From the NCBI RefSeq assembly GCF_014640335.1, contig NZ_BMGT01000002.1, positions 434,001-498,000 of the forward strand: a DNA stretch of 64,000 nt, read 5' to 3'. This document shows positions 1 to 64,000 of this stretch, piece by piece; position 1 is the first letter of the stretch, and each line of letters begins with the position of its first letter. Source of the DNA: Edaphobacter dinghuensis. GTDB taxonomy: Bacteria; Acidobacteriota; Terriglobia; Terriglobales; Acidobacteriaceae. Made by a program: the position numbers and the translations under genes. The notes under the pieces were generated by a model. It did no database searches, was not told where the DNA came from, and worked only from the letters and a program-made list of their open reading frames with translations.

Positions 1-2
1 CC

Positions 3-638
3 GCCGCACCCCAAGCCCCCTACGCAAACCTCACCCTCCTCTTCCTTCCCCCCGGCGACGGCTCCCTCGCCGACTCCATCCCCACCCTCGCCACCCTCCA
101 CAACCTCGGCATCAACATCTTCGCCTTCGACTACCGCGGCTACGGCCAAAGCGCCAACACCCATCCCACCCAGCAAAGAATGGCCCACGACGCCGACTCC
201 GCCTGGACCTACCTCACCACCTCAAGAGATGTCCCTACAAACCGCATCATCCCTTACGGCACCGGAGCCGGAGCATCCCTCGCAGCCTCGCTCGCAACAA
301 CGCACTCCACCATCCCAGCCCTCATCCTCGACTCGCCCCACACCGACCTGCTCGATACCGCTCGCCGCGATCCCCGCTCCAGCCTCTTGCCCGTGGCTCT
401 GCTCTTCCACGAAACCTTCCCGCTGACCGCCCCACTCCAAATCCTGCACACCCCCAAACTTCTCCTCAGCAAATCCAGTCAGTCCCCCGCAGCCTACCGC
501 ACCGCCGCTGACCCCAAAATCACCGTCGAATTCACCACCCCCACCGAAGCTGTCTACACACAAGCACTCACTCGCTTCCTTGACAAATACGCTCCCAACT
601 CGCAGCAGCTCGTACCTACCCCGGCACCCGCGCATTAA
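3..638 (+). CDS. alpha/beta-hydrolase-fold protein, 5' truncated, degenerate active site
   Basis: The reading frame is open from the first bases of the window, so the true start lies upstream; the ATG at 180 is internal. Upstream codons read a typical fold segment: a beta strand followed by PPGDG (oxyanion-loop position) and then AFDYRGYGQS, as in ABHD17/BAAT-like hydrolases. The nucleophile elbow expected as G-x-S-x-G reads G-T-G-A-G, so the catalytic Ser appears replaced by Gly. The C-terminal region also lacks an obvious GxHxx histidine. By family it would be a cytoplasmic or exported serine hydrolase, but this copy looks catalytically dead or altered. It lies 50 bp upstream of doxX on the same strand. 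The fold call is fairly safe; the substrate is unknown. Confidence 0.7.
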   Translation, partial: AAPQAPYANLTLLFLPPGDGSLADSIPTLATLHNLGINIFAFDYRGYGQSANTHPTQQRMAHDADSAWTYLTTSRDVPTNRIIPYGTGAGASLAASLATTHSTIPALILDSPHTDLLDTARRDPRSSLLPVALLFHETFPLTAPLQILHTPKLLLSKSSQSPAAYRTAADPKITVEFTTPTEAVYTQALTRFLDKYAPNSQQLVPTPAPAH

Positions 639-688
639 ATAACCCGCAACCTCTCACTCCGCCAAGCTACCTTAAAAGAAGAACCCTT

Positions 689-1087
689 ATGATCCGATTC
701 CTGAACAACCTTCAGCCCTGGGGAGCCCTGCTGCTGCGCCTCGTCCTCGCTCTCTCCATGATCGTCCACGGCTACCAGAAGGTCTCGACCCACGCCGCGC
801 TGCATCACTTCGTCCACTACGTCGTCACCCTCGGACTTCCCTATTGGCTCGGCTACATCTCGGCCTTCACCGAGTTCGTCGGCGGCATCCTCGTCCTCCT
901 CGGCCTCTTCACCCGGCTGGCCTCGGGACTCATCGCCATCAACATGCTGGTCGCGCTCTTCACCGTAGGAATCCACCAGGGCTTCGGCATCTACAACTAC
1001 ATCGCCGAGCTTGCCGCCATCGCCATCATGCTCTGCGTCTACGGCGCAGGAGCCCTCTCCCTAGACCGCAGACTAGGCCTCTCATAG
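689..1087 (+). CDS. DoxX family membrane protein
   Basis: This 132-residue protein has four predicted membrane segments (about residues 10-28, 45-75, 80-95 and 105-122). It carries features of the DoxX family: the LRLVLALSMIVHGYQK start, a GGILVLLGLFTRLASG core, and a short charged tail ending in SLDRRLGL. DoxX-like proteins are small inner-membrane proteins of poorly defined function linked to thiosulfate oxidation, quinone or redox stress complexes. The ATG is preceded by a purine-rich AAGAAGAA stretch at usable spacing. It could be co-transcribed with the hydrolase-like gene 50 bp upstream. It is followed by a 734-bp repeat-rich spacer. Confidence 0.85.
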   Translation: MIRFLNNLQPWGALLLRLVLALSMIVHGYQKVSTHAALHHFVHYVVTLGLPYWLGYISAFTEFVGGILVLLGLFTRLASGLIAINMLVALFTVGIHQGFGIYNYIAELAAIAIMLCVYGAGALSLDRRLGLS

Positions 1088-1140
1088 AAATTCCCACCAA
1101 ACCAAACACACGTCATCTCTCAAGCGCAGCATTCCACGAC

Positions 1141-1203
1141 ACGTCATCTCGACCGAAGCCGCGCAGCATCATCGCGCGGCGTAGTGGAGAGATCCCTGTA
1201 TTT
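1141..1203 (+). repeat. dispersed hairpin element, copy 1
   Basis: This copy has the constant left flank ACGTCATCTCGACCGAAG and a constant right flank close to GTGGAGAGACCCCTGTATTT (here with GATCCC). The centre can fold as CCGCGC/GCGCGG around a short loop. A partial left flank (CACGTCATCTC) also sits just upstream at about 1109-1119. Three more full copies lie at 1755, 3181 and 4899, all in the same orientation. It resembles a REP or miniature palindromic element. Confidence 0.8.
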
Positions 1204-1206
1204 CGT

Positions 1207-1419
1207 CTTCGTCTTTGCTTTTGCAATTGTCGTTGCCTTTGCACTTGCCTTTGCAGTTGCACTTGCCGTTGCCTTTGCAGTTGCACTTGCCGTTGCCTTT
1301 GCACTTGCCTTTGCACTTGCACTTGCCGTTGCCTTTGCAGTTGCACTTGCCGTTGCCTTTGCACTTGCCTTTGCACTTGCACTTGCCGTTGCCTTTGCAG
1401 TTGTCGTTGCCCTTGCCGC
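1207..1419. repeat. hexamer-based tandem array with exact 60-bp higher-order repeat
   Basis: The tract is built from variants of the hexamer TTGCMN (TTGCCT, TTGCAC, TTGCAG, TTGCCG). Bases 1261-1320 and 1321-1380 are identical, giving an exact 60-bp period. A third copy starts at 1381 and matches for 23 bases, and a degenerate copy precedes 1261. It begins directly after the CTGTATTT end of the dispersed element. Every frame is open with a dipeptide pattern, which explains several spurious hydrophobic or Q/R-rich reading frames here. I do not regard it as coding. Confidence 0.9.
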
Positions 1420-1427
1420 TAGGTACA

Positions 1428-1445
1428 GCGAGGCTTCAGCCTCGC
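1428..1445. repeat. short GC-rich hairpin, REP-like
   Basis: GCGAGGC and GCCTCGC form a perfect 7-bp stem around a TTCA tetraloop. More GC-rich inverted pieces (CCGC...GCGG, GGCCT...AGGCC) follow to about 1510. It looks like a second class of extragenic palindromic repeat next to the tandem array; no copy of it was seen elsewhere in the window. Confidence 0.5.
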
Positions 1446-1543
1446 GTCTAAAAAACCGCCGCGAAGCGGCCTCCGCTCTGCCGAAGGCCGGAGTGAAGGC
1501 GAAGCCGCAACGACAGATTCATTACCGAGCCCCAAAAGGAGTG

Positions 1544-1569
1544 AAGGCCCCCGATACTGTGGGGGCCTT
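1544..1569 (+). terminator. possible terminator-type hairpin
   Basis: AAGGCCCCC and GGGGGCCTT form a perfect 9-bp stem with an 8-base loop. No clear U-tract follows on the plus strand. It could end transcription from doxX or be another palindromic repeat. The rest of the spacer, 1570-1754, shows nothing I recognise. Confidence 0.35.
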
Positions 1570-1754
1570 ACGTTTACGGTAGGTATTTGCCTTGCGGATA
1601 AGGGAAGCCGGGACCGAGGGAACTGAAAGTCCGGCGACTGCTAACTACAATCAATAAGACGCCCCTTCAGCAAAAAAGTTGTCCTCATTTTCCACCATTT
1701 CGTAGGTTCATTTTTTTGATATCCCGAAAACAGAATAGCTATCCAAACAAACCC

Positions 1755-1804
1755 ACGTCATACCGACCGAAGCCGAAGGGCGTAGCGGAAAGACCCCTGT
1801 ATTT
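1755..1804 (+). repeat. dispersed hairpin element, copy 2
   Basis: Same element as at 1141 with slight divergence: ACGTCATACCGACCGAAG on the left and CGGAAAGACCCCTGTATTT on the right, with a short centre (GCCGAAGGGC) that can form a mini-hairpin. It is followed by TTTGCTT-type hexamers, like the start of the array after copy 1. It lies just beyond the stop of the DUF1501 gene. Confidence 0.8.
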
Positions 1805-1821
1805 GCCTTTGCTTCATCCGC

Positions 1822-3066
1822 CTAAATAAAATTCAAAAACTCTCGCGGCGCCACCTGCGACCCCGGAAACACCAGCTCCAGATTTTTTGCACCAAGCGTC
1901 TTATAAGCCGCCTCGCCCAGCACCCGGCGAAAGTCCGTCGTCACCGTCAAATCCCGTCCTTCATTCAACAGATCGTTATCCAGCCCCGGCCACTTCCCGT
2001 AGATCTTGCCACCCTTAACCTGTCCACCCAGCACGAACATTACATTTGCGTGACCATGATCGGTCCCGCCCGTCCCATTCTGCCTCGCCGTCCGGCCAAA
2101 CTCCGACATCGTCACCAGCGTCACATTCTCCGCCTCATCTCCCATGTCCTTCCAGAACGCCGCAATCCCCTCCGAAAAATCCGTCAACCGGTTCGCCAAC
2201 TGCCCATTCGCATCTCCCTGGTTCTGGTGCGTGTCCCATCCGCCAATGTCCGAAAACGCCGCCTCCACCCCAAGGTTCGCTTTCATCAACTGCGCCACCT
2301 GCTTCAAACTGTTGCCAAACTGCGTCTTCGGATACACCACTCCCGCCGCCGGCTGATAATGCGCCGGATCGGTCGCCTTCAGCATCTTCACCGCCTCGAA
2401 CGTCTCCTGCCCCGTGCCATGCAACACAGCATCCGAACTCTGGTCATACATCGACTGAAACGCATTGCTCATCGGCGAAGTCTGCAGCCCGCGTCCGCCC
2501 ACAGAGAAGTCCAGCACATTATCCAGTGCAATCGCCGGAACCTTGCCCTCCAGCGTCCGCGGAATCTCCGCACCCAGCGCCACCGCGCGAAACGCCGAAG
2601 GCTTCCCTCGCAGCAGCTCCGCCTGCAAAGCCCTATTCAGCCACCCATCAGGAGTAGACTTCACCCCCGGCGTCCCGCTCTCCATATAGTCCTGCGCATC
2701 GAAGTGCGACCGCGTGGTATCCGGCGAACCCGCCGCCGGAATAATCGCCAGATGCCCCTGGTCATACAGCGGCTTGAACGCCGCCATCGCCGGATGCAGC
2801 CCAAAGAACCCATCCAGATCGATCACCTCATTCGGCTTGATCGCAATCGTAGGCCGCATCGCATAGTAGTTCTGCTCGCGATACGGCACCACGATATTCA
2901 AACCATCTGCCGCACCACGCTGAAACAGCACCACCAGCTTCTTCTTATTCGCAGCGGCAGTCGTCATCTCCGCCATCACGCTGCGCGTCAAAAAACCAGG
3001 AATCGCCGAAGTCCCCACCAGCGCCAACGCGCCACCCTTCATAAAACCACGTCTGGTAATCTCCAT
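1822..3066 (-). CDS. DUF1501 domain protein with Tat signal
   Basis: This 414-residue protein begins with a twin-arginine signal (ITRRGFMKGGALALVG, cleavage probable after SVMA near residue 32), so it is predicted to be exported folded through Tat. The mature part carries DUF1501 hallmarks: VLFQRGAADGLNIVVPY, SHFDAQDYMESGTPG, GGWDTHQNQG and MSEFGRTARQNGTGGTDHGHAN, a sulfatase/phosphatase-like metal-site arrangement. Function is not established; family members are usually encoded next to DUF1800 proteins, as here, and have been suggested to act on extracellular polymers. It follows the DUF1800 gene on the same strand after a 196-bp gap that contains a dispersed repeat copy, so co-transcription is likely. 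Length is normal for the family. Confidence 0.9.
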   Translation of the reverse strand: MEITRRGFMKGGALALVGTSAIPGFLTRSVMAEMTTAAANKKKLVVLFQRGAADGLNIVVPYREQNYYAMRPTIAIKPNEVIDLDGFFGLHPAMAAFKPLYDQGHLAIIPAAGSPDTTRSHFDAQDYMESGTPGVKSTPDGWLNRALQAELLRGKPSAFRAVALGAEIPRTLEGKVPAIALDNVLDFSVGGRGLQTSPMSNAFQSMYDQSSDAVLHGTGQETFEAVKMLKATDPAHYQPAAGVVYPKTQFGNSLKQVAQLMKANLGVEAAFSDIGGWDTHQNQGDANGQLANRLTDFSEGIAAFWKDMGDEAENVTLVTMSEFGRTARQNGTGGTDHGHANVMFVLGGQVKGGKIYGKWPGLDNDLLNEGRDLTVTTDFRRVLGEAAYKTLGAKNLELVFPGSQVAPREFLNFI

Positions 3067-3180
3067 CTCGCGACTCCTTCCAACTCAAACCAACGCCGCA
3101 CCGATCAGCAGCCTACTATACCTAACTCCATCCCCGGCACGAAGTTTCGCAACTTCTGCCATGCCGCTCCATAAATGTGC

Positions 3181-3238
3181 ACGTCATCTCGACCGAAGGC
3201 GGCGCTTTTGCCGCCGCAGTGGAGAGACCCCTGTATTT
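3181..3238 (+). repeat. dispersed hairpin element, copy 3
   Basis: The left flank ACGTCATCTCGACCGAAG and right flank GTGGAGAGACCCCTGTATTT match the other copies almost exactly. The centre is GGCGGC-GCTTTT-GCCGCC, a perfect 6-bp hairpin unrelated in sequence to the centres of copies 1, 2 and 4. It lies in the gap between the DUF1800 and DUF1501 genes, so it would be in their shared transcript. Confidence 0.85.
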
Positions 3239-3262
3239 CACACCGCATTGGAGCGGCATCAC

Positions 3263-5467
3263 TTATCTCCGCTGAAAATCCGGCGACCCCAACAACAACC
3301 CCGCCATCCCCTCAGCCTCCCTGTCCTCCTGCTGCACCGAAGCCTTCACAACCCTCCCCGCCGGAAAAGCCGGAAAACTCTGCGCCGCAAACTGCTGCAA
3401 AACCGTATCCCGCGTATGCTCGCTCGCAGGCTGCTCCAGCAATATCGACTCCAGCCGCTGCTCTTTCGCCGCCACACTCTCCTCCGGCAACTGCGACTCA
3501 CCCAGCAACCCCCGCCAATCCGTCTGGACACCGCGCACATGATCGCCGCTCAAAGCCAGCGCGAAGTTCATCCGATCAACAAGGTCGCCCGTATTCACCC
3601 AGCCATCCGCCTTCCAGCTATATCCATTCGGAGTCTGCATCCCATACAGCGGCATCCCCAGCCGATTCAGCGCCGCCACCAGCGGCTGAGCATCCGTCAC
3701 CTCCGCCCCACTCGCCCGCACCGCCGACACCACAAACTCCACCGGCGTCTTCACCTTCGCCCTGTACACCTCAGGCGACCAGAACTCCGGCGAGTCGAAC
3801 ATCGTCCGCAGCACCACCTTGATATCGCCATGACTCTTCACAAACGCCTTCGCCATCCGGTCCACCAGCGCCGGAGGCGGCGTATCGCTCACAAACCGCA
3901 CCGCCAGTTGCGTCGAGATCAACCGCGCCGTCGCCGGACTCGTCGCCAGCATATGCAGCACCTCAAGCCCCTCAACCTCGCCATTTTCCCTGACCTTCTT
4001 CCCCAGCACCATCTTCGTGCCCGGCTCGTGCCGCCGCTCGTCGAACTTGTACACCGACCCCTCATCCGGTTTATCCACCGTCCATCCCGTCAGCGCCTTC
4101 GCCACCTCAATCACGTCCTGCTGCGTATACCCCTTGCCGCAAGCCTTATCCAGCCTCTTCGCCGAGCGGTCCGCGCTCACCTCGCACTGCACCCCAATCG
4201 TATGCAGCTCCATCAGCTCGCGCCCATAGTTCTCGTTCAGACCACGGTCCTTCAACGCCTGCTTTACCTGCGGATTCTTCGCCCGTTGCGCCGCCCGCGC
4301 CGCATTCTGGGCCGCCTGCGAATCCGGCCCAATGCTCAACCAGTTGTCCAGATACACCAGCATCGCCGGACTCTTCGCCGTCGCCACCAGCAGGTCTTCA
4401 AACTTCCCCAGCGCATGCGGTCGAATCACATCCCGCTCAAACGCAGGCAGCAGATAAGGCTCATTCTGGTTCTTCCGCAGATACACATTGAAGTGGTTCA
4501 GCCAGAAGTCCGTCATCACCGCCTGCAACTGCCGCTCGCTATAGATGTCCCGAATCATTCGCGACTGCAACAACTCCGCATCCACCATCTGCGGCCCACC
4601 CTGCAACGCCTCAAAGGTCTCCTTCTGCTCCGGACTCAACCCCTGCCGCGCCACCACAAGGTCTCCCGGCTTCAAGCTTTGGCGAAACGCCAGAAACTCC
4701 TCCGGCGATATCCCCACCATCCGCCGCATCCGCGCATCCGGCGGCAGATTCACCACCTTCAACGCATCGAGGTCCGCATACAGCTTCTCCTCCCGCGCCG
4801 CCGCCGCAGCCGCATCCATGTCCCCCGCCGACATTCCTCCAACACCCGTCTCGGAAGAAGACATCTTTGCCGCAGCCGAAGCCCCCTGCCCCAAACGCAC
4901 GTCATCTCGACCGGAGCGAAGCGCAGTGGAGAGACCCCTGTATTTCGCACTTCCCTCAGCCGCACCACCCCCACCCGCCTGCATCGCATTCCCCCCCGCA
5001 GCCGCAGCCTCCTGCTTCGCCTTTTGCGCCTCGATCCGCGCCATCTCATCTCCATAGATCGCGCGTTCCACCGGATCACCGGGCAATGGCGCTCCCGTCC
5101 GCATCATCTGCCGCAGCCGCTGCGGCGTCGGATACCGCTCCATCAGCTCCGTCTGCGAGATCCGCATCGCCGGAAACATCGCCAGCCGCGCATCGAGCGC
5201 CGAGTCGTCAATGCTCGAAGGATTCAACTGCTGCTCAAACCACCTCTTCAACCCCATCGCCTCAACCTGGGCCACCTCACCCGGCCTCGGCCCAAACGTA
5301 AATCGGTTCAAGGCATGAAGCACCTTCTCCTGCCCGTCGCTCTGCTTCTTCTCCGTCCGCACCCCCGCCGCCATCGGCTGACACGACACCAAACCCGCCA
5401 GCGCAAAAGCAGCAACACGGACCACCCCGCCCACAATGCCGTCAGCAGAGACTCGCACAGCCCTCAT
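3263..5467 (-). CDS. DUF1800 domain protein, probable lipoprotein
   Basis: The 734-residue product starts with a hydrophobic segment ending in GLVSCQ near residue 29, a plausible lipobox, so it is probably anchored in the envelope. The DUF1800 signature follows: HALNRFTFGPRPGEV near residue 51, later VMTDFWLNHFNVY, NYGRELMELHTIGV and LTGWTV. The molecular function is unknown. It is the upstream partner of the DUF1501 gene. Residues about 140-225 form an Ala/Gly/Ser-rich, low-complexity linker not expected in the core fold. Inside it, residues 175-190 are the reverse-strand translation of a dispersed repeat copy (4899-4945), which keeps the frame open. The start ATG at 5467 is the first that keeps the signal segment. 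Confidence 0.88.
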   Translation of the reverse strand: MRAVRVSADGIVGGVVRVAAFALAGLVSCQPMAAGVRTEKKQSDGQEKVLHALNRFTFGPRPGEVAQVEAMGLKRWFEQQLNPSSIDDSALDARLAMFPAMRISQTELMERYPTPQRLRQMMRTGAPLPGDPVERAIYGDEMARIEAQKAKQEAAAAGGNAMQAGGGGAAEGSAKYRGLSTALRSGRDDVRLGQGASAAAKMSSSETGVGGMSAGDMDAAAAAAREEKLYADLDALKVVNLPPDARMRRMVGISPEEFLAFRQSLKPGDLVVARQGLSPEQKETFEALQGGPQMVDAELLQSRMIRDIYSERQLQAVMTDFWLNHFNVYLRKNQNEPYLLPAFERDVIRPHALGKFEDLLVATAKSPAMLVYLDNWLSIGPDSQAAQNAARAAQRAKNPQVKQALKDRGLNENYGRELMELHTIGVQCEVSADRSAKRLDKACGKGYTQQDVIEVAKALTGWTVDKPDEGSVYKFDERRHEPGTKMVLGKKVRENGEVEGLEVLHMLATSPATARLISTQLAVRFVSDTPPPALVDRMAKAFVKSHGDIKVVLRTMFDSPEFWSPEVYRAKVKTPVEFVVSAVRASGAEVTDAQPLVAALNRLGMPLYGMQTPNGYSWKADGWVNTGDLVDRMNFALALSGDHVRGVQTDWRGLLGESQLPEESVAAKEQRLESILLEQPASEHTRDTVLQQFAAQSFPAFPAGRVVKASVQQEDREAEGMAGLLLGSPDFQRR
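4899..4945 (+). repeat. dispersed hairpin element, copy 4, inside a coding region
   Basis: ACGTCATCTCGACCGGAG, a short GCGAAGCGC centre and GTGGAGAGACCCCTGTATTT match the extragenic copies at 1141, 1755 and 3181. Here it lies within the minus-strand DUF1800 gene and is read in frame as residues 175-190 (KYRGLSTALRSGRDDV). The gene continues normally on both sides. Confidence 0.85.
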
Positions 5468-5673
5468 ATAACCTCCACATAGCTCTCTACAAACTCAGAC
5501 CCCCATCCTCCTCTTCCAGTTGCGCTTTGTCGCGAGTTAAATTCTGTCAAGCTACCACCCCTAATCAAACACATTAGGAAATACACGCAATCAGCACATA
5601 TAAAACAATTTGCAATCACACCGAAGATCTGCAAAACAGTTCCACCCAAATCACTACAATCAAACCAGCGACA

Positions 5674-5712
5674 GAAAAAACTTATGCCCAGCGCAGGTCG
5701 CTGGGCATAAGT
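5674..5712 (-). terminator. rho-independent terminator after the TonB-family gene
   Basis: ACTTATGCCCAGCG and CGCTGGGCATAAGT form a perfect 14-bp stem (5680-5712) with loop CAGGT. Read on the minus strand it is followed by six T residues. It lies about 80 bp beyond the stop of the TonB-family gene. The rest of the 322-bp gap 5468-5789 holds short direct repeats of AAGTCCTTTA; I see no supported gene in it. Confidence 0.85.
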
Positions 5713-5770
5713 CCTTTACAAAGAAGACTTTAGAAAATAAGTCCTTTAGATGCAAGACTTTGGACTAGAA

Positions 5771-5787
5771 GTACCCCAGGGGGGTAC
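5771..5787 (-). other. GTACCCC/GGGGTAC hairpin next to the tonB stop codon
   Basis: A perfect 7-bp stem with a 3-base loop lies 2 bp beyond the stop codon of the TonB-family gene. No T-run follows on the minus strand. It might protect the 3' end of the message or act with the stronger terminator downstream. Confidence 0.4.
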
Positions 5788-5789
5788 CC

Positions 5790-6866
5790 CTAGAAGATCT
5801 GGAAGTTGACCTCGACGTTCAGCTCCACAAGCACAGGCTTCCCGTTCTCCATCGCCGGTTTGAACTTGTACTGCTTCACCGCTTCAACCGCCTTCTCGTC
5901 CAGTCCCATGCCTACACCGCGAATCACATGCACATGGCTGGGAAGTCCGTTGGTATCGACCCAGAGATTCACCAGAACATTTCCGGCGACCTTCGCCTTG
6001 CGGGCCTCTTCTGAGAACTCCGGCTCAACCGAATAGATCAGCACCGGAGCCGAGACGCCACCGCCGATCCGTCGCGGGCCGCCGCCGGTATTGCCGCCCG
6101 AACCCGGCCCAAGTCCTGAGCCGTCGCCCGAACCCAGTCCGGTTCCGTGGCCGTTGCCCATCGACATGCCCACCAGCGGCGAGTTGGCAACGCCGATCTG
6201 CGGAATGCTGCTGGCCATGTGCACGTCCTTCTGCACCTCGATGGTCGGCGGAATGTTGATCTTCGGCTGCTCCAGCGGAGGAGCCTTCGGCGGAACAATC
6301 TGGGTCTCCGCAAATTTAGGCGGCGTTCCCTTCGTCACCGGAGTCGTGTCATGCTGGCCGCCGCCGCCGCCCATCGACTTAGCCTGGATCGGGGCCATGG
6401 GAGGAACATTAACCTCAGTCAACACTTGCTGCTTCACCGGAGCCGCAAACTTGATCTTCTTCGCCAGCAGAAAGGCGATCAGTAGAATCACCAGGCCGTG
6501 CAGCACCACCGCAATCGCCGTCGAGGTCGGGTCGCGCTTCACCTTCATGCGGTCGACCACGGCAATCGGCTTCGACTCAAGCTGCAACGGCGGCAGCTTC
6601 ACCGGGAAGAACACGTCGCGAATGCTGCTCCACAAAGAAGCGAAGGTGCCCTCTTCTTTAATAAGGAGGTCGCTCTCGACCGGCTTCGACTCAAGCTGCA
6701 GCGGCGCTTCCTTCTTCGTGCTGAAGGTATCGCGAAGATTTTCGAACAGCGAAGTCCACATCGACCCTTCGGTCTCCTCATTCAAATGAGGGGCCTCTGC
6801 AGGGCGTAGTTCCGGGGCCTCGTGCTCTGGTTCGTTTTCGTGCGGAATCATAGGTATATCAGCCAA
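5790..6866 (-). CDS. TonB-family energy transducer with duplicated N-terminal module
   Basis: The 358-residue protein has a single membrane segment at about residues 116-135. After it come a Pro-rich periplasmic stretch (VPPMAPIQ, IVPPKAPPLEQPKI), a Gly-rich tract at about 230-270, and a C-terminal TonB domain (VEPEFSEEARKAKVAGNVLV, VIRGVGMGLDEKAVEAVKQY, FKPAMENGKPV). TonB proteins couple the ExbB/ExbD proton motor to outer-membrane receptors; a TonB-dependent receptor lies at 58-62 kb. Unusually, about 115 cytoplasmic residues precede the membrane segment. They contain two copies of a 38-residue unit (36-63 and 74-101), each with an SL(F/W)xx(L/I)RDxF helix and the exact string PLQLESKP. No exbB/exbD genes are adjacent. 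Confidence 0.87.
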   Translation of the reverse strand: MADIPMIPHENEPEHEAPELRPAEAPHLNEETEGSMWTSLFENLRDTFSTKKEAPLQLESKPVESDLLIKEEGTFASLWSSIRDVFFPVKLPPLQLESKPIAVVDRMKVKRDPTSTAIAVVLHGLVILLIAFLLAKKIKFAAPVKQQVLTEVNVPPMAPIQAKSMGGGGGQHDTTPVTKGTPPKFAETQIVPPKAPPLEQPKINIPPTIEVQKDVHMASSIPQIGVANSPLVGMSMGNGHGTGLGSGDGSGLGPGSGGNTGGGPRRIGGGVSAPVLIYSVEPEFSEEARKAKVAGNVLVNLWVDTNGLPSHVHVIRGVGMGLDEKAVEAVKQYKFKPAMENGKPVLVELNVEVNFQIF

Positions 6867-7179
6867 ATTGTCTCGCCTCAGCCTGCAGGATCGTATGAGA
6901 ACCGTTCCACCGGCTTTTTTCGGAATTAGCGCGCATCATTCTCTTTATCTACGTTCCCGGTCTTCCGCCGGTTTTTTCTCCGCTACAACAGCAAGGCACT
7001 TGGCTTCACAAGCATTCTACAAACATTAATCCAATTTCGCTCGTTCCATTGGACGCACTTCCTGTGCGGAATGTCTCGCCCGCACCTCATCTGTAACCCC
7101 ACATCTCCGATTGCAGGCCGGATACAATAAGAGTTTGGCGCAAACCGAACATCTGTCTAACCGCGATCAAGAGGAACGA
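6867..7179. other. divergent intergenic region, tonB-like / ileS
   Basis: This 313-bp region separates the divergent TonB-family gene and ileS and must hold both promoters. I see two similar T-runs after CCGG (near 6918 and 6971) but no convincing hairpin, T-box leader or RNA gene. An in-frame TTG at 7111 could extend ileS upstream, but the ATG at 7180 has the better ribosome binding site. Confidence 0.4.
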
Positions 7180-10089
7180 ATGCCGGAAGTATCTGATTCA
7201 AAGCCCAAACTCGACCCATCCGTGAAGCCGCTCAAGTCTACCCTGAACCTTCCCGAGACCAGCTTCGCCATGAAGGCCAACCTGCCCGTCAACGAGCCCA
7301 TCCGCCTCGCCGAGTGGCAGAAACAGGACCTCTACGCCCAGATTCGCGCCGCCCGCGCCGGTTCGCCCAAATACATCCTCCACGACGGTCCGCCCTACGC
7401 CAACGGAGCCATTCACCTCGGCCACGCCCTCAACAAGTGCATCAAGGACTTCGTCGTCAAAACCAAGACGATGGCGGGCTTCGACTCCCCCTACGTTCCC
7501 GGTTGGGACTGCCACGGCCTCCCCATCGAAATCAAGGTAGATGAGCAGCTTGGCCGCAAAAAGCTGGAGATGGATCCTATCGCGGTCCGTAAAGCCTGCC
7601 GCGACTACGCGCAGAAATACGTCGATCTCCAGCGCAGCCAGTTCGAGCGCATCGGCGTCTTCGGCCGCTGGAACGATCCTTACCTCACGATGTCGTTTCC
7701 CTACGAAGCCAGCATCGCCGAGACCTTCTACGACTTCTTCGAGGCAGGCTTCGTCTACAAGGGCCTCAAGCCCGTCTACTGGTGCATCCACGACCGCACC
7801 GCGCTCGCCGAAGCCGAGGTCGAGTACGAGCAGCACAACTCGCCCAGCGTCTACGTCCGCTATCAACTCACCAGCGATCCAGCGGCCATCGACGCCAAAC
7901 TGGCAGGCAAAAAAGTCGCCACCATCATCTGGACAACGACTCCGTGGACGCTTCCTGCATCGCAAGCCGTCGCCTTCAACCCCGAGCTGGAATACGTCGC
8001 CCTCGAAAACTCCGACGGCAACGTATATGTAGTCCTCGAAGCTCTCGCAGCCGCAGTCAAAGCCGCCTGCAACCTCACCGAAGCCGTCGAGATCGCCCGA
8101 TTCAAGGGAGCGAAGCTCGACCGCGTCACCTTCCAGCACCCCTTTCTCGATCGCCAGATCCTCGGCGTCACCGCCGACTACGTCACCGCCGAACAAGGCA
8201 CCGGAGCCGTCCACACCGCGCCAGCCCACGGCGTCGACGACTTCTACACCGGCAAGCGCTACGACCTGCCCGAAGTGCAATATGTAGACAACGCAGGCAA
8301 GCAGCGCCACACCGAGCTGCACGGCGGTCATCCCGGCGAACCTTACGACGGCCTCACCGTCTTCAAGTCCAACCCGGTCATCATCGAGCTGCTGCGCGAA
8401 AAAGGGGCGCTCCTCAGCGCCACCAGCTTCGAGCACTCTTACCCGCACTGCTGGCGCTGCCACAATCCCGTCATTGTGCGCGCCACCGAGCAGTGGTTCA
8501 TCGGCATGGAGACGCCGATGTTCACACCCGAAGGCAACGAGACCACCTTCCGCCAGCGTGCCCTCGACGAGATCAAAAAAGTCGTCTGGGATCCATCATG
8601 GGGCGAAGACCGCATCTCCAACATGATCGCCACCCGGCCCGACTGGTGCATCTCGCGCCAGCGTATCTGGGGCGTGCCCATCGCTGTCTTCCTCTGCGAA
8701 AAGTGCCACACGCCGCTGAACGACAAGGCCATCAACAAGAGCATCGTTCAGCTCTTCCATAAAGAAGGCGCCGATGCCTGGTACACGCACGACGTCGCCG
8801 CGCTGCTTCCCAAAGGAACGAAGTGCGCCTGCGGCAACGAAGAGTTTCGCAAGGAGATGGACATCCTCGACGTATGGTTCGAGTCCGGCGCAAGCTGGCA
8901 CGCCGTCCTCGACATCGAGCCCGAGCTGCACTGGCCCGCCGACCTCTACACCGAAGGCGGCGACCAACACCGCGGCTGGTTCCACTCGTCCTTACTTACG
9001 TCCGTCGCTGTGCGCGGCAAAGCGCCGTACAAGATGGTCGCAACCTCCGGCTGGACGCTCGACGAACAAGGCCGTGCCTTTTCAAAGAGCCTCGGCAATG
9101 GCGTCGATCCCGTCGATATCGCCAAGCGCCTCGGCGGCGAGATCATCCGCCTCTGGGTCGCCTCCGTCGACTTCCGCGAAGACGTCGCCGCCAGCGAAAA
9201 CCTGATGCAGCGCGTCAGCGACAACTACCGCAAGCTACGCAACACGCTGCGCTTCCTGCTCGGCAACCTGCATGACTTCGACCCAGCAACAAACACCATC
9301 GCGTTTTCTGCGATGGAGCCTTTAGATCAGTACATCCTCGCCCGCACCGCGGAACTCGACACCAAGATCCGCGCCGCCTATGACGACTTCGAGTTCCACC
9401 GCGCCTACCACGCGCTCAACGAGTACGTGAACACCGACCTCAGCGCGCTCTACCTCGACGTACTGAAAGACCGCCTCTACACCTTCGCACCCAACCATCC
9501 CGCTCGCCGCAGCGCACAGACCGCACTGTGGCGCATCGCCGAAGCCCTCACCCGCCTCATCGCACCGATCCTCAGCTTCACCGCCGACGAGGTCTGGCAG
9601 CTTCTACCCAAAGTCGAAGGCCGCGAGACCAGCGTCCACGTCGCGCTCTTCCCCAACATCGCCGACATCGTTCCCGGCAACGTCAAACTCCTTGAAGAGG
9701 ACTGGGAAAAGCTGCTTGCAGTCCGCGACACCGTGCTCATCTCGCTCGAAGCCGCCCGCCGCGACAAACTCGTCGGCAAAGGACTCGATGCCAAGGTACA
9801 GATCGAGGCCAGCGAACCTCTACTCACACTTCTGAAGAAGTACGAGCCCAGCCTCAAGGAACTCTTCAACACCTCGCAGGTAGAACTCGCTCACATCGAG
9901 CACGCCGATCTGCAGCCGCGCGTCACCACTGTTGCAGCCGACGGCATTAAGTGCGAGCGCTGCTGGAACTACACCACCGACGTAGGCAACGATGCTCGCT
10001 ACCCCACCGTCTGCCTCCGTTGTGCCGAGGCCCTCGAAGCCATCCACTACGCCCCCTACACAGTTCAAAAAACGGAGCAGCAAGCCTAA
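7180..10089 (+). CDS. ileS: isoleucyl-tRNA synthetase
   Basis: The enzyme charges tRNA-Ile with isoleucine in the cytoplasm and edits valine. I chose ATG 7180 because AAGAGGAA lies 5 bases upstream; a TTG at 7111 is in frame but lacks such a site. The 969-residue product has the class Ia signature PPYANGAIHLGHALNK (HIGH motif), the editing domain (TTPWTLPASQAVAF, GTGAVHTAPAHG), the WISRQRIWG-type segment (here CISRQRIWGVPIA), and the KMSKS loop in the variant form AFSKSLGNGVDP. A C-terminal zinc-binding knuckle (CERCWNY...CLRCAEAL) marks the bacterial type. The stop codon abuts the lspA start directly, a common ileS-lspA operon. Confidence 0.97.
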   Translation: MPEVSDSKPKLDPSVKPLKSTLNLPETSFAMKANLPVNEPIRLAEWQKQDLYAQIRAARAGSPKYILHDGPPYANGAIHLGHALNKCIKDFVVKTKTMAGFDSPYVPGWDCHGLPIEIKVDEQLGRKKLEMDPIAVRKACRDYAQKYVDLQRSQFERIGVFGRWNDPYLTMSFPYEASIAETFYDFFEAGFVYKGLKPVYWCIHDRTALAEAEVEYEQHNSPSVYVRYQLTSDPAAIDAKLAGKKVATIIWTTTPWTLPASQAVAFNPELEYVALENSDGNVYVVLEALAAAVKAACNLTEAVEIARFKGAKLDRVTFQHPFLDRQILGVTADYVTAEQGTGAVHTAPAHGVDDFYTGKRYDLPEVQYVDNAGKQRHTELHGGHPGEPYDGLTVFKSNPVIIELLREKGALLSATSFEHSYPHCWRCHNPVIVRATEQWFIGMETPMFTPEGNETTFRQRALDEIKKVVWDPSWGEDRISNMIATRPDWCISRQRIWGVPIAVFLCEKCHTPLNDKAINKSIVQLFHKEGADAWYTHDVAALLPKGTKCACGNEEFRKEMDILDVWFESGASWHAVLDIEPELHWPADLYTEGGDQHRGWFHSSLLTSVAVRGKAPYKMVATSGWTLDEQGRAFSKSLGNGVDPVDIAKRLGGEIIRLWVASVDFREDVAASENLMQRVSDNYRKLRNTLRFLLGNLHDFDPATNTIAFSAMEPLDQYILARTAELDTKIRAAYDDFEFHRAYHALNEYVNTDLSALYLDVLKDRLYTFAPNHPARRSAQTALWRIAEALTRLIAPILSFTADEVWQLLPKVEGRETSVHVALFPNIADIVPGNVKLLEEDWEKLLAVRDTVLISLEAARRDKLVGKGLDAKVQIEASEPLLTLLKKYEPSLKELFNTSQVELAHIEHADLQPRVTTVAADGIKCERCWNYTTDVGNDARYPTVCLRCAEALEAIHYAPYTVQKTEQQA

Positions 10090-10593
10090 ATGTCCCTCAC
10101 CATACACAGCAAACGGGACAGCCGTATCCCTCTTCTCCTGCTCGCCGCGCTCGTCGTCGTCGCCGACCGCTGCAGCAAGCTTTGGATCGTCCACCACATC
10201 AATCCCGGTTACGCCATCCCGGTGATCCCCGGAGTCTTTCGCCTTACGCACGTGCTCAATACCGGCGCGGCGTTTTCGCTCTTCGACTCGGCCTCACCCG
10301 TCGTCGTCCGCGACAGTCTCATCGCCTTCTCCGTCCTCGCCGTCATCATCGTGCTAGGAATGCTGTGGCGCGTGGGCCGCGATCTGTCGCTGACCGGCAT
10401 TGCGCTCGCTCTCATCCTCGGCGGAGCCGTCGGCAATCTCTACGACCGCGTTCGCTTCTCCCACGTCGTCGACTTCCTCGAAGTCCACATCGTCCACTAC
10501 CACTGGCCCGACTTCAACGTCGCCGATAGCTGCATCGTCATCGGAGCCTGCCTGCTGCTCATCGAAATCTTCCGCCCGCAGTCTGAGCGCTGA
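10090..10593 (+). CDS. lspA: lipoprotein signal peptidase II
   Basis: LspA is the inner-membrane aspartyl peptidase that removes signal peptides from prolipoproteins. The 167-residue protein has four predicted membrane helices. Its conserved blocks are VADRCSKLW, LTHVLNTGAAFSLF, the catalytic-Asp segment GGAVGNLYDRV and the second catalytic segment FNVADSCI. The start codon follows the ileS stop with no gap, implying translational coupling. Length and motif order are normal. Several lipoprotein candidates in the window (DUF1800 protein, RND adaptor) would be its substrates. Confidence 0.96.
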   Translation: MSLTIHSKRDSRIPLLLLAALVVVADRCSKLWIVHHINPGYAIPVIPGVFRLTHVLNTGAAFSLFDSASPVVVRDSLIAFSVLAVIIVLGMLWRVGRDLSLTGIALALILGGAVGNLYDRVRFSHVVDFLEVHIVHYHWPDFNVADSCIVIGACLLLIEIFRPQSER

Positions 10594-10599
10594 CGCATC

Positions 10600-11406
10600 A
10601 TGGAAGTGAACGACGATGACCTCAGCCAATTCGAAGCGAATGGCGCTGCACCGTTGCCAGCAACAGGCCAGCAAAGCTACATCGAGCACAACGGTATTCG
10701 GCTCTGGTATGCCGCTTATGGCTCCGGACCATCCGTAATCCTGCTCCACGGCGGCCTTGGCCATAGCGGCAACTGGGGTTATCAGGTTCCTGCGCTGATC
10801 AACAGCGGCTATCGCGCCGTGCTGATAGATACTCGTGGCCATGGTCGCAGCACACGCGACGCGCGGCCATTCTCCTATGAACTGATGGCCTCCGATGTTC
10901 TCGCAGTGATGGATGCATTGCATCTTCAAAAAGCCGCGCTCGTCGGCTGGAGTGACGGCGCATGTACCGCTCTCATCCTCGCCGCGAAGGCTCCCGCGCG
11001 CGTTGCCGGAGTCTTCTTCTTTGCCTGCAACATGGACCCAAGCGGCGTAAAACCATTCGAGACCACTCCCACCCTCGATCGATGTTTCGCTCGGCACACA
11101 CATGACTACGCCGAACTATCCGCAACGCCAGAACAGTTCAAAGAGTTCGTCGAAGATGTCTCATTGATGCAGCGCACACAGCCCAATTACACACTGGACG
11201 ATCTGGCGAAGATCAGCATGCCTGTCACAATCGTACAAAGTGAACACGACGAATTTATCAAGCGCGAACATGCACTCTATCTATCCAGTTCCATCCCTAA
11301 TGCCGAATTGATCGAGCTTGCCGCGGTAAGTCACTTTGCCCCTCTGCAAAGACCGGAGAAGTTTAATGCGGCGATACTCACGTTCCTTGGCAAGCTATGG
11401 AGCTAA
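10600..11406 (+). CDS. alpha/beta hydrolase
   Basis: The 268-residue cytoplasmic protein has the complete triad of the alpha/beta-hydrolase fold. These are the oxyanion loop HGGLGHSG near residue 50, the nucleophile elbow GWSDG (Ser118), an acid in QSEHDEF and the histidine in AVSHFAPLQRP (His245). It resembles the proline iminopeptidase/haloperoxidase-like group; the substrate cannot be told from sequence. It starts 6 bp after the lspA stop and is likely the third gene of the ileS transcript. Confidence 0.88.
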   Translation: MEVNDDDLSQFEANGAAPLPATGQQSYIEHNGIRLWYAAYGSGPSVILLHGGLGHSGNWGYQVPALINSGYRAVLIDTRGHGRSTRDARPFSYELMASDVLAVMDALHLQKAALVGWSDGACTALILAAKAPARVAGVFFFACNMDPSGVKPFETTPTLDRCFARHTHDYAELSATPEQFKEFVEDVSLMQRTQPNYTLDDLAKISMPVTIVQSEHDEFIKREHALYLSSSIPNAELIELAAVSHFAPLQRPEKFNAAILTFLGKLWS

Positions 11407-11421
11407 GTAAAACCGGTGCTC

Positions 11422-11427
11422 TATAAT
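11422..11427 (+). promoter_or_regulatory. TATAAT -10 box, possible leaderless promoter
   Basis: A perfect TATAAT lies 8 bases before the ATG at 11436, which has no Shine-Dalgarno sequence. Transcription would start within a base or two of the ATG. No clear -35 at 17-bp spacing is visible (TTGGCA is 29 bp away), so this is tentative. Confidence 0.35.
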
Positions 11428-11435
11428 TCGCTGCA

Positions 11436-12116
11436 ATGCGCAACCCAGAAGAAGATGAATCCTCTACGCCGACGGAAGAAGTGCTTGGTTCAGCACCACT
11501 CAATGCCCTCGGGCTTTTGATCTCGCTGCTGGCCGTGCTTGTGGTGTTTCTTCCATTTGCGGTCAACACGTCGCCACTCGATGCCGTCACGTTCAGAGTT
11601 CCCGGCAATCAGGGAAACTGGTGGCATGCGCTTGTGGGCGCGCCGTTCTTTCTGGCATTCCCGCTGATCTGGCTTCGCCTGCGTGCGCTGTTTTCCAATC
11701 GCCTCTCCACCCCTACGGGACGGCGCATCCTTTGGATCGCCATCGGCCTTTCGGTCTTCGGAACGATCCTGGTCGAGCTGCCCTTCCTTCTGCATCTCGC
11801 CGGAACGAGCGCATGGCAGCGCCTCTCGGTGCTTAGCCTGGGCCTTGGCATCGTCATCGCCAGCGCGGCGGTTCTATACCTGCGCAGGCGGCATATCTTT
11901 CGGGCTCCTACTCGAGCCTGCCTCATTGGCTTAAACACCGCTTATCTCGCCAACGCAGTGCTCTGCCTCATCGTCTACAGCGATGCCAAAGGCCCGATCA
12001 GTTCAAGATCGGGATGGCTGGTAACAATGGGGATCGTCTGGCCTATGCTGCTGGAGATTCTCTGGGGCTTCGCCCAGACTTCAACCCCGCAGCCACCGCG
12101 AACGGAAGCAGTCTGA
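11436..12116 (+). CDS. multi-pass membrane protein of unknown function
   Basis: This 226-residue protein is not recognised. After a charged N-terminus (RNPEEDESSTPTEE) it has about six hydrophobic segments: near residues 25-45, 65-80, 95-118, 130-147, 165-180 and 195-215. Short Arg-rich loops suggest inside-positive topology. No catalytic motif is apparent. It lies 29 bp after the alpha/beta hydrolase gene and faces a minus-strand gene. There is no ribosome binding site before the ATG, but a TATAAT box lies there, so it may be translated from a leaderless message. Confidence 0.7.
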   Translation: MRNPEEDESSTPTEEVLGSAPLNALGLLISLLAVLVVFLPFAVNTSPLDAVTFRVPGNQGNWWHALVGAPFFLAFPLIWLRLRALFSNRLSTPTGRRILWIAIGLSVFGTILVELPFLLHLAGTSAWQRLSVLSLGLGIVIASAAVLYLRRRHIFRAPTRACLIGLNTAYLANAVLCLIVYSDAKGPISSRSGWLVTMGIVWPMLLEILWGFAQTSTPQPPRTEAV

Positions 12117-12225
12117 TGCAGCCTATTCCGGAATCAGACTTTCGGCGCCGCACGACAAGGCAAGCTTAGACTGCCTAATGTGTATTTCCATTCCGCAGCG
12201 CGGCGAAGGAATCTGTTTTCCCTGC

Positions 12226-12681
12226 TTACCGCGTATAAGAGAACGTCCCGCACAAATCCGTCGAATTCGACAGCGCCTCCAGCTTCAGCACAGGCACCGT
12301 TTGTCCGGAAAAGAACGCAAGCTGCAGCGACCGTCCAACCACATAAGTAGCCATCCACTGGGTATCGTCAGAGCCACACAGGGTGTTCTTGTGCAAAAGC
12401 CGCTTCGTAGCCGGAATATTGAGCCTGTAGAGATTGCCGCTTCCGCCGGCGTTGCTGTCAGCGTCAAAGGCCGCGCTCAACTCATTCGGCTGCAATGCTC
12501 GAATCTTTGCGATCGTATAGCTTGAAAAATCGACCACCAGCTTTGCGTCTGACAACGACACGTCCCCGGTAATTGTCCGCGCCGAGTTGCCCGTCGCACG
12601 CCAGGTCCCTCTCTCCTGCGCCGCCGCGCACGCGACCAGCACCACCCCGACAAAGACACCCCATAACATCGTCTGCTTCAT
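12226..12681 (-). CDS. secreted protein of unknown function
   Basis: The product has a Sec-type signal peptide (MKQTMLWGVFVGVVLVACAAAQ). The mature part of about 130 residues is beta-rich, with two cysteines (in NTLCGSDD and STDLCGTF) that could form a disulfide in the periplasm. I do not recognise the family. The open frame continues upstream to 12738, but the signal peptide fits a start at 12681, or at 12666 where GAAGGA is better spaced. It converges with the membrane-protein gene and diverges from uvrA. Confidence 0.7.
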   Translation of the reverse strand: MKQTMLWGVFVGVVLVACAAAQERGTWRATGNSARTITGDVSLSDAKLVVDFSSYTIAKIRALQPNELSAAFDADSNAGGSGNLYRLNIPATKRLLHKNTLCGSDDTQWMATYVVGRSLQLAFFSGQTVPVLKLEALSNSTDLCGTFSYTR

Positions 12682-12783
12682 CCTTCGAGCATGACATCTG
12701 CCCTTCTTTTCATCAACCCGCGGGCCGCCGTCGGCCATTAATTCGCGCTACGCCGCACAATACGAGAAAATAGAAGTTTGGCC

Positions 12784-15783
12784 ATGAGCGAGCAAACGCA
12801 CGAGCAAAAAAACGATCAGATCACCATCCGCGGCGCCCGCACCCACAACCTCAAGGGCATCGACGTCGATATCCCGCACAACGCGCTCACCGTCGTCAGC
12901 GGTGTCAGTGGCAGCGGCAAGTCTTCGCTCGCCTTCGACACCGTCTACGCCGAGGGTCAGCGCCGCTACGTCGAATCGCTCTCCGCCTACGCCCGGCAGT
13001 TTCTCGAGCGCATCGAAAAGCCCGATGTCGATCACATGGACGGACTCGCTCCCGCCATCGCCATCAAGCAAAAGAACCAGACGCGCAATCCCCGCTCCAC
13101 GGTGGCGACGGCGACCGAGATCTACGACTACTTACGCCTGCTCTACGCCCGCTGCGGCACCGTGACCTGCCTGCACTGCGGCGGCATCGTCAAGCACGAC
13201 ACCGTAGACGAGATCGTCACCGCACTCTTCGCTCTGCCGGAAGGCACGCGCACCTACGCGCTCTTCCCTATCGAGCGTGCCGAGGTCAAGCTTGAACCGA
13301 TGCAGCAGCCCTCCGCCGAACCGGAGGAAGAAGCTCCCAAGCCAAAGAAGGCCGTCGCAAAAAAAGCCGTCAAAGCAGTGGCTGCGCCCAAGGTCATCGA
13401 CATCACCGATGCTCTTAAAGAGCGGCTAACCGAACTCCGCCGCCGAGGCTACAACCGTCTCTATCAAGCTGGCAAAATCGTCGAGTTCTCCACGCCCGAA
13501 TCGCTCCTCGAACTCGACTTCGCAAAACCCATCTTCGTCCTCGCCGACCGCCTCGCCATCAGCCCCGACTCACGAGCCCGCATCGTAGACGCCATCGAAA
13601 CCGGCTACCGCGAGTCCGGCGAGATCCAATTTCATACTGTTCCACGCGAAGACGAAGGCGAGTCGCAGCACCTCCGCTTCTCGGCTGCGTTCGAGTGCAC
13701 TACCTGCCATCGCGCCTACCGCGAGCCAGAGCCGCGCCTCTTCTCCTTCAACAATCCCTACGGTGCCTGCCCGCGCTGCCAGGGCTTCGGCAACACCATC
13801 GACTTCGACCCCAACCTCATCATCCCCGACAAGTCGAAGACGCTGAACCAAGGCGCCATCGCTCCGTGGACGACCACCAAGTACCGTCCTCACCACGGCG
13901 AAATGATCCGCGCCGCGAAGGCCGCAAAGATTCCCGTCGATACTCCCTGGTACGATCTGACGCCCGAGCAGCAGCGCTTCATCGAAGACGGCAACGGCAG
14001 CTTCCCCGGCATCCGGGGCTTCTTCGCTGCGCTCGAACGCAAAAAATACAAGTTGCACGTCCGCGTCTTCCTGTCGAAGTATCGCGGCTACGCGCTCTGC
14101 CCCGACTGCCGCGGCCAGCGCCTCCGCGCCGAGGCTCGCGCCGTGCTCATCAACGACCGCAACATCTGCGAGACCTCCGCGCTAACCATCACCGACGCGC
14201 AGAACTTCTTCGACAATCTGCAACTGTCACCGGCACAAACCGAGATCGCCGGAAAGATCCTCGAAGAGGTTCGCCAACGCATTCACTTCCTGCATCAGGT
14301 CGGGCTCGACTACCTCACCCTCGACCGCCTCAGCTCCACGCTCTCCGGCGGCGAATCGCAACGCATTCAACTAGCGACATCGCTCGGCTCGCGACTCGTC
14401 GGCGCACTCTACGTGCTCGACGAGCCCAGCATCGGCCTGCACACTCGCGACACCGCCAAGCTCATCCGCATCATGAAAGACCTGCGCGATCTCGGCAACA
14501 CCATCCTCGTCGTCGAGCACGATCCCGACGTCATTCGCGCCGCTGATCATCTTCTCGACCTCGGCCCCGGCGCTGGCGAACTCGGCGGCAAACTCCTCGC
14601 CGAAGGAACCGTTGCCGAAGTCACCGCCAATCCCAACTCCATCACCGGCAAGTATCTCTCAGGCCGCGCCACCATTCCTGTTCCACATGGCCGCCGCGAG
14701 CCGGGCCGCGAACACCTGAAGCTCACCGGCGCACGCATTCACAATCTGCGCGGCGTCGATCTCGACGTCCCACTCAACCTGCTCTGCGTCGTTACCGGAG
14801 TCAGCGGCAGTGGCAAATCCACCATCGTCCACCAAGTGCTCTATCGCGCGCTGATGCAGGCGCTCGGCCAGACCGAAGGCGGCGATCCAGCGCACCTGTA
14901 TCGCGAACTCTCCGGCACGCAATACATCAACGATGTCGTCCTCGTCGATCAGTCGCCCATTGGCCGCACGCCGCGCTCCAATCCGGTCACCTACATCAAG
15001 GCCTTCGACGACATTCGCGCCCTCTTCGCCGCGCAGCCCGACGCCAAACGCCGCGGCTTCAGCGCGGGCCACTTCTCCTTCAACGTTCCCGGCGGCCGCT
15101 GCGACGTCTGCGAAGGCGACGGCACCGTCACTGTAGAAATGCAGTTCCTCGCCGACATCGAGCTACCCTGCGAAGAATGCAACGGTACGCGTTACAAATC
15201 CGCGACGCTCGACATCAAGTACAAAAATAAAAATATCCACGACGTACTCAACATGACCGTCAAGGAGGCGCTGGTCTACTTCGCGGGCCATCCCAAGATC
15301 ATCGACAAGCTTTACGTCCTCGACGAAGTTGGCCTCGGTTACGTCCGCCTCGGCCAATCCGCCACCACGCTCTCCGGTGGCGAAGCGCAGCGCGTCAAGC
15401 TTGCCTCGCACCTCGCCACAGCACGCAGCATTACAGGCCGCTCCGGCAACGAGGCCGCAGCCAAAGCCCGCTCGCGCACCCTCTACATCCTCGACGAGCC
15501 CACCACTGGTCTTCACTTCGAAGATGTCGCCAAACTGCTGGCTGCCTTCCACAAGCTCATCGAAGGCGGCGGATCGCTGCTGGTGATCGAGCACAACCTC
15601 GACATCATCAAATCAGCCGACTGGGTCATCGACATGGGCCCCGAAGGCGGCAGCGGCGGCGGCCAGATCGTCGCCACCGGCACGCCCGAAGAGATCGCGG
15701 CCAACCCCGCATCGCATACCGGCCACTGGCTGGCTCCGGCGCTTCACCTGTCCGCGTCCGAACCCGAACTTCAAACCACTTAG
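12784..15783 (+). CDS. uvrA: excinuclease ABC subunit A
   Basis: UvrA is the DNA-damage sensor ATPase of nucleotide excision repair and loads UvrB. The 999-residue product has two ABC modules: Walker [13 protein letters not shown] and [12 protein letters not shown], signatures LSGGESQR and LSGGEAQR, and Walker B-type [11 protein letters not shown] and [11 protein letters not shown]. The zinc modules are visible as [14 protein letters not shown]...CPRCQGFG and CDVCEGDG...CEECNGTR. I chose ATG 12784; a TTG at 12778 is in frame. Residues about 170-205 are an extra Glu/Pro then Lys/Ala-rich stretch ([20 protein letters not shown]) within the first insertion region, absent from typical UvrA of about 940 residues. 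Confidence 0.97.
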
Positions 15784-15800
15784 TTCACTGCGCTCAACTA

Positions 15801-17090
15801 TTACACAGTCAGATCGTCGTCTTTGGTCTCTCGAATCAGCAGCAGCCCGGCCAACGTCAGCACCGCCGACGCCGTGAGGTAATAGCCGACATACTGCAGC
15901 CCGTAGTCCTTCGCCAGCTTCATGGCAATATAAGGCGCCAGCGAAGCGCCCAAAATTCCCGCCATACTGAACGCCAACGAGCTTCCGGTATACCGCACCG
16001 GCGTCGGAAATAGCTCCGAGACGACCGTACCCAGCGGGCCATAAGTCATCCCCATCAGCGCCAGCCCCAACGCCATCATCACCACCGCGCCTGTCAGCCC
16101 GGAGGTAAACAGCGGCGCCAGCACAAAGCCGAAGATACCGATCAGCACAGTCACTCCAATCATCACCGGCCGCCGCCCGCGCTCGGCCATTAACGCCGAG
16201 GCCGGAATCGTCGCCGCGAAGAAGAGGATGCCGAAGAGCTGGATCAGCAAAAAGCGGCCACGCTCATAGTGCAGAGCGGTCGTTCCCCAAGAGAGCGCAA
16301 AGACCGTCATCAGGTAGAAGAGAACGAATGTCGCCAGGCAAACCAGAATGCCCGCGACCAGCGCTCGCGTATGACGGCGCAGCACCGTAAACATGGGCAC
16401 GCCCACCTGCTCGGCGCGCTGCACCGAAGCCTGGAAGACCGGCGTCTCGGTGATCGTCAACCGAACATAAAGCCCCAACAGTACCAGCACCGCACTGGCA
16501 ATAAACGGCAGCCGCCAGCCAAAGGCGAAGAACTGCCGGTCGCTGAGCCAGCGCGAGAGCAGAAGAAACGTGCCGCCCGAGAGCAGAAATCCCGCCGGCG
16601 CGCCCAACTGAGGAAACATGCCATAAAACGCACGCTTGTTGGGCGGAGCGTTCTCGACCGCAAGCAGCACCGCGCCGCCCCACTCGCCGCCCAGCCCGAT
16701 GCCCTGCCCAAACCGGCACAACGCCAACAGAAGCGGCGCAGTGATGCCGATAGCGGCATAAGGCGGTAAAACTCCAATGATGAACGTCGACAACCCCATG
16801 GTCGACAGCGCCAGCACCAGCGTCCGCTTGCGTCCGATGCGATCGCCGAAGTGGCCGAAGAGCGCGGAGCCGATCGGCCGCGCCAGAAAGGCGATGCCGA
16901 ACGTAGCCAACGACGCCAGCGTCGAAGAGGCGGGATCGTGGGTGGGAAAGAACAGGCGCGGAAACACCAGCACCGCGGCCGTGGCGTAGATGTAGAAGTC
17001 GAAGAACTCGACGGTCGTGCCAACCATGCTCGCAAAGAGAACCTGGCGCGGCGTATTGATGCGCTTCCGCTGCGTTTCTTTTGTAATCAT
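15801..17090 (-). CDS. MFS transporter, metabolite:H+ symporter type
   Basis: The 429-residue protein has 12 predicted membrane helices. It carries motifs of the MHS group (ShiA/ProP/KgtP-like): GTTVEFFDFYIYATAA in helix 1, LARPIGSALFGHFGDRIGRK in the loop 2-3 motif, and GQGIGLGGEWGGAVLLAVENAP in helix 4. Such proteins import organic acids, shikimate or osmolytes with protons; the substrate is not readable. The start ATG at 17090 lies about 30 bp beyond a minus-strand terminator that ends the small gene upstream, so it needs its own promoter or is reached by read-through. It converges with uvrA. Confidence 0.9.
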   Translation of the reverse strand: MITKETQRKRINTPRQVLFASMVGTTVEFFDFYIYATAAVLVFPRLFFPTHDPASSTLASLATFGIAFLARPIGSALFGHFGDRIGRKRTLVLALSTMGLSTFIIGVLPPYAAIGITAPLLLALCRFGQGIGLGGEWGGAVLLAVENAPPNKRAFYGMFPQLGAPAGFLLSGGTFLLLSRWLSDRQFFAFGWRLPFIASAVLVLLGLYVRLTITETPVFQASVQRAEQVGVPMFTVLRRHTRALVAGILVCLATFVLFYLMTVFALSWGTTALHYERGRFLLIQLFGILFFAATIPASALMAERGRRPVMIGVTVLIGIFGFVLAPLFTSGLTGAVVMMALGLALMGMTYGPLGTVVSELFPTPVRYTGSSLAFSMAGILGASLAPYIAMKLAKDYGLQYVGYYLTASAVLTLAGLLLIRETKDDDLTV

Positions 17091-17120
17091 CAGAAGCTTG
17101 AATTTTATTCGAATCCACGC

Positions 17121-17148
17121 AAAAAGACCCAGCCGTCAAGGCCGGGTC
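17121..17148 (-). terminator. rho-independent terminator between the small membrane-protein gene and the MFS gene
   Basis: GACCCAGCC and GGCCGGGTC pair around a GTCAA loop with one mismatch. On the minus strand the hairpin is followed by TTTTTGCG. It lies 58 bp after the stop of the 37-residue gene and 30 bp before the MFS start, so it could act as terminator of the former or attenuator of the latter. Confidence 0.75.
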
Positions 17149-17206
17149 CAGGGCTTAGTGATAGCCCGCGAAGCTCTGTTTTCCACAACCGGATAGGGGT
17201 CTGACT

Positions 17207-17320
17207 TTAGCCCATCGGTTTAAACGACACCAGCAGCGTAAGAAAGAGCAATCCGAAGGCGATTACCAGAAGAGGAAACCACCGATCCACCCACGACTCA
17301 GACTTGTGCGAAACACTCAT
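17207..17320 (-). CDS. 37-residue single-pass membrane protein
   Basis: ATG at 17320 is preceded at 9 bases by a strong AAGGAG. The frame reads 37 residues: a polar N-terminus (MSVSHKSESWVDRW), one hydrophobic helix (FPLLVIAFGLLFLTLLVSF, residues 15-33) and the tail KPMG before TAA. A rho-independent terminator follows 58 bp later. Strong ribosome binding site, single clean helix with charged ends and terminator together make it a credible small gene. Function is unknown; such peptides often bind larger membrane complexes. An overlapping plus-strand open frame from 17306 has no supporting features. Confidence 0.72.
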   Translation of the reverse strand: MSVSHKSESWVDRWFPLLVIAFGLLFLTLLVSFKPMG

Positions 17321-17492
17321 TCTTACGATCTCCTTTTTCACGCTTCTCAAATGTTACTTTTTTCTGACGTACAAATCCTAACCGAGAACCCCCAGACACT
17401 CAATCCACTTGCAGAATCTATGTCGCATCTCGCAGGTACTCTTCAAGATCCCTTGACTCACCTGTTATCCTTAAATCAGGAAAAGAGCTGTC

Positions 17493-17520
17493 GAAGCCCG
17501 GCCACTCCAGGCCGGGCTTC
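17493..17520. other. perfect 11-bp GC-rich hairpin in the leader of the TPR gene
   Basis: GAAGCCCGGCC and GGCCGGGCTTC pair around ACTCCA. No U-run follows on either strand. It lies 87 bp before the TPR gene start and may be an mRNA leader structure or a bidirectional terminator. The remaining part of the 17321-17606 gap shows a doubled AAGTCCAGAC string and a strong AGGAGGGGGA ribosome binding site. Confidence 0.45.
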
Positions 17521-17606
17521 CGCACTTAAGTCCAGACTGAAGTCCAGACCTAACGCCTTATCTTCGAAGACTTTGAGTACTTTAAGATAGGAGGGGGAGT
17601 ACCACG

Positions 17607-18992
17607 ATGCCGAAGCCGACACACCACAGAATCGCACCCGCCATATTGCGCCCCTACCGTCTCGGTGTCACGGCATCTGTCATATTTTTCGGACTCCTCA
17701 GCACCAGTTCTCTCCACGCCCAGCTTCCTGCCGGAACGACCGACGCTACGGCCCAGTCACAGACGCAGGCTCCGTCTGAACAGGACCCGCTGCGCGCTCA
17801 AGCCAACGCGGCGCTCGATCAGCATGACTTCCCTGCCGCACTCAAGCTGCTGACCAGCCTTGCCGCCAAGTACCCCAACGACGCCCATCTGCTCTACGAC
17901 CTCGGCTTCACGCAGGAGTCGCTCGACCAGACCTCGAACGCCGCCGACACGTATCGCCGCGCCGCGGCCGCCGATCCCAAGTACTTCGAGCCGCATCTCT
18001 CGCTGGGCCTTCTGCTGGCACGCACCGGACAGCACGATCAGGCGCGTACTGAACTGCTTGCCGCCACCACGCTGACCCCATCCACCGATCCCGCGCTCAA
18101 GGCCAGAGCCTGGCGCGCTCTGGCACGGCTCGATCAGGCAACGCGCCCGGCTGACGCCAGCAACGAGCTGCTGGAGGCGATGAAGACCTCTCCTGAGACG
18201 CCCGACGACATCATCCTGTCGGGCGAGCTCGCCGAGGCCTCCAACGATCTTGCCGGAGCGGAAGCTGCCTACCGGCGCCTTCTGAGCGCCGACCCGCAGA
18301 ATGCTACCGCGACCGCTGCTCTCGTCCATCTGCTTGAGCGGGAGAAGAAGACCGATCAGGCCGAGGCGCTGCTGACTGCGGCGCTGGGGAAAAACCTTGA
18401 CGACCCGACCCTTAACGCCCAGTTAGCCAGCCTTTACGATTCTCAGGGCCAGCCCGAAAAGGCGATTCCGCTCGTCGAAAAGCTGCACGCGGCCAGCCCG
18501 AACGACTCGGGGATCACCCGCCTGCTGGCGCATCTGTACAGCAGCAACAGCCAGTTCGAGAAGGCCGCGCCGCTCTACGCTACACTCACCACCGACTATC
18601 CCAACGATCCCACTCTGGTTACGGACCGTGCCGACGCCCTGATTCACCTGCGCCAGTTTGCCGAGGCAGAATCCATGCTGAAGCGCACCACCAGCGAGCC
18701 TTCCTCCTTTCCGACCAAGGAAGACCTTGGCCTCGCCGCGAGCCATCTCGCCTTTGCGGCTTCGGCTAACGATGACCCTGTCACGAGCTTGCAAGCTTTA
18801 GCGATTCGTGATAAAGTGCTGCCACAGTCGCCTTCGTCTCTGTTCCTGGCTGCGACCGCGCACGACAAGCTACACCAGGTCAAAGAGGCTCGCGACTTGT
18901 ATAAGCAGTTTCTCTCCGTGGCGAACGGTAAGTTTCCCAACGAGGAGTGGCAGGCCCGCCACCGCCTTGTCACCCTCGATCACTCGCGGTAG
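17607..18992 (+). CDS. exported tetratricopeptide-repeat protein
   Basis: The 461-residue protein begins with a signal peptide of about 48 residues ending SSLHA-Q. About ten TPR-type helix pairs follow (for example AALDQHDFPAALKLLTSLAA, LGFTQESLDQTSNAADTYRR, LASLYDSQGQPEKAIPLVEK). It is probably a periplasmic scaffold for protein contacts; no catalytic motif is seen. A very strong ribosome binding site (AGGAGGGGGA) lies 9-10 bases before ATG. Two genes for small exported helical proteins follow at 32 bp and 6 bp, so the three are likely one operon. Confidence 0.85.
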   Translation: MPKPTHHRIAPAILRPYRLGVTASVIFFGLLSTSSLHAQLPAGTTDATAQSQTQAPSEQDPLRAQANAALDQHDFPAALKLLTSLAAKYPNDAHLLYDLGFTQESLDQTSNAADTYRRAAAADPKYFEPHLSLGLLLARTGQHDQARTELLAATTLTPSTDPALKARAWRALARLDQATRPADASNELLEAMKTSPETPDDIILSGELAEASNDLAGAEAAYRRLLSADPQNATATAALVHLLEREKKTDQAEALLTAALGKNLDDPTLNAQLASLYDSQGQPEKAIPLVEKLHAASPNDSGITRLLAHLYSSNSQFEKAAPLYATLTTDYPNDPTLVTDRADALIHLRQFAEAESMLKRTTSEPSSFPTKEDLGLAASHLAFAASANDDPVTSLQALAIRDKVLPQSPSSLFLAATAHDKLHQVKEARDLYKQFLSVANGKFPNEEWQARHRLVTLDHSR

Positions 18993-19024
18993 ATCGTAGA
19001 TAAGCGCTCCCTCCGAGGTGCGTT

Positions 19025-19492
19025 ATGAAATCTATAGCAAGGTTTTCCACACTTTTCCTCGCCTCAGCATTGTTTCTCCTGCTCACTCCTCCGGTCCATG
19101 CTGCAATCGACGAAACACTTCCCGACGCACAAACCCTCAGCCAGCTTGAACTGCGTGCGCAGCAAGCCAATCCTCGCGATCAGTGCTACCTTTACACTCA
19201 ACTCGTCCATACCATGACGGAGTTGGCGGTAAAAGAGATGGCTGATGGCGACGACGATCAGGCCAGCGCAACGCTCAAGCAGGTCAACCATTACGCTCAT
19301 CTCATCCAGGTCAATCTGGAACAGAACACCAAGCGGCTAAAGAACGCCGAGATGCTGATGCATCACACCACGCTGCGACTGGCGCAGGCTTTGCATCTGG
19401 CCTCGGAAGACGATCGCACAACAGTTCAGGCAACGCTCAAGCAACTGGATCTGGTTCAGGACCAGATTCTCGACCAGGTCTTTAACCATTGA
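19025..19492 (+). CDS. small exported alpha-helical protein
   Basis: The 155-residue product has a clear signal peptide (RFSTLFLASALFLLLTPPVHA-A) and an almost wholly helical mature part of about 130 residues rich in Gln, Leu and His. It has a single cysteine (RDQCYLY). I do not recognise the family. It is encoded 32 bp after the TPR gene with GAGG upstream of the ATG and is followed after 6 bp by another exported helical protein, so the three probably work together in the periplasm. Confidence 0.75.
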   Translation: MKSIARFSTLFLASALFLLLTPPVHAAIDETLPDAQTLSQLELRAQQANPRDQCYLYTQLVHTMTELAVKEMADGDDDQASATLKQVNHYAHLIQVNLEQNTKRLKNAEMLMHHTTLRLAQALHLASEDDRTTVQATLKQLDLVQDQILDQVFNH

Positions 19493-19498
19493 TACAGG

Positions 19499-20062
19499 AT
19501 GAGCCTTTCGAACCTCTCATACAGAATGCTGCGACGACTATGCTTCGCCCTCATCCTCTTCGTTCTCCACCCGCCGCTGCATGCGCAGGCCAACGAAAAC
19601 GCGCTCTCTGAAGCGGAGGTCGAGCAGTTGCGCGAGTCCGCGTACTTCCCCCGTGATCGCGTTCTGGTCTTCGTCAAGTTCCTCGATCAGCGCTCCGCAG
19701 CGATTCAGGAGTTGTTTGCCCATCCTCGACATCCGGGTCGCGAGCAGGACGCACACGATCTTTTAGAGCAGTTCACTTCCATCGCCAATGAGTTGGAGGA
19801 CAATCTCGACGACTACAGCACGCGCCATAGCGACGTACGCAAATCGCTGCCGAAGCTGCTTCAGGCCACTGATCGTTGGGCCTCGGAGTTGAAGTCTCCG
19901 CCTGACGACGAAGCCTACAACGTCTCGCGCAAGCTGGCTCTCGAAGCGATCCAGGATCTTCGGGAAGATACGACCGAGATGATCGCAAGCCAGAAGAGTT
20001 GGTTTGCGGCTCACCCGCCGCCTAAAGAAGAGAAGAACGGTCCCATCGACATTCCACGCTAA
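19499..20062 (+). CDS. exported alpha-helical protein of unknown function
   Basis: The 187-residue frame contains a signal peptide (MLRRLCFALILFVLHPPLHAQ) that fits a start at 19526 better than the first ATG at 19499. The mature part is charged and helical, with motifs such as EQLRESAYFPRDRVLVFVKFL and a Pro-rich end (HPPPKEEKNGPIDIP). The family is not recognised. The gene sits 6 bp after the previous exported protein, indicating translational coupling and a shared role. Confidence 0.72.
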   Translation: MSLSNLSYRMLRRLCFALILFVLHPPLHAQANENALSEAEVEQLRESAYFPRDRVLVFVKFLDQRSAAIQELFAHPRHPGREQDAHDLLEQFTSIANELEDNLDDYSTRHSDVRKSLPKLLQATDRWASELKSPPDDEAYNVSRKLALEAIQDLREDTTEMIASQKSWFAAHPPPKEEKNGPIDIPR

Positions 20063-20141
20063 AAGAGTTCTCAATCGGTGTCATCGGTGCAAATCGCACT
20101 AAAGCTGCGCTTGGCAGCCGTGTTAACCTTTTAGTAAGCGT

Positions 20142-20828
20142 ATGTCGTCCGCACTCATCCCCATCTTTGAAGAACAGTATCGAGATCTGCGCCCGCGGGC
20201 TCCGATTCCGCCGCTTGATATCCGCTTTCGCCGCTTCACCTCGCTGAACACAACGATTCGTCTGCGCGAAGGCAGACTGCATGTTCGGCTTTCCGACCTG
20301 CTGGAGTCAGCTCCCGAATCGGTTCATCGCGCCATCGCACATATTCTGCTGGCCAAGCTCTATAAGAAGCCGATCGCTCCTATTCATGCCGATCGCTATC
20401 GCCGTCACGTCTCGTCGGAGGCGGTGTCGCGTCAGGCTGAGCATATTCGCCAGACACGCGGACGCAAGCGAATCCTTACCTCGGTCGGCCATCACTACGA
20501 TCTCGATGAGGTCTTCGAATCACTGAATACGCGGTTCTTTCATGGACTTCTCGGACGCCCCACGCTGACGTGGAGCGCTCACCATGCACGCCGCATGCTG
20601 GGCCACTACGACGCCGCGCACAATACGATTGTGGTCAGCCGCGTCTTCGACCGGCCTGACACACCGCGCTGCGCCGTCGAGTATCTGCTGTACCACGAGA
20701 TGCTTCACCTGAAGCATCCGGTGCGCGTGAAGGCTGGACGGCGCTGCGTCCACTCGCGGGAGTTTCAGGCAGAAGAACGCCTCTTCCCTGAACTGGAAGA
20801 GGCGAAGGCTTATCTGAAACGTATCTAG
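20142..20828 (+). CDS. SprT-like zinc metalloprotease
   Basis: The 228-residue cytoplasmic protein carries HEMLH (zinc ligands His185 and His189, catalytic Glu186) in EYLLYHEMLHLKHPV and a third probable ligand in CVHSREFQAEE (His204). The preceding strand pair (LTWSAHHARRMLGHYD, NTIVVSRVFD) matches the SprT/Spartan-like fold. The N-terminal half is Arg-rich (RFRRFTSLNTTIRLREGRL). SprT-like enzymes are linked to DNA-protein crosslink or stress proteolysis, but the role here is not shown. It is convergent with the aminotransferase gene, 11 bp apart. Confidence 0.85.
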   Translation: MSSALIPIFEEQYRDLRPRAPIPPLDIRFRRFTSLNTTIRLREGRLHVRLSDLLESAPESVHRAIAHILLAKLYKKPIAPIHADRYRRHVSSEAVSRQAEHIRQTRGRKRILTSVGHHYDLDEVFESLNTRFFHGLLGRPTLTWSAHHARRMLGHYDAAHNTIVVSRVFDRPDTPRCAVEYLLYHEMLHLKHPVRVKAGRRCVHSREFQAEERLFPELEEAKAYLKRI

Positions 20829-20839
20829 AAATGGAGTGC

Positions 20840-22021
20840 TTAGCCGGCTTTGAACATCTGCTTGATGCCGCGCAGCGCCTGACGTGTGCGCTCTTCGTTT
20901 TCGATCAGAGAGAAGCGCACGTGACCGTCGCCGTGTTCGCCGAAGCCGATGCCGGGACTGACAGCAGTTTTGGCATCGAGCAGCAACTTCTTTGAGAACT
21001 CCACGGAGCCGAGAGCGCGGTATTGCTCTGGAATCTTTGCCCAGACGAACATGGTGGCCTTGGGCAGATCGACGGCCCAGCCCAGCTTATTCAAGCCCGG
21101 CACCAGAACATCGCGGCGAGCCTTGTAGTTGTCGCGAATCTTGGCCACGCAGTCCTGCGGCCCTTCGAGCGCGGCGATGGAAGCTACCTGGATCGGCGTG
21201 AATGTGCCGTAGTCGAAGTAGCTCTTGATGCGGCCGAGTGCCGCAACCAGCTTCGGGTTGCCAACCATGAAGCCTACGCGCCAGCCGGGCATGTTGTAGC
21301 TCTTCGAAAGGGTGAAGAACTCGACCGCGATGTCCTTTGCGCCGGGAACTTCGAGCACGCTGGGCGCGCGATAGCCGTCGAAGACGATGTCCGCATAGGC
21401 GAGATCGTGAACGATGTAGATGCCAAGTTCCTTGCAGAGTGCGACGATCCGCTCAAAGAATGAAAGCTCGACGCACTGTGCCGTCGGGTTCGACGGGAAG
21501 TTCAGGATCAGCATCTTGGGACGCGGCTGCATCCGCGGCAGCTCATACTCGAGCCGCTCCAGCAGCGTGTCGGCATCGGCGTCGGCTGCAGGAATGCTCT
21601 GTACCTTCGATCCGGCGATGACTGGTCCGAAGATGTGAATGGGATAGCTCGGATTGGGGACAGCTACGGTGTCTTCGTCGTCGAGCACAGCGAGGCAAAG
21701 GTGGGCGATGCCTTCTTTCGAACCGATGGTGACAATCGCCTCGGTCTCGGGATTGAGATCGACGTCGTAGCGCGTCTTGTACCAGTTGCAGATGGCCTTG
21801 CGCAGACGCGGAATGCCGCGCGAGAGCGAGTAGCGATGGGTTGCGGTCTTTTGTGCTGCTTCGATCAGCTTGTCGACGATTGCCTTGGGCGTCGCTCCGT
21901 CGGGATTGCCCATCCCGAAGTCGATGATGTCTTCGCCGCGCTTGCGTGCCGCGGCCTTCAACTCGCCCGTTATGTTGAACACATACGCCGGCAACCGTGT
22001 CAGCCTTCTAAACTCGTCCAT
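20840..22021 (-). CDS. alaC: AlaC-type alanine/glutamate-pyruvate aminotransferase
   Basis: This is a PLP enzyme of aminotransferase class I/II. The product is close along its whole length to enterobacterial AlaC (YfdZ): IIDFGMGNPDGATPKAIVDK, HRYSLSRGIPRLRKAI, VPNPSYPIHIFGPVIAGS, FPSNPTAQCVEL and the PLP-lysine segment FFTLSKSYNMPGWR (Lys240). AlaC makes alanine from pyruvate and glutamate; some relatives act on methionine or LL-diaminopimelate. I chose ATG 22021, giving 393 residues beginning DEFRRLTRLPAYVFN as in homologs; the frame is open further upstream to 22081. Confidence 0.88.
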   Translation of the reverse strand: MDEFRRLTRLPAYVFNITGELKAAARKRGEDIIDFGMGNPDGATPKAIVDKLIEAAQKTATHRYSLSRGIPRLRKAICNWYKTRYDVDLNPETEAIVTIGSKEGIAHLCLAVLDDEDTVAVPNPSYPIHIFGPVIAGSKVQSIPAADADADTLLERLEYELPRMQPRPKMLILNFPSNPTAQCVELSFFERIVALCKELGIYIVHDLAYADIVFDGYRAPSVLEVPGAKDIAVEFFTLSKSYNMPGWRVGFMVGNPKLVAALGRIKSYFDYGTFTPIQVASIAALEGPQDCVAKIRDNYKARRDVLVPGLNKLGWAVDLPKATMFVWAKIPEQYRALGSVEFSKKLLLDAKTAVSPGIGFGEHGDGHVRFSLIENEERTRQALRGIKQMFKAG

Positions 22022-22128
22022 TGCGCCCTGCTCGCTCCAAATTTTCTTTCTTAATCGATGATGCCACGACGGGAGTGACAAAGCGGAACCTGCTTTGCGC
22101 TTCCATCGGGCCTGAACCCGTCATGCCA

Positions 22129-22614
22129 CTACTTTGCGGTGAAAACTACTTGAATGGGAAGGCTTCGCGGTGGATAGCATGCTGCGTGGTCGCATGCCTG
22201 ATAGCGCAGCGTGCCGTCAATCTCGTGCTGCCCTGCTTTGGCGACGACCGGTAGCTTCACCGTGAAGTCGCCTGCGTAGACGTCCAGCTTATCGTTCGGG
22301 CTAAAGCTGAAGCTGTATGCCGTACCCGCCGGATATACCGCGGTCTCAGCCTTCACACCTGCGGCGGGTTGCAGGTCAACCTTGGTCGGAATCAACAGCT
22401 CCGACTTCGGAGTGTGCGAGTTGACATGAAATCCGTCGACGACCCGGAAGCGCATCTCGACGATGCTTCGCTTTCCAGCCGGAACAATCTGCGGCTCGGC
22501 GTCATAGATCACATAGGACTTTGCCTTTTCGGCATTGCCGTTCATGTTCCCCATCTGCGCCGTCAGGGTCCCCACACCGAGCATCAGTCCTGCCGCCAGC
22601 ACACCCAGACGCAT
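22129..22614 (-). CDS. standalone DsbD-alpha-like periplasmic thiol protein
   Basis: The 161-residue product has a short signal peptide (LGVLAAGLMLGVGTLTA-Q) and an immunoglobulin-like domain. The pair Cys141 and Cys146 lies in QACDHAACYPP, matching the catalytic segment of the N-terminal domain of DsbD, which passes electrons to periplasmic partners. The membrane and C-terminal thioredoxin parts of DsbD are not present. The start abuts the stop of the tlpA-like gene, so the two are co-translated and probably form an electron-transfer pair for reducing or maturing envelope proteins such as c-type cytochromes. Confidence 0.8.
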   Translation of the reverse strand: MRLGVLAAGLMLGVGTLTAQMGNMNGNAEKAKSYVIYDAEPQIVPAGKRSIVEMRFRVVDGFHVNSHTPKSELLIPTKVDLQPAAGVKAETAVYPAGTAYSFSFSPNDKLDVYAGDFTVKLPVVAKAGQHEIDGTLRYQACDHAACYPPRSLPIQVVFTAK

Positions 22615-23268
22615 CTACTCTCCACCCTTCACGTCGGCGGTTGTTGATCCTGAAGCAACGATCTTCTTGATGTTCGCTTCGATCTCATTCTTCGAGCTCA
22701 ATCCTGTGGTCGCCTCGACTACTTTGCCGTCGCGGTCCACGTAGAACGACATGGGCAGATATTCGACTCCGCCGTAGGCGTCCTGCACTTTGTCGGTGCT
22801 CAACAGGATGGGATAGGTTACGCCGATCTTCTGCGCAGACTTGGCGATGACGTCCTTGCCTGCGTCGACGTCGGCAGTAATTCCGAGAATCTCGAAGCCC
22901 TGTCCTGCATACTGCTTGCGCAGCTCCTCGAACCACGGCATCTCGATCTTGCAGGGAGCACACCACGTAGCCCAGAAGTTCACCAGCACCGGACGGCCCT
23001 TATAGTCTGCCAGCGAAACCTGCTTGCCATCGACCGTCGACAGCGTGAATGCCGGAGCGGTCTTTCCCCGCAGCTTCGCGCCGGGATCTACGTCTTCGGA
23101 GTCATCGCCTTGTGCCGACTGGGAGGGCTGGGCAGGGGTCAGCACCACATGGTTGGCCTCAGCCTTCTGCATTGCGATGTGCCGCTCCCGCAGGTTATGC
23201 CATCCGGCCCATAACATCAGCGAGATTCCAACGATCATGACACCAAGGACCAATGCGTTCCGCTTCAC
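22615..23268 (-). CDS. TlpA/ResA-like membrane-anchored thioredoxin
   Basis: The 217-residue protein has an N-terminal membrane anchor (ALVLGVMIVGISLMLWAGW), a linker, and a thioredoxin-fold domain with the active site NFWATWCAPCKIEMPWF (Cys103, Cys106). The cis-Pro segment is VEYLPMSFYVDRDGKV. This places a reducing thioredoxin on the periplasmic side, as in TlpA and ResA, which act in cytochrome c or oxidase maturation. It is the first gene of a two-gene unit with the DsbD-alpha-like gene. Confidence 0.9.
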   Translation of the reverse strand: MKRNALVLGVMIVGISLMLWAGWHNLRERHIAMQKAEANHVVLTPAQPSQSAQGDDSEDVDPGAKLRGKTAPAFTLSTVDGKQVSLADYKGRPVLVNFWATWCAPCKIEMPWFEELRKQYAGQGFEILGITADVDAGKDVIAKSAQKIGVTYPILLSTDKVQDAYGGVEYLPMSFYVDRDGKVVEATTGLSSKNEIEANIKKIVASGSTTADVKGGE

Positions 23269-23359
23269 TTATTTGGGCATCCTTCCGGCGAGCGCTCCGC
23301 GCTGGCTCTCTCTAGTTTAGACGCAATGCGGACCTCGGCGCCGCTCTGCTAGCATCGAC

Positions 23360-24373
23360 ATGGTCGAACCCATGGCGAATGAAGCTCACAAACCGTCCGA
23401 CACCGCTCAGCCCTCGAGTTTTGTGCGCATCGAGGCCGCAGCCCTCCGCGACCTGGCCGACCGGCTCGACGGTGCAATGCAGGCGCCGTTTACCGAAGCG
23501 GTTGATCTATTGATTGCTGCGGCAGACAAGCGTCAGAGCGTCATCGTCACAGGTGTCGGCAAGAGCGGCATCATCGCCCGCAAGATCGCAGCCACGCTGA
23601 GATCGACCGGAACGCCCGCTCATTTTCTTCAGCCCTCGGAGGCTCTGCACGGAGACCTTGGGATGATCGGGCAAGGGGATACTGTTTTGGCTCTCTCTTC
23701 AAGCGGAGAGACCGAGGAGTTGCTGCGGCTGCTGCCCACGCTGAAGCGACTGGCGGCCCATCTGATCGTCTTCTGTAGCTGCCCAACGTCAACTCTGGCC
23801 GAGGCCAGCAATATCTTTCTCGATGCCGGGGTCTCCGCAGAGGCGTGCCCGCTGAACCTTGCCCCTACCGCCTCCACCACGGTAATGCTGGCGCTGGGAG
23901 ATGCGCTGGCGCTTGAGGTGAGCCGCCGCAGGGGCTGGAAGGCAGAGGATTTTGCCGACCTGCATCCTGGCGGGCGACTAGGCAAGCGCTTGTCGCGCGT
24001 TCGCGACCTGATGCATGCGGGGGAAGCGCTTCCTCGCGTCTCCTCCGATACACCCATGCCGCAGGTTATCCACGAGATGTCGCACAAAAAGCTGGGGATG
24101 ACTACTGTTCTTGACGGCAGCTCCCTGCTGGGCATGATCTCAGACGGCGATCTGCGCCGGTTGCTGGAGCGGGATGGCTCGCATGCGCTGGAGCGGTCGG
24201 CGGGCGAGATCATGAACCGCCATCCTTTGACGATTGCGGGGGATGCCTTTGCTTCCACGGCTCTTGCGCTGATGGAGGAGAGGAAGATTACGTCGCTGAT
24301 TGTTACCGGCGAGCAGGGGCAGATTGAAGGGGTGCTTCACCTGCATGATCTTTGGGCCATCAACACGGTCTGA
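23360..24373 (+). CDS. kdsD: KpsF/GutQ-family sugar-phosphate isomerase (D-arabinose 5-phosphate isomerase)
   Basis: The 337-residue protein has an N-terminal SIS domain (VIVTGVGKSGIIARKIAATL, LQPSEALHGDLGMI, LALSSSGETEELLRLLP) and two C-terminal CBS domains (MHAGEALPRVSSDTPM, MNRHPLTIAGDAFAS). This is the architecture of KdsD, which makes arabinose 5-phosphate for Kdo in lipopolysaccharide. The conserved segment HPGGRLGKRL joins the two halves. Starts at 23360 or 23372 are both possible. No other kds gene is adjacent. Length is normal. Confidence 0.9.
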   Translation: MVEPMANEAHKPSDTAQPSSFVRIEAAALRDLADRLDGAMQAPFTEAVDLLIAAADKRQSVIVTGVGKSGIIARKIAATLRSTGTPAHFLQPSEALHGDLGMIGQGDTVLALSSSGETEELLRLLPTLKRLAAHLIVFCSCPTSTLAEASNIFLDAGVSAEACPLNLAPTASTTVMLALGDALALEVSRRRGWKAEDFADLHPGGRLGKRLSRVRDLMHAGEALPRVSSDTPMPQVIHEMSHKKLGMTTVLDGSSLLGMISDGDLRRLLERDGSHALERSAGEIMNRHPLTIAGDAFASTALALMEERKITSLIVTGEQGQIEGVLHLHDLWAINTV

Positions 24374-24420
24374 AGCACCTCTGACCAAGGCTCCTGCAAA
24401 ATATTCATTCCATGATTGTT

Positions 24421-24439
24421 ACGCTTCGGTCGAGATGAC
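24421..24439 (-). repeat. truncated copy of the dispersed element
   Basis: On the minus strand this reads GTCATCTCGACCGAAGCGT, the left flank of the element found at 1141, 1755, 3181 and 4899, without the right flank. It lies in the kdsD-proS gap in the opposite orientation to the other copies. The rest of that 248-bp gap shows nothing else recognisable. Confidence 0.6.
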
Positions 24440-24621
24440 CTGAGTTGAGGAGCGCAAGAGCAGGCGAACTTAGGGTCGGAGATGCAGTTATAAAAGTCGA
24501 CAATGCCTATCTGATCCGACTCGACCTGTGCTCGTTTAGCCGAAGGCACCGCAGCATTTAGAATGAACATTCATCTCTAAAAGTCCGTGCATCTCGATGC
24601 AACGGACAGGAAAGTGCTCTT

Positions 24622-26511
24622 TTGCCGATGCATCGCTGGTCTCAACTTTTTATTCCCACCCTTCGTGAGGCACCGGCGGACGCTGAAGTCGCCAGCCATA
24701 AGCTTCTCCTTCGTGCCGGTTATATCCGCCAGCTTGGCGCCGGCATCTATAGCTATCTCTTTCTGGGTAATCGCTCCATCAATAAGATCGTAGCGATCAT
24801 CCGCGAGGAGATGGACCGGATTGGACAGGAGTTTTTGCTGCCCGCTCTGAATCCTCGCGAGATATGGGAGGCCAGCGGCCGTTGGGACGTGATGGGCGAC
24901 AACATGTTCCGGTTGGAGGACCGTAAAGGCGCGGAGCTATGCCTGGCCATGACCCACGAAGAGGTGATGACCGACATCGCGCGCAAGGAGTTGCGCAGCT
25001 ATAAGCAGCTTCCCCAGATCTGGTATCAGATACAGACGAAGTTTCGCGATGAGCCACGGCCCAAGTCGGGCCTGCTGCGGGTGCGCCAGTTCACGATGAA
25101 GGACTCCTACTCGTTCGACATCGACGAGGCGGGACTGGATGTGAGCTACAACAAGCACGATGCTGCTTATCGGCGCATCTTTACGCGGTGCGGTCTACAG
25201 TTTGTCTCGGTCGATGCCGATTCGGGATCGATGGGCGGCTCCGCCTCGCAGGAGTTTATGGTCTATACCGACGCCGGCGAAGACCTGATCGCCAGCAGCG
25301 CCTCCGGCTATGCCGCTAACCTTGAGAAGGCCACCAGCCGCCTTACCCCGGTTAAAGACCTTGCGCCGACCGGCGACGGTACACCCGAGCTTGTTCATAC
25401 GCCGGGCAAGGCATCCATCGCGGATGTTACCGCCTTCTTCGGGATCGAAGCCTCGCAGGATATCAAGTGCGTCGCCTTCATGGGCACGCCTAGCCTATCG
25501 AAGTCTCAAACAGGAGCAGCGGATGTGCCGCCTCTTCGTCCTGTCGTCGCCTTCCTTCGCGGCGATCATCAGGTTAATGAAACTAAGCTGAACGCTGTTG
25601 CAGGCACGATTGAGTTGCGTCCGATGACCCCGGAAGAGCTTGAGCTACACATCGGCGGCCCTGCCGGATACCTTGGGCCTGTTGGCATTGCCGAAGTGAT
25701 GACGAATGGCTCGCTGAACGGATTGAACTCCGGCAAAGAGCTGAGCAAGATCAAAGGCATCTTCCGTAATGTTCCAAGCGAAGGGCTGAAGACTATCGTC
25801 ATCATGGACCTTGGACTCGAAGGCCGCGCCAATCTTGTCGCCGGAGCTAATAAGGTCGACTACCATCTCCGCAATGTCACTCCCGGTCGCGACTTTACCC
25901 CGACGCTTACCGCAGATATCCGCACGGTCAATGAAGGGGAACTCGATCCTATCGGCGGCGAGCCGCTGCGGCTGGGCAAGGCAGTGGAGATTGGCCATAT
26001 CTTTAAGCTGGGCTATAAGTACACCAAGTCGATGGGAGCCAGTGTGCTGAATCGTGACGGCAAGGAGGTAACGCCGATCATGGGCTGCTATGGGATTGGA
26101 GTGGAACGCATTTTGACCGCAGCCTTCGAGCTTTCTGCCGCGGCGAACGACGGTGAGGTTTATGCTCTGCATCCGTCGATTGCACCATTCCAGGTGGTTG
26201 TGACGATCACCAATGTCGGCGATGCGGCCCTTCTGGCCGCGGGAGAGAAGGTTGCTGCGGAGCTTGACGCTGCCGGGTTGGATGTTTTGCTCGACGACCG
26301 CGACGAGCGCGCCGGGGTGAAGTTCAAAGATGCCGATCTGGTTGGTATCCCCTATCGCATCAACATCGGACGAGGCGTAGCCGAGGGTAAAGTCGAGTTC
26401 GTTGACCGTCTGCAAAAGAAGAATGAGGATATCCCGCTGCATGAGATAGCCAGCAGGGTAACCACAGAGATAACCTCTACGCTGCACGCGGTGCTTCCCG
26501 CAGCCATCTAA
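24622..26511 (+). CDS. proS: prolyl-tRNA synthetase, bacterial type with editing domain
   Basis: This class II synthetase charges tRNA-Pro. Motifs are [20 protein letters not shown] (motif 1 region), [21 protein letters not shown] (motif 2) and [13 protein letters not shown] (motif 3). A roughly 180-residue YbaK-like editing insertion lies between motifs 2 and 3 ([32 protein letters not shown]), and an anticodon-binding domain follows at the C-terminus. The start may be TTG 24622, which is better spaced from AGGAAAG, or ATG 24628; either leaves the usual [16 protein letters not shown] start intact. Length (about 629) is slightly above the bacterial norm. Confidence 0.95.
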
Positions 26512-26535
26512 CTACCGTCCAACGAAAGAGTACCT

Positions 26536-29127
26536 TTGCCTCTCAAACTCAAATACGGCACGAATCGGCCCAAGACAGGGCGCGGCATTTTAGAATCCCG
26601 TCTTGTGCGCGGGCTTCTGATCGCTGTACTCGCGTGTCTCGCCATCGGCACGGTTATCTTCTCTATTGCTTACTTCCACTATCAGCATGTCGTCGACGAT
26701 CGTCTTGCCGCCGGGCCGATCTTCGCCAGCGAATCGCAGATCTATGCCGCGCCGCGCGAGGTGCGGCCGGGCCAGAAGCTGACGGCTGCGTCGATCGCAG
26801 CCGATCTGCGCCGCGTCAACTACAACGGCAACCCTCAGCTTGGCACGTTCAAGCTGACCGGTGACACCATCTTTATCAAGCCCGGGCCGGAGAGCTATCA
26901 CAGCACGGATGGAGCCACCATCAATACGGCCGACGGCGTCGTGCAAAGCATTACGGCAGAGAACGGCGCCGCGCTTGCAGCGTATGATCTCGAACCGCAA
27001 TTGATTACGGCACTCTCCGCAGATGCCAACCGCACCAAGCGCCGCCTTGTCAGCTATCAAGATATTCCACCGCGCATGGTGCAAGCGGTGACGGCGATTG
27101 AGGACCGACGGTTCTTCGAACACTCCGGCATAGACTTTGTGCGCATCGGCAAGTGCGCGGTGCAGGATATCCTCTCGCAGCGAATGAGCTGCGGCGGATC
27201 GACGCTGACGCAGCAGCTTGCACGCGGATTTTTTCTTTCGCCGCAAAAGCACATCGTTCGCAAGCTCAAGGAGATTCTGATCACCTTTCAGCTTGAGGCC
27301 CGCTTCAACAAGCAGCAGATCTTTGAGATGTATGCCAATGAGATCAATCTGGGCCAGCGCGGCAGCTATGCCATTAATGGCTTTGGACAGGCGGCGCAGA
27401 CCTATTTTGGCAAGCCTTTGCGACAGCTCGACACGGCTGAGTGCGCCCTGCTCGCAGGCATGATTCAAAGCCCCAGCCGCCTGAATCCTTATCGTCATCC
27501 CGAACGAGCCATGGCGCGGCGTAACGTCGTTCTTGACTCCATGGTAGATACCGGAGCACTTACCGCAGCCGAGGCCAGCCGTTATAAAGCCGAACCGATT
27601 CGGCTGACTCCCTCCAACATCGATGCCAGTGAGGCTCCTTACTTTGTCGATCTGGTCCACGATCAGCTTGTGAAGAAGGTTGGCGATCAGGACCTGAGCC
27701 ACCAGAACCTGCGCATCTACACTTCGCTCGACCCCGATCTTCAGAGCGCCGCTACCGAGGCAGTCGAGGTCGGGATGAAGAACGTCGATGAGTTGGTGCG
27801 CCGCAAGCACCGCAATCGCAAGGGCGAGATCGTCGGAGACATCACCTACCCGCAGGTCGCTCTGATCGCACTGAACCCGCACACGGGCCAGGTGCTCGCG
27901 CTGGTCGGCGGACGCAACTATGGCGTCTCCCAGTTAGACCACGCATTGGCTGAGCGCCCTACAGGCTCCATCTTCAAGCCGTTCGTCTACGCCACCGCGT
28001 TTAATACCAGCCTCAACGGCACGCAGCTCGGAGACTCCGGCGGAGTCTTCACCGCCATTACACAGCTCAATGACGATCCGCAGGACTTCGGCACCGACGG
28101 CAAACCTTATATGCCGGGCAACTTCGTACGCGGCGAGTATCCGGGAATGGTCACAGCAGTTACTGCGCTGGAGCACTCGCTGAACATTGCCACCATCGCA
28201 CTGGCGCAACAGGCCGGTTACGGCAACGTCGCCGCGCTGGCTCGTTCGGCAGGCATCCTTAACGCCCGCGCCACACCGTCAGTCGCAATCGGAACCTACA
28301 ACGCCACGCCGCTGGAGATGGCGGGAGCATACACGGTATTCGCCAACAACGGTGTCCATCTCGATCCCTGGCTGCTCGCTTCGGTACGTAACAGCAATGG
28401 AGATATCGTTGCAGACTATGCTCCCCAGGCGCGTCAGGTACTTGATCCGCGCGTCGCCTATCTCACGCACTCGCTATTGGAAGACGTAATGAACTACGGT
28501 ACCGGCTCGACGGCGCGTGCGCGTGGTTTTACTGCTCCCGCCGCGGGCAAGACCGGTACCGAGCATGATGCATGGTTTGCCGGCTACACTTCGAACCTGC
28601 TGTGCATTGTCTGGGTTGGCAACGACGACTATACCGACATCAAACTCCAGGGCGCAGATGCAGCCGCACCGATCTGGGCGGAGTTCATGAACCGCGCCAT
28701 CAAGCTGCCGCAATACTCCGATGTGAAGTCATTCACGCCGCCTCCGGGCATCTCTATCGTCAGCCTCGACAAGACGAGCAATCTGCTTGCCGACGGTAGC
28801 TGCCCCAATGACTATAACGTCGCGTTCCTCGATGGCACCGCACCGCAGAACTACTGCAGCCAGATGGGTGAAAATCCGCAGAACTTTATCCAGAGGCTCT
28901 TCGGCATCGGCGGAAACAAGACTGCTCCTCCGCCTAACTCTCAAACGGCCCCACAAGCGCCTCACCAATACGCCCCTGCACCTGCGCCTGCACCCCACGC
29001 TCCTCCTGTAGACAACGCTCCGGAGACGCAGGAGGCTAAACCGAAGAAGAAAAACTTCTTCCAGAAGCTCTTCGGTGGCGGTGGCGATAAGGGTAAGCAA
29101 TCACAGTCCGATGAACCACCACAATAG
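26536..29127 (+). CDS. bifunctional penicillin-binding protein, PBP1B-like
   Basis: The protein polymerises glycan strands and crosslinks peptides in the periplasm. After a single membrane helix (LIAVLACLAIGTVIFSIAYF) come a UB2H-like region (PIFASESQIYAAPREVRPGQ), a GT51 glycosyltransferase domain (EDRRFFEHSGIDF with catalytic Glu189, GGSTLTQQLARG) and a transpeptidase domain. The latter has the SxxK nucleophile in TGSIFKPF (Ser478), the SxN box SLN, and KTGT. The C-terminal 80 residues are Pro/Ala-rich then Lys/Phe/Gly-rich (KKKNFFQKLFGGGGDKGK), probably an unstructured tail. Translation appears to start at TTG 26536. It lies 24 bp after proS. Confidence 0.93.
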   Translation: MPLKLKYGTNRPKTGRGILESRLVRGLLIAVLACLAIGTVIFSIAYFHYQHVVDDRLAAGPIFASESQIYAAPREVRPGQKLTAASIAADLRRVNYNGNPQLGTFKLTGDTIFIKPGPESYHSTDGATINTADGVVQSITAENGAALAAYDLEPQLITALSADANRTKRRLVSYQDIPPRMVQAVTAIEDRRFFEHSGIDFVRIGKCAVQDILSQRMSCGGSTLTQQLARGFFLSPQKHIVRKLKEILITFQLEARFNKQQIFEMYANEINLGQRGSYAINGFGQAAQTYFGKPLRQLDTAECALLAGMIQSPSRLNPYRHPERAMARRNVVLDSMVDTGALTAAEASRYKAEPIRLTPSNIDASEAPYFVDLVHDQLVKKVGDQDLSHQNLRIYTSLDPDLQSAATEAVEVGMKNVDELVRRKHRNRKGEIVGDITYPQVALIALNPHTGQVLALVGGRNYGVSQLDHALAERPTGSIFKPFVYATAFNTSLNGTQLGDSGGVFTAITQLNDDPQDFGTDGKPYMPGNFVRGEYPGMVTAVTALEHSLNIATIALAQQAGYGNVAALARSAGILNARATPSVAIGTYNATPLEMAGAYTVFANNGVHLDPWLLASVRNSNGDIVADYAPQARQVLDPRVAYLTHSLLEDVMNYGTGSTARARGFTAPAAGKTGTEHDAWFAGYTSNLLCIVWVGNDDYTDIKLQGADAAAPIWAEFMNRAIKLPQYSDVKSFTPPPGISIVSLDKTSNLLADGSCPNDYNVAFLDGTAPQNYCSQMGENPQNFIQRLFGIGGNKTAPPPNSQTAPQAPHQYAPAPAPAPHAPPVDNAPETQEAKPKKKNFFQKLFGGGGDKGKQSQSDEPPQ

Positions 29128-29151
29128 GTTGGCTGCTGCGAGCGGCTGATT

Positions 29152-29871
29152 TTATTGCATAGCGGCCTGAGCGGTAGTTCTGACTGCTGACTTGCGTTTC
29201 TTCGTTCGCTTCCAAAGAGTGTAGGCGATGCGAGCAAGGAGCAGGACTACCAGAATTGCGGCGTCCTTCCATGGGGTGTGGACACCTGCTTTGACCAGCC
29301 ACCAGAAGTGGATGACTCCAGCGATGGCAGCCACATAGATCAGCCGATGCAGGCGCTGCCAGTTCTTGCCTCCCATAGCTCGCATGATGAAAGAAGGCGA
29401 GGTGGCCGCGAGCAAAAACAGGATGACCCATGCTAGAAGACCAACCTGAATGAAGCGGCGCTGGATCAGGTCATCGACGATGCCCGGCCATATGACCTTC
29501 CACTGTGTAGCGATCTCGCCGGGATGACCTGCGCGGAGGCCGCTGAGGGCGGTTGCGATGTCATATCCGGAAAAGAGGAAGATATAGGTTGCGAGGTGGA
29601 GCGTAGCGTAGAAGAAGGCGTAGAGGCCGATCAGGCGGCGGAAGCGGACCAGGAAAGCGATATGCGGCGAGAGGCGGCGTATCGGGGTGATGGAGAGCGT
29701 AGCGAGCAGGAGATAGAGCGTCCAATTGCCGGTGAAATGGGTGATGTAGCTGACCGGATCGAGCTTGAGTTCCAGTGTGCCGTTGCGGTAGAGATGCAGC
29801 AGGTAGACGAAGGGGGCGAGGCACAGCAGATGGAGCAGAACTTTGAGGGCGATGATGAATCGTTTTGACAT
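29152..29871 (-). CDS. msrQ: MsrQ-like heme membrane protein
   Basis: The 239-residue protein has six membrane segments and fits the YedZ/MsrQ group of ferric-reductase-like heme proteins: HFTGNWTLYLLLATLSITPI, VRFRRLIGLYAFFYATLHLATY, NWQRLHRLIYVAAIAGVIHFWWL, with paired histidines in the helices. MsrQ normally passes quinol electrons to the periplasmic molybdoenzyme MsrP, which repairs oxidised methionines. No msrP gene is adjacent in this window, so the partner is either elsewhere or different. It converges with the PBP gene, 24 bp apart. Confidence 0.85.
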   Translation of the reverse strand: MSKRFIIALKVLLHLLCLAPFVYLLHLYRNGTLELKLDPVSYITHFTGNWTLYLLLATLSITPIRRLSPHIAFLVRFRRLIGLYAFFYATLHLATYIFLFSGYDIATALSGLRAGHPGEIATQWKVIWPGIVDDLIQRRFIQVGLLAWVILFLLAATSPSFIMRAMGGKNWQRLHRLIYVAAIAGVIHFWWLVKAGVHTPWKDAAILVVLLLARIAYTLWKRTKKRKSAVRTTAQAAMQ

Positions 29872-30003
29872 GGATGGCTTATCGCGGTGCTTTCTGCTTG
29901 TGGGCTCTTTTGCCTCGAATAATGCTCTTCCTCTATAGATTACGTCCAGGCGCGCGGTTCTGATGTGCCTTCTCGGGCATCAGATATGAGAGATTAAAAC
30001 AAA

Positions 30004-32778
30004 ATGATGATTAGACAGGCTTTTTCAGGATTTGGAGTTTTTGCGGCCATTGCGCTTGTTTTGCCGAGCTTCTCTGCGTGGGGACAGGCGTCTCATGATC
30101 CGGCGAACCTTGCCGGAGAACAGGTCAAGGCGTCCGTGGTCGTCGATCCGCTGGCAGCGAATCGCGGTACGGCAGCACTGGAGCAGAACCTGAAGAAGCT
30201 CTCGACGCGTGCAAGCCTGCTGATGATTGTGGCCCATCCCGATGACGAGGATGGAGGGATGCTGACTTACGAGTCGCGTGGACAGGGCGCGCGCGTGGGT
30301 ATGCTGACCTTGACTCGCGGCGAAGGCGGGCAGAATGCGATGTCGGGGGACTTCGATGGTGCGCTGGCGCTGCTGCGCACGCAGGAGCTGCTCGCGGCAG
30401 ACCGTTATATGGGCGTGGACCAGATGTTCGGGACCGAGGTGGACTTCGGTTTTTCGAAGACGAAGGAGGAGTCATTTGCGAAGTGGACGCATGAGCGGGT
30501 GTTGTATGACGCCGTGCGCGCGGTGCGGCTGTATCGCCCGCTGGTGGTGACCAGCGTGTTTGTGGGCGGCGTGACCGATGGGCATGGACAGCATCAGGTG
30601 AGCGGAGAGATCGCGCAGGAGGTGTTTACTGCCGCAGCCGATCCTAAGGTATTTCCCGAGATGGGGCTGGAGCCGTGGGCTCCGGCGAAGGTTTATGAGC
30701 GGGTACCGTTCTCGCGGGTGACGGAGAAGGGCATGTACGACTATGCGACAGGCAAGTATGCTCCGGCGCGATTTTATAACTATGTGACGAAGACGTGGTC
30801 GAACGAAGCTCCGCAGGCGAACGTGGAGGTGCCTGAGGGAGATCACAGCGATGTGCTGGGAATGAGCTATGTGCAGTTTGCGCGACGCGGCTTGTCGCTG
30901 CAGCGGTCTCAGATGGGTCCGGGGGGAAGGACGGCTCCTGCAGGACGGTTCGATGTGGGGTATACGCGGTATGGCTCGCGGGTTGGAGGAACGGAGTCGG
31001 AGAAGAGTTTCTTCGATGGGGTAGATGTATCGGTGGTTGGAATTGCCGATCTTGCTCCGAGTGAAAAGACCTTTTTGAGAAGTGATTTACAGCAGATTTC
31101 TAAATTGGTAGATGAAGCTCAAACAGGTTATTCGGCGGCTGCTCCTGAGAAGATTGCGCCTCTGCTAAAGACAGGGTTGGCGGAGACTCGGGCTTTGATT
31201 GCCAGAGTGGAGGCGGCGAAGGATCTGACGGCTCGGGAGAGGTACGATGTGCTCCACGAACTGTGCGTAAAAGAGGTGCAGTTCAACGATGCCCTGGTGG
31301 AGTCTCTGGGATTGCAGGTGGAGGTGAGGGTTGCTCCGGGCAGTGCGGTGGTGCCGGGCTCGACGGTGGACGTCAACGTAAAGGTCATCAATGGCGGCAA
31401 GGATGCTGTTCGCGTCGTCGCGCGTGACGACCGCTCGCTGGACGGCAGCCGATGGACGGAGGGTTCGAGCGCGGTTCCCGGCGATGGAGTCTTGAATGCG
31501 GGAGCGACGGCCGATTGCGAGTTTAAGGTCAGCGAAAAGGCCGACGGCAATGCAGCGACTCGACCATATTTCACACAGAAGAATCTGGAGCAGCCGTACT
31601 ACGACGTTCAGGCTGCGGCGATGCGTCTGGCTCCCCTGCCGCTGCCGGCGGAGACCGTATGGATCACGGCGAAGTATGAGGGAGTCGATATTCGCTTTGG
31701 TCAGGTGGCGCTCGCGGCTACGCCAACGACGGCAGGCGTCGTATCGCAGCCGCTAACGTTTGAACCAGGCCTGAGTGTGTCGATGCAGCCTTCGGCGGGC
31801 ATCATTCCTTTGGGGGAGCAAAGCTTTCCGCTAACCGTACACGTGCGCAGCGCCGAGCCACAGGGAGCACGAGGGACTTTGCAGCTAAAGATGCCTGCGG
31901 GATGGAGATCGCAGCCGGATTCGGCAAAGTTCGTCACCCAAAAACCGGGCGAGGAACAGACGGTGAAGTTTGTAGTGACGCCGGGGACGTTGGGTGAAAA
32001 GGCTTATACCTTGACGACAGAGGCAATTTCTTCGGTAACGAATCGAACGTACACAGAGGGCTATCGGGCCGTGGGATACACGGGCCTGACGCTGTCGAAT
32101 CTGTACTCTCCTGCAACGTACCGGACCAGCGGCGTGGACGTAAAGGTAGCTCCACATCTGAAGGTAGGCTATCTGCCGGGCACGGGCGATGACGTGCAGA
32201 GATCCCTCGAGAATATCGGAATACACGCTACGACATTGACTATGGCCGATGTCGCGCAAGGCAGACTCGCTGGATATGACGCCGTTGCGCTGGGTGTTCG
32301 CGCCTATGCGGCGCACCCGGACCTTGCAGCCGCCAATGGGCAGCTTCTGAGCTATGCAAAGAACGGCGGAGTGGTGATTGTGCAGTACAACACGGCCGAA
32401 TTCGATGGCGACGGCCCCTATCCGTTATCGCTGGGCAGCGCGGAGAAGGTCATCAACGAGACTGACCCGGTGCGGCTGCTGATGCCTTCGAGTCCTTTGC
32501 TTAGCTGGCCCAACAAGATTACTTCGCATGATTTTGACGGCTGGGTCGAGGAGCGCGGGCATGGGTTCCTCGAAAGCTGGGACCCGCATTATGAGGCGCC
32601 GCTGGAGACGCATGACCCCGGCCAGGACCCGCAAAAGGGCGGGCTGGTCTATGCGCGAACCGGTAAAGGTGCATACATCTATGTTGCCTATGCGCTTTAC
32701 CGGCAGATGCCGGAGGGTGTCCCAGGGGCCTATCGGCTGTTTGCTAATCTGCTGAGCATTGGGAAAAAGGCAAAGTAA
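30004..32778 (+). CDS. large secreted PIG-L family deacetylase
   Basis: The 924-residue protein has a signal peptide ending AWGQ, then a PIG-L/LmbE zinc deacetylase domain with the metal motif AHPDDEDGG near residue 78 and the partner HGQHQVSG near 198. A beta-sandwich-rich middle follows (NPCBM/Ig-like, with VEVRVAPGSAVVPGSTVDV and GARGTLQLKMPAGW). The C-terminal region (KVGYLPGTGDDVQRSLENIG, YDAVALGVRAYAAHPDL, NGGVVIVQYN) resembles a ThuA/glutamine-amidotransferase-like fold. PIG-L enzymes remove N-acetyl groups from amino sugars. Secretion and the added domains suggest action on extracellular glycans, but the substrate is inferred. Single transcription unit; no convincing neighbour link. 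Confidence 0.85.
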   Translation: MMIRQAFSGFGVFAAIALVLPSFSAWGQASHDPANLAGEQVKASVVVDPLAANRGTAALEQNLKKLSTRASLLMIVAHPDDEDGGMLTYESRGQGARVGMLTLTRGEGGQNAMSGDFDGALALLRTQELLAADRYMGVDQMFGTEVDFGFSKTKEESFAKWTHERVLYDAVRAVRLYRPLVVTSVFVGGVTDGHGQHQVSGEIAQEVFTAAADPKVFPEMGLEPWAPAKVYERVPFSRVTEKGMYDYATGKYAPARFYNYVTKTWSNEAPQANVEVPEGDHSDVLGMSYVQFARRGLSLQRSQMGPGGRTAPAGRFDVGYTRYGSRVGGTESEKSFFDGVDVSVVGIADLAPSEKTFLRSDLQQISKLVDEAQTGYSAAAPEKIAPLLKTGLAETRALIARVEAAKDLTARERYDVLHELCVKEVQFNDALVESLGLQVEVRVAPGSAVVPGSTVDVNVKVINGGKDAVRVVARDDRSLDGSRWTEGSSAVPGDGVLNAGATADCEFKVSEKADGNAATRPYFTQKNLEQPYYDVQAAAMRLAPLPLPAETVWITAKYEGVDIRFGQVALAATPTTAGVVSQPLTFEPGLSVSMQPSAGIIPLGEQSFPLTVHVRSAEPQGARGTLQLKMPAGWRSQPDSAKFVTQKPGEEQTVKFVVTPGTLGEKAYTLTTEAISSVTNRTYTEGYRAVGYTGLTLSNLYSPATYRTSGVDVKVAPHLKVGYLPGTGDDVQRSLENIGIHATTLTMADVAQGRLAGYDAVALGVRAYAAHPDLAAANGQLLSYAKNGGVVIVQYNTAEFDGDGPYPLSLGSAEKVINETDPVRLLMPSSPLLSWPNKITSHDFDGWVEERGHGFLESWDPHYEAPLETHDPGQDPQKGGLVYARTGKGAYIYVAYALYRQMPEGVPGAYRLFANLLSIGKKAK

Positions 32779-32825
32779 GCTCTGCACAGGAGACAAAATA
32801 AGCAAGTTGGTGCAAACTTGTCTGC

Positions 32826-33620
32826 ATGATAAACGGCGCTCAACAACGACAGTTGATGAATGCAGTAGACATACTGCTCGATGCACGCAGGACCAACAAA
32901 CCCATCGCGGACCTTCCGGCAGATCTGCGCCCGGAGACGGTGGAAGAGGCTTATTTCATACAGGACAAGCTATCGTGGGCCTATGAGGCAATCGGCGGAT
33001 GGAAGGTCGGCGCATCATCCGCAGATGACACGCCGATGTTTGCTCCCATGCCCGCGGCGTGGATCTCGTGCAGCGGATGCGAGATGCGCGGCAGAACGCA
33101 CCGGTACCGCGGCCTCGAAGCTGAGATTGCCTTTCAAATAGGTGAGGATCTGCCTCCACGGAAGACACCGTATACGCGGGAAGAAGTTTTAGCAGCAGTT
33201 GCGAGTTGTCATCCGGCGATCGAGGTATTGGAGACGGCATTCGTCGATCCTATGCAAATTGAGCGTCTGTGCATGATCGCAGATTTGCAGATCCATGGCG
33301 GTTTTGTGTATGGGGAGGCTGTCCCGGACTGGCAGCGTATCGATTTTTCACAGGAGCATGTCACTATGGCCGTCGATGGGGCGGTGCGCGTTGAGCGGAC
33401 CGGCTCGAACACATCGGGAGACCTGTTGCGATTGCTTCCCTTCCTCGCAAACGAGGGGGCAGCGCGTACGGGCGGCTTGAAGCGAGGCGACTGGATCACG
33501 ACCGGGAGTTGGACAGGATATACGCTGGCTTCTGCCGGCTCGGTTGCGGATGTCAGGTTCTCCACCGCCGGCAAGGTACATCTAAGGTTTGGCGCAGAGG
33601 GCTCCGCACTACCAGATTGA
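32826..33620 (+). CDS. 2-keto-4-pentenoate hydratase / fumarylacetoacetate hydrolase family protein
   Basis: The 264-residue protein follows the MhpD/2-oxopent-4-enoate hydratase pattern: AYFIQDKLSWAYEAIGGWKVG, a metal-site segment YRGLEAEIAFQIG, HPAIEVLETAF, and the C-terminal RGDWITTGSWTGYTLASAG. Such enzymes hydrate or cleave keto acids from aromatic breakdown. No other catabolic genes are nearby, so the substrate is open. No good ribosome binding site is seen; a small inverted repeat (CAAGTT/AACTTG) lies at 32803-32820 just before the ATG. Confidence 0.8.
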   Translation: MINGAQQRQLMNAVDILLDARRTNKPIADLPADLRPETVEEAYFIQDKLSWAYEAIGGWKVGASSADDTPMFAPMPAAWISCSGCEMRGRTHRYRGLEAEIAFQIGEDLPPRKTPYTREEVLAAVASCHPAIEVLETAFVDPMQIERLCMIADLQIHGGFVYGEAVPDWQRIDFSQEHVTMAVDGAVRVERTGSNTSGDLLRLLPFLANEGAARTGGLKRGDWITTGSWTGYTLASAGSVADVRFSTAGKVHLRFGAEGSALPD

Positions 33621-33706
33621 ACGGTTTGCTGGGAAGAAGGGGCATCTCTGAGGAAGGGCTTGGAATCCTAAATTGTGACGGAGTTCTCCGTCCTGCGAGG
33701 TTCCCT

Positions 33707-34648
33707 GTGGCACGTCCTTACTGGTCTGGGCAGATTCAGATATCGCTTGTCTCATTTGGCGTCAAATTATTTGTCGCCACCGAAGCCAAGGGCGAGATTC
33801 GTTTTCATCAGATAAGCCGCAAAACGGGTGAGCGCGTGCGCCACCAAAAAGTGTTGGCCTCGGCATTGGAGCAGGCTCCCGATGAGGCCGCTGCGCCAGT
33901 GGAAAAAGACGAGATCATCAAGGGATACGAGTATCGCAAAGGCGAATATATCGCCATCGAACCCAGCGAGCTTGAGCAATTGCGCGTTCCCTCGAAGCAC
34001 ACTATTGAAGTGACGCAGTTCGTCGGCGTGGACGAGCTTGAACCTGAGTATCTGGAAAAGCCGTACTTTGTCGTTCCTGAAAACGACATGCAGACCGAAG
34101 CCTTCGCAGTTGTGCGAAAGGCGCTGCGAAAGACCAAGAAGGCTGCGCTAGGTAAGATCGCGTTCGGCGGCCGCGAGCATGTGATCGCCATCACTGCGCC
34201 TGAGGACGATAAACTCGCCGGCATGATGGCCTACACCATGCGGTATCAGGAAGAGTTACGCGACCCTGCAGAGTACTTCCGCGAAATCAAAAAAGTCGCC
34301 ATCAACGAGGACTCGCTTGAACTTGCTGAGACACTCATCAAAAAGAAGAGTGCTAAGTTTGATCCGGCAAAGTTTACCGATGGCTATGAAGCCGCACTGA
34401 AGGAACTGGTAGAGGCAAAGATCAAACATGCTCCCGTTCCCAAAGATGAGACCTCCGCGCCGAGGCGTGGGAATGTAATCAATCTGATGGATGCTCTGCG
34501 CAAGAGCGTCAGCGGCGGAGAGTCGAAAGAGTCCTGGACGACAAAGAAAAAACCTGCCGCCAGGAGTGACCACGATGCAGGCCTGTCCCTCATTAAACCC
34601 TCGGCAAAGTCGACAACTGCGAGCAACAGGAAACGTAAGTCTGCCTAG
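33707..34648 (+). CDS. ku: non-homologous end joining protein Ku
   Basis: Bacterial Ku forms a homodimeric ring on DNA ends and recruits LigD. The start is GTG 33707, because homologs begin with ARPYWSGQIQISLVSFGVKL and GCGAGG precedes it at 6 bases; the longer open frame upstream overlaps the previous gene and is not conserved. Core segments present are EIRFHQISRKTGERV, IIKGYEYRKGEYIAIEPSEL, EVTQFVGVDELEPEYLEKPYF and LAGMMAYTMRYQEELRDPAEYF. A Lys/Ser-rich C-terminal tail (KKKPAARSD, SNRKRKSA) is of the kind that binds DNA and ligase. 313 residues, normal length. ligD follows 27 bp later. Confidence 0.95.
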   Translation: MARPYWSGQIQISLVSFGVKLFVATEAKGEIRFHQISRKTGERVRHQKVLASALEQAPDEAAAPVEKDEIIKGYEYRKGEYIAIEPSELEQLRVPSKHTIEVTQFVGVDELEPEYLEKPYFVVPENDMQTEAFAVVRKALRKTKKAALGKIAFGGREHVIAITAPEDDKLAGMMAYTMRYQEELRDPAEYFREIKKVAINEDSLELAETLIKKKSAKFDPAKFTDGYEAALKELVEAKIKHAPVPKDETSAPRRGNVINLMDALRKSVSGGESKESWTTKKKPAARSDHDAGLSLIKPSAKSTTASNRKRKSA

Positions 34649-34675
34649 CTTGACTGGATTGGGGTGGAGGGCAGG

Positions 34676-37537
34676 ATGGCGAGCGTAAAGAAATCTGCGA
34701 AAAAGCCCGCGAAGAAAAAATCCGCTCCGAAGACGGACACAGTAAAGCAATCGAAAACGCCCGCGCAAATACCGCAAAAACGAGTGAAGGCGAAGAGCTC
34801 GAATCGCGCCGCAGATGCAGTGGACGAGCAGTTGGCGCGATATCGCTCGATGCGTGATTTTCATATCACGAAGGAGCCCAGCGGTCGGACAGTCAGCAAC
34901 AAGCATCTGCCTGAGCAGCTTCCCTTCTGCATCCAAAAGCACGCTGCATCCCATCTACACTATGACTTCAGACTCGGCTGGAATGGCGTGTTGAAGAGCT
35001 GGGCAGTCGCAAAAGGCCCGAGCTACTTCACCGGCGACAAGCGGCTGGCGGTTCAGGTTGAAGACCATCCTATGGAATATGGCGGCTTCGAGGGCATCAT
35101 TCCCGCTGGACAATATGGTGGCGGCACTGTGATGCTGTGGGACCAGGGAACATGGGAGCCGCAGGCCGGCTACGAGGACGTCGACAAAGGTTTGCGCGAT
35201 GGCAGTCTCAAATTTGTGATGCATGGGACGAAGATCAAAGGAAAGTGGGCGCTTATTCGCATGGGCGGAAAAGCCGCAAACGAGCGCAAACCGAATTGGC
35301 TTTTGATCAAAGAACATGACGGATTCGAACGTGGAGAGGATGACCCCTGTGTGACGGTGGAAGAGCCTGACAGTGTTGTTACGGGACGCACGATGGAGCA
35401 GATTGCTCGCAATGAAGACCATGTATGGAATTCAAAAGATGCTGCTCAGGGAAAGGCATGGTATCGAAAGGGTGGCGACGACGAGCCTGAAAAAAAACCT
35501 GCTCCTCTCTCGGACTTTAAAGATCAGAAGAAGCCGGCAATGGGAGTCCGTTCCTTTGAAAAAAGTTTGAGCACGCTGCCAAAAGAAAATCAGCCTGGCT
35601 TTGTTGCGCCACAGCTTGCGCTTGAAGCTATATCTCCGCCTGCTGGTGAGGGCTGGCTGCATGAGTTGAAGCTGGACGGATACAGGATGCAGGCGCGCAA
35701 AGATGGTTCTGGCGTGCAGATGCTGACACGCAAGGGACTGGATTGGACTCATCGCGTTCGTGCTGTTGCCAACGAAGTGGCTAAGCTTGCGGTCGACAAG
35801 GTGACGCTGGACGGCGAGGTTGTAGTGCTTGCAGAGAATGGGACGACGAATTTTGCTAATTTGCAGACGTCGTTTCAGAACGGAGCAGACAATGTGCTGA
35901 CATACTTCTGCTTCGATCTATTGCATATGGACGGGAGGAATATACGAGAGCTTCCTCTCAAGCGTCGTAAGGAGATGTTGAGCGACGTTCTGAACGGCGT
36001 GAATGAGGACTTGTTGCGTGTAAGTGAACACCTGGAGACGGACGGCGAAGAGCTTTTTCGCAAGGCTTGTGAGCTTCATGCTGAAGGGATCGTTTCAAAA
36101 AAAGCCACGGGCAGATATTCTTCCGGACGCGGCAGCGACTGGCTAAAGATGAAGTGCCTCCACGAACAGGAGTTTGTCGTAGGCGGGTTCACCCTGCCAT
36201 CGAACGGAATCGAAGGCGTGGGAGCACTGCTCCTCGGCTACTACCGCGATGGCAAGTTGATCTATGCAGGACGCACCGGCACCGGATTTACCCAGAAGAC
36301 GCATAAATCCATTCGAGGGCGATTGAACGGCCTGGTTCAAAAAGCGATGCCATTTGAACAAGTGCCCTCCGATGCCAGGCGAGGTGTGAGATGGGTCAAG
36401 CCGGAGCTTGTAGTTCAAGTTCGATTTGCTACATGGACTGCAGACAATCTCGTGCGTCAGGCAGCATTTCTCGGAGTACGCGAGGACAAAAGCGCAGGAG
36501 AGGTAGTGCGAGAAGAAACTATCGTTGCACCGCGTCCAAAAGGAACAGACAAGAAGCTTCGGGAACCGATGCCTTCTACAAAGGCGACAGCTATACACAG
36601 AGTGAAAAGGAGCGTAGCAGCAAAACAAATCATAACGGTAGAGCATGCTCCAGTTCGTTTGACGCATCCGGAGAAGATATTGGATGAAAGTTCGGGGCTG
36701 ACCAAGCAGATGCTTGCAGACTACTACTGGAACATCGCGGAAGAGATGCTTCCACATATTGCTGATAGGCCATTGAGCCTGGTGCGATGCCCCGATGGTG
36801 CAGATAAACCGTGCTTCTATCAAAAGCACGCAAACCATGCACTTCCAGAAGGTGTTGGCAGTATTGATATCCCAGATAAGAATGGAAAGATCGAGCCATA
36901 CATTACACTTTCGACTGCCGAAGCGTTGGCAGGACTGGCACAGATGGGAGTTCTGGAGGTGCATCCCTGGGGATCACGAAATGAAGACCTCGAACATCCC
37001 GACCGACTGATCTTCGATCTCGATCCTGACGAGGCGCTGGGATGGGCCGTTCTGGCAGAAGCTGCGACAGAAGTGCGAAGACGCCTGAAGGCGATTGGCC
37101 TGGAGAGTTTTCTAAAGACAACGGGAGGCAAGGGACTACACATTGTAGTTCCCATTGCACCGAAGCTGGATTGGCCTGCGGCCAAAGAGTTCGCACATAG
37201 CTTCGTAAACGCTATGGAGAGAGCGAATTCCTCGCTATATCTCACAAAGATGACCAAGGCGGCTCGCAAAGGAAAGATCTATCTCGATTATCTGCGGAAC
37301 GAACGTGGAGCAACCTCAGTAGCTCCGTTTTCTCCGCGTGCACGGGCTGGTGCGCCTGTTTCGTTGCCGCTGGAGTGGTCGGATTTGAAGCTGGCAGAGC
37401 GGCCGGTCTTTTCTGTGGCAGAATTCCATGAATGGAAATCACGCCTGAAGACTGATCCGTGGAAGGCAATGGCAACGATGAGACAACGCATCACGAACGA
37501 GATACTGGATGGCGTTGCAATGCAGCACTCAGCCTAG
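34676..37537 (+). CDS. ligD: multifunctional ATP-dependent DNA ligase LigD
   Basis: LigD processes and seals double-strand breaks with Ku. ATG 34676 is chosen for GGAGG 5 bases upstream. Order of parts in the 953 residues: a Lys-rich leader; a 3'-phosphoesterase domain (FCIQKHAASHLHYDFRL, EYGGFEGIIPAGQYGGGTV); an ATP-dependent ligase domain with adenylated Lys332 in HELKLDGYRM and downstream TLDGEVVVL; then a C-terminal primase/polymerase domain (HPEKILDESSGLTKQMLADYY, LIFDLDPDEALGW, TTGGKGLHIVVP). This phosphoesterase-ligase-polymerase order is the Pseudomonas type, not the mycobacterial one. It is in an operon with ku and its stop overlaps that of the convergent downstream gene. Confidence 0.95.
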   Translation: MASVKKSAKKPAKKKSAPKTDTVKQSKTPAQIPQKRVKAKSSNRAADAVDEQLARYRSMRDFHITKEPSGRTVSNKHLPEQLPFCIQKHAASHLHYDFRLGWNGVLKSWAVAKGPSYFTGDKRLAVQVEDHPMEYGGFEGIIPAGQYGGGTVMLWDQGTWEPQAGYEDVDKGLRDGSLKFVMHGTKIKGKWALIRMGGKAANERKPNWLLIKEHDGFERGEDDPCVTVEEPDSVVTGRTMEQIARNEDHVWNSKDAAQGKAWYRKGGDDEPEKKPAPLSDFKDQKKPAMGVRSFEKSLSTLPKENQPGFVAPQLALEAISPPAGEGWLHELKLDGYRMQARKDGSGVQMLTRKGLDWTHRVRAVANEVAKLAVDKVTLDGEVVVLAENGTTNFANLQTSFQNGADNVLTYFCFDLLHMDGRNIRELPLKRRKEMLSDVLNGVNEDLLRVSEHLETDGEELFRKACELHAEGIVSKKATGRYSSGRGSDWLKMKCLHEQEFVVGGFTLPSNGIEGVGALLLGYYRDGKLIYAGRTGTGFTQKTHKSIRGRLNGLVQKAMPFEQVPSDARRGVRWVKPELVVQVRFATWTADNLVRQAAFLGVREDKSAGEVVREETIVAPRPKGTDKKLREPMPSTKATAIHRVKRSVAAKQIITVEHAPVRLTHPEKILDESSGLTKQMLADYYWNIAEEMLPHIADRPLSLVRCPDGADKPCFYQKHANHALPEGVGSIDIPDKNGKIEPYITLSTAEALAGLAQMGVLEVHPWGSRNEDLEHPDRLIFDLDPDEALGWAVLAEAATEVRRRLKAIGLESFLKTTGGKGLHIVVPIAPKLDWPAAKEFAHSFVNAMERANSSLYLTKMTKAARKGKIYLDYLRNERGATSVAPFSPRARAGAPVSLPLEWSDLKLAERPVFSVAEFHEWKSRLKTDPWKAMATMRQRITNEILDGVAMQHSA

Positions 37538-38421
37538 CAAGGCGTGCCGCTCAATTTCATTACCAAACATTTAGCCGCACCACCTGCTTTAAGAAATTCG
37601 CTCAATTCTACCTGCACCACACGGAAACCTCTTGACTCAAACTGTTCGCTGAGTGTGTCGCTAACCTTATTGAGAATGACCGTCCGATTTGCATTGATGA
37701 CGTTGCAGGCAAAGCACAGAGCATCGGCTTCGGCAATGATGATCCGTTTGTCTTTGGCGTAATAAGCTTCGATTCTTTCGATCGAAGGATTGTCGAAGGC
37801 CGGTGGATAGTACATGACGGAGCCATCTTCGAGTGGAGCGAAGCAAGTGTCGAGGTGATAGAAGCGCGGGTCAATGAGATGAAGTGGGACTACTTCAATC
37901 TTCCATGCCTCACTCAGATAGTGATGGCTAGACTGAAGTGTTCGGGGACCATAGCCCGCCCACAACCTCGAGCCATCAACCGCAAACAATGCGTCGCCTT
38001 CTCCCTCGAACGGGATGTCGCGCGGAACATTCAGGACGGTATATCCGGCTTCATCAAACCAGTGGCGGAAGTGCTGCTCTTCCCCCTGTCTCTCCGCGTG
38101 AAAGAAGCGGCTCAAAACAACAACACCGTTGCGCTCTAAGCCTGCGTTCGCGGTGAAGACCATGTCTGGCGAACCTGGCTGTGGCTCTACCAGAACGACC
38201 TCTGCGATCTCGGTAACTGCACTGTAAAGACGCTGCCACTGCTCGGCAGCCACCTGTCGCGAAGAGTCATGAATGTGACCAGACATCCATGGATTGATGA
38301 CATAGTTCACGTCGTAAAACTTCGGAGGGCACATCAGAAAAGTTACCGGCACTAAAGTAAGACCCAAGGCAGGAAGGGAGCTTGCGAAATTTTCAGGTGA
38401 CGGACTTACGCTTGTACTCAT
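37534..38421 (-). CDS. amidinotransferase/dimethylargininase-family enzyme
   Basis: The 295-residue protein belongs to the guanidino-modifying (pentein) superfamily: CPPKFYDVNYVINPWM, PDMVFTANAGLERNG, FEGEGDALF, the catalytic histidine in YHLDTCFAPL and the catalytic cysteine in GGAAKCLVMKL. Members hydrolyse dimethylarginine or arginine, or move amidino groups. The motif set is closest to the dimethylargininase/citrulline-forming branch, but substrate choice is not certain. Its stop codon shares the palindrome CTAG with the ligD stop on the other strand. Confidence 0.82.
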   Translation of the reverse strand: MSTSVSPSPENFASSLPALGLTLVPVTFLMCPPKFYDVNYVINPWMSGHIHDSSRQVAAEQWQRLYSAVTEIAEVVLVEPQPGSPDMVFTANAGLERNGVVVLSRFFHAERQGEEQHFRHWFDEAGYTVLNVPRDIPFEGEGDALFAVDGSRLWAGYGPRTLQSSHHYLSEAWKIEVVPLHLIDPRFYHLDTCFAPLEDGSVMYYPPAFDNPSIERIEAYYAKDKRIIIAEADALCFACNVINANRTVILNKVSDTLSEQFESRGFRVVQVELSEFLKAGGAAKCLVMKLSGTPC

Positions 38422-38541
38422 CGAAGGGCCTCTGATGATGAGCTTGGCAGTCTTAGAGAACCTTCGTCAACATGAATGTTTATGCGGGTTTTAGCGCATA
38501 TAGATACATTTTCACTGCGCTACGCGTCCCTTAAATAAGAG

Positions 38542-38576
38542 CTCCGATGTGCGCATAGATGCAACACACATCGGAG
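38542..38576 (-). terminator. probable terminator of the RND pump gene
   Basis: CTCCGATGTG and CACATCGGAG form a 10-bp stem with a 15-base loop. On the minus strand it is followed by CTCTTATTTAAG, a moderate U-rich stretch. It lies 14 bp past the stop of the RND permease gene. Confidence 0.6.
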
Positions 38577-38590
38577 TCTTCGTTGTGAGA

Positions 38591-41500
38591 TTAGTGAGTG
38601 GGTTCAGGTGGAGGCAATTCGTCATCGCACGGATTTCTCTTTGGATCTCTCTTGAACTTGCTAAGAAATGTTTTGAGGATCACATAAAGAACTGGGATGA
38701 AGAAAAGATTGAGAACAGTAGAGAGAGCCATGCCTCCTACGATTGCGGTACCTACGGAGTGACGGCCGTAAGCGCCTGCTCCAGTGGCGAAGTAGAGGGG
38801 CAAAACACCGAGGATGAACGCAATCGAGGTCATGAGAATGGGGCGAAGACGAAGTTCTGCCGCAACGATCGCGGCATCGATGATCGACTTACCCATCTCC
38901 AGTTGCTGCTCCGCAAACTCCACGATAAGAATGGAGTTTTTCGCAGCGAGTCCGATGAGCATGACAAGCCCGATTTGGACGTACACGTCATCGACAAGAC
39001 CTCGCGCAGCCACCAACCCAAGAGCACCGAGCACAGCCATCGGAACGGCAAGCAGAATAATGAATGGCAGTGCAAAGCTCTCATACTGCGCGGAGAGGGT
39101 AAGGTAGACGACGAGAAGTCCGAGGCCGAAGATGATGATGGCCTTGCCCGCCGATTCAACTTCTTCGAGCGCAAGTCCAGTCCAGGAGAAGGTCATGCCC
39201 TGCATCTTGTTCTTCTCGAAGAGACGCTCCATCGCCTGGAGTCCCTGACCGGAGCTGAGGCCCGGTGCCGGCGATCCATCGATTTCAGCCGATCGGAAGA
39301 GATTGTAGTGGTTGATGACCTGCGGCCCGGAGGTCTCCTGTAGCGTGACGAGATTGTCGAGCGGAATCATCTGTCCGGAGTCAGAGCGAACGTAGTACTG
39401 TCGAATGTCCTGAGCATTACGACGGAACTGCTGATCGGCCTGCACGTAGACACGATAGGAGCGGTTATTGAAGTCGAAATCATTGACATAACTCGATCCC
39501 ATGAACGTGCCTAGCGCGGCAGTAATCTGGTTTAGAGGAACACCCATGGTCTTGGCCTTCTCACGATCGATGGTGACGTGAAGCTGGGGATCGTTAGAGG
39601 TAAAGGTGGTGTTCATGCCAATGAGTCCTGAACCCGGAGCACGAGACTGAGCAACGATTGTGTGGGCGACGCGATCGATATCTCCAAAGGTGTTGCGTCC
39701 ACCATCCTGAAGAATGAACTGGAATCCGCCGACAGTACCGATGCCTGCAATAGCGGGTGGCTCAGCGGCGAAGGCGATACCGCCCGGTACAGCGAAGAGC
39801 TTTGGCCCAACATCTTGAACGATGGCCTTCGCGCTGTATTGCGGGCCCATCTTGGCACGGTCATTGATGGGCTTCAATGGAGCGAAGATGAGGCCTGAGT
39901 TTGGCGAGCTGCCACCTGCAAGCGAGAAGCCCATAACTGAGAAGGTGCCGAAGACACCGTCGTTCTTGCGTACCAATGCCGAAACACGGTCGGCAAACTC
40001 GCTGGTATAGCTGAGGGAAGCGCCGGGAGGTGTTTGAACGATGATGAGGAAGTAGGACTGGTCCTCCTGCGGAACGAACGCAGTGGGGACGTGGTTGTAC
40101 ATAAACGCGGTAGCGCCAAGACCTGCGAAGAAGAGCACCAGCATCGCGTAGCGAATTTTCACGACAAAGGTGACCATCTTCGCGTAGACCCGGATGAGCC
40201 ATTGGATCAAGCTTTCAACGGGGTTGAGGATCAAACCCATGAGCCCGGTATGTTTTTGCTCTCCGCGTAGCAAGATGGCGGCAAGAGCAGGTGAAAGCGT
40301 AAGCGCATTGAAAGCCGAGATGGCAATTGAGAACGCAATCGTCAGCGAGAACTGCTTGTAGAGAATGCCTGTCGTTCCAGGGAAAAAGCTTACGGGCACG
40401 AACACTGAGATAAGCACAAGCGAGGTTGCGATGACGGCACTCGTGACCTCGGCCATTGCTTCAGAGGTAGCCCGATGGCTGTCGCAATGCTCTTTCTCGA
40501 TGTGTCGCTGGACGTTTTCGATGACAACAATGGCGTCGTCAACCACTAGTCCTGTAGCGAGAGTAATGCCAAACAGAGTTAACGAATTAATAGAGAAGTC
40601 GAAGATCTTGATGAAGGCAAATGTGCCTATCAGGGAGACAGGGATGGTAACGGAAGGGATGATCGTCGCGCGCCAATCCTGCAGGAATAGGAAGATGACG
40701 ATGATGACGATGATGACTGCTTCGCCGATTGTCTCAACTACTTCGCGAATGGAGTCGCCGATGACGGTCGTCGTATCAACGGCGATAATGCCCTTCATTC
40801 CTGGAGGATAGGATTTTGCAAGTTCCTCCAGCACCGCGCGGCAACGTTTGTCGACGTCAAGAGCGTTGGCGTTGGAGAGTTGCTGAATACCGATACCGAC
40901 GGCATCTCCACCCATGACTCCGCCCCCTTGAAACTTGAGCGAAGTATCGTAGTTTTCAGCGCCGAGCTCAGCACGGCCCACGTCCTTGAGCAGAACGATT
41001 CCACTGGCAGTGGTGCTGTTCTTAATAACGATGTTTTCAAACTGTTTTGGATCAGAGAAACGGCCACTGACGCGAACCGCCATCTGGAAGTTCTGTTTGG
41101 GGTCGGAGGGTTGCTGGCCGAGTTGACCTGCCGGAATCTCTACGTTCTGCTCAGCGAGTGCGTTAGTGACATCAAGCGCAGTAAGACCGCGAGCAGCAAG
41201 ACGGCTGGGGTCGAGCCAGATACGCATAGCGTATTTGCGCTCGCCGAAGATGACGACAGCACCGACGCCGGGAACTCGCTTGAGCGCGTCGCTGACATAG
41301 ACATCGAGGTAGTTCGAGATGAATGCCGGAGAGAGTGAGTGGTCAGGTGAAACGAAGCCTGCGGCAAGAACGAAGTTCGAATTAGCCTTGGTGATGGTGA
41401 TACCGGTGTTATTGACGACCGCAGGCAGACGTCCCTGCACAGAGGCGACGCGGTTCTGAACGTCAACCGCAGCGATGTTGAGGTCATAACCGGTATTGAA

Positions 41501-41779
41501 GGTTACCGTAATTGCGGAGGTACCATCGTTCGAGCTCGTCGAGCTCATGTAACGCATTCCCTCGACGCCGTTGATGGACTGCTCGAGGATGGTCGTAACC
41601 GCCGATTCAACGTCCTTCGAGCTTGCACCGATGTAGTTTGCAGTGACGACAACCTGAGGCGGAGCCAGCTCCGGATAAAGGGAGATCGGCAGAGTGGGTA
41701 TGCAGACGGCGCCAGCGAGGACGATGAGCAGCGCGCAGACCGTGGCGAAGATTGGGCGACGAATGAAAAAATCTACCAA
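38591..41779 (-). CDS. RND multidrug efflux permease (HAE1 family)
   Basis: The 1,062-residue protein has the full AcrB-like layout: [20 protein letters not shown] at the N-terminus, 12 membrane helices, two large periplasmic loops, and the proton-relay segment [17 protein letters not shown] in helix 4. It uses proton flow to pump drugs or hydrophobic compounds from periplasm to outside with an adaptor and an outer-membrane channel. The reading frame starts at TTG 41779 with AGAGGT upstream. The adaptor gene precedes it by 96 bp. No TolC-like gene or regulator is next to the pair, so the outer-membrane partner is elsewhere. Confidence 0.95.
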
Positions 41780-41875
41780 GGTGTACCTCTAGCCAGCGGG
41801 CTTAGCCCTGGCGGTAAACGAAAGAAGATGCGGAGATGGCGATACATCTCCGCAGACATAAATGCGAGGTGCCGC

Positions 41876-42970
41876 CTACCCCAGAGGCTTGACGGGAGCA
41901 CCTTCCTGCAAAAACTGCAGACCAGAGAGAATCACCTTGTCGCCTGGCTTGAGGCCATCGAGAACAGGATAGGTGTTGTCGACCGTCTCGCCGACAGTAA
42001 CCGGAATCTGGTGTGCGACGTAGCCGTCGCCCTTCGGTTCAGCAACGAAGACAAAGGTCTGGCCGCCGACCAGAGAGACCGCGAGCACCGGAATAACAGG
42101 CGCCGGATTGGTATTCCAGGTGATGCGCGCCTTGACCAGCTGCTGGTTGCGAAGGCGTTCTGCCGTGCGCGGAATCTCAGCCTTAACGAGGATGCTCTGC
42201 AGCCCGTTATCAACCTGTGGAGAGAGGAAGCTGATCTTAGACTTCACAATCGAATTTCCATCGTTGTCGAGGATATCGACCGGAAGACCAAGCTTCACCT
42301 GCGATGCCCGCTCGGTGGGAACGTAGATGTAAGCTTCAAGATCTGCATTCTCATCGACAGTAGTGAGAATGGTGCTCGCCGAAACATAGTCGCCAAGGTG
42401 AACAGGGATATCGCCAACAATTCCAGCAAACGGCGCGCGAATCTGGTAATAAGCCAACTGCTGCCTCTGCGTATTGGTTTGTGCCACTGAGGAATCAAAA
42501 TCTCCCTTGGAGTTCTGATAGGCTTGCACCGCCTGGTCATAGGCCTGCTTGGAGGTCACACCCGCCTCGTAAAGCTTGCGCTGGCGTTCCACTTCGGTCT
42601 GATTGTACTGATAGACGGCCTTCTTCTGTGCCTCGGTTCCCTGCTGTTGCTGCACAGTAGCGACCTGCTTGAGCGGATCGATCTGCATCAATATCTGACC
42701 CGCCTTAACTGCATCGCCCGACTTCACCAAGATGCGGGTAATATTGCCATCCACCTGGGGCTGCATCGTGGCCGAGCGCCGGCTTTTGATCGTCGCCACA
42801 TAGGTATCGCCGTTGGCAACCGGCGAAAGAGTTACGGGAGATACCTTGACGGGCATCGCCTGAGGCGCCGCGGCAACCGGCGGCGGAGCAGATTTGCAAC
42901 CTGCGAAAAGACACACGGTCGCGCAAACGGCGAGCGGCAGAATGCGGCTGAACTTCAAAGTCAAGGACAC
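41876..42970 (-). CDS. RND efflux periplasmic adaptor lipoprotein
   Basis: The 364-residue protein has a lipoprotein signal (LAVCATVCLFAGC-K), a lipoyl/barrel-sandwich half (SATMQPQVDGNITRILVKSGD), a long coiled-coil hairpin (about residues 95-165, Gln-rich, QQQGTEAQKKAVYQYNQTEVE), the second lipoyl half (RAPFAGIVGDIPVHLGDYV) and a beta-barrel domain. It links the inner-membrane RND pump encoded downstream to an outer-membrane channel. First gene of the pair. The 5' region shared with the tRNA-Glu gene shows no repressor gene. Confidence 0.93.
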   Translation of the reverse strand: MSLTLKFSRILPLAVCATVCLFAGCKSAPPPVAAAPQAMPVKVSPVTLSPVANGDTYVATIKSRRSATMQPQVDGNITRILVKSGDAVKAGQILMQIDPLKQVATVQQQQGTEAQKKAVYQYNQTEVERQRKLYEAGVTSKQAYDQAVQAYQNSKGDFDSSVAQTNTQRQQLAYYQIRAPFAGIVGDIPVHLGDYVSASTILTTVDENADLEAYIYVPTERASQVKLGLPVDILDNDGNSIVKSKISFLSPQVDNGLQSILVKAEIPRTAERLRNQQLVKARITWNTNPAPVIPVLAVSLVGGQTFVFVAEPKGDGYVAHQIPVTVGETVDNTYPVLDGLKPGDKVILSGLQFLQEGAPVKPLG

Positions 42971-43197
42971 AGTATTTCTCCTTCAGATTCAAAACGTCAA
43001 TTACAACGGCCTGCCCGGATATATCTGCGCCGGGACAAACGCAGATAGGTCAAGTGTCTGATTCTGCAAGAGCACTATGGGTTTCAATTTTAGATGATGC
43101 TGTCCTCTTGGAAGGTTCTCAATAATTTAAGTATTCTTCAGAAAGAAGTTAGCCAGTTTTAGTTCGTACGGTCTCTTGATCGGACTATCCGTATTCT

Positions 43198-43226
43198 TTG
43201 ACACGGACTATCTATATTGATAGCGT
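43198..43226 (+). promoter_or_regulatory. candidate promoter for tRNA-Glu
   Basis: A perfect TTGACA at 43198-43203 is followed after 17 bp by TAGCGT, a weak -10 match. Transcription would begin about 35 bases before the tRNA. A 9-base direct repeat CGGACTATC at 43181 and 43204 overlaps it. The rest of 42971-43197 is A/T-rich and should also hold the promoter of the RND operon on the other strand. Confidence 0.4.
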
Positions 43227-43267
43227 TGAAAGCGATGAGGGCCTGTTATCAGCCGTCATTCCGCAGC

Positions 43268-43345
43268 GTCCCTGTCGTCTAGCCCGGCCCAGGACACCGC
43301 CCTTTCACGGCGATAACATGGGTTCGAATCCCATCGGGGACGCCA
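43268..43345 (+). tRNA. tRNA-Glu (anticodon TTC)
   Basis: A cloverleaf can be drawn. The acceptor stem is GTCCCTG/CGGGGAC with one U-G pair, followed by discriminator G and an encoded CCA (43343-43345). The D arm reads TCTAGCCCGGCCCAGGA. The anticodon loop CTTTCAC has TTC at 43304-43306, and the T arm is ATGGG-TTCGAAT-CCCAT. The sequence is close to other bacterial tRNA-Glu. The outermost anticodon-stem pair (C297/A313 of the 43 kb block) is mismatched, which is slightly unusual. Confidence 0.95.
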
Positions 43346-43679
43346 ATCAGTTCAGCAGTTATTGAATGAACTTATTTCCTGATTGAACCAACAATACATT
43401 TGTGGCGCAACTAACGTAGATCTGCCTGGTCTGCTCTCTTTCCTGCTTCGGGCCTTCTAACGCCCATTATTCGGCACATTGACCATGACAAATAATAATA
43501 CCCTCCGAACGTGCCCATGCTGGGCACTCCCCAGCTTCTGTACTCTACGTATCGTTTCCACCCCCTAAGTAGCCTTCTGAAGGATGTTCAGGGCAGCCAT
43601 CCTTGGGCTCAAAAATTTGAGCAGCAGGACATGTTAGGGGCTTGTACCATGGCTACGTCAGACCCAAGGATGATCGGCA
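43346..43679. other. intergenic region upstream of the phosphatase gene, with ribosome-binding-site inverted repeat
   Basis: This 334-bp stretch holds no gene I can support; short open frames overlap the phosphatase start without a ribosome binding site. CATCCTTGGG at 43598-43607 is the exact reverse complement of CCCAAGGATG at 43663-43672, which contains the AAGGA ribosome binding site of the gene starting at 43680. Pairing across the 55-base spacer would hide that site. Confidence 0.45.
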
Positions 43680-44801
43680 ATGGCGTTTTTCAGATCAAAA
43701 AAGGATGGTGACGCTCTTAAGCGTTATGAACTCGTCGAAGAAAAACGCATCTTCGGAATGCTCAACTTCGTAGTTTTGCTCTCGATTGCTGCCGTTGCTT
43801 ATACCGACTGGTTTGTCGTCGCCAACATATCGCTCGGTTATCTTTACGTTCTCTCTCTTGCACTGAGCGCCCTGGTCAATCCTCTTCTGCTCACCATCTC
43901 GCTTGCCGCCATCTGTACTTTTTTGCAGGACATCTTCGGCCCACCCAGCAATACGATCTCGCTACGAGTCGTCCATGATGCAATCATGCTCGGTGTATTT
44001 CTGGCCACCGGCTATCTGGTCTGGCTTATTGCACGTCAGCGTAGCCGGTTGATCGAGGAAGTGCGTCAGCAGCGCGACGAATACGAGAGCGATCTTGTGC
44101 TCGCTGCCCAGGTTCAACAACAGGTGCTGCCCTCGCCCCGCACCTTTCAGGGCCTCGAACTCGCTGGCACCATGCATGCCGCGCGGCTGCTGGGCGGCGA
44201 TTATTATGACTTCTTTCAAATCTCCGATGATATCGTCGACGTCGTCATCGCCGATGTCTCCGGCAAAGGGGCGGCTGCCGCCCTGCTGATGCCCTCCCTC
44301 TCCGTAGCTCTTCGTCTGCGCGCCCGCGAGCTCAGCGGACCAGCCGCGATCATGAAAGATTTAGATGGAGTTCTCAAGCAGGTCACACGACCAGCAAGCT
44401 TTGTCACCATGTTCTATGCCCGCTTCCACCTTGCCGCCAAGACCCTTGAGTACGCGAACGGCGGTCATAACCCGCCCATCCTGCTGCGTCCCAGCGGCGA
44501 GATTCGCCTGCTTGAAGCGTCTGGACCTATCCTCGGAATTCTCAATGGTACGGTGTATTCGAATGTCACCATCAACCTCGAATCCGGAGACATTCTGACC
44601 CTGTACACTGACGGCGTGACGGAGCAGGAAAACAAACAGGACGAGCAGTTCTCGGTAGACCGTCTCGAGCAGGTTCTCAGCGAGCACACGCATGTCTCTT
44701 CCAACACAATCGTCGATGCTATCTGCGAGGCCGTGCCTGCCTTCGCGGGAGCCGCAGAGCAGTCGGACGACTTTACCGTAGTGGTGGCAAAGGTCTCCTG
44801 A
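43680..44801 (+). CDS. membrane-anchored PP2C/SpoIIE-type serine phosphatase
   Basis: The 373-residue protein has an N-terminal membrane region of about four to five helices (residues 25-125), a short coiled coil (IARQRSRLIEEVRQQRDEYESDLVLAAQVQQQVLP), and a PP2C-like domain of the RsbU/SpoIIE class. The metal-binding acidic segments are GGDYYDFF, VIADVSGKG, LYTDGVTEQ and QSDDFTVVV. Such enzymes dephosphorylate anti-anti-sigma factors to switch stress responses. No anti-sigma genes are adjacent, so the target is unknown. AAGGA lies 9 bases before the ATG and can be masked by an upstream inverted repeat. Confidence 0.9.
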   Translation: MAFFRSKKDGDALKRYELVEEKRIFGMLNFVVLLSIAAVAYTDWFVVANISLGYLYVLSLALSALVNPLLLTISLAAICTFLQDIFGPPSNTISLRVVHDAIMLGVFLATGYLVWLIARQRSRLIEEVRQQRDEYESDLVLAAQVQQQVLPSPRTFQGLELAGTMHAARLLGGDYYDFFQISDDIVDVVIADVSGKGAAAALLMPSLSVALRLRARELSGPAAIMKDLDGVLKQVTRPASFVTMFYARFHLAAKTLEYANGGHNPPILLRPSGEIRLLEASGPILGILNGTVYSNVTINLESGDILTLYTDGVTEQENKQDEQFSVDRLEQVLSEHTHVSSNTIVDAICEAVPAFAGAAEQSDDFTVVVAKVS

Positions 44802-44874
44802 GCCGTTCTCCCCTTCAGCAAGATCAGCGTCAGTCTTAGAGGCTTATTTGACCGTTATAGCGTCTAATTGAGCT

Positions 44875-45825
44875 ATGGACAAAAAACAGCTAGGCAACTC
44901 CGATCTGCAGCTCTCGCCCATCGGCTTCGGTGCGTGGGCAATAGGCGGCGGCGACTGGGCCTTTTCGTGGGGCCCACAGGACGACAACGACTCCATCGCT
45001 GCCATTCACAAGGCAATCGACCTTGGCGTCAACTGGATCGATACTGCCGCCGTTTACGGTCTTGGACGTTCCGAAGAGGTCGTTGGCAGAGCCATCAAGT
45101 CCGCCTCGCAAAAGCCCTATGTCTTCACCAAATGCGCAATGGTTTGGGATGAAAAGCGCGAAATTACCAACAGCTTAAAACAGATTCGCCGTGAAGTCGA
45201 AGACAGTCTTCGCCGCCTTCAGGTCGAAGTGATCGACCTATATCAGATTCACTGGCCCAAGCCTGATGAAGATATCGAAGAGGGCTGGGCCGTAATGGCT
45301 GACCTGCAACGCGAAGGCAAGGTCCGCTGGATCGGAACCTCAAACTTCAGCGTCTCGCAGATGGAGCGCGCGGCTAAGATTGCGCCTATCACTTCAAACC
45401 AGCCGCCTTATTCCATGATCAACCGAAGCGTAGAAGCCGAGATACTACCCTACTGCCAGAAAAATAACATCGGTGTCATCAACTATGCTCCTATGCACTC
45501 CGGTCTGCTTACAGGAGCTATGAGCAAAGAGCGTGTTGCCGCATTTCCACCGGATGATTTCCGCCGCAAGGCAAAGAACTACCAGGAGCCGCACCTCTCC
45601 CGCAATCTTTCCATCGCCGATTTTCTCAAGTCGATTGCGAGTCGTCATGGCGTCTCGGCCGGCGTCATCGCCATCGCCTGGACGCTACATCATCCGGCCA
45701 TCACAGCGGCCATCGTCGGCGGACGTAACGCCAAGCAAGTCGAAGGAGTTGCACCCGCTATCAATTTCCGGCTTACAGAAGCGGAGTTTAGCGAGATCAA
45801 CACCTTCCTGGACGCAAATCTATAG
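44875..45825 (+). CDS. aldo/keto reductase
   Basis: The 316-residue NADPH-dependent oxidoreductase has the family signature GVNWIDTAAVYGLGRSEEVVG (catalytic Asp and Tyr), the lysine strand PYVFTKCAM and the histidine segment DLYQIHWPKPDEDIEEGW. It is closest to the AKR11/12-like bacterial group (MDKKQLGNSDLQLSPIGFG start). It would reduce aldehydes or ketones in the cytoplasm; the substrate is unknown. It stands alone, 73 bp after the phosphatase gene, with only a weak ribosome binding site. Confidence 0.9.
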   Translation: MDKKQLGNSDLQLSPIGFGAWAIGGGDWAFSWGPQDDNDSIAAIHKAIDLGVNWIDTAAVYGLGRSEEVVGRAIKSASQKPYVFTKCAMVWDEKREITNSLKQIRREVEDSLRRLQVEVIDLYQIHWPKPDEDIEEGWAVMADLQREGKVRWIGTSNFSVSQMERAAKIAPITSNQPPYSMINRSVEAEILPYCQKNNIGVINYAPMHSGLLTGAMSKERVAAFPPDDFRRKAKNYQEPHLSRNLSIADFLKSIASRHGVSAGVIAIAWTLHHPAITAAIVGGRNAKQVEGVAPAINFRLTEAEFSEINTFLDANL

Positions 45826-45932
45826 CTGATCGTCAACGGCAATCAGCGGGCCAGTCGACAAATAGCTCTAACCCTTTAGATCAATCGGCGATTTTCGTCC
45901 TGCAACTTCTGTGGAACTCACAATCCAGCAAC

Positions 45933-45978
45933 TGGCATGACATGCTCATTCCAGCAACTTATGGAGCATGTCATGCCA
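45933..45978. repeat. perfect 15-bp inverted repeat in a 366-bp gap
   Basis: TGGCATGACATGCTC (45933-45947) and GAGCATGTCATGCCA (45964-45978) are exact reverse complements separated by 16 bases. CCAGCAACT occurs once just before the left arm and again in the spacer. Neither strand shows a T-run after it. The remainder of 45826-46191 shows no supported gene. Confidence 0.75.
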
Positions 45979-46191
45979 ATTGCGCATCTCGCCGCCGAAC
46001 CCGCTTCGATCTTCTATATTCTTACCGGCGGGATCGGCTTGCTCTTCTCTCGATTTCGCAGTTCCCTACACCGAGAAAAGTCCTCGGTCGCCATGCTCTT
46101 CTGCAGAAGGTCCTCTCGAGAGAAGCTGAGCCAGATCAGCCTTACCTGATTAGGCATTCTTTGCCGGCAGCACACTGCGAAACATCTATTC

Positions 46192-46752
46192 CTATCTCAC
46201 CCCGTTCAGGAAGTGGTAGCTGATTCCGACGCTAACGCCATAGGGATTGATGTTGCCGAAGGTAAACTGCGGCCACTCCTGATACTCGAAGTCGACCAGG
46301 CGAATCTTCACGTTGTAGGTAAGGTTGTAATCGACCCCTGCCCCCGGAGCGATTACAAAGTAGCTCCCCTGAGCATAGTTATAGGGAAAATTGAAATGAC
46401 CTAGCCCTACCAGGGTCTTGATATATGGCGAAAATCTTCCTCTACGAATCTCGACCCTGGGGCCGATGAGATAGGTGGATTCAGTCGTATTTGCCAGGCT
46501 GTTTTGCCGCAGCCATCGGCCTTCACCCTCAATTCCAAACTGTCGCCAACGGTTGATATCGACATAGAGCCCCGCACCGCCGAGGACATGCTGACCGTAG
46601 GCGGACTGAAAGATAGAATAGGTGCCTCCGACTGAGACGTATGCGCCCGGGGCGGTCGCCGCAGGAAGAGCCTGGCCGAAGGCATCCTGAAAACCAGAGA
46701 GGCCAAGCAGGAAAAAGAGAACAAAGAGAGTTTTTTTCATCGCAGGCGTCAT
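46192..46752 (-). CDS. small outer-membrane beta-barrel protein
   Basis: The 186-residue product has a signal peptide (KKTLFVLFFLLGLSGFQDAFG-Q). It then shows alternating amphipathic strands typical of an OmpW/OmpA-like 8-strand porin (YVSVGGTYSIFQSAYGQHVLGG, YLIGPRVEIRRGRFSPYIKTL, GAGVDYNLTYNVKIRLVDFEY), ending in an aromatic-rich strand (GVSVGISYHFLNG). Translation may begin at 46752, 2 bp after the stop of the upstream NHL/Ig gene, or at 46740. The tight spacing implies the two proteins are made together. Confidence 0.85.
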   Translation of the reverse strand: MTPAMKKTLFVLFFLLGLSGFQDAFGQALPAATAPGAYVSVGGTYSIFQSAYGQHVLGGAGLYVDINRWRQFGIEGEGRWLRQNSLANTTESTYLIGPRVEIRRGRFSPYIKTLVGLGHFNFPYNYAQGSYFVIAPGAGVDYNLTYNVKIRLVDFEYQEWPQFTFGNINPYGVSVGISYHFLNGVR

Positions 46753-46754
46753 TC

Positions 46755-49700
46755 TTATTTTGTAACAGTCATCGTCATATTGACGTATTGAGAGACGCCC
46801 GTCTGGCCGGTCACGCTGACCATAAAGTTATAGGTTCCTGGAGGCGTTCCAGTGTTCTGAATGGTCCCGCAACCAGAGAGTCCCGAAGTCATAGCGATGA
46901 TGCCCACAAAGAGAAGCAGACCGCTCACCAGCCGCACACGCCGAAGCTTGAACGCAAGGAAGCAGAAGGCCAGCGATCCTGGGAACAGGCAGGCCAACAC
47001 CACCCGAGAGTTGGAGTGTTGATCGTTGCTTGCCTGGGTTCCACCAAGCAGCGGATGGCCGGTATCGACAGTAAGCGTGACAGTCTGAACACCGCCTGCG
47101 GGCAGGTTTGCCTTGTCTTTCGAGAAGGTGCAGGTCGTATCCTGCGGCAGGCCCAGACAGCCAAAGGAAAACGTATCGGTGAAGTTTCTAACAGAGGTCA
47201 GCGTAAGCTGTATGTCCAGATGCTGGGTAGATTGCAGCTGCCATGTAATCGGCGTCGCTTGAAGAGTGAAGTCCGGTGCAGGCCCGATTGGGACTGTAGA
47301 CGGCGACGCAGAAGAGGTCGCGTAATTGGCATCACCGCTATAAGTCGAAGAGAGGTTGGCGCTGGTACCCGGCAGTAGAACCGTCACGGTCGCGACACCG
47401 GTGGCGTCGATGGGTACCGTAGCCAGGGTAATGCTTCCGGACATAAAGGTTACGGTTCCCGTGGGAGCGACTGAGCCGACTGTTCCCGTCGGTCGAACGA
47501 CCGAGATCAACGTAAGCTGCTGGCCGCCTGTGAGCGATGTAGTCGAGGTGCTGAGTGCATCGGTCGTAGGACGAAGTTGAACGACCTGCGTGAACGGTGG
47601 CGCCGAACTGGCAAGATCCAGTCCATCGCCTGCATAGTTGGCGACGAAGGTATGGGAACCGGCCGGGAGCGTAGGGATGGAGATGGTTGCAACCCCGTTG
47701 GCGTTGAGCGTGCCAACACCGATCGCAACCGAGTCTTCAACAAAGGTCACAAGGCCGGTTGGGCTCTGCGACCCGCCATTCGCGACAGTCGCCGAGATAA
47801 CAACAGGCGTCAACGTAGGCAGCGGGCTCTGGCTTGAAGAGACGACCGTTGTAGTGGGAGCCTTCACAATCGTAATCGCAAGCGGAGGCGCGGAGGTGCT
47901 GGCAGAGTTGTTTGAATCGCCGCTGTAGATAGCGAATACGCTATCGGTCCCTACAGGCAGAGACGAGGTAACGACCGAAGCAACGCCTCGATTGAGAGCT
48001 GCCGTTCCGATGAACACATTGCCATTCATAAAGTTGATAGTGCCGGTCGGTATAGCACCACCCACCGCAGTAACCGTCGCCGTAAGGGTAATGGCCCTGC
48101 TAGCAATCGAGTTAAGAGTGCTGGCAGAAAGCACGGTCGTGGTGGCTGTCTGCTTGATCGTTACGGTGACGTTATTGCTGGAAATGCTTCCGGCATAGTC
48201 GGAATCGCCCAGGTAGGCAGCGGTTATTGTGTGCGTCCCCGCTGGAAGCGTTGTATTCACATAGCTGGCGACACCAAGTGAGTTCACCGGTACCGTGCTC
48301 AAGACCGTAGAGCCGTCTTTGAAGGCCACATTCCCGGTAGGAATAGAGGCAGGGACGCCCGTTACCGTTGCGGTAAAGGTAATCGGAGTTGAAAACTGAA
48401 CCACATTAGCGCTGGTCGTCAGGTTGGTCGTGCTTGAGGCAAGGTTGACGGTCTCGTCGAAGGAGTACTGGCTTCCGTAGTCGGTTGCGTCTCCGGCATA
48501 GGTGGCAGTGATATGGTGTACCCCTGTCGACAAGGGAGGAACTGGAAAGGTGGCTACTCCATTCGTCCCGATGCCGGCAGAGCCGAGTGCCCTGCCCCCA
48601 TCGGTAAAGGCAATGCTTCCAGTCGGTGCCGTTGTCCATCCGAGCAGGTTTGCCGTAAAGATGATCGACTCGAATTGCGATGCAGGGTTGGCATTTGAAA
48701 CAACGTTGAGCGTGGTCGATTGTTCGATCACCTGGTTGAGCGGGGTGTTGGGGGTACTGGCGGCGTTCAGATTATCGCCGCTGTAGACTGCAGTGATGAT
48801 GTGCGTTCCAAGGGTAGTAAAGGACGTTGTAATCGTCGCCGTATCTGTGGCGGTAACCACAGTCTGAGGAAGGCCAATAGGAGTAGCGCCATCGAAGAAC
48901 TGAACAGTACCGGTTACCTGGTTCGGGCTCGAGATCCTCGCCGTAAAGGTAATTCCCTGGTTTACCGCGGCGGGATTGGAGCTGGACGTGACAGTTGTCG
49001 AGCTTGGATCGACAGAGAGAACTGTACCGCTAAGCTCAACCGACAGTGGGCTGTTCCCTGCGTTTGAGGTGACGGAGAGCAGACCCGATACAGGAGACAC
49101 GATGGGCGGTTTGAACTCGACCGCCAGAACACAGGTGTCATCGACTTGCAGGGGCACCGTTGTGGAACATGTGGTTGTAATTGGATCGGTTGGCACCGTA
49201 TCAAGAGCGGCGTTCGTCGTTGCCGGAGATGCCGTGAGATCGGTCAGAGTCAGTGCTGCGTTGCCATCGTTCTCAATCGTCTGAGCAATCGGCGCAGAGG
49301 TCTTGCCTTCCTTCATATCCGGGTATTTGATCGCAGCGATAGTGGCATTCACCTCGCGAACGCGAAGGTCTAGTCGGTCAGCGATGAAGAGATCGCCGCT
49401 GGCATCGAGATAGACGGAATAAGGCTTGTAAAGACCAGCGAGGTTCGCGTTGAAGCCGTCTCCGCTAAAAACAGCCGTCCCATTTCCAGCCAGCGTCGTG
49501 ATATTTCCGGTAGAGCTGATCACCTTTCTAACGGCATTATTTTCCGAATCTGCGATATAGAGGTTGTCAGCCGGATCGGTTACGACGCTTGAGGGGCTGT
49601 TCAATGTTGCGTTGGTGGCAAGATGACCATCGCCGCTATAGCTGGCAGTGCCTGTACCCGCGACAGTGGTAACTAGGCCCAAGGGATCAATCTTGAGGAT

Positions 49701-50807
49701 GCGGTTGCTGCCAAAGTCGGCGATGTAAAGACTACCGTCCTTTGAGGAGACTGCGGCGCTCCAAGGCTGGTTGAAGGTTCCCGACACAGTGGTAACCACG
49801 CCCGAGGGATCGACCTTGCGGATGCGATTGTTTCCTGTGTCTGCGATATAGAGATCACCGCTGGCATCGAAAGCAAAGCCTTGTGGACCGGCGAGCTCGT
49901 TTCCTGTAGCTCCAGATGTACCCAGAGTTCCGGCTACCGTCGTGATCTTCTTTGTAATCGCATTGATCTCGCGGATAGCACTGTTGCCGGTGTCAGCAAA
50001 GAAGATGTTTCCTGCTCCGTCCACAGCAATCGCTGAAGGCGCGCTGACCTGGGCCGAAGTTGCGAGACCGCCATCTCCCGCAGAGCCGGCGACTTCCGTG
50101 CCCGCTATGGACGTAATATTTCCAGCCGGATCGACCTTCACAATACGGTTGTTGCCAGTGTCAGAGATGTAGAGATTTCCCGCCGCGTCGGTCGCTTCGC
50201 CCAAGGGAAGGTTGATCGCGGCCTGGGTCGCCGGTGTGCTGCCGCTTGTCGGGCAGGGTCCGTCGTTGAGGCAGCCGTCGCCGGCAAGCGTAGTGATCTG
50301 CCCTGGAGACATTACGTTCAGCGAGCCCTGCCCTGTGCCTGAGATATTCTGGCTGGCCAGCACATTGCCCCCGGGATCGAGGATCACAATAGCTCCGAAG
50401 CGCAGACCGGGAAACTTCGGCGAAAAACTCACAGAAACATTGCAGATCTGACCTGCAACTGTTGAACAGGTGCCCACAGTAGCCAGGGTGAAATCAAGAT
50501 TGGGAGAGCCCTGAGTCAACACCTCGACCGTCCCCAGCGTCCCTGAACTCTGGATCATTACTGGAATCGACTGCACCTGCGGGGTTCCGCCCACCGCCAT
50601 AGCAGGCTGGAAGACATAGGCCGTCTGCCCTAAAGCTCGCGAAAAGGAGCCCCCGAGGAGGAAGCAGAGAACGAGTCCAAGAGGGAGGAGTGGGTTGCGA
50701 CGCCAAGTTGACTTTATGGTCGACGCTGCCTGTGCGGAATTGAAGAGTGAATGTTCCGGTTTATGAGGATTGCGGTGCGAGTCTTGACTGCCTGTGTGCT
50801 GATTCAT
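46755..50807 (-). CDS. giant exported NHL-repeat and Ig-like repeat protein
   Basis: The 1,350-residue protein has a long N-terminus (about 35 polar residues) before the hydrophobic signal LGLVLCFLLGGSFSRALGQ. About five or six NHL beta-propeller repeats follow (residues 190-470; for example GNLYISDTGNNRIVKVDPAG, GDLYIADTGNNRIRKVDPSG), then about seven Ig-like group 3 domains (580-1250; motif GTVQFFDG...TAVYSGD). Near the C-terminus (about 1265-1310) a Lys/Arg-flanked hydrophobic segment ends in SGLSGCG, followed by a 40-residue tail. It is likely a surface or secreted adhesion or glycan-contact protein. Repeats could drive length variation. The downstream outer-membrane barrel gene is coupled to it. 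Confidence 0.87.
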   Translation of the reverse strand: MNQHTGSQDSHRNPHKPEHSLFNSAQAASTIKSTWRRNPLLPLGLVLCFLLGGSFSRALGQTAYVFQPAMAVGGTPQVQSIPVMIQSSGTLGTVEVLTQGSPNLDFTLATVGTCSTVAGQICNVSVSFSPKFPGLRFGAIVILDPGGNVLASQNISGTGQGSLNVMSPGQITTLAGDGCLNDGPCPTSGSTPATQAAINLPLGEATDAAGNLYISDTGNNRIVKVDPAGNITSIAGTEVAGSAGDGGLATSAQVSAPSAIAVDGAGNIFFADTGNSAIREINAITKKITTVAGTLGTSGATGNELAGPQGFAFDASGDLYIADTGNNRIRKVDPSGVVTTVSGTFNQPWSAAVSSKDGSLYIADFGSNRILKIDPLGLVTTVAGTGTASYSGDGHLATNATLNSPSSVVTDPADNLYIADSENNAVRKVISSTGNITTLAGNGTAVFSGDGFNANLAGLYKPYSVYLDASGDLFIADRLDLRVREVNATIAAIKYPDMKEGKTSAPIAQTIENDGNAALTLTDLTASPATTNAALDTVPTDPITTTCSTTVPLQVDDTCVLAVEFKPPIVSPVSGLLSVTSNAGNSPLSVELSGTVLSVDPSSTTVTSSSNPAAVNQGITFTARISSPNQVTGTVQFFDGATPIGLPQTVVTATDTATITTSFTTLGTHIITAVYSGDNLNAASTPNTPLNQVIEQSTTLNVVSNANPASQFESIIFTANLLGWTTAPTGSIAFTDGGRALGSAGIGTNGVATFPVPPLSTGVHHITATYAGDATDYGSQYSFDETVNLASSTTNLTTSANVVQFSTPITFTATVTGVPASIPTGNVAFKDGSTVLSTVPVNSLGVASYVNTTLPAGTHTITAAYLGDSDYAGSISSNNVTVTIKQTATTTVLSASTLNSIASRAITLTATVTAVGGAIPTGTINFMNGNVFIGTAALNRGVASVVTSSLPVGTDSVFAIYSGDSNNSASTSAPPLAITIVKAPTTTVVSSSQSPLPTLTPVVISATVANGGSQSPTGLVTFVEDSVAIGVGTLNANGVATISIPTLPAGSHTFVANYAGDGLDLASSAPPFTQVVQLRPTTDALSTSTTSLTGGQQLTLISVVRPTGTVGSVAPTGTVTFMSGSITLATVPIDATGVATVTVLLPGTSANLSSTYSGDANYATSSASPSTVPIGPAPDFTLQATPITWQLQSTQHLDIQLTLTSVRNFTDTFSFGCLGLPQDTTCTFSKDKANLPAGGVQTVTLTVDTGHPLLGGTQASNDQHSNSRVVLACLFPGSLAFCFLAFKLRRVRLVSGLLLFVGIIAMTSGLSGCGTIQNTGTPPGTYNFMVSVTGQTGVSQYVNMTMTVTK

Positions 50808-51015
50808 CGATGGAGCTTCCCTTGCACCCTGGTCTTAGCTGGTCAGTCAAGATCCGCTAATCGTGCAGCCATTCGGTTGAAGTGGCTCTTGGGCGAGACG
50901 ATAAACCAGTCGATCGGGTGAGCAGACGAACATTCCTTCGTTCAGCCTGCTAGAGAACAGTATCGGTGTTCCATCTCCTGAACTATTCCACGAACGTGTT
51001 AGTTAACCCCAGTCA

Positions 51016-51065
51016 AATGAAAACATCCAGATCGTCTTTGTAATACGTAAAGGACGATCTGGATG
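51016..51065 (-). terminator. rho-independent terminator of the FucP-type gene
   Basis: CATCCAGATCGTC and GACGATCTGGATG (51024-51065) form a perfect 13-bp stem extended by a few weaker pairs. On the minus strand the hairpin is followed by TTTTCATTTG. It lies 26 bp past the permease stop codon. The rest of the gap to 50808 shows nothing else recognisable. Confidence 0.85.
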
Positions 51066-51090
51066 TATTGTCTTGCGCCGCTGAGATCGA

Positions 51091-52407
51091 CTACGCTACA
51101 GCCGGTTCGATCACTCGCGACCCTCGCAATCCGTAGTAGATGATGTACAGGTAGCAGAGTACGGGCACGATAAACGCATGGTGGATGCCGATGTGATCGG
51201 CCAAAACACCCTGCAGCTCTGGAATGATAGCGCCACCCACAATCGCCGTAACCAACAGTCCGGATGCTTCGCCTGTAAGCGGTCCCATCTCTGCAATGCC
51301 GAGAGTAAAGATACTCGGGAACATAATGGAGTTGAATAGCCCCACTAGCAGAATGCTCCATACAGCAACATGGCCAACGGTAAGCATAGAAATCACAACC
51401 AGCACGGTCGCGATGACAGCACACAACGCAAGCAGCTTTTCGGTCTTCACCTTCTGCAAAAGAGCCGAACCGATAAAGCGGCCCATCATCGCTCCACCCC
51501 AATAAAACGGGACCAGGTTAGCGGCTGCCAGTGCTGTCAAACCGGCAATGTCCGACTGGTTGAAGTAGTTGATCAGGAAACTGCCAATCGAAACTTCGGC
51601 ACCCACATATACAAAGATTGCGATCGCTCCCAGCACCACATGCGGATAGTGCCACATGCTGTGGCCTTTTTCGCCTGCCTTGCTGGGCCGGTAATCCTGT
51701 GTCGCATCCAGTCGGGGGAACTTATAGAACCAGATTGCCAACGCCAGCAATACCAGCGCCAAAGTAATCGCAAGATAAGGAAACTTCACCGTTGCCGCCT
51801 GCTGAATGCGGTACGCATGCAGCATCAGCGGTGTCATGCTACTGGTCTTCTCAACTGTCTTCTCGGCTCCGCGCAGAATCAGCCATCCACCAAGTGGAGG
51901 CCCAATCGTTGTGCCCAGCGAATTGAACGCCTGTGTCAAATTCAGTCGGCTCGAGCCTGTCTCCGGCGGCCCCAGTACGGTTACATAAGGATTAGCCGCA
52001 ACCTGCAACGCCGTAATGCCCGCTGCCAGAACAATCAAGGCTGCCAGGAAGAGCGGAAACGATGGCAAATTCGCCGCCGGAATAAATAGTGCGGCCCCCA
52101 CTCCCATCGTCAGCAAGCCCAGCACCATCGTTCGCTGATAGCCGATCCACTCAACGATTTTTCCCGATGGAATTCCAAACGCCGCATACGACGAGAAGAA
52201 TGCAAACTGCACCAGCATTGCCTCGGCATAGTTCAGATCGAAGATCGCCTTCAGGTGCGGAATCAGAATATCGTTGAGCGAGGTAAGAAATCCCCACACA
52301 AAAAACAGTGTAGTGACCATCGCAAAGGCGCTGCGATAGTTTGTACTCGAGCCGGAGTCCGGCATTGCGGCTATTTGCGTAGAACCGCCTGCATTCGTCA
52401 TTGCCAT
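51091..52407 (-). CDS. FucP/GluP-type sugar:H+ symporter
   Basis: The 438-residue MFS protein has 12 helices and motifs of the fucose/glucose-galactose permease group: LFFVWGFLTSLNDILIPHLK in helix 1, the substrate/proton region QFAFFSSYAAFGIPSGKIVEWIGYQR, and ALQVAANPYVTVLGPPETGSSRLNLTQAFNSLGTTIGP in helices 4-5. It would import L-fucose, glucose or galactose with protons. Start MAMTNAGG at 52407 is preceded by GGGGAA. No sugar-degradation genes are adjacent, so the exact sugar is unknown. Confidence 0.9.
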   Translation of the reverse strand: MAMTNAGGSTQIAAMPDSGSSTNYRSAFAMVTTLFFVWGFLTSLNDILIPHLKAIFDLNYAEAMLVQFAFFSSYAAFGIPSGKIVEWIGYQRTMVLGLLTMGVGAALFIPAANLPSFPLFLAALIVLAAGITALQVAANPYVTVLGPPETGSSRLNLTQAFNSLGTTIGPPLGGWLILRGAEKTVEKTSSMTPLMLHAYRIQQAATVKFPYLAITLALVLLALAIWFYKFPRLDATQDYRPSKAGEKGHSMWHYPHVVLGAIAIFVYVGAEVSIGSFLINYFNQSDIAGLTALAAANLVPFYWGGAMMGRFIGSALLQKVKTEKLLALCAVIATVLVVISMLTVGHVAVWSILLVGLFNSIMFPSIFTLGIAEMGPLTGEASGLLVTAIVGGAIIPELQGVLADHIGIHHAFIVPVLCYLYIIYYGLRGSRVIEPAVA

Positions 52408-52600
52408 TTACTTAGATTCCCCATATCACGACGTCTCACGCATCACTGTGCCGCACGGCCAAGCCTGTGTTCCAGACCGTGGAGGGCGTAAGAACTCACT
52501 CTGAGAATCATATCGCGCTTAAAGCATTTTTCCTCTCATGGCGGCGCAACCAATGCGAGTGTCCAGGTTGAAATAAGTTCCACCTGAGATTGGACTTCTG

Positions 52601-54208
52601 CTAATCATGCGGAGGCAATTCCTTCGGCATCTGCACCGCGCCAATCTGTCCATCCGCGCCTCGCGTAATCGTCGGCGCATAGAGCCCCAGCATCTGACGA
52701 CGCCACCAGTTTCCCGTTTTGCGCTTTTCTTCCAGCGACGTAAACCAGTACTGCCAGAGAACGGCTCTGACATAACGCGGCGGTGACTGCGGAAACGGAT
52801 TGCCGCGAAACAACTCCAACACATCACCATCGTTTGAGAGCAAGCGTTCCTCCGCAAGCACCACCATCTCATTCTGCCGCCAGTCGCCCAACGATGCGAA
52901 CCACAGGTTCCAATCGAACCGGGGCTGATAGGGTGCATAGATTCGCGGAGCTTCATTCAACGCCTGCGGTTTGTATCGAAAGAGATAAGGTTGCCAATTC
53001 ACGCCATCGTTCGAGCCCTGAAACTCAATCTCATATCGTCCGCGTGTCATCACCGCGAAGAGCCCATATTGATTGGCGATGCGAAACGGTTCGAGTGCCT
53101 TTACCGGAGCAATCGGCAACGGGACGCGAGACATCACCATCGCTCCCATCTCTACTGCCGTGGCATAGCCAACCCATGTCAACATCACCGCCGCCACACT
53201 TACTGCCGCAGCGTGCAATCCACCACGAAACCCTGTCACGCGTCCTTGCTCTCTGTTGCTTTCCTCGTCTACGACTGGTGGACGAAGCCGTACCGGGATG
53301 AAGCGGCGCAGGCTCAAATCATCCAGTAGTAAAAATCCCAGAACAGCCACCAGATAGTTCAGAAACGTGTAGTTTCCTGTCAGGATCACGCCAATCTGCC
53401 ACGGCGTGACGATACAAAAACAGATCAGTCTTATCCGTCGAGGGAAAAACAGCATCAACACCACGACGAACTCCAGCACCAGCGTAATCACCACGGTCGT
53501 CGCATGGAACCAATGCGGCAGATGCGCCACATACCATCCAATCCATGTTGGTAACGGACTGTTCTGGTAGTAGCCATCCATTGCGGTCAGATTTCGCCAC
53601 TGCGGATCGCCGCTTAGGATCTTCACCATCCCCGACTCGAAATAGATTCTGAACCACTCCCACAGCAGCAGAAACAGGCTGACATGCGATGGAGGATGCT
53701 CCGCACCGTATCCTGGCCGCACGCCGGGCGGTGCAAAGAAGAGTGCCAGAAACCCGGCCTCAAGCAACATGCCATCCGATTGATAGCCCGAGAAATCTCC
53801 TGCCACAGCAACGAACGAAAGGAAGCAGATGAAACAGATAAGGAGATTCAGCCGAGGCGAGACGTTAAGAAACACCAGCACAGAGGTCAGCAGCCCAATC
53901 CACACCACAGCCATCAGCATGTGCGAATCGGCCGAAAGCCAAAACAGCGACGGGACATTCCAATAGCGGCTTGCGCTCATCGCATGCGTCGCCCAGGCAA
54001 GGTATTGTCGCGCTGGAAGAATTCCTTTTGGACCGATCAAGCCTTTAATCTGGAAAGCCAGCGAAAAGAACGCAGAGAAGTAAATTGCGCCCAGCGCCCT
54101 CAGAAACAACCATCTCGCGATAAGGCAGTTCTGTGCGCCATCTCGCGAATCAAAAAGCCACCGATAGAGCTGAGGCAAACGTTCCATAAGGTGCCGCCAC
54201 AGGCGCAA
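52601..54208 (-). CDS. lipase maturation factor (LMF1)-like membrane protein
   Basis: The 535-residue protein has about ten membrane segments and a C-terminal soluble domain. Features of the LMF family are WLFLRALGAIYFSAFFSLAF, SDGMLLEAGFLALFFAPP, RIYFESGMVKILSGDPQWRNLTAM, LTGNYTFLNYLVAVLGFLLL and the C-terminal EFQGSNDGVNWQPYLFRYKP. In animals LMF1 helps fold lipases in the endoplasmic reticulum; the bacterial role is not known. Start at 54208 or 54187. It follows the small exported protein divergently and may share a transcript with the permease gene (193-bp gap). Confidence 0.85.
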   Translation of the reverse strand: MRLWRHLMERLPQLYRWLFDSRDGAQNCLIARWLFLRALGAIYFSAFFSLAFQIKGLIGPKGILPARQYLAWATHAMSASRYWNVPSLFWLSADSHMLMAVVWIGLLTSVLVFLNVSPRLNLLICFICFLSFVAVAGDFSGYQSDGMLLEAGFLALFFAPPGVRPGYGAEHPPSHVSLFLLLWEWFRIYFESGMVKILSGDPQWRNLTAMDGYYQNSPLPTWIGWYVAHLPHWFHATTVVITLVLEFVVVLMLFFPRRIRLICFCIVTPWQIGVILTGNYTFLNYLVAVLGFLLLDDLSLRRFIPVRLRPPVVDEESNREQGRVTGFRGGLHAAAVSVAAVMLTWVGYATAVEMGAMVMSRVPLPIAPVKALEPFRIANQYGLFAVMTRGRYEIEFQGSNDGVNWQPYLFRYKPQALNEAPRIYAPYQPRFDWNLWFASLGDWRQNEMVVLAEERLLSNDGDVLELFRGNPFPQSPPRYVRAVLWQYWFTSLEEKRKTGNWWRRQMLGLYAPTITRGADGQIGAVQMPKELPPHD

Positions 54209-54363
54209 TCACGAGACCAGCCACGCTATCGTCAGTCAAATACCGCACTGCTCGTCGAGCTTGCTTAAAACGTTACACGCGAAGCCTGCTCCTGTACCAT
54301 CGTCATCTTTGACGATGCCTGAATATTTATAGAAGATCTTGCTTCCCCTCACCTTTTTGAGGA

Positions 54364-54807
54364 ATGATCGAGATCGCCATGAAAAGCACTATCTGGAAAG
54401 CGGCCAGTCTCACACTGCTGATGATCGCTATTTGCCCTCTCGCCAACGCTGCTGATCGCACCGAACCCACGCTCTCCTCAGCGGAGGTTGCGGTCATATC
54501 CCGGCAGATAGCTACTCTGAGGTCACCCACCGATCGGAGCGTTGCCCAGGAATGGAGCAATGCAAAAAAGGTAGCCGAGCTGATTTGCCGCCCGGTCGCA
54601 CTTCCCGCTCTTAAAAAGCAGATTAAAGAAACAGATCGTGTCTTCCTCGGAACCGACGCTCCACAGAGTCTGACTCTCGAAAGCGATCGAAGGCTGGCCG
54701 GCAGCGGACAGGCACGAACACCCCAGGGCTGGCAGGATTTCACCTTCACCTGCAATTTAAATCCGTCCACCGGCAAGGTAATCGATCTACAGATACATTT
54801 AAATTGA
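54364..54807 (+). CDS. small exported protein of unknown function
   Basis: The 147-residue frame has a signal peptide (MKSTIWKAASLTLLMIAICPLANA-A; the second ATG at 54379 fits best). The mature part is about 115 residues with a cysteine in ELICRP and another in FTFTCNLN. The C-terminal half (SLTLESDRRLAGSGQARTPQ, GWQDFTFTCNLNPSTGKV) resembles the end of DUF930-type proteins, but I am not sure. It is divergent from the LMF1-like gene and convergent with the CRTAC1 gene. Confidence 0.68.
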   Translation: MIEIAMKSTIWKAASLTLLMIAICPLANAADRTEPTLSSAEVAVISRQIATLRSPTDRSVAQEWSNAKKVAELICRPVALPALKKQIKETDRVFLGTDAPQSLTLESDRRLAGSGQARTPQGWQDFTFTCNLNPSTGKVIDLQIHLN

Positions 54808-54840
54808 GCGAGCAGAGTGGTCACCGCAAATCGCTCGAAG

Positions 54841-56571
54841 CTAGCTCCCGGGTTCGTTCAGCTTGACTGTCTGCGTGATGCCCTCACCTTCGACGATGGT
54901 GTAGAGTCTATCCGCTGCAACATCGTGCAACTCCTCGGTCGCCCCACTGGGCCATTCAATCTTTATCTGTTTCATCGTCGCGGCAGTGCCAAGGCCGAAG
55001 TGAAGACGCTGGTCATTTGAGGAGAGATAGCCTCCCCCGGCGCGCACCTCGTCGGTCTGCACCAGTGTTCCGGCGGTGACTGTAACACGTGCGCCGATCG
55101 CAGCACGATTACTTTTTTTGCCCACCAGTCGGAAGAGAACACGATGGTTCGCATTCTTCGTCTCATTCAAAAATAATGAGGGTGGGACGCCAACGTTGTA
55201 GACCACGACGTCGATATTGCCGTCGTTATTAATGTCTCCAAATGCCGTACCCCGTCGCGAGCGCAGCGGCCCATCATTGAGACCGGATGCATCGGCGATC
55301 TCGGTAAAGGTGCCGTTGTGCTGATTCCGATAAAGATGAATAGGCTCGCGGTACTTGAGATCATGCGGTAGCTTATCGACCATGGAACTGACATTGCCGT
55401 TGGCCACAAAGATATCCGGCCAGCCATCGTTGTTGAAATCCGCAAAACCGGCGCCCCACGCTACAAGTTCATCCGATGCCCGCGTCAGGCCTGCGGCGGA
55501 GGCGCGGTCCGTGAAGCCCGTCTCACCTTGATTTTTATAAAGACTCATCGGCTGGTAGCCATAACGAGTGACAACAAGATCAAGCGCTCCGGTGCGGTCG
55601 TAGTCCGCAAAGTCAGCCGCCATATTGCCCATCGAACGGCCTTCAGCGCTCAACGCCGTGCCGAAGATGAGGCCATCCTCTTCAAACGTGCCGTCATGTT
55701 TGTTGCGATATAGAAAGTTCGGCCCCATGTCATTGTTGACGAACAGATCAGGCCAGCCGTCATGGTCATAGTCTCCCCAGACAACGCCCATGCCCAGCCG
55801 CTTGTCAGCGTTGTCGACGCCCGCCTTTTGAGACACTTCATCAAAGCTGCCACCGTTGTTATGGAAGAGCAGATCAGTCTCACCATTCAGCACCGGCACC
55901 TCCATCGGCAATCCCTGATATTGAAATGCTTTGTCGCCAGGCTTCGGTAGATGGTTCAGGTCGGTATCTACATAGCGCGAGACGAACAGGTCGAGCTTGC
56001 CGTCGCGATCATAGTCAGCCCACGCCGCCCCAACACTGAAACCTCCACCTGCTACCCTCTGCCGTGCTGTCACATCTTCAAACTTGCATCCGCCGAGGTT
56101 GTGGTAGAGCACGTTATGGCCATAGCCGGTAACGTAGATATCCGGCAGCCCATCATTGTCGAAATCCCCAATGGCAACGCCCATCCCCCAGCCACGCGTG
56201 GTCAGCCCCGACGCAAGCGTGACATCGGTGAAATGCACAGGCCCATCGGGCTTCGTATCCTGATGGTAGAGCGTCACCATCAAATCGCCACCGTGAAGAT
56301 AGCTGTCGACCGTGGAATCGGTAACCGTAACGATATCCAACTTGCCGTCGTTATCGCAGTCCAGCAATCCAACACCGCCGCCCATCATCTCAACCAGATA
56401 CTGCTTCACCGGTGCCGAATGCGGCACAGTAGTGAGTCCTGCCTCCGGGCCAATATCGCGAAAGCGTAATCCGGGCACAGACGAAGTTTGCGCAGACGTG
56501 ATGCTTGAGAAGAGCGCCATCACTGCAACCACGAGCAGGCCTCTGCGAATGACTATCTCAGGGGTGAACAT
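54841..56571 (-). CDS. CRTAC1-type FG-GAP repeat protein with ASPIC/UnbV domain
   Basis: The 576-residue exported protein (signal RRGLLVVAVMALFSSITSA-Q) has about six or seven FG-GAP/VCBS repeats with calcium-binding DxDxDG loops (DCDNDGKLDIV, DFDNDGLPDIY, DYDRDGKLDLF, DYDHDGWPDLF, DFNNDGWPDIF, DINNDGNIDVV). A C-terminal ASPIC/UnbV domain follows (NRAAIGARVTVTAG, EVRAGGGYLSSNDQRLHFGL, IEWPSGATEEL). It is probably a surface or periplasmic beta-propeller protein. Its ATG lies inside the end of the upstream TPR gene (14-bp overlap), so the two are translationally coupled. The biochemical function is unknown. Confidence 0.9.
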   Translation of the reverse strand: MFTPEIVIRRGLLVVAVMALFSSITSAQTSSVPGLRFRDIGPEAGLTTVPHSAPVKQYLVEMMGGGVGLLDCDNDGKLDIVTVTDSTVDSYLHGGDLMVTLYHQDTKPDGPVHFTDVTLASGLTTRGWGMGVAIGDFDNDGLPDIYVTGYGHNVLYHNLGGCKFEDVTARQRVAGGGFSVGAAWADYDRDGKLDLFVSRYVDTDLNHLPKPGDKAFQYQGLPMEVPVLNGETDLLFHNNGGSFDEVSQKAGVDNADKRLGMGVVWGDYDHDGWPDLFVNNDMGPNFLYRNKHDGTFEEDGLIFGTALSAEGRSMGNMAADFADYDRTGALDLVVTRYGYQPMSLYKNQGETGFTDRASAAGLTRASDELVAWGAGFADFNNDGWPDIFVANGNVSSMVDKLPHDLKYREPIHLYRNQHNGTFTEIADASGLNDGPLRSRRGTAFGDINNDGNIDVVVYNVGVPPSLFLNETKNANHRVLFRLVGKKSNRAAIGARVTVTAGTLVQTDEVRAGGGYLSSNDQRLHFGLGTAATMKQIKIEWPSGATEELHDVAADRLYTIVEGEGITQTVKLNEPGS

Positions 56572-58225
56572 CTGTACCCTTCTTCTCTGTATGCGCTAGC
56601 GACTGAGTGTACATGCTCTCCAGCTGTGGAGTAGTGGCAAGCGATGACTCGATAGGCTGAAGTGTCTGCACCACAGCGGCATAGTCCTTGACCATGAAGT
56701 AGCTGATGCCAAGAACCCTTCTCGCGCCTGTCTCCTGCGGATGCGCCGCAACGTAGCGGCTTAGTGGCGGCACAGCCTGAGCATAGAGCTGCGCAGAAAA
56801 TGCAGCCCTGCCCCAGTTATAGTCGAGCCCTTCGAGCGACGAGTTCCACTTGGCCGCTTTCGTGAAGTATCCGGTAGCGGTTGCAAACTCGCTGGCTCCC
56901 GCAGCCATGGCTCCAAGATTGTTATAACTGTCAGCAATAGCGGGGGCAGCTCGTTTTGCGAAAGCATCCAGAGCTTGCCGCGCCTTCACATCCATTGGAC
57001 CCCGATCAGGAGGACGCTGAAAAGGTGCAATGCTGGCAGCATCACTTACAGGAGCTCCCGTCAACCTTGCCTGGTCGCGCAGTGAATTCATCTTCAGCAG
57101 CTTTGCTGAGATCTGCATCTCCTGCTTCGCTTCATCGAGATGGCCGGTCTGCACCAGCAGTCGTCCAAGCAGGTAATGAGCGCGTTGCACCTGATAGTGA
57201 TTGCGAGAAAGATCGGTCGTCAGTGCAATAGCTTTGCGTAAAGCCTGCTCTGCGTCTGCCGGACGGTTCAGTTGAATATATATCTGGCCCAGCAGCAGAG
57301 GATTATCAGGATTGCGTGGATCAAGGCTTGCCGCACGTTTCAGATCTTCCTCTGCTTCAGAAAATCGGCGATCGTTGAACGCGATATAACCGAGCTGCGC
57401 AAGGCTGAAGTAGTCATTCGGATTCAACTCCAGCTCGCGATGAAACTCCTTGACTGCCTCAGAAAAGCCAACCTGTCCCTGGCTTAACAGATACGACGCG
57501 CCGAGACAGTAGTGCGCCTCAGGTAAACGAGGATTAAGCGCAATCGCTTTCTTGAATTCAACAATAGCAAGATCGGGATTGCCCGCCTCTGCATAGGCAC
57601 GTCCGAAGTCCAGATGAATCGCAGCAGTATTACCGAAGCCGATAGACATCTCGCTGAAGAGCTTTGTGGCATCTTTCGTGTCGGACAACGCAAGATAGGC
57701 TGTCGCCAGGGCCAACCCATTTTTATAGTTTGGATCGAGCGCAACCGCAGCCTCCAGTTGCTTGCGAGCTTCCTGATTTTCGTCGGTCTGCAACAGCGCT
57801 TCGCCAAGAATCAGCCGGCCTGTTGAACTTTTTGAATCGGCTGCAACAACGGCTGATGCCTGAGACTTTGCGGTGGGGATATCCCGTGCCAAAAGAGCAG
57901 ACTGAGCATAAGCAAGACGCAGGTCAGTGGCCTTATCCTCAGGCACAACGGACAGTGCTTCCTCAAAGAACTTCGCCCCACCCGGATAATCTCCTGCACG
58001 GACATAGCCGTCAGCAAGATGACGAAGCGTGTCCGCCAGAAAGCCTTGATAATCCCGTGCTGCAGCAGTCAGATCGCCAGCCGATTGAGCGCGTTGAGCA
58101 GAATCGTACATCTGCTGAAGATCGGGAGCACGTTCAGTCGCTTTCACCGTACGCTGGCAAAAGCTCATCTCTCCTGTCACGAAACAGAAGGCCAGCACTG
58201 CCGTCACCTGCCAACAGCTCCGCAT
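56558..58225 (-). CDS. exported TPR protein, partner of the CRTAC1 protein
   Basis: The product (555 residues from 58225) has a signal peptide (MRSCWQVTAVLAFCFVTGEMSFCQ) and about twelve TPR motifs (for example HYCLGASYLLSQGQVGFSEAV, YFSLAQLGYIAFNDRRFSEAEE, LLLGQIYIQLNRPADAEQAL). The frame is open up to 58324. ATG 58282 has a TATACT box 8 bases before it and no ribosome binding site, while 58225 has GGGAA; the choice is open. The gene ends 14 bp inside the CRTAC1 gene. With the TonB receptor gene upstream it likely forms a functional module on the envelope. Confidence 0.87.
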   Translation of the reverse strand: MRSCWQVTAVLAFCFVTGEMSFCQRTVKATERAPDLQQMYDSAQRAQSAGDLTAAARDYQGFLADTLRHLADGYVRAGDYPGGAKFFEEALSVVPEDKATDLRLAYAQSALLARDIPTAKSQASAVVAADSKSSTGRLILGEALLQTDENQEARKQLEAAVALDPNYKNGLALATAYLALSDTKDATKLFSEMSIGFGNTAAIHLDFGRAYAEAGNPDLAIVEFKKAIALNPRLPEAHYCLGASYLLSQGQVGFSEAVKEFHRELELNPNDYFSLAQLGYIAFNDRRFSEAEEDLKRAASLDPRNPDNPLLLGQIYIQLNRPADAEQALRKAIALTTDLSRNHYQVQRAHYLLGRLLVQTGHLDEAKQEMQISAKLLKMNSLRDQARLTGAPVSDAASIAPFQRPPDRGPMDVKARQALDAFAKRAAPAIADSYNNLGAMAAGASEFATATGYFTKAAKWNSSLEGLDYNWGRAAFSAQLYAQAVPPLSRYVAAHPQETGARRVLGISYFMVKDYAAVVQTLQPIESSLATTPQLESMYTQSLAHTEKKGTDVHP

Positions 58226-58345
58226 AACGTATTCCCAGAAATGACTGCGCGGTTTGGCAGCCGTTGTAAGTCTTACTGACATTGAACCAAAGTATAGCGA
58301 AGGGTTGTAATGACCTTCTTCCAATCGAGATCTCTTCTATTGCAG

Positions 58346-58377
58346 AAAAATGGGGCGACTCAAAGAGAGTCGCCCCA
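58346..58377 (-). terminator. rho-independent terminator after the TonB receptor gene
   Basis: TGGGGCGACTC and GAGTCGCCCCA form a perfect 11-bp stem with loop AAAGA, followed on the minus strand by TTTTTCTGC. It lies 19 bp after the receptor stop, so the TPR-CRTAC1 pair needs its own promoter or read-through. Confidence 0.9.
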
Positions 58378-58395
58378 CTCTGGTTTAGGAACAAG

Positions 58396-61300
58396 CTAGA
58401 AGTTGTACTTCAGAGCCAGTTCCATCGTGCGTTGTGCGTGTGCGCCAGTCTTGGTATCGAGGTAACCAAGCGTTTTGGAGTTAGAACCCGAGTTTACCGT
58501 CAGGTCGTTGTTGTAGTGGAGAGCCAACTGGTTTCCGCTGCTGAACTGCGGTAGAGGATGGTTGATCCAGTTGAACGCCGAGGCACGGAACTGTACCGTC
58601 TGATGTTCCGTGACATGGAACGTCTTGTATGCAGCCAGGTCGGTGTCGAAGAAGTCCGCCATCCTGTAGTAAGGAAGATTCCGCGGTCCATTGCTTCCGA
58701 CTGCCGGTGCTGCGAAGCAAGACTCGTTCACTCGCTGCTTGTCCTGCAGGTGAGCTCCCGCGTCGCAGGTCAGAACCGGCATAATCAGCTTGGGAGCCGA
58801 AGTACCGAAGTAGGTAGCATCGCCTTTGCCTGTAATCGACAGGCCGAAGTTCGGGCTGTTGATCGCCTGCAGGTTGCCGCCCGACTGCCACGACGTAATA
58901 CCTGATAGCGTCCAGCCATTCGCAACGCCACTAATGAGGCGCGAATCGCCGTTGTAGACCCTGAGGAAGTTATACGAGTAGGAAGAGTTGAAGGCATAAG
59001 GACGGTCGATGCTCAGAACGCCATAGTTACCGCTGAGAGAGAACGGGTCGATCTGCTGGCCAACTCCAAGAGTCTTCGACCAGGTGTAGTTGAAGTTGTA
59101 GGTGAGACGATCCGAGCGTTTGACCCAGCTCAACTGTAAACCGTTGTAGTTGGCATAACCCGAGTTCGTGTTCACAAGGATCTGGTTGGTTCCATAAGCA
59201 TAACCATAGGGACGATAGTCCGACTCAGTGTTGTTTGGCGAACCTGGTCCACCAAGCTGCTCCGGATTCGGTGAAACAACACCTGTAACCGGATCAGGTA
59301 AGAAGAAGGCGCCGAGAGGAACCTTATTCTGATTGGTGAATTCAGCAAACCCGCTGCCAGAGGTGCTTTCTCCGCCCATGACCAGTTCTTTACTGGTGCT
59401 GCCGACGTATGCAACCTCAACCAGCGACTTCCACGGAGCCTGCTGCGAGATGGTCAAGTTATAAGCACGACTCTGAGGGATGCCGTAGTCTGTTGGATCC
59501 AACGCATTGACACTACCGTTAACCGCGCTGCTGCTACCACACTTGGCGTTACCCTTGATCTGCCCAATCTGTGAAAGCAAGGTGAAACATCCGCCAGGCA
59601 GACCGTAGCCCTGAATACTCTGTGCGGTTGTCAAAGCGCCGGTGTAATCGTTGTATTGATCGGTGAACCGGTAGATGCCCCATCCACCACGAATCAGGGT
59701 CTTGCCTGTACCAAAGATGTCATAGGAAAGTCCGAAACGCGGAGAGACGAGAAGGAACCGATCCGGTTGACCGCTCTTGGGAATACCAGGGTTAATGCCA
59801 TGCCAGTAGACGCCAGGATCGAGCTTACCGGAAGCACGGTCAGCAGCAACGAGTGAAGGAATGAAGACCGCAAGGCCGTTGCCCTGGCGATCGTACCAAT
59901 GGCCGATGTGATCGAAGCGAACACCATACTCGATGTTGAGACGCTGCGACGCCTTCCATGAGTCATTTACATAGAAAGAGAAGGTTTGATAAGCCATATC
60001 GCTAACTGGAGAAGAGCTGTTCTCAGCGTAGCTTGTGACATTGCCCATCAGGAAGTTAGCAGTTGGGTTATTGGGTGAACCGACCAGTTGATTGTTAAGA
60101 ATGTTCTTCTGCAAAGTGCCATTCGCGTTGAAGCTGTTCAGTGCACCATTCGGAGACTCGGACGCACCCTGAATGTTGCCAACATTCTCGGCATAAACTC
60201 CGAGTTTGATGGTGTGCGTGCTAATGACCTTGGTGACATCGTCAGAGAATGCGGGCATCTCTTTGCGAACAAGGTACTTACCATTTGCCGACTCGAAGAT
60301 ATCCTGTTGCGAGAAGTCTGGGAAAGTCAGAGTTCCTGCGCTGGAGTAGGACGGAATCAGCTTAGAACCAGCATTGAAATACGTTCCATAGCTGGCTGGG
60401 TATTTGAGAGTAGTTCTATACGCAGCTGAAGCGCTGGGCGGACCAACCGGGAAGTTACCGTAGCCCCAGCTCGCGATGAACTCATTGGTAAGCGTTGGGC
60501 TGAACACATGGGTAAAGTGACCGGCAATCGACTTCGAGAAGGAGCTGCTGATCAAACCGCCACCAGGGTACGGAATCGCATTACCCGGCGTCCAGTAGAT
60601 ATGGGCACCGTTCCCCTGCGAAGGTGCAGCGTCCTGTCCATACTGATAAGAGACGAAGAAGCTGGTTTTGTCGCTGAGGTTGTAGTCCACGCGTGCACGG
60701 AAGAGATAGCCGTTGTGGGTTCCGGGGATGACCTGGTTGTAGTTGTAGCCGCCAGGAGTTGTTGCCGGGTTCGAGTTTGCCGCAGGCCAGATGCTGGCAA
60801 GTGACGCCGCACCGGGATCGAGGAACTCAGTCGGAATCATACCTGCAGGACGGTTGCCTTGCCCTACGATGGTTCCATCAGGCAGCACAGTTCCTTGGCC
60901 CGGTGTAGTGGATCCTTTTGGCGGTGGCGCAGGAGCGAGATTGTTGCATCCGTTGGTTGCAGTATTGGTGAGTGCTCCCTGGCAAAACGCCATATTGGCG
61001 GCAGTGTTAGTAAAGTTACCCGCCATCATGTCAGCAGTAGGAATAAAGGACTGAAGGCGATTTGCGTTACCTGTGTTCTGCAGGATGCGCTCGTAACCAA
61101 CCCAGAATCGCAGCTTTTTATGCGTGAATGGAACCGGGCCGCCAAAGTTGCCGCCAGGGTAGTAGTAATGAGCGCTGCCTTTAGGCGTTCCTGCGTTGTC
61201 GCTCTGCCAGTCGTTGGCGTTTAAGATATCGTTGCGAGCATAAAAATAGCCTTCGCCGTGATAGTCGGCGCCGCCGGATTTGCTGATTGCATTGATAACA

Positions 61301-62091
61301 ACCGGACCACGTGGAGCATCCGCACCGAAGTTCGAGGTCTGAACGCTGACTTCCTGCGTCATATCGGGGTTCAAAATTGCGATCGAGTTGCAATCGCAAC
61401 CGGGATCGTCGACGTCAACACCATCTGAAAGCTGGCTGGTACCGCCGCGGTTGACTGCACCGTTCGCGTTCAAACCGTTACCTACCGCGCTTGAGCCTAC
61501 GCTGACAACTGTAGGGTCAAACTGCGAGCCATTGTTAAGACCGTTTGGAGTGTTGGTGACGCCGGGAAGCACCTTGAGCAATTCTGAAAGGTTGCGGCCC
61601 TGAATTGCGAGCTGCTGGATGTCCTTATAGTCGAGAATTGCAGCGCGCTGGCCATTCTCAACCGGAATAATCTGTGTGTTTGCCTCAACCGTTACAGTCT
61701 CGTTGGTCTGACCGATGGTCAGGGCCAGATCGGAGAGCTTGATAAGGTCGGCTGCGTGCAGCACGATGCCATGCCGCTCATAGGTCTTGAAACCCTTTGC
61801 ATCAATCTTGACCGTATAGGTTGATGGCAGCAACGCCGGAAAGGCAAAGTACCCGCTGTCGTTGCTGACGGTATTGCGGGCCTCCTTCGTGGCCTCGTTG
61901 GTCAAAGTAACATCCGCGCCCGGAACAACCGCGCCGGTCGAATCTGTCACCGTCCCATTGAGGGTTGCCGACACCTGGGCATCTGCATTCGGCAGCAACA
62001 CCAGAAATACGGCTAAAACGAACGCCAGGCTCAGCGAAGCCTGTCGCCACAACTTCGGGAAACATCTCCCACGATTCTGCATAGATTGCAT
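58396..62091 (-). CDS. Oar-like TonB-dependent outer-membrane receptor
   Basis: ATG 62091 is chosen for TTGGAGGC 4-5 bases upstream; the frame extends to 62133. The 1,231-residue protein has a signal peptide (LSLAFVLAVFLVLLPNADA-Q). Next comes a carboxypeptidase-regulatory-like beta-sandwich (SATLNGTVTDSTGAVVPGADV, YFAFPALLPSTYTVKIDAKG), then a plug domain (ILDYKDIQQLAIQGRNLSELL, GVDVDDPGCDCNSIAILNPD, VVINAISKSGGADYHG). A large beta-barrel ends in MELALKYNF with a terminal Phe. Such receptors import large substrates, often glycans or siderophores, across the outer membrane with TonB energy. A cluster of LacI-like operator sites precedes it, favouring a sugar-related substrate (inference). A terminator separates it from the TPR gene. 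Confidence 0.93.
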   Translation of the reverse strand: MQSMQNRGRCFPKLWRQASLSLAFVLAVFLVLLPNADAQVSATLNGTVTDSTGAVVPGADVTLTNEATKEARNTVSNDSGYFAFPALLPSTYTVKIDAKGFKTYERHGIVLHAADLIKLSDLALTIGQTNETVTVEANTQIIPVENGQRAAILDYKDIQQLAIQGRNLSELLKVLPGVTNTPNGLNNGSQFDPTVVSVGSSAVGNGLNANGAVNRGGTSQLSDGVDVDDPGCDCNSIAILNPDMTQEVSVQTSNFGADAPRGPVVINAISKSGGADYHGEGYFYARNDILNANDWQSDNAGTPKGSAHYYYPGGNFGGPVPFTHKKLRFWVGYERILQNTGNANRLQSFIPTADMMAGNFTNTAANMAFCQGALTNTATNGCNNLAPAPPPKGSTTPGQGTVLPDGTIVGQGNRPAGMIPTEFLDPGAASLASIWPAANSNPATTPGGYNYNQVIPGTHNGYLFRARVDYNLSDKTSFFVSYQYGQDAAPSQGNGAHIYWTPGNAIPYPGGGLISSSFSKSIAGHFTHVFSPTLTNEFIASWGYGNFPVGPPSASAAYRTTLKYPASYGTYFNAGSKLIPSYSSAGTLTFPDFSQQDIFESANGKYLVRKEMPAFSDDVTKVISTHTIKLGVYAENVGNIQGASESPNGALNSFNANGTLQKNILNNQLVGSPNNPTANFLMGNVTSYAENSSSPVSDMAYQTFSFYVNDSWKASQRLNIEYGVRFDHIGHWYDRQGNGLAVFIPSLVAADRASGKLDPGVYWHGINPGIPKSGQPDRFLLVSPRFGLSYDIFGTGKTLIRGGWGIYRFTDQYNDYTGALTTAQSIQGYGLPGGCFTLLSQIGQIKGNAKCGSSSAVNGSVNALDPTDYGIPQSRAYNLTISQQAPWKSLVEVAYVGSTSKELVMGGESTSGSGFAEFTNQNKVPLGAFFLPDPVTGVVSPNPEQLGGPGSPNNTESDYRPYGYAYGTNQILVNTNSGYANYNGLQLSWVKRSDRLTYNFNYTWSKTLGVGQQIDPFSLSGNYGVLSIDRPYAFNSSYSYNFLRVYNGDSRLISGVANGWTLSGITSWQSGGNLQAINSPNFGLSITGKGDATYFGTSAPKLIMPVLTCDAGAHLQDKQRVNESCFAAPAVGSNGPRNLPYYRMADFFDTDLAAYKTFHVTEHQTVQFRASAFNWINHPLPQFSSGNQLALHYNNDLTVNSGSNSKTLGYLDTKTGAHAQRTMELALKYNF

Positions 62092-62260
62092 ACTGCCTCC
62101 AAAAGAAACTTCCACTGCATCAATGCCCAACATCGGGCATACCTTTCAACCAGCGGATCCAGACCCGGATGCGTCTGTACCCACTCTCCGGCATGAATTC
62201 GTATCCGCCGGCCATCGTCTGTCGGCTGTGCAGGTTGAAATCGCCGACACCGTCAACAGA

Positions 62261-62441
62261 CTAAAACGATTCAGCATTACGTTGAATCGTTTACAGCACC
62301 GCAATAACGACTGTCAATAGTTTTTTACGGCACTCAAACGATATTGGTCTTTCCCCCTAAATAATCGTTAAAACAAACCGATTTACGACATCGCTTTACT
62401 CGATGCTCTAAAAATTAAATCGATAAACTAAAGCGTTTTAG
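62261..62441. promoter_or_regulatory. cluster of CG-centred pseudo-palindromes, probable LacI-family operators
   Basis: Five A/T-rich sites are symmetric about a central CG: TAAAACGATTCA (CG at 62267), TGAATCGTTTAC (62288), AATAATCGTTAAAA (62366), TTAAATCGATAAAC (62421) and CTAAAGCGTTTTAG (62434). A weaker CAAACGATATTG is at 62339. The first two are also inverted copies of each other 21 bp apart, two helical turns. LacI-family operators have this form. They lie in the 460-bp region between the divergent TonB receptor and dehydratase genes. No lacI gene is in the window; the rest of the region shows nothing else recognisable. Confidence 0.55.
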
Positions 62442-62593
62442 CGACAATCTTGTTTACGTCTCTAGACTGCTCATTGTCAACAAAAAAATGGGGGCAAGGC
62501 CGTCCATTACCCCTCTCTCCGGCCGCCGTGTAGTCTGATAAAGCGACTCGACGGAGCTGCTCCGCTGCGTCTCTCTCTGGACTAACGATTATC

Positions 62594-63715
62594 TTGACCG
62601 CGCCGCCGAAAACCCATCCCGCCCCCCCTGACTCCCAGGCATTCCTGCATCGGGAGCCTTCGTCTGGTCCCAGAACCGGGCGTGAACGGGCCCTTGCTCT
62701 CCTCTCCGGGAAACGGGTCCTGATCACCGGCGCTGGCGGCTGTATCGGCTCAGCGCTGGCAAAGGCCGTGGCACAGTCCGACGCACGCGAGCTGATTCTG
62801 CTCGAAGCCTCCGAAGGAGCCCTTTATGACATTCATCAGTCCCTCGCTTACCTAAAAACGACGATGACGCGCTTCTCTATTCTCGCCAGCGTCGGCGATA
62901 CAAGAGCAATCACCCGTCTGTTCGAGCGACACCAGCCTGACATCGTATTCCATGCGGCCGCCTTCAAACATGTGCCACTGATGGAAGACAACCCCTTTGC
63001 AGCCATCGTCAACAATGCGTTCGGCACTCACATCCTCGCAAAAACCGTAGTGAGATACGGCTGCGAGCAGCTGTTGATGGTTTCCACGGATAAGGCGGTT
63101 GCTCCGTCGAGCATTATGGGAGCCTCTAAGCGTATCGCCGAGCTCATTCTCCTTGCCCCTCGCACCTCTTCTGTTTGCATGAAGGCAATCAGGCTAGGCA
63201 ATGTGCTGGGTTCCTCCGGCAGCGTCGTTCCGCTCTTTGAGCGGCAGATCGCACAGGGAGGGCCGGTTACGGTATCGCACCCCGACGTACAGCGCTATTT
63301 CATGACAATCACGGATGCCGTAGACACTCTGCTGGACGCACTCTCTCCTGAAACTCAAGCAGGCATATCCGTGGCAGAGCTGGGAGAGCCCTATCGTATC
63401 CTCGATCTCGCACAGTTCCTGATCGGCAAGCAACAGATTCCGATCGTCTTCACCGAACTCCGTCCTGGAGACAAGATGGAAGAGTCCCTGATCTCATCGT
63501 CCGAGTCGTATCGAGATATCTCCAACTCTTCGCTTCGTGCGATCAGCAGCCCCACACTCTCGTCCGACAAGCTCTCCTGCTTCCTGGATGACCTGAGAGA
63601 AGCTATTCAACAAAATGACCTGCCATCCCTGTTGCAAACCGTACAGCGCATAGTGCCGGAATATAGTCCTAGCCTCTCCCTCCGCATGACCGCCGCCGCG
63701 ATGGTGAATGCATGA
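62594..63715 (+). CDS. CapD/FlaA1-like nucleotide-sugar 4,6-dehydratase (extended SDR)
   Basis: The 373-residue protein has the NAD-binding motif GKRVLITGAGGCIGSAL near residue 40 and the family block HAAAFKHVPLMEDNPFAAI. It also has VSTDKAVAPSSIMGASKRIAEL, where Met replaces the usual catalytic Tyr as in the soluble part of the FlaA1/CapD/WbpM group. RLGNVLGSSGSVVPLF and PDVQRYFMTITDAV follow. It would convert UDP-GlcNAc to a 4-keto-6-deoxy sugar for surface glycans. The first 35 residues are Pro-rich; translation appears to begin at TTG 62594. Its stop overlaps the start of the next gene (ATGA). Confidence 0.87.
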   Translation: MTAPPKTHPAPPDSQAFLHREPSSGPRTGRERALALLSGKRVLITGAGGCIGSALAKAVAQSDARELILLEASEGALYDIHQSLAYLKTTMTRFSILASVGDTRAITRLFERHQPDIVFHAAAFKHVPLMEDNPFAAIVNNAFGTHILAKTVVRYGCEQLLMVSTDKAVAPSSIMGASKRIAELILLAPRTSSVCMKAIRLGNVLGSSGSVVPLFERQIAQGGPVTVSHPDVQRYFMTITDAVDTLLDALSPETQAGISVAELGEPYRILDLAQFLIGKQQIPIVFTELRPGDKMEESLISSSESYRDISNSSLRAISSPTLSSDKLSCFLDDLREAIQQNDLPSLLQTVQRIVPEYSPSLSLRMTAAAMVNA

Positions 63716-64000
63716 AGCGCACCATTGCCGTAGTCACCAGCTCGCGTGCAGACTATAGCCATCTCTACTGGCCACTGAAGGATCTCGCTGCGCATCCCGA
63801 CGTAGACCTGAAACTCATCGTCCTCGCCGCTCATCTCTCTCCCGCATTTGGCAATACCGTCCACGAGATCGAGCAGGACGGATTCGCTATCGCCTCGCGC
63901 ATCGAGTGCCTGCTCAACTCCGACACCGACACCGGAATGGCGAAGACCCTTGGGCTCGCCGTACTGGGATTGACCGATGTTCTCGCACAGATGCGTCCCG
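63712..64000 (+). CDS. neuC: UDP-N-acetylglucosamine 2-epimerase (hydrolysing), NeuC-like, 3' truncated by window end
   Basis: ATG 63712 overlaps the upstream stop by four bases (ATGA). The 96 residues available begin KRTIAVVTSSRADYSHLYWP and continue LIVLAAHLSPAFGNTVHEIE, SDTDTGMAKTLGLAVLGLTD, the N-terminal half of NeuC/NnaA-type enzymes. These release ManNAc (or a diacetylated analogue) from UDP-sugars as the first committed step to sialic, legionaminic or related nonulosonic acids. With the dehydratase gene it probably opens a surface-glycan cluster that continues beyond the window. Confidence 0.85.
   Translation, partial: MKRTIAVVTSSRADYSHLYWPLKDLAAHPDVDLKLIVLAAHLSPAFGNTVHEIEQDGFAIASRIECLLNSDTDTGMAKTLGLAVLGLTDVLAQMRP

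Follow-up and report, generated by a model that had tools for sequence, protein, structure and literature searches.

Results

The window analysed here is a 64,000-nucleotide stretch (G000:C2:434001-498000) of the Edaphobacter dinghuensis genome (4.54 Mb, nine contigs) and contains, on its minus strand, a DUF1501 gene at positions 1822-3066 (ORF, PF07394) and its DUF1800 partner at 3263-5467, which encodes 734 amino acids (ORF, codon map, PF08811). Within the DUF1800 gene, on the plus strand at 4888-4954, lies a full-length, 67-nt copy of a dispersed REP-like element (87.3 bits to the covariance model of the family), with its 34-nt conserved core, GTCATCTCGACCGGAGCGAAGCGCAGTGGAGAGA, at 4901-4934 matching the family pattern exactly. 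A first-pass annotation had proposed that a repeat copy resides in this coding sequence without disturbing the frame, and this is borne out by the exact core match, the unbroken ORF, and a Pfam search in which PF08811 (DUF1800) matches residues 51-733 (1.8e-135) and runs across the insert. Residues 175-190, to which the copy had been assigned, correspond to the inner part of the translation; according to the codon map, the full extent is residues 172-194 (GSAKYRGLSTALRSGRDDVRLGQ), encoded on the strand opposite to that of the element. The linker around the insert is Ala/Gly/Ser-rich, as had been stated and as both ORF translation and codon map confirm, whereas the element-encoded peptide is Arg-rich; five of the six reading frames of this copy are open. 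In an AlphaFold2 model based on a 29-sequence alignment (mean pLDDT 74.6), residues 162-219 (4811-4984, minus strand) form a predicted disordered loop (pLDDT < 50) flanked by helices 132-158 and 218-239. The nearest named relatives of the protein are from Edaphobacter and Granulicella, in a search from which the E. dinghuensis genome itself was possibly left out.

Three more copies on the plus strand were located nearby with the covariance model. The second, at 3170-3247 (G000:C2:437170-437247), occupies the gap between the two genes (3067-3262), where a copy had been announced; the third, at 1744-1813 (G000:C2:435744-435813), lies directly downstream of the DUF1501 gene, and the fourth is at 1130-1212 (G000:C2:435130-435212). 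Around the gene pair, seven copies, all on the plus strand, fall within ~9 kb (window 1130-4954 and G000:C2:429668-433647), and a partial copy (model positions 5-33) is found on the minus strand at 24420-24448. The interval separating the DUF1800 gene from its next neighbour contains, at 5675-5717, a terminator-like inverted repeat (19-nt arms, 89% complementary, 5-nt loop) that adjoins a 30-nt tandem repeat at 5707-5766. Comparison of window positions 1-8000 with Rfam gave no match at 4888-4954 and three sub-threshold matches elsewhere; one of these three, to rli117, overlapping the copy at 1130-1212 (E 0.1, 20.4 bits versus a gathering score of 87) was taken as chance.

At the scale of the genome, the core GTCATCTCGACCGnAGCGnnGCGnAGTGGAGAGA has 57 copies at up to three mismatches, compared with 0 for the reversed control, and a 36-nt version of the core matches the window once at this threshold, in the DUF1800 gene, compared with 0 in 100 shuffles. 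The covariance model, which comprises 67 positions and was built from 30 copies, identifies at least 150 genome copies, all with E ≤ 0.01 (best 150 of 3910 initial candidates); because all 150 candidates scored passed this limit, the true copy number may be higher. The DUF1800 copy ranks 7th among these best 150 matches, many of which exceed the model length (69 to 111 nt), and in the alignment of the 57 copies conservation extends from ~12 nt before to ~18 nt after the core. An Ala/Gly/Ser-rich linker that is hypervariable among orthologs might come to resemble a repeat by chance or convergence, but the 87.3-bit score, the absence of shuffle matches, and the empty reversed-pattern control refute this explanation, which we regard as having practically no probability. 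Within the set of 57 copies, which was found via the core pattern and is thus biased toward canonical copies, the DUF1800 copy differs from the consensus at 2 of 61 positions (median of the set, 7), is second in the mismatch-sorted list (ties possible), and shares an identical core with 2 of the 56 other exact-length copies; being near consensus, it looks as a young insertion should.

One end of the element carries CGTC (C, G, T, and C in 57, 55, 57, and 57 of the 57 copies), and a 4-bp stem (positions 5-8/31-34) is backed by two-sided substitutions in other genomes (C7-G32 in place of T7-A32, and T6-A33 in place of C6-G33), found alongside one-sided stem changes in a search whose limit of two mismatches shapes the variants seen. 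RNAalifold places 11 pairs in a different register. The layout of CGTC-tagged REPs, with an unpaired tag, an 8-9-bp stem starting from a complementary A-T pair, and a 4-5-nt loop, is not that of this element. The first A is pairable in 12 of the 57 copies (T at position 35), and position 35 (C in 44, T in 12, A in 1), directly after the stem, is followed by CCC where CGTC REPs have a CCA-like tail. The copy in the DUF1800 gene had been described as a mobile palindrome; the dispersed family agrees with the first half of this description, but a stable single-strand DNA fold was rejected for this copy, its predicted fold being no more stable than those of its shuffles (z = 0.33), and the term palindrome is therefore weak.

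The stretches surrounding the listed copies amount to 457 kb, 78% of which lies in predicted ORFs, and contain 181 matches, including 36 partial matches that were excluded and 145 full-length copies. Most full-length copies (126 of 145) lie outside predicted ORFs of at least 120 codons; of the remainder, 12 overlap a stop-to-stop ORF at its 5' end and 7 are contained in an ORF. Four of these 7 lie at a distance of 46-151 nt from the ORF start, which probably places them before the true start codon; like the 12 ORF-end copies, they are on the 5' side of ORFs defined from stop to stop and were therefore not called internal. This leaves three copies well inside genes, those in DUF1800, MutS2, and PolX, and all three are in frame. 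With 78% coding sequence, ~113 internal copies would be expected under random placement, so that the three observed indicate that genes are strongly avoided or purged, in an ORF-based count by which genes disrupted by a copy are hard to detect. One suspected interrupted gene (C2:67002) appears by eye to be two different proteins. Coding frames were assigned with a codon-usage model seeded with six known genes, which favours the sense frame on those same six; a model trained on the longest ORFs favoured antisense frames and was replaced. Adjacent copies share their strand in 110 of 140 pairs, a level reached in none of 10000 within-contig shuffles, the proportion being 50 of 55 for pairs <3 kb apart and falling to 5 of 12 for those ≥100 kb apart. 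Copy strand is unrelated to gene strand (75 of 145), and local copying was rejected as the source of the strand runs, near pairs being no more similar than far ones (0.789 versus 0.786).

Across the genus, the core (up to two mismatches) is present in 38 of 62 genomes, with 0 to 104 copies per genome, and across the class in 28 of 299, all of one family (28 of 74 inside, 0 of 225 outside). GTAG REPs and REPINs are associated with a RAYT transposase that is flanked by the repeat. The E. dinghuensis genome encodes three RAYT-like PF01797 genes; no copy was found within ~1.5 kb of any of these three loci, and copy number and PF01797 gene count are uncorrelated over the 62 genomes (Spearman 0.10, p 0.45), so that a RAYT/Y1 transposase was rejected as the mobilising partner.

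The DUF1800 ORF was sought in 135 loci and found in 132, giving 106 distinct ORFs that include that of E. dinghuensis, as well as some paralogs or ORFs cut by contig ends. The element was matched in the E. dinghuensis ORF only (1 of 106; best other E 0.15); in line with the interpretation of the first-pass annotation, it is absent from the 105 other distinct ORFs, and among the 106 no case appeared of the same residues occurring across genera without the repeat DNA. The linker is hypervariable among orthologs, and in the 30 that have both anchor motifs (75 of the 106 lacked one anchor and were excluded) its length ranges from 42 to 136 residues with a median of 88.5, compared with 109 in E. 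dinghuensis or 87 minus the element's 22. Because 7 of the 30 have linkers of at least 109 residues free of the element, length supports a clean addition but is no proof of it. The nearest ortholog, from G022, is 84% identical over residues 212-734 and 69% over 5-167, and its linker is shorter and very different, so that exact boundaries and net length of the insertion are not readable from it. Because 67 nt is not a multiple of three, extra bases must have been gained or lost. The data examined showed no pair of empty and filled sites inside one species. The DUF1800 linkers of G008 and G034 (L044 and L047) show Arg-containing inserts, VRIERRGGESSAPG and APIERRVPQ, possibly other in-frame repeats.

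MutS2 of E. dinghuensis (TIGR01069, 9.2e-206) also carries an in-frame copy, translated as AKYRGLSTSLRFGRDDV in the same frame as the DUF1800 copy. The site is the linker between the CxRPxF and ELSLtAARHPLLE motifs and falls in an unaligned stretch between residues 296 and 326 of the best solved MutS2 chain, 8qpp_W, which we take to be B. subtilis MutS2. The protein was sought in 25 relatives and found in 24, G009 giving only a weak MutS-like match. The element occurs in the same frame in G077, which has two further partial copies; long insertions are present at this linker in G025, G032, G002, G023, G036, and G079, and the linker is short in the other 17 relatives, G072 being intermediate. 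For example, G022 MutS2, which is 91% identical over residues 359-848, has a short site without insertion. The G025 insertion, on the other hand, contains GTCATTCTGAGCGCAGCGAAGAACCC, a repeat different from the E. dinghuensis element, with 33 matches (up to three mismatches) in the G025 genome, one of them inside MutS2. Repeat-like cores were recognised by eye at the MutS2 linker of G002, G023, G032, and G036. In G077 (L254), ~33-nt head-to-tail partial units enlarge the insert in frame, and such units, like those in the PolX linker of G064, resemble half copies upstream of some intergenic copies.

The third internal copy is in PolX (PRK08609, 3.7e-144), where it is in frame but read in another frame than the DUF1800 and MutS2 copies; the loop is equivalent to residues 398-408 in the solved PolX structure 3au2, presumably that of T. 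thermophilus. Element-derived sequence is present in 5 of 26 PolX proteins, those of E. dinghuensis and four of the 25 relatives (G028, G064, G013, and G065), and is altered and longer in G013 and G065. In the G064 linker (L231), the insert is extended in frame by two additional 48-nt half units arranged head to tail. G022 and G077 PolX lack the element although they are closer to the E. dinghuensis protein (95-96% over residues 1-409), and the history of this site therefore includes loss, transfer, or repeated gain. Among E. dinghuensis, G028, and G064, the only three compared in this respect (G013 and G065 were left out), the 44-nt element is 91-98% identical and the 93 nt directly upstream 62-68%. 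Judged from sequence, selection on the peptide would account for this pattern less well than renewal through new insertion or gene conversion, or than a recent gain.

Discussion

Our results make it likely that the feature in the DUF1800 gene arose when a non-autonomous, CGTC-tagged, ~67-nt REP-like element inserted recently and in frame into a tolerant loop. The distribution of copies points to a mobile element, and a plausible course is that this short repeat inserts into genes, that most intragenic copies are probably purged, and that the survivors would be those that keep the frame, with a net length that is a multiple of three, and are located in flexible linkers. In the E. dinghuensis genome this process would also account for the in-frame copies of MutS2 and PolX, and in a related species for at least one other repeat that occupies the same site of MutS2. 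Given the MutS2 and PolX copies, the DUF1800 case is not singular. The DUF1800 peptide is predicted to be translated, and it appears to be neutral, tolerated rather than used.

The first-pass annotation went further and called the element domesticated, which would imply recruitment of the inserted peptide and its maintenance by selection for DUF1800 protein function. The intact frame and an Arg-rich peptide unlike the surrounding linker would fit such a role, and the presence of the PolX element in E. dinghuensis, G028, and G064, and in altered form in G013 and G065, suggests that some intragenic copies may persist. The DUF1800 copy, however, occurs in one of the 106 distinct ORFs, its DNA is near consensus (2/61), and it lies in a predicted disordered loop, whereas the greater conservation of the PolX element than of its upstream linker fits renewal at the DNA level or recency better than peptide-level selection alone. 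We therefore did not retain the term and consider recruitment very unlikely; because the copy was seen in one species only, selection on the peptide is not measurable.

Another explanation, which we judge unlikely, is that an enzyme or recombination places or rewrites the intragenic copies by directed insertion or gene conversion, with a preference for repair-gene linkers. This would be in agreement with the MutS2 linker, which contains the element in E. dinghuensis and G077 and another dispersed repeat in G025, with four more species appearing repeat-derived there by eye, and with the PolX element, which differs less between species than the sequence beside it; according to the available passages of PMC3733652, DNA synthesis and repair genes are likewise a common location of published REP insertions. 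The same pattern is expected, however, if insertions are simply best tolerated in the MutS2 and PolX linkers; the DUF1800 gene does not belong to the repair genes, and the insertions of relatives were examined in the three already-hit genes only. It is also conceivable, although rather doubtful, that the MutS2 and PolX linkers are standing landing sites in the genus, at which repeated in-frame insertions of REP-like elements of several types may be kept near their family consensus by copy exchange, and of which the DUF1800 copy would be a young example. If this were true, MutS2 and PolX would carry species-specific, fast-changing loops of mobile DNA. MutS2 and PolX now offer both occupied and empty sites among related species for direct comparison. 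On the reading that we favour, a recent insertion into a tolerant loop, the apparent peptide motifs RGLSTxLRxGRDDV, SSRPERSxVERP, and VISTxAxRSGETPVF are translations of repeats and not domains.

Such repeats in Acidobacteria have no description that we found in the openly licensed literature, as judged by titles, abstract beginnings, or passages, including the accessible parts of PMC12306157 and PMC3174227. With GTAG REPs and REPINs, the element has in common a small hairpin repeat, a high copy number, and RAYT-like genes (PF01797) in the genome; unlike these, it shows no GTAG tag in the 57-copy consensus, no copy beside the three RAYT-like genes, and no correlation with their number over 62 genomes. 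It is closer in appearance to the CGTC-tagged REPs, which in the available passages of Di Nocera et al. (2013, PMC3733652) lack a dedicated transposase and occur inside ORFs of several species, many of them DNA synthesis and repair genes, with two in-ORF families equated with RPE-4 and RPE-6; the single mention of Acidobacteria in these passages concerns another transposase class. The likeness extends to the CGTC end, a short hairpin repeat, a high copy number, a mostly intergenic location, the lack of a linked transposase (here for the PF01797 loci examined), and the presence of some copies in ORFs. The acidobacterial element, on the other hand, is longer than the CGTC-tagged REPs described in those passages; its 3' arm (CCCCTGTATTT) is long and conserved, and the changes seen in other genomes favour a 4-bp outer stem over the described 8-9-bp stem and 4-5-nt loop.

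The Rickettsia RPE (Ogata et al. 2000/2002) are, in the accessible passages of PMC10969869 and PMC2229807, ~105-150 bp long, in frame in unrelated protein genes and nearly half inside ORFs, with guanylate kinase as the tested product case. As with RPE, the present repeat is dispersed and occurs in frame inside conserved protein genes, most orthologs of which are without it, but it differs in its length of 67 nt, in having 3 of 145 copies well inside genes, and in being known here from sequence alone. In-frame REP/RPE insertions, frequently in genes of DNA repair, have been described before in Rickettsia and other bacteria. The DUF1800 copy adds a case from the Acidobacteriota, a phylum with named isolates, to a class of in-frame coding repeats for which Rickettsia has been the best-known example.
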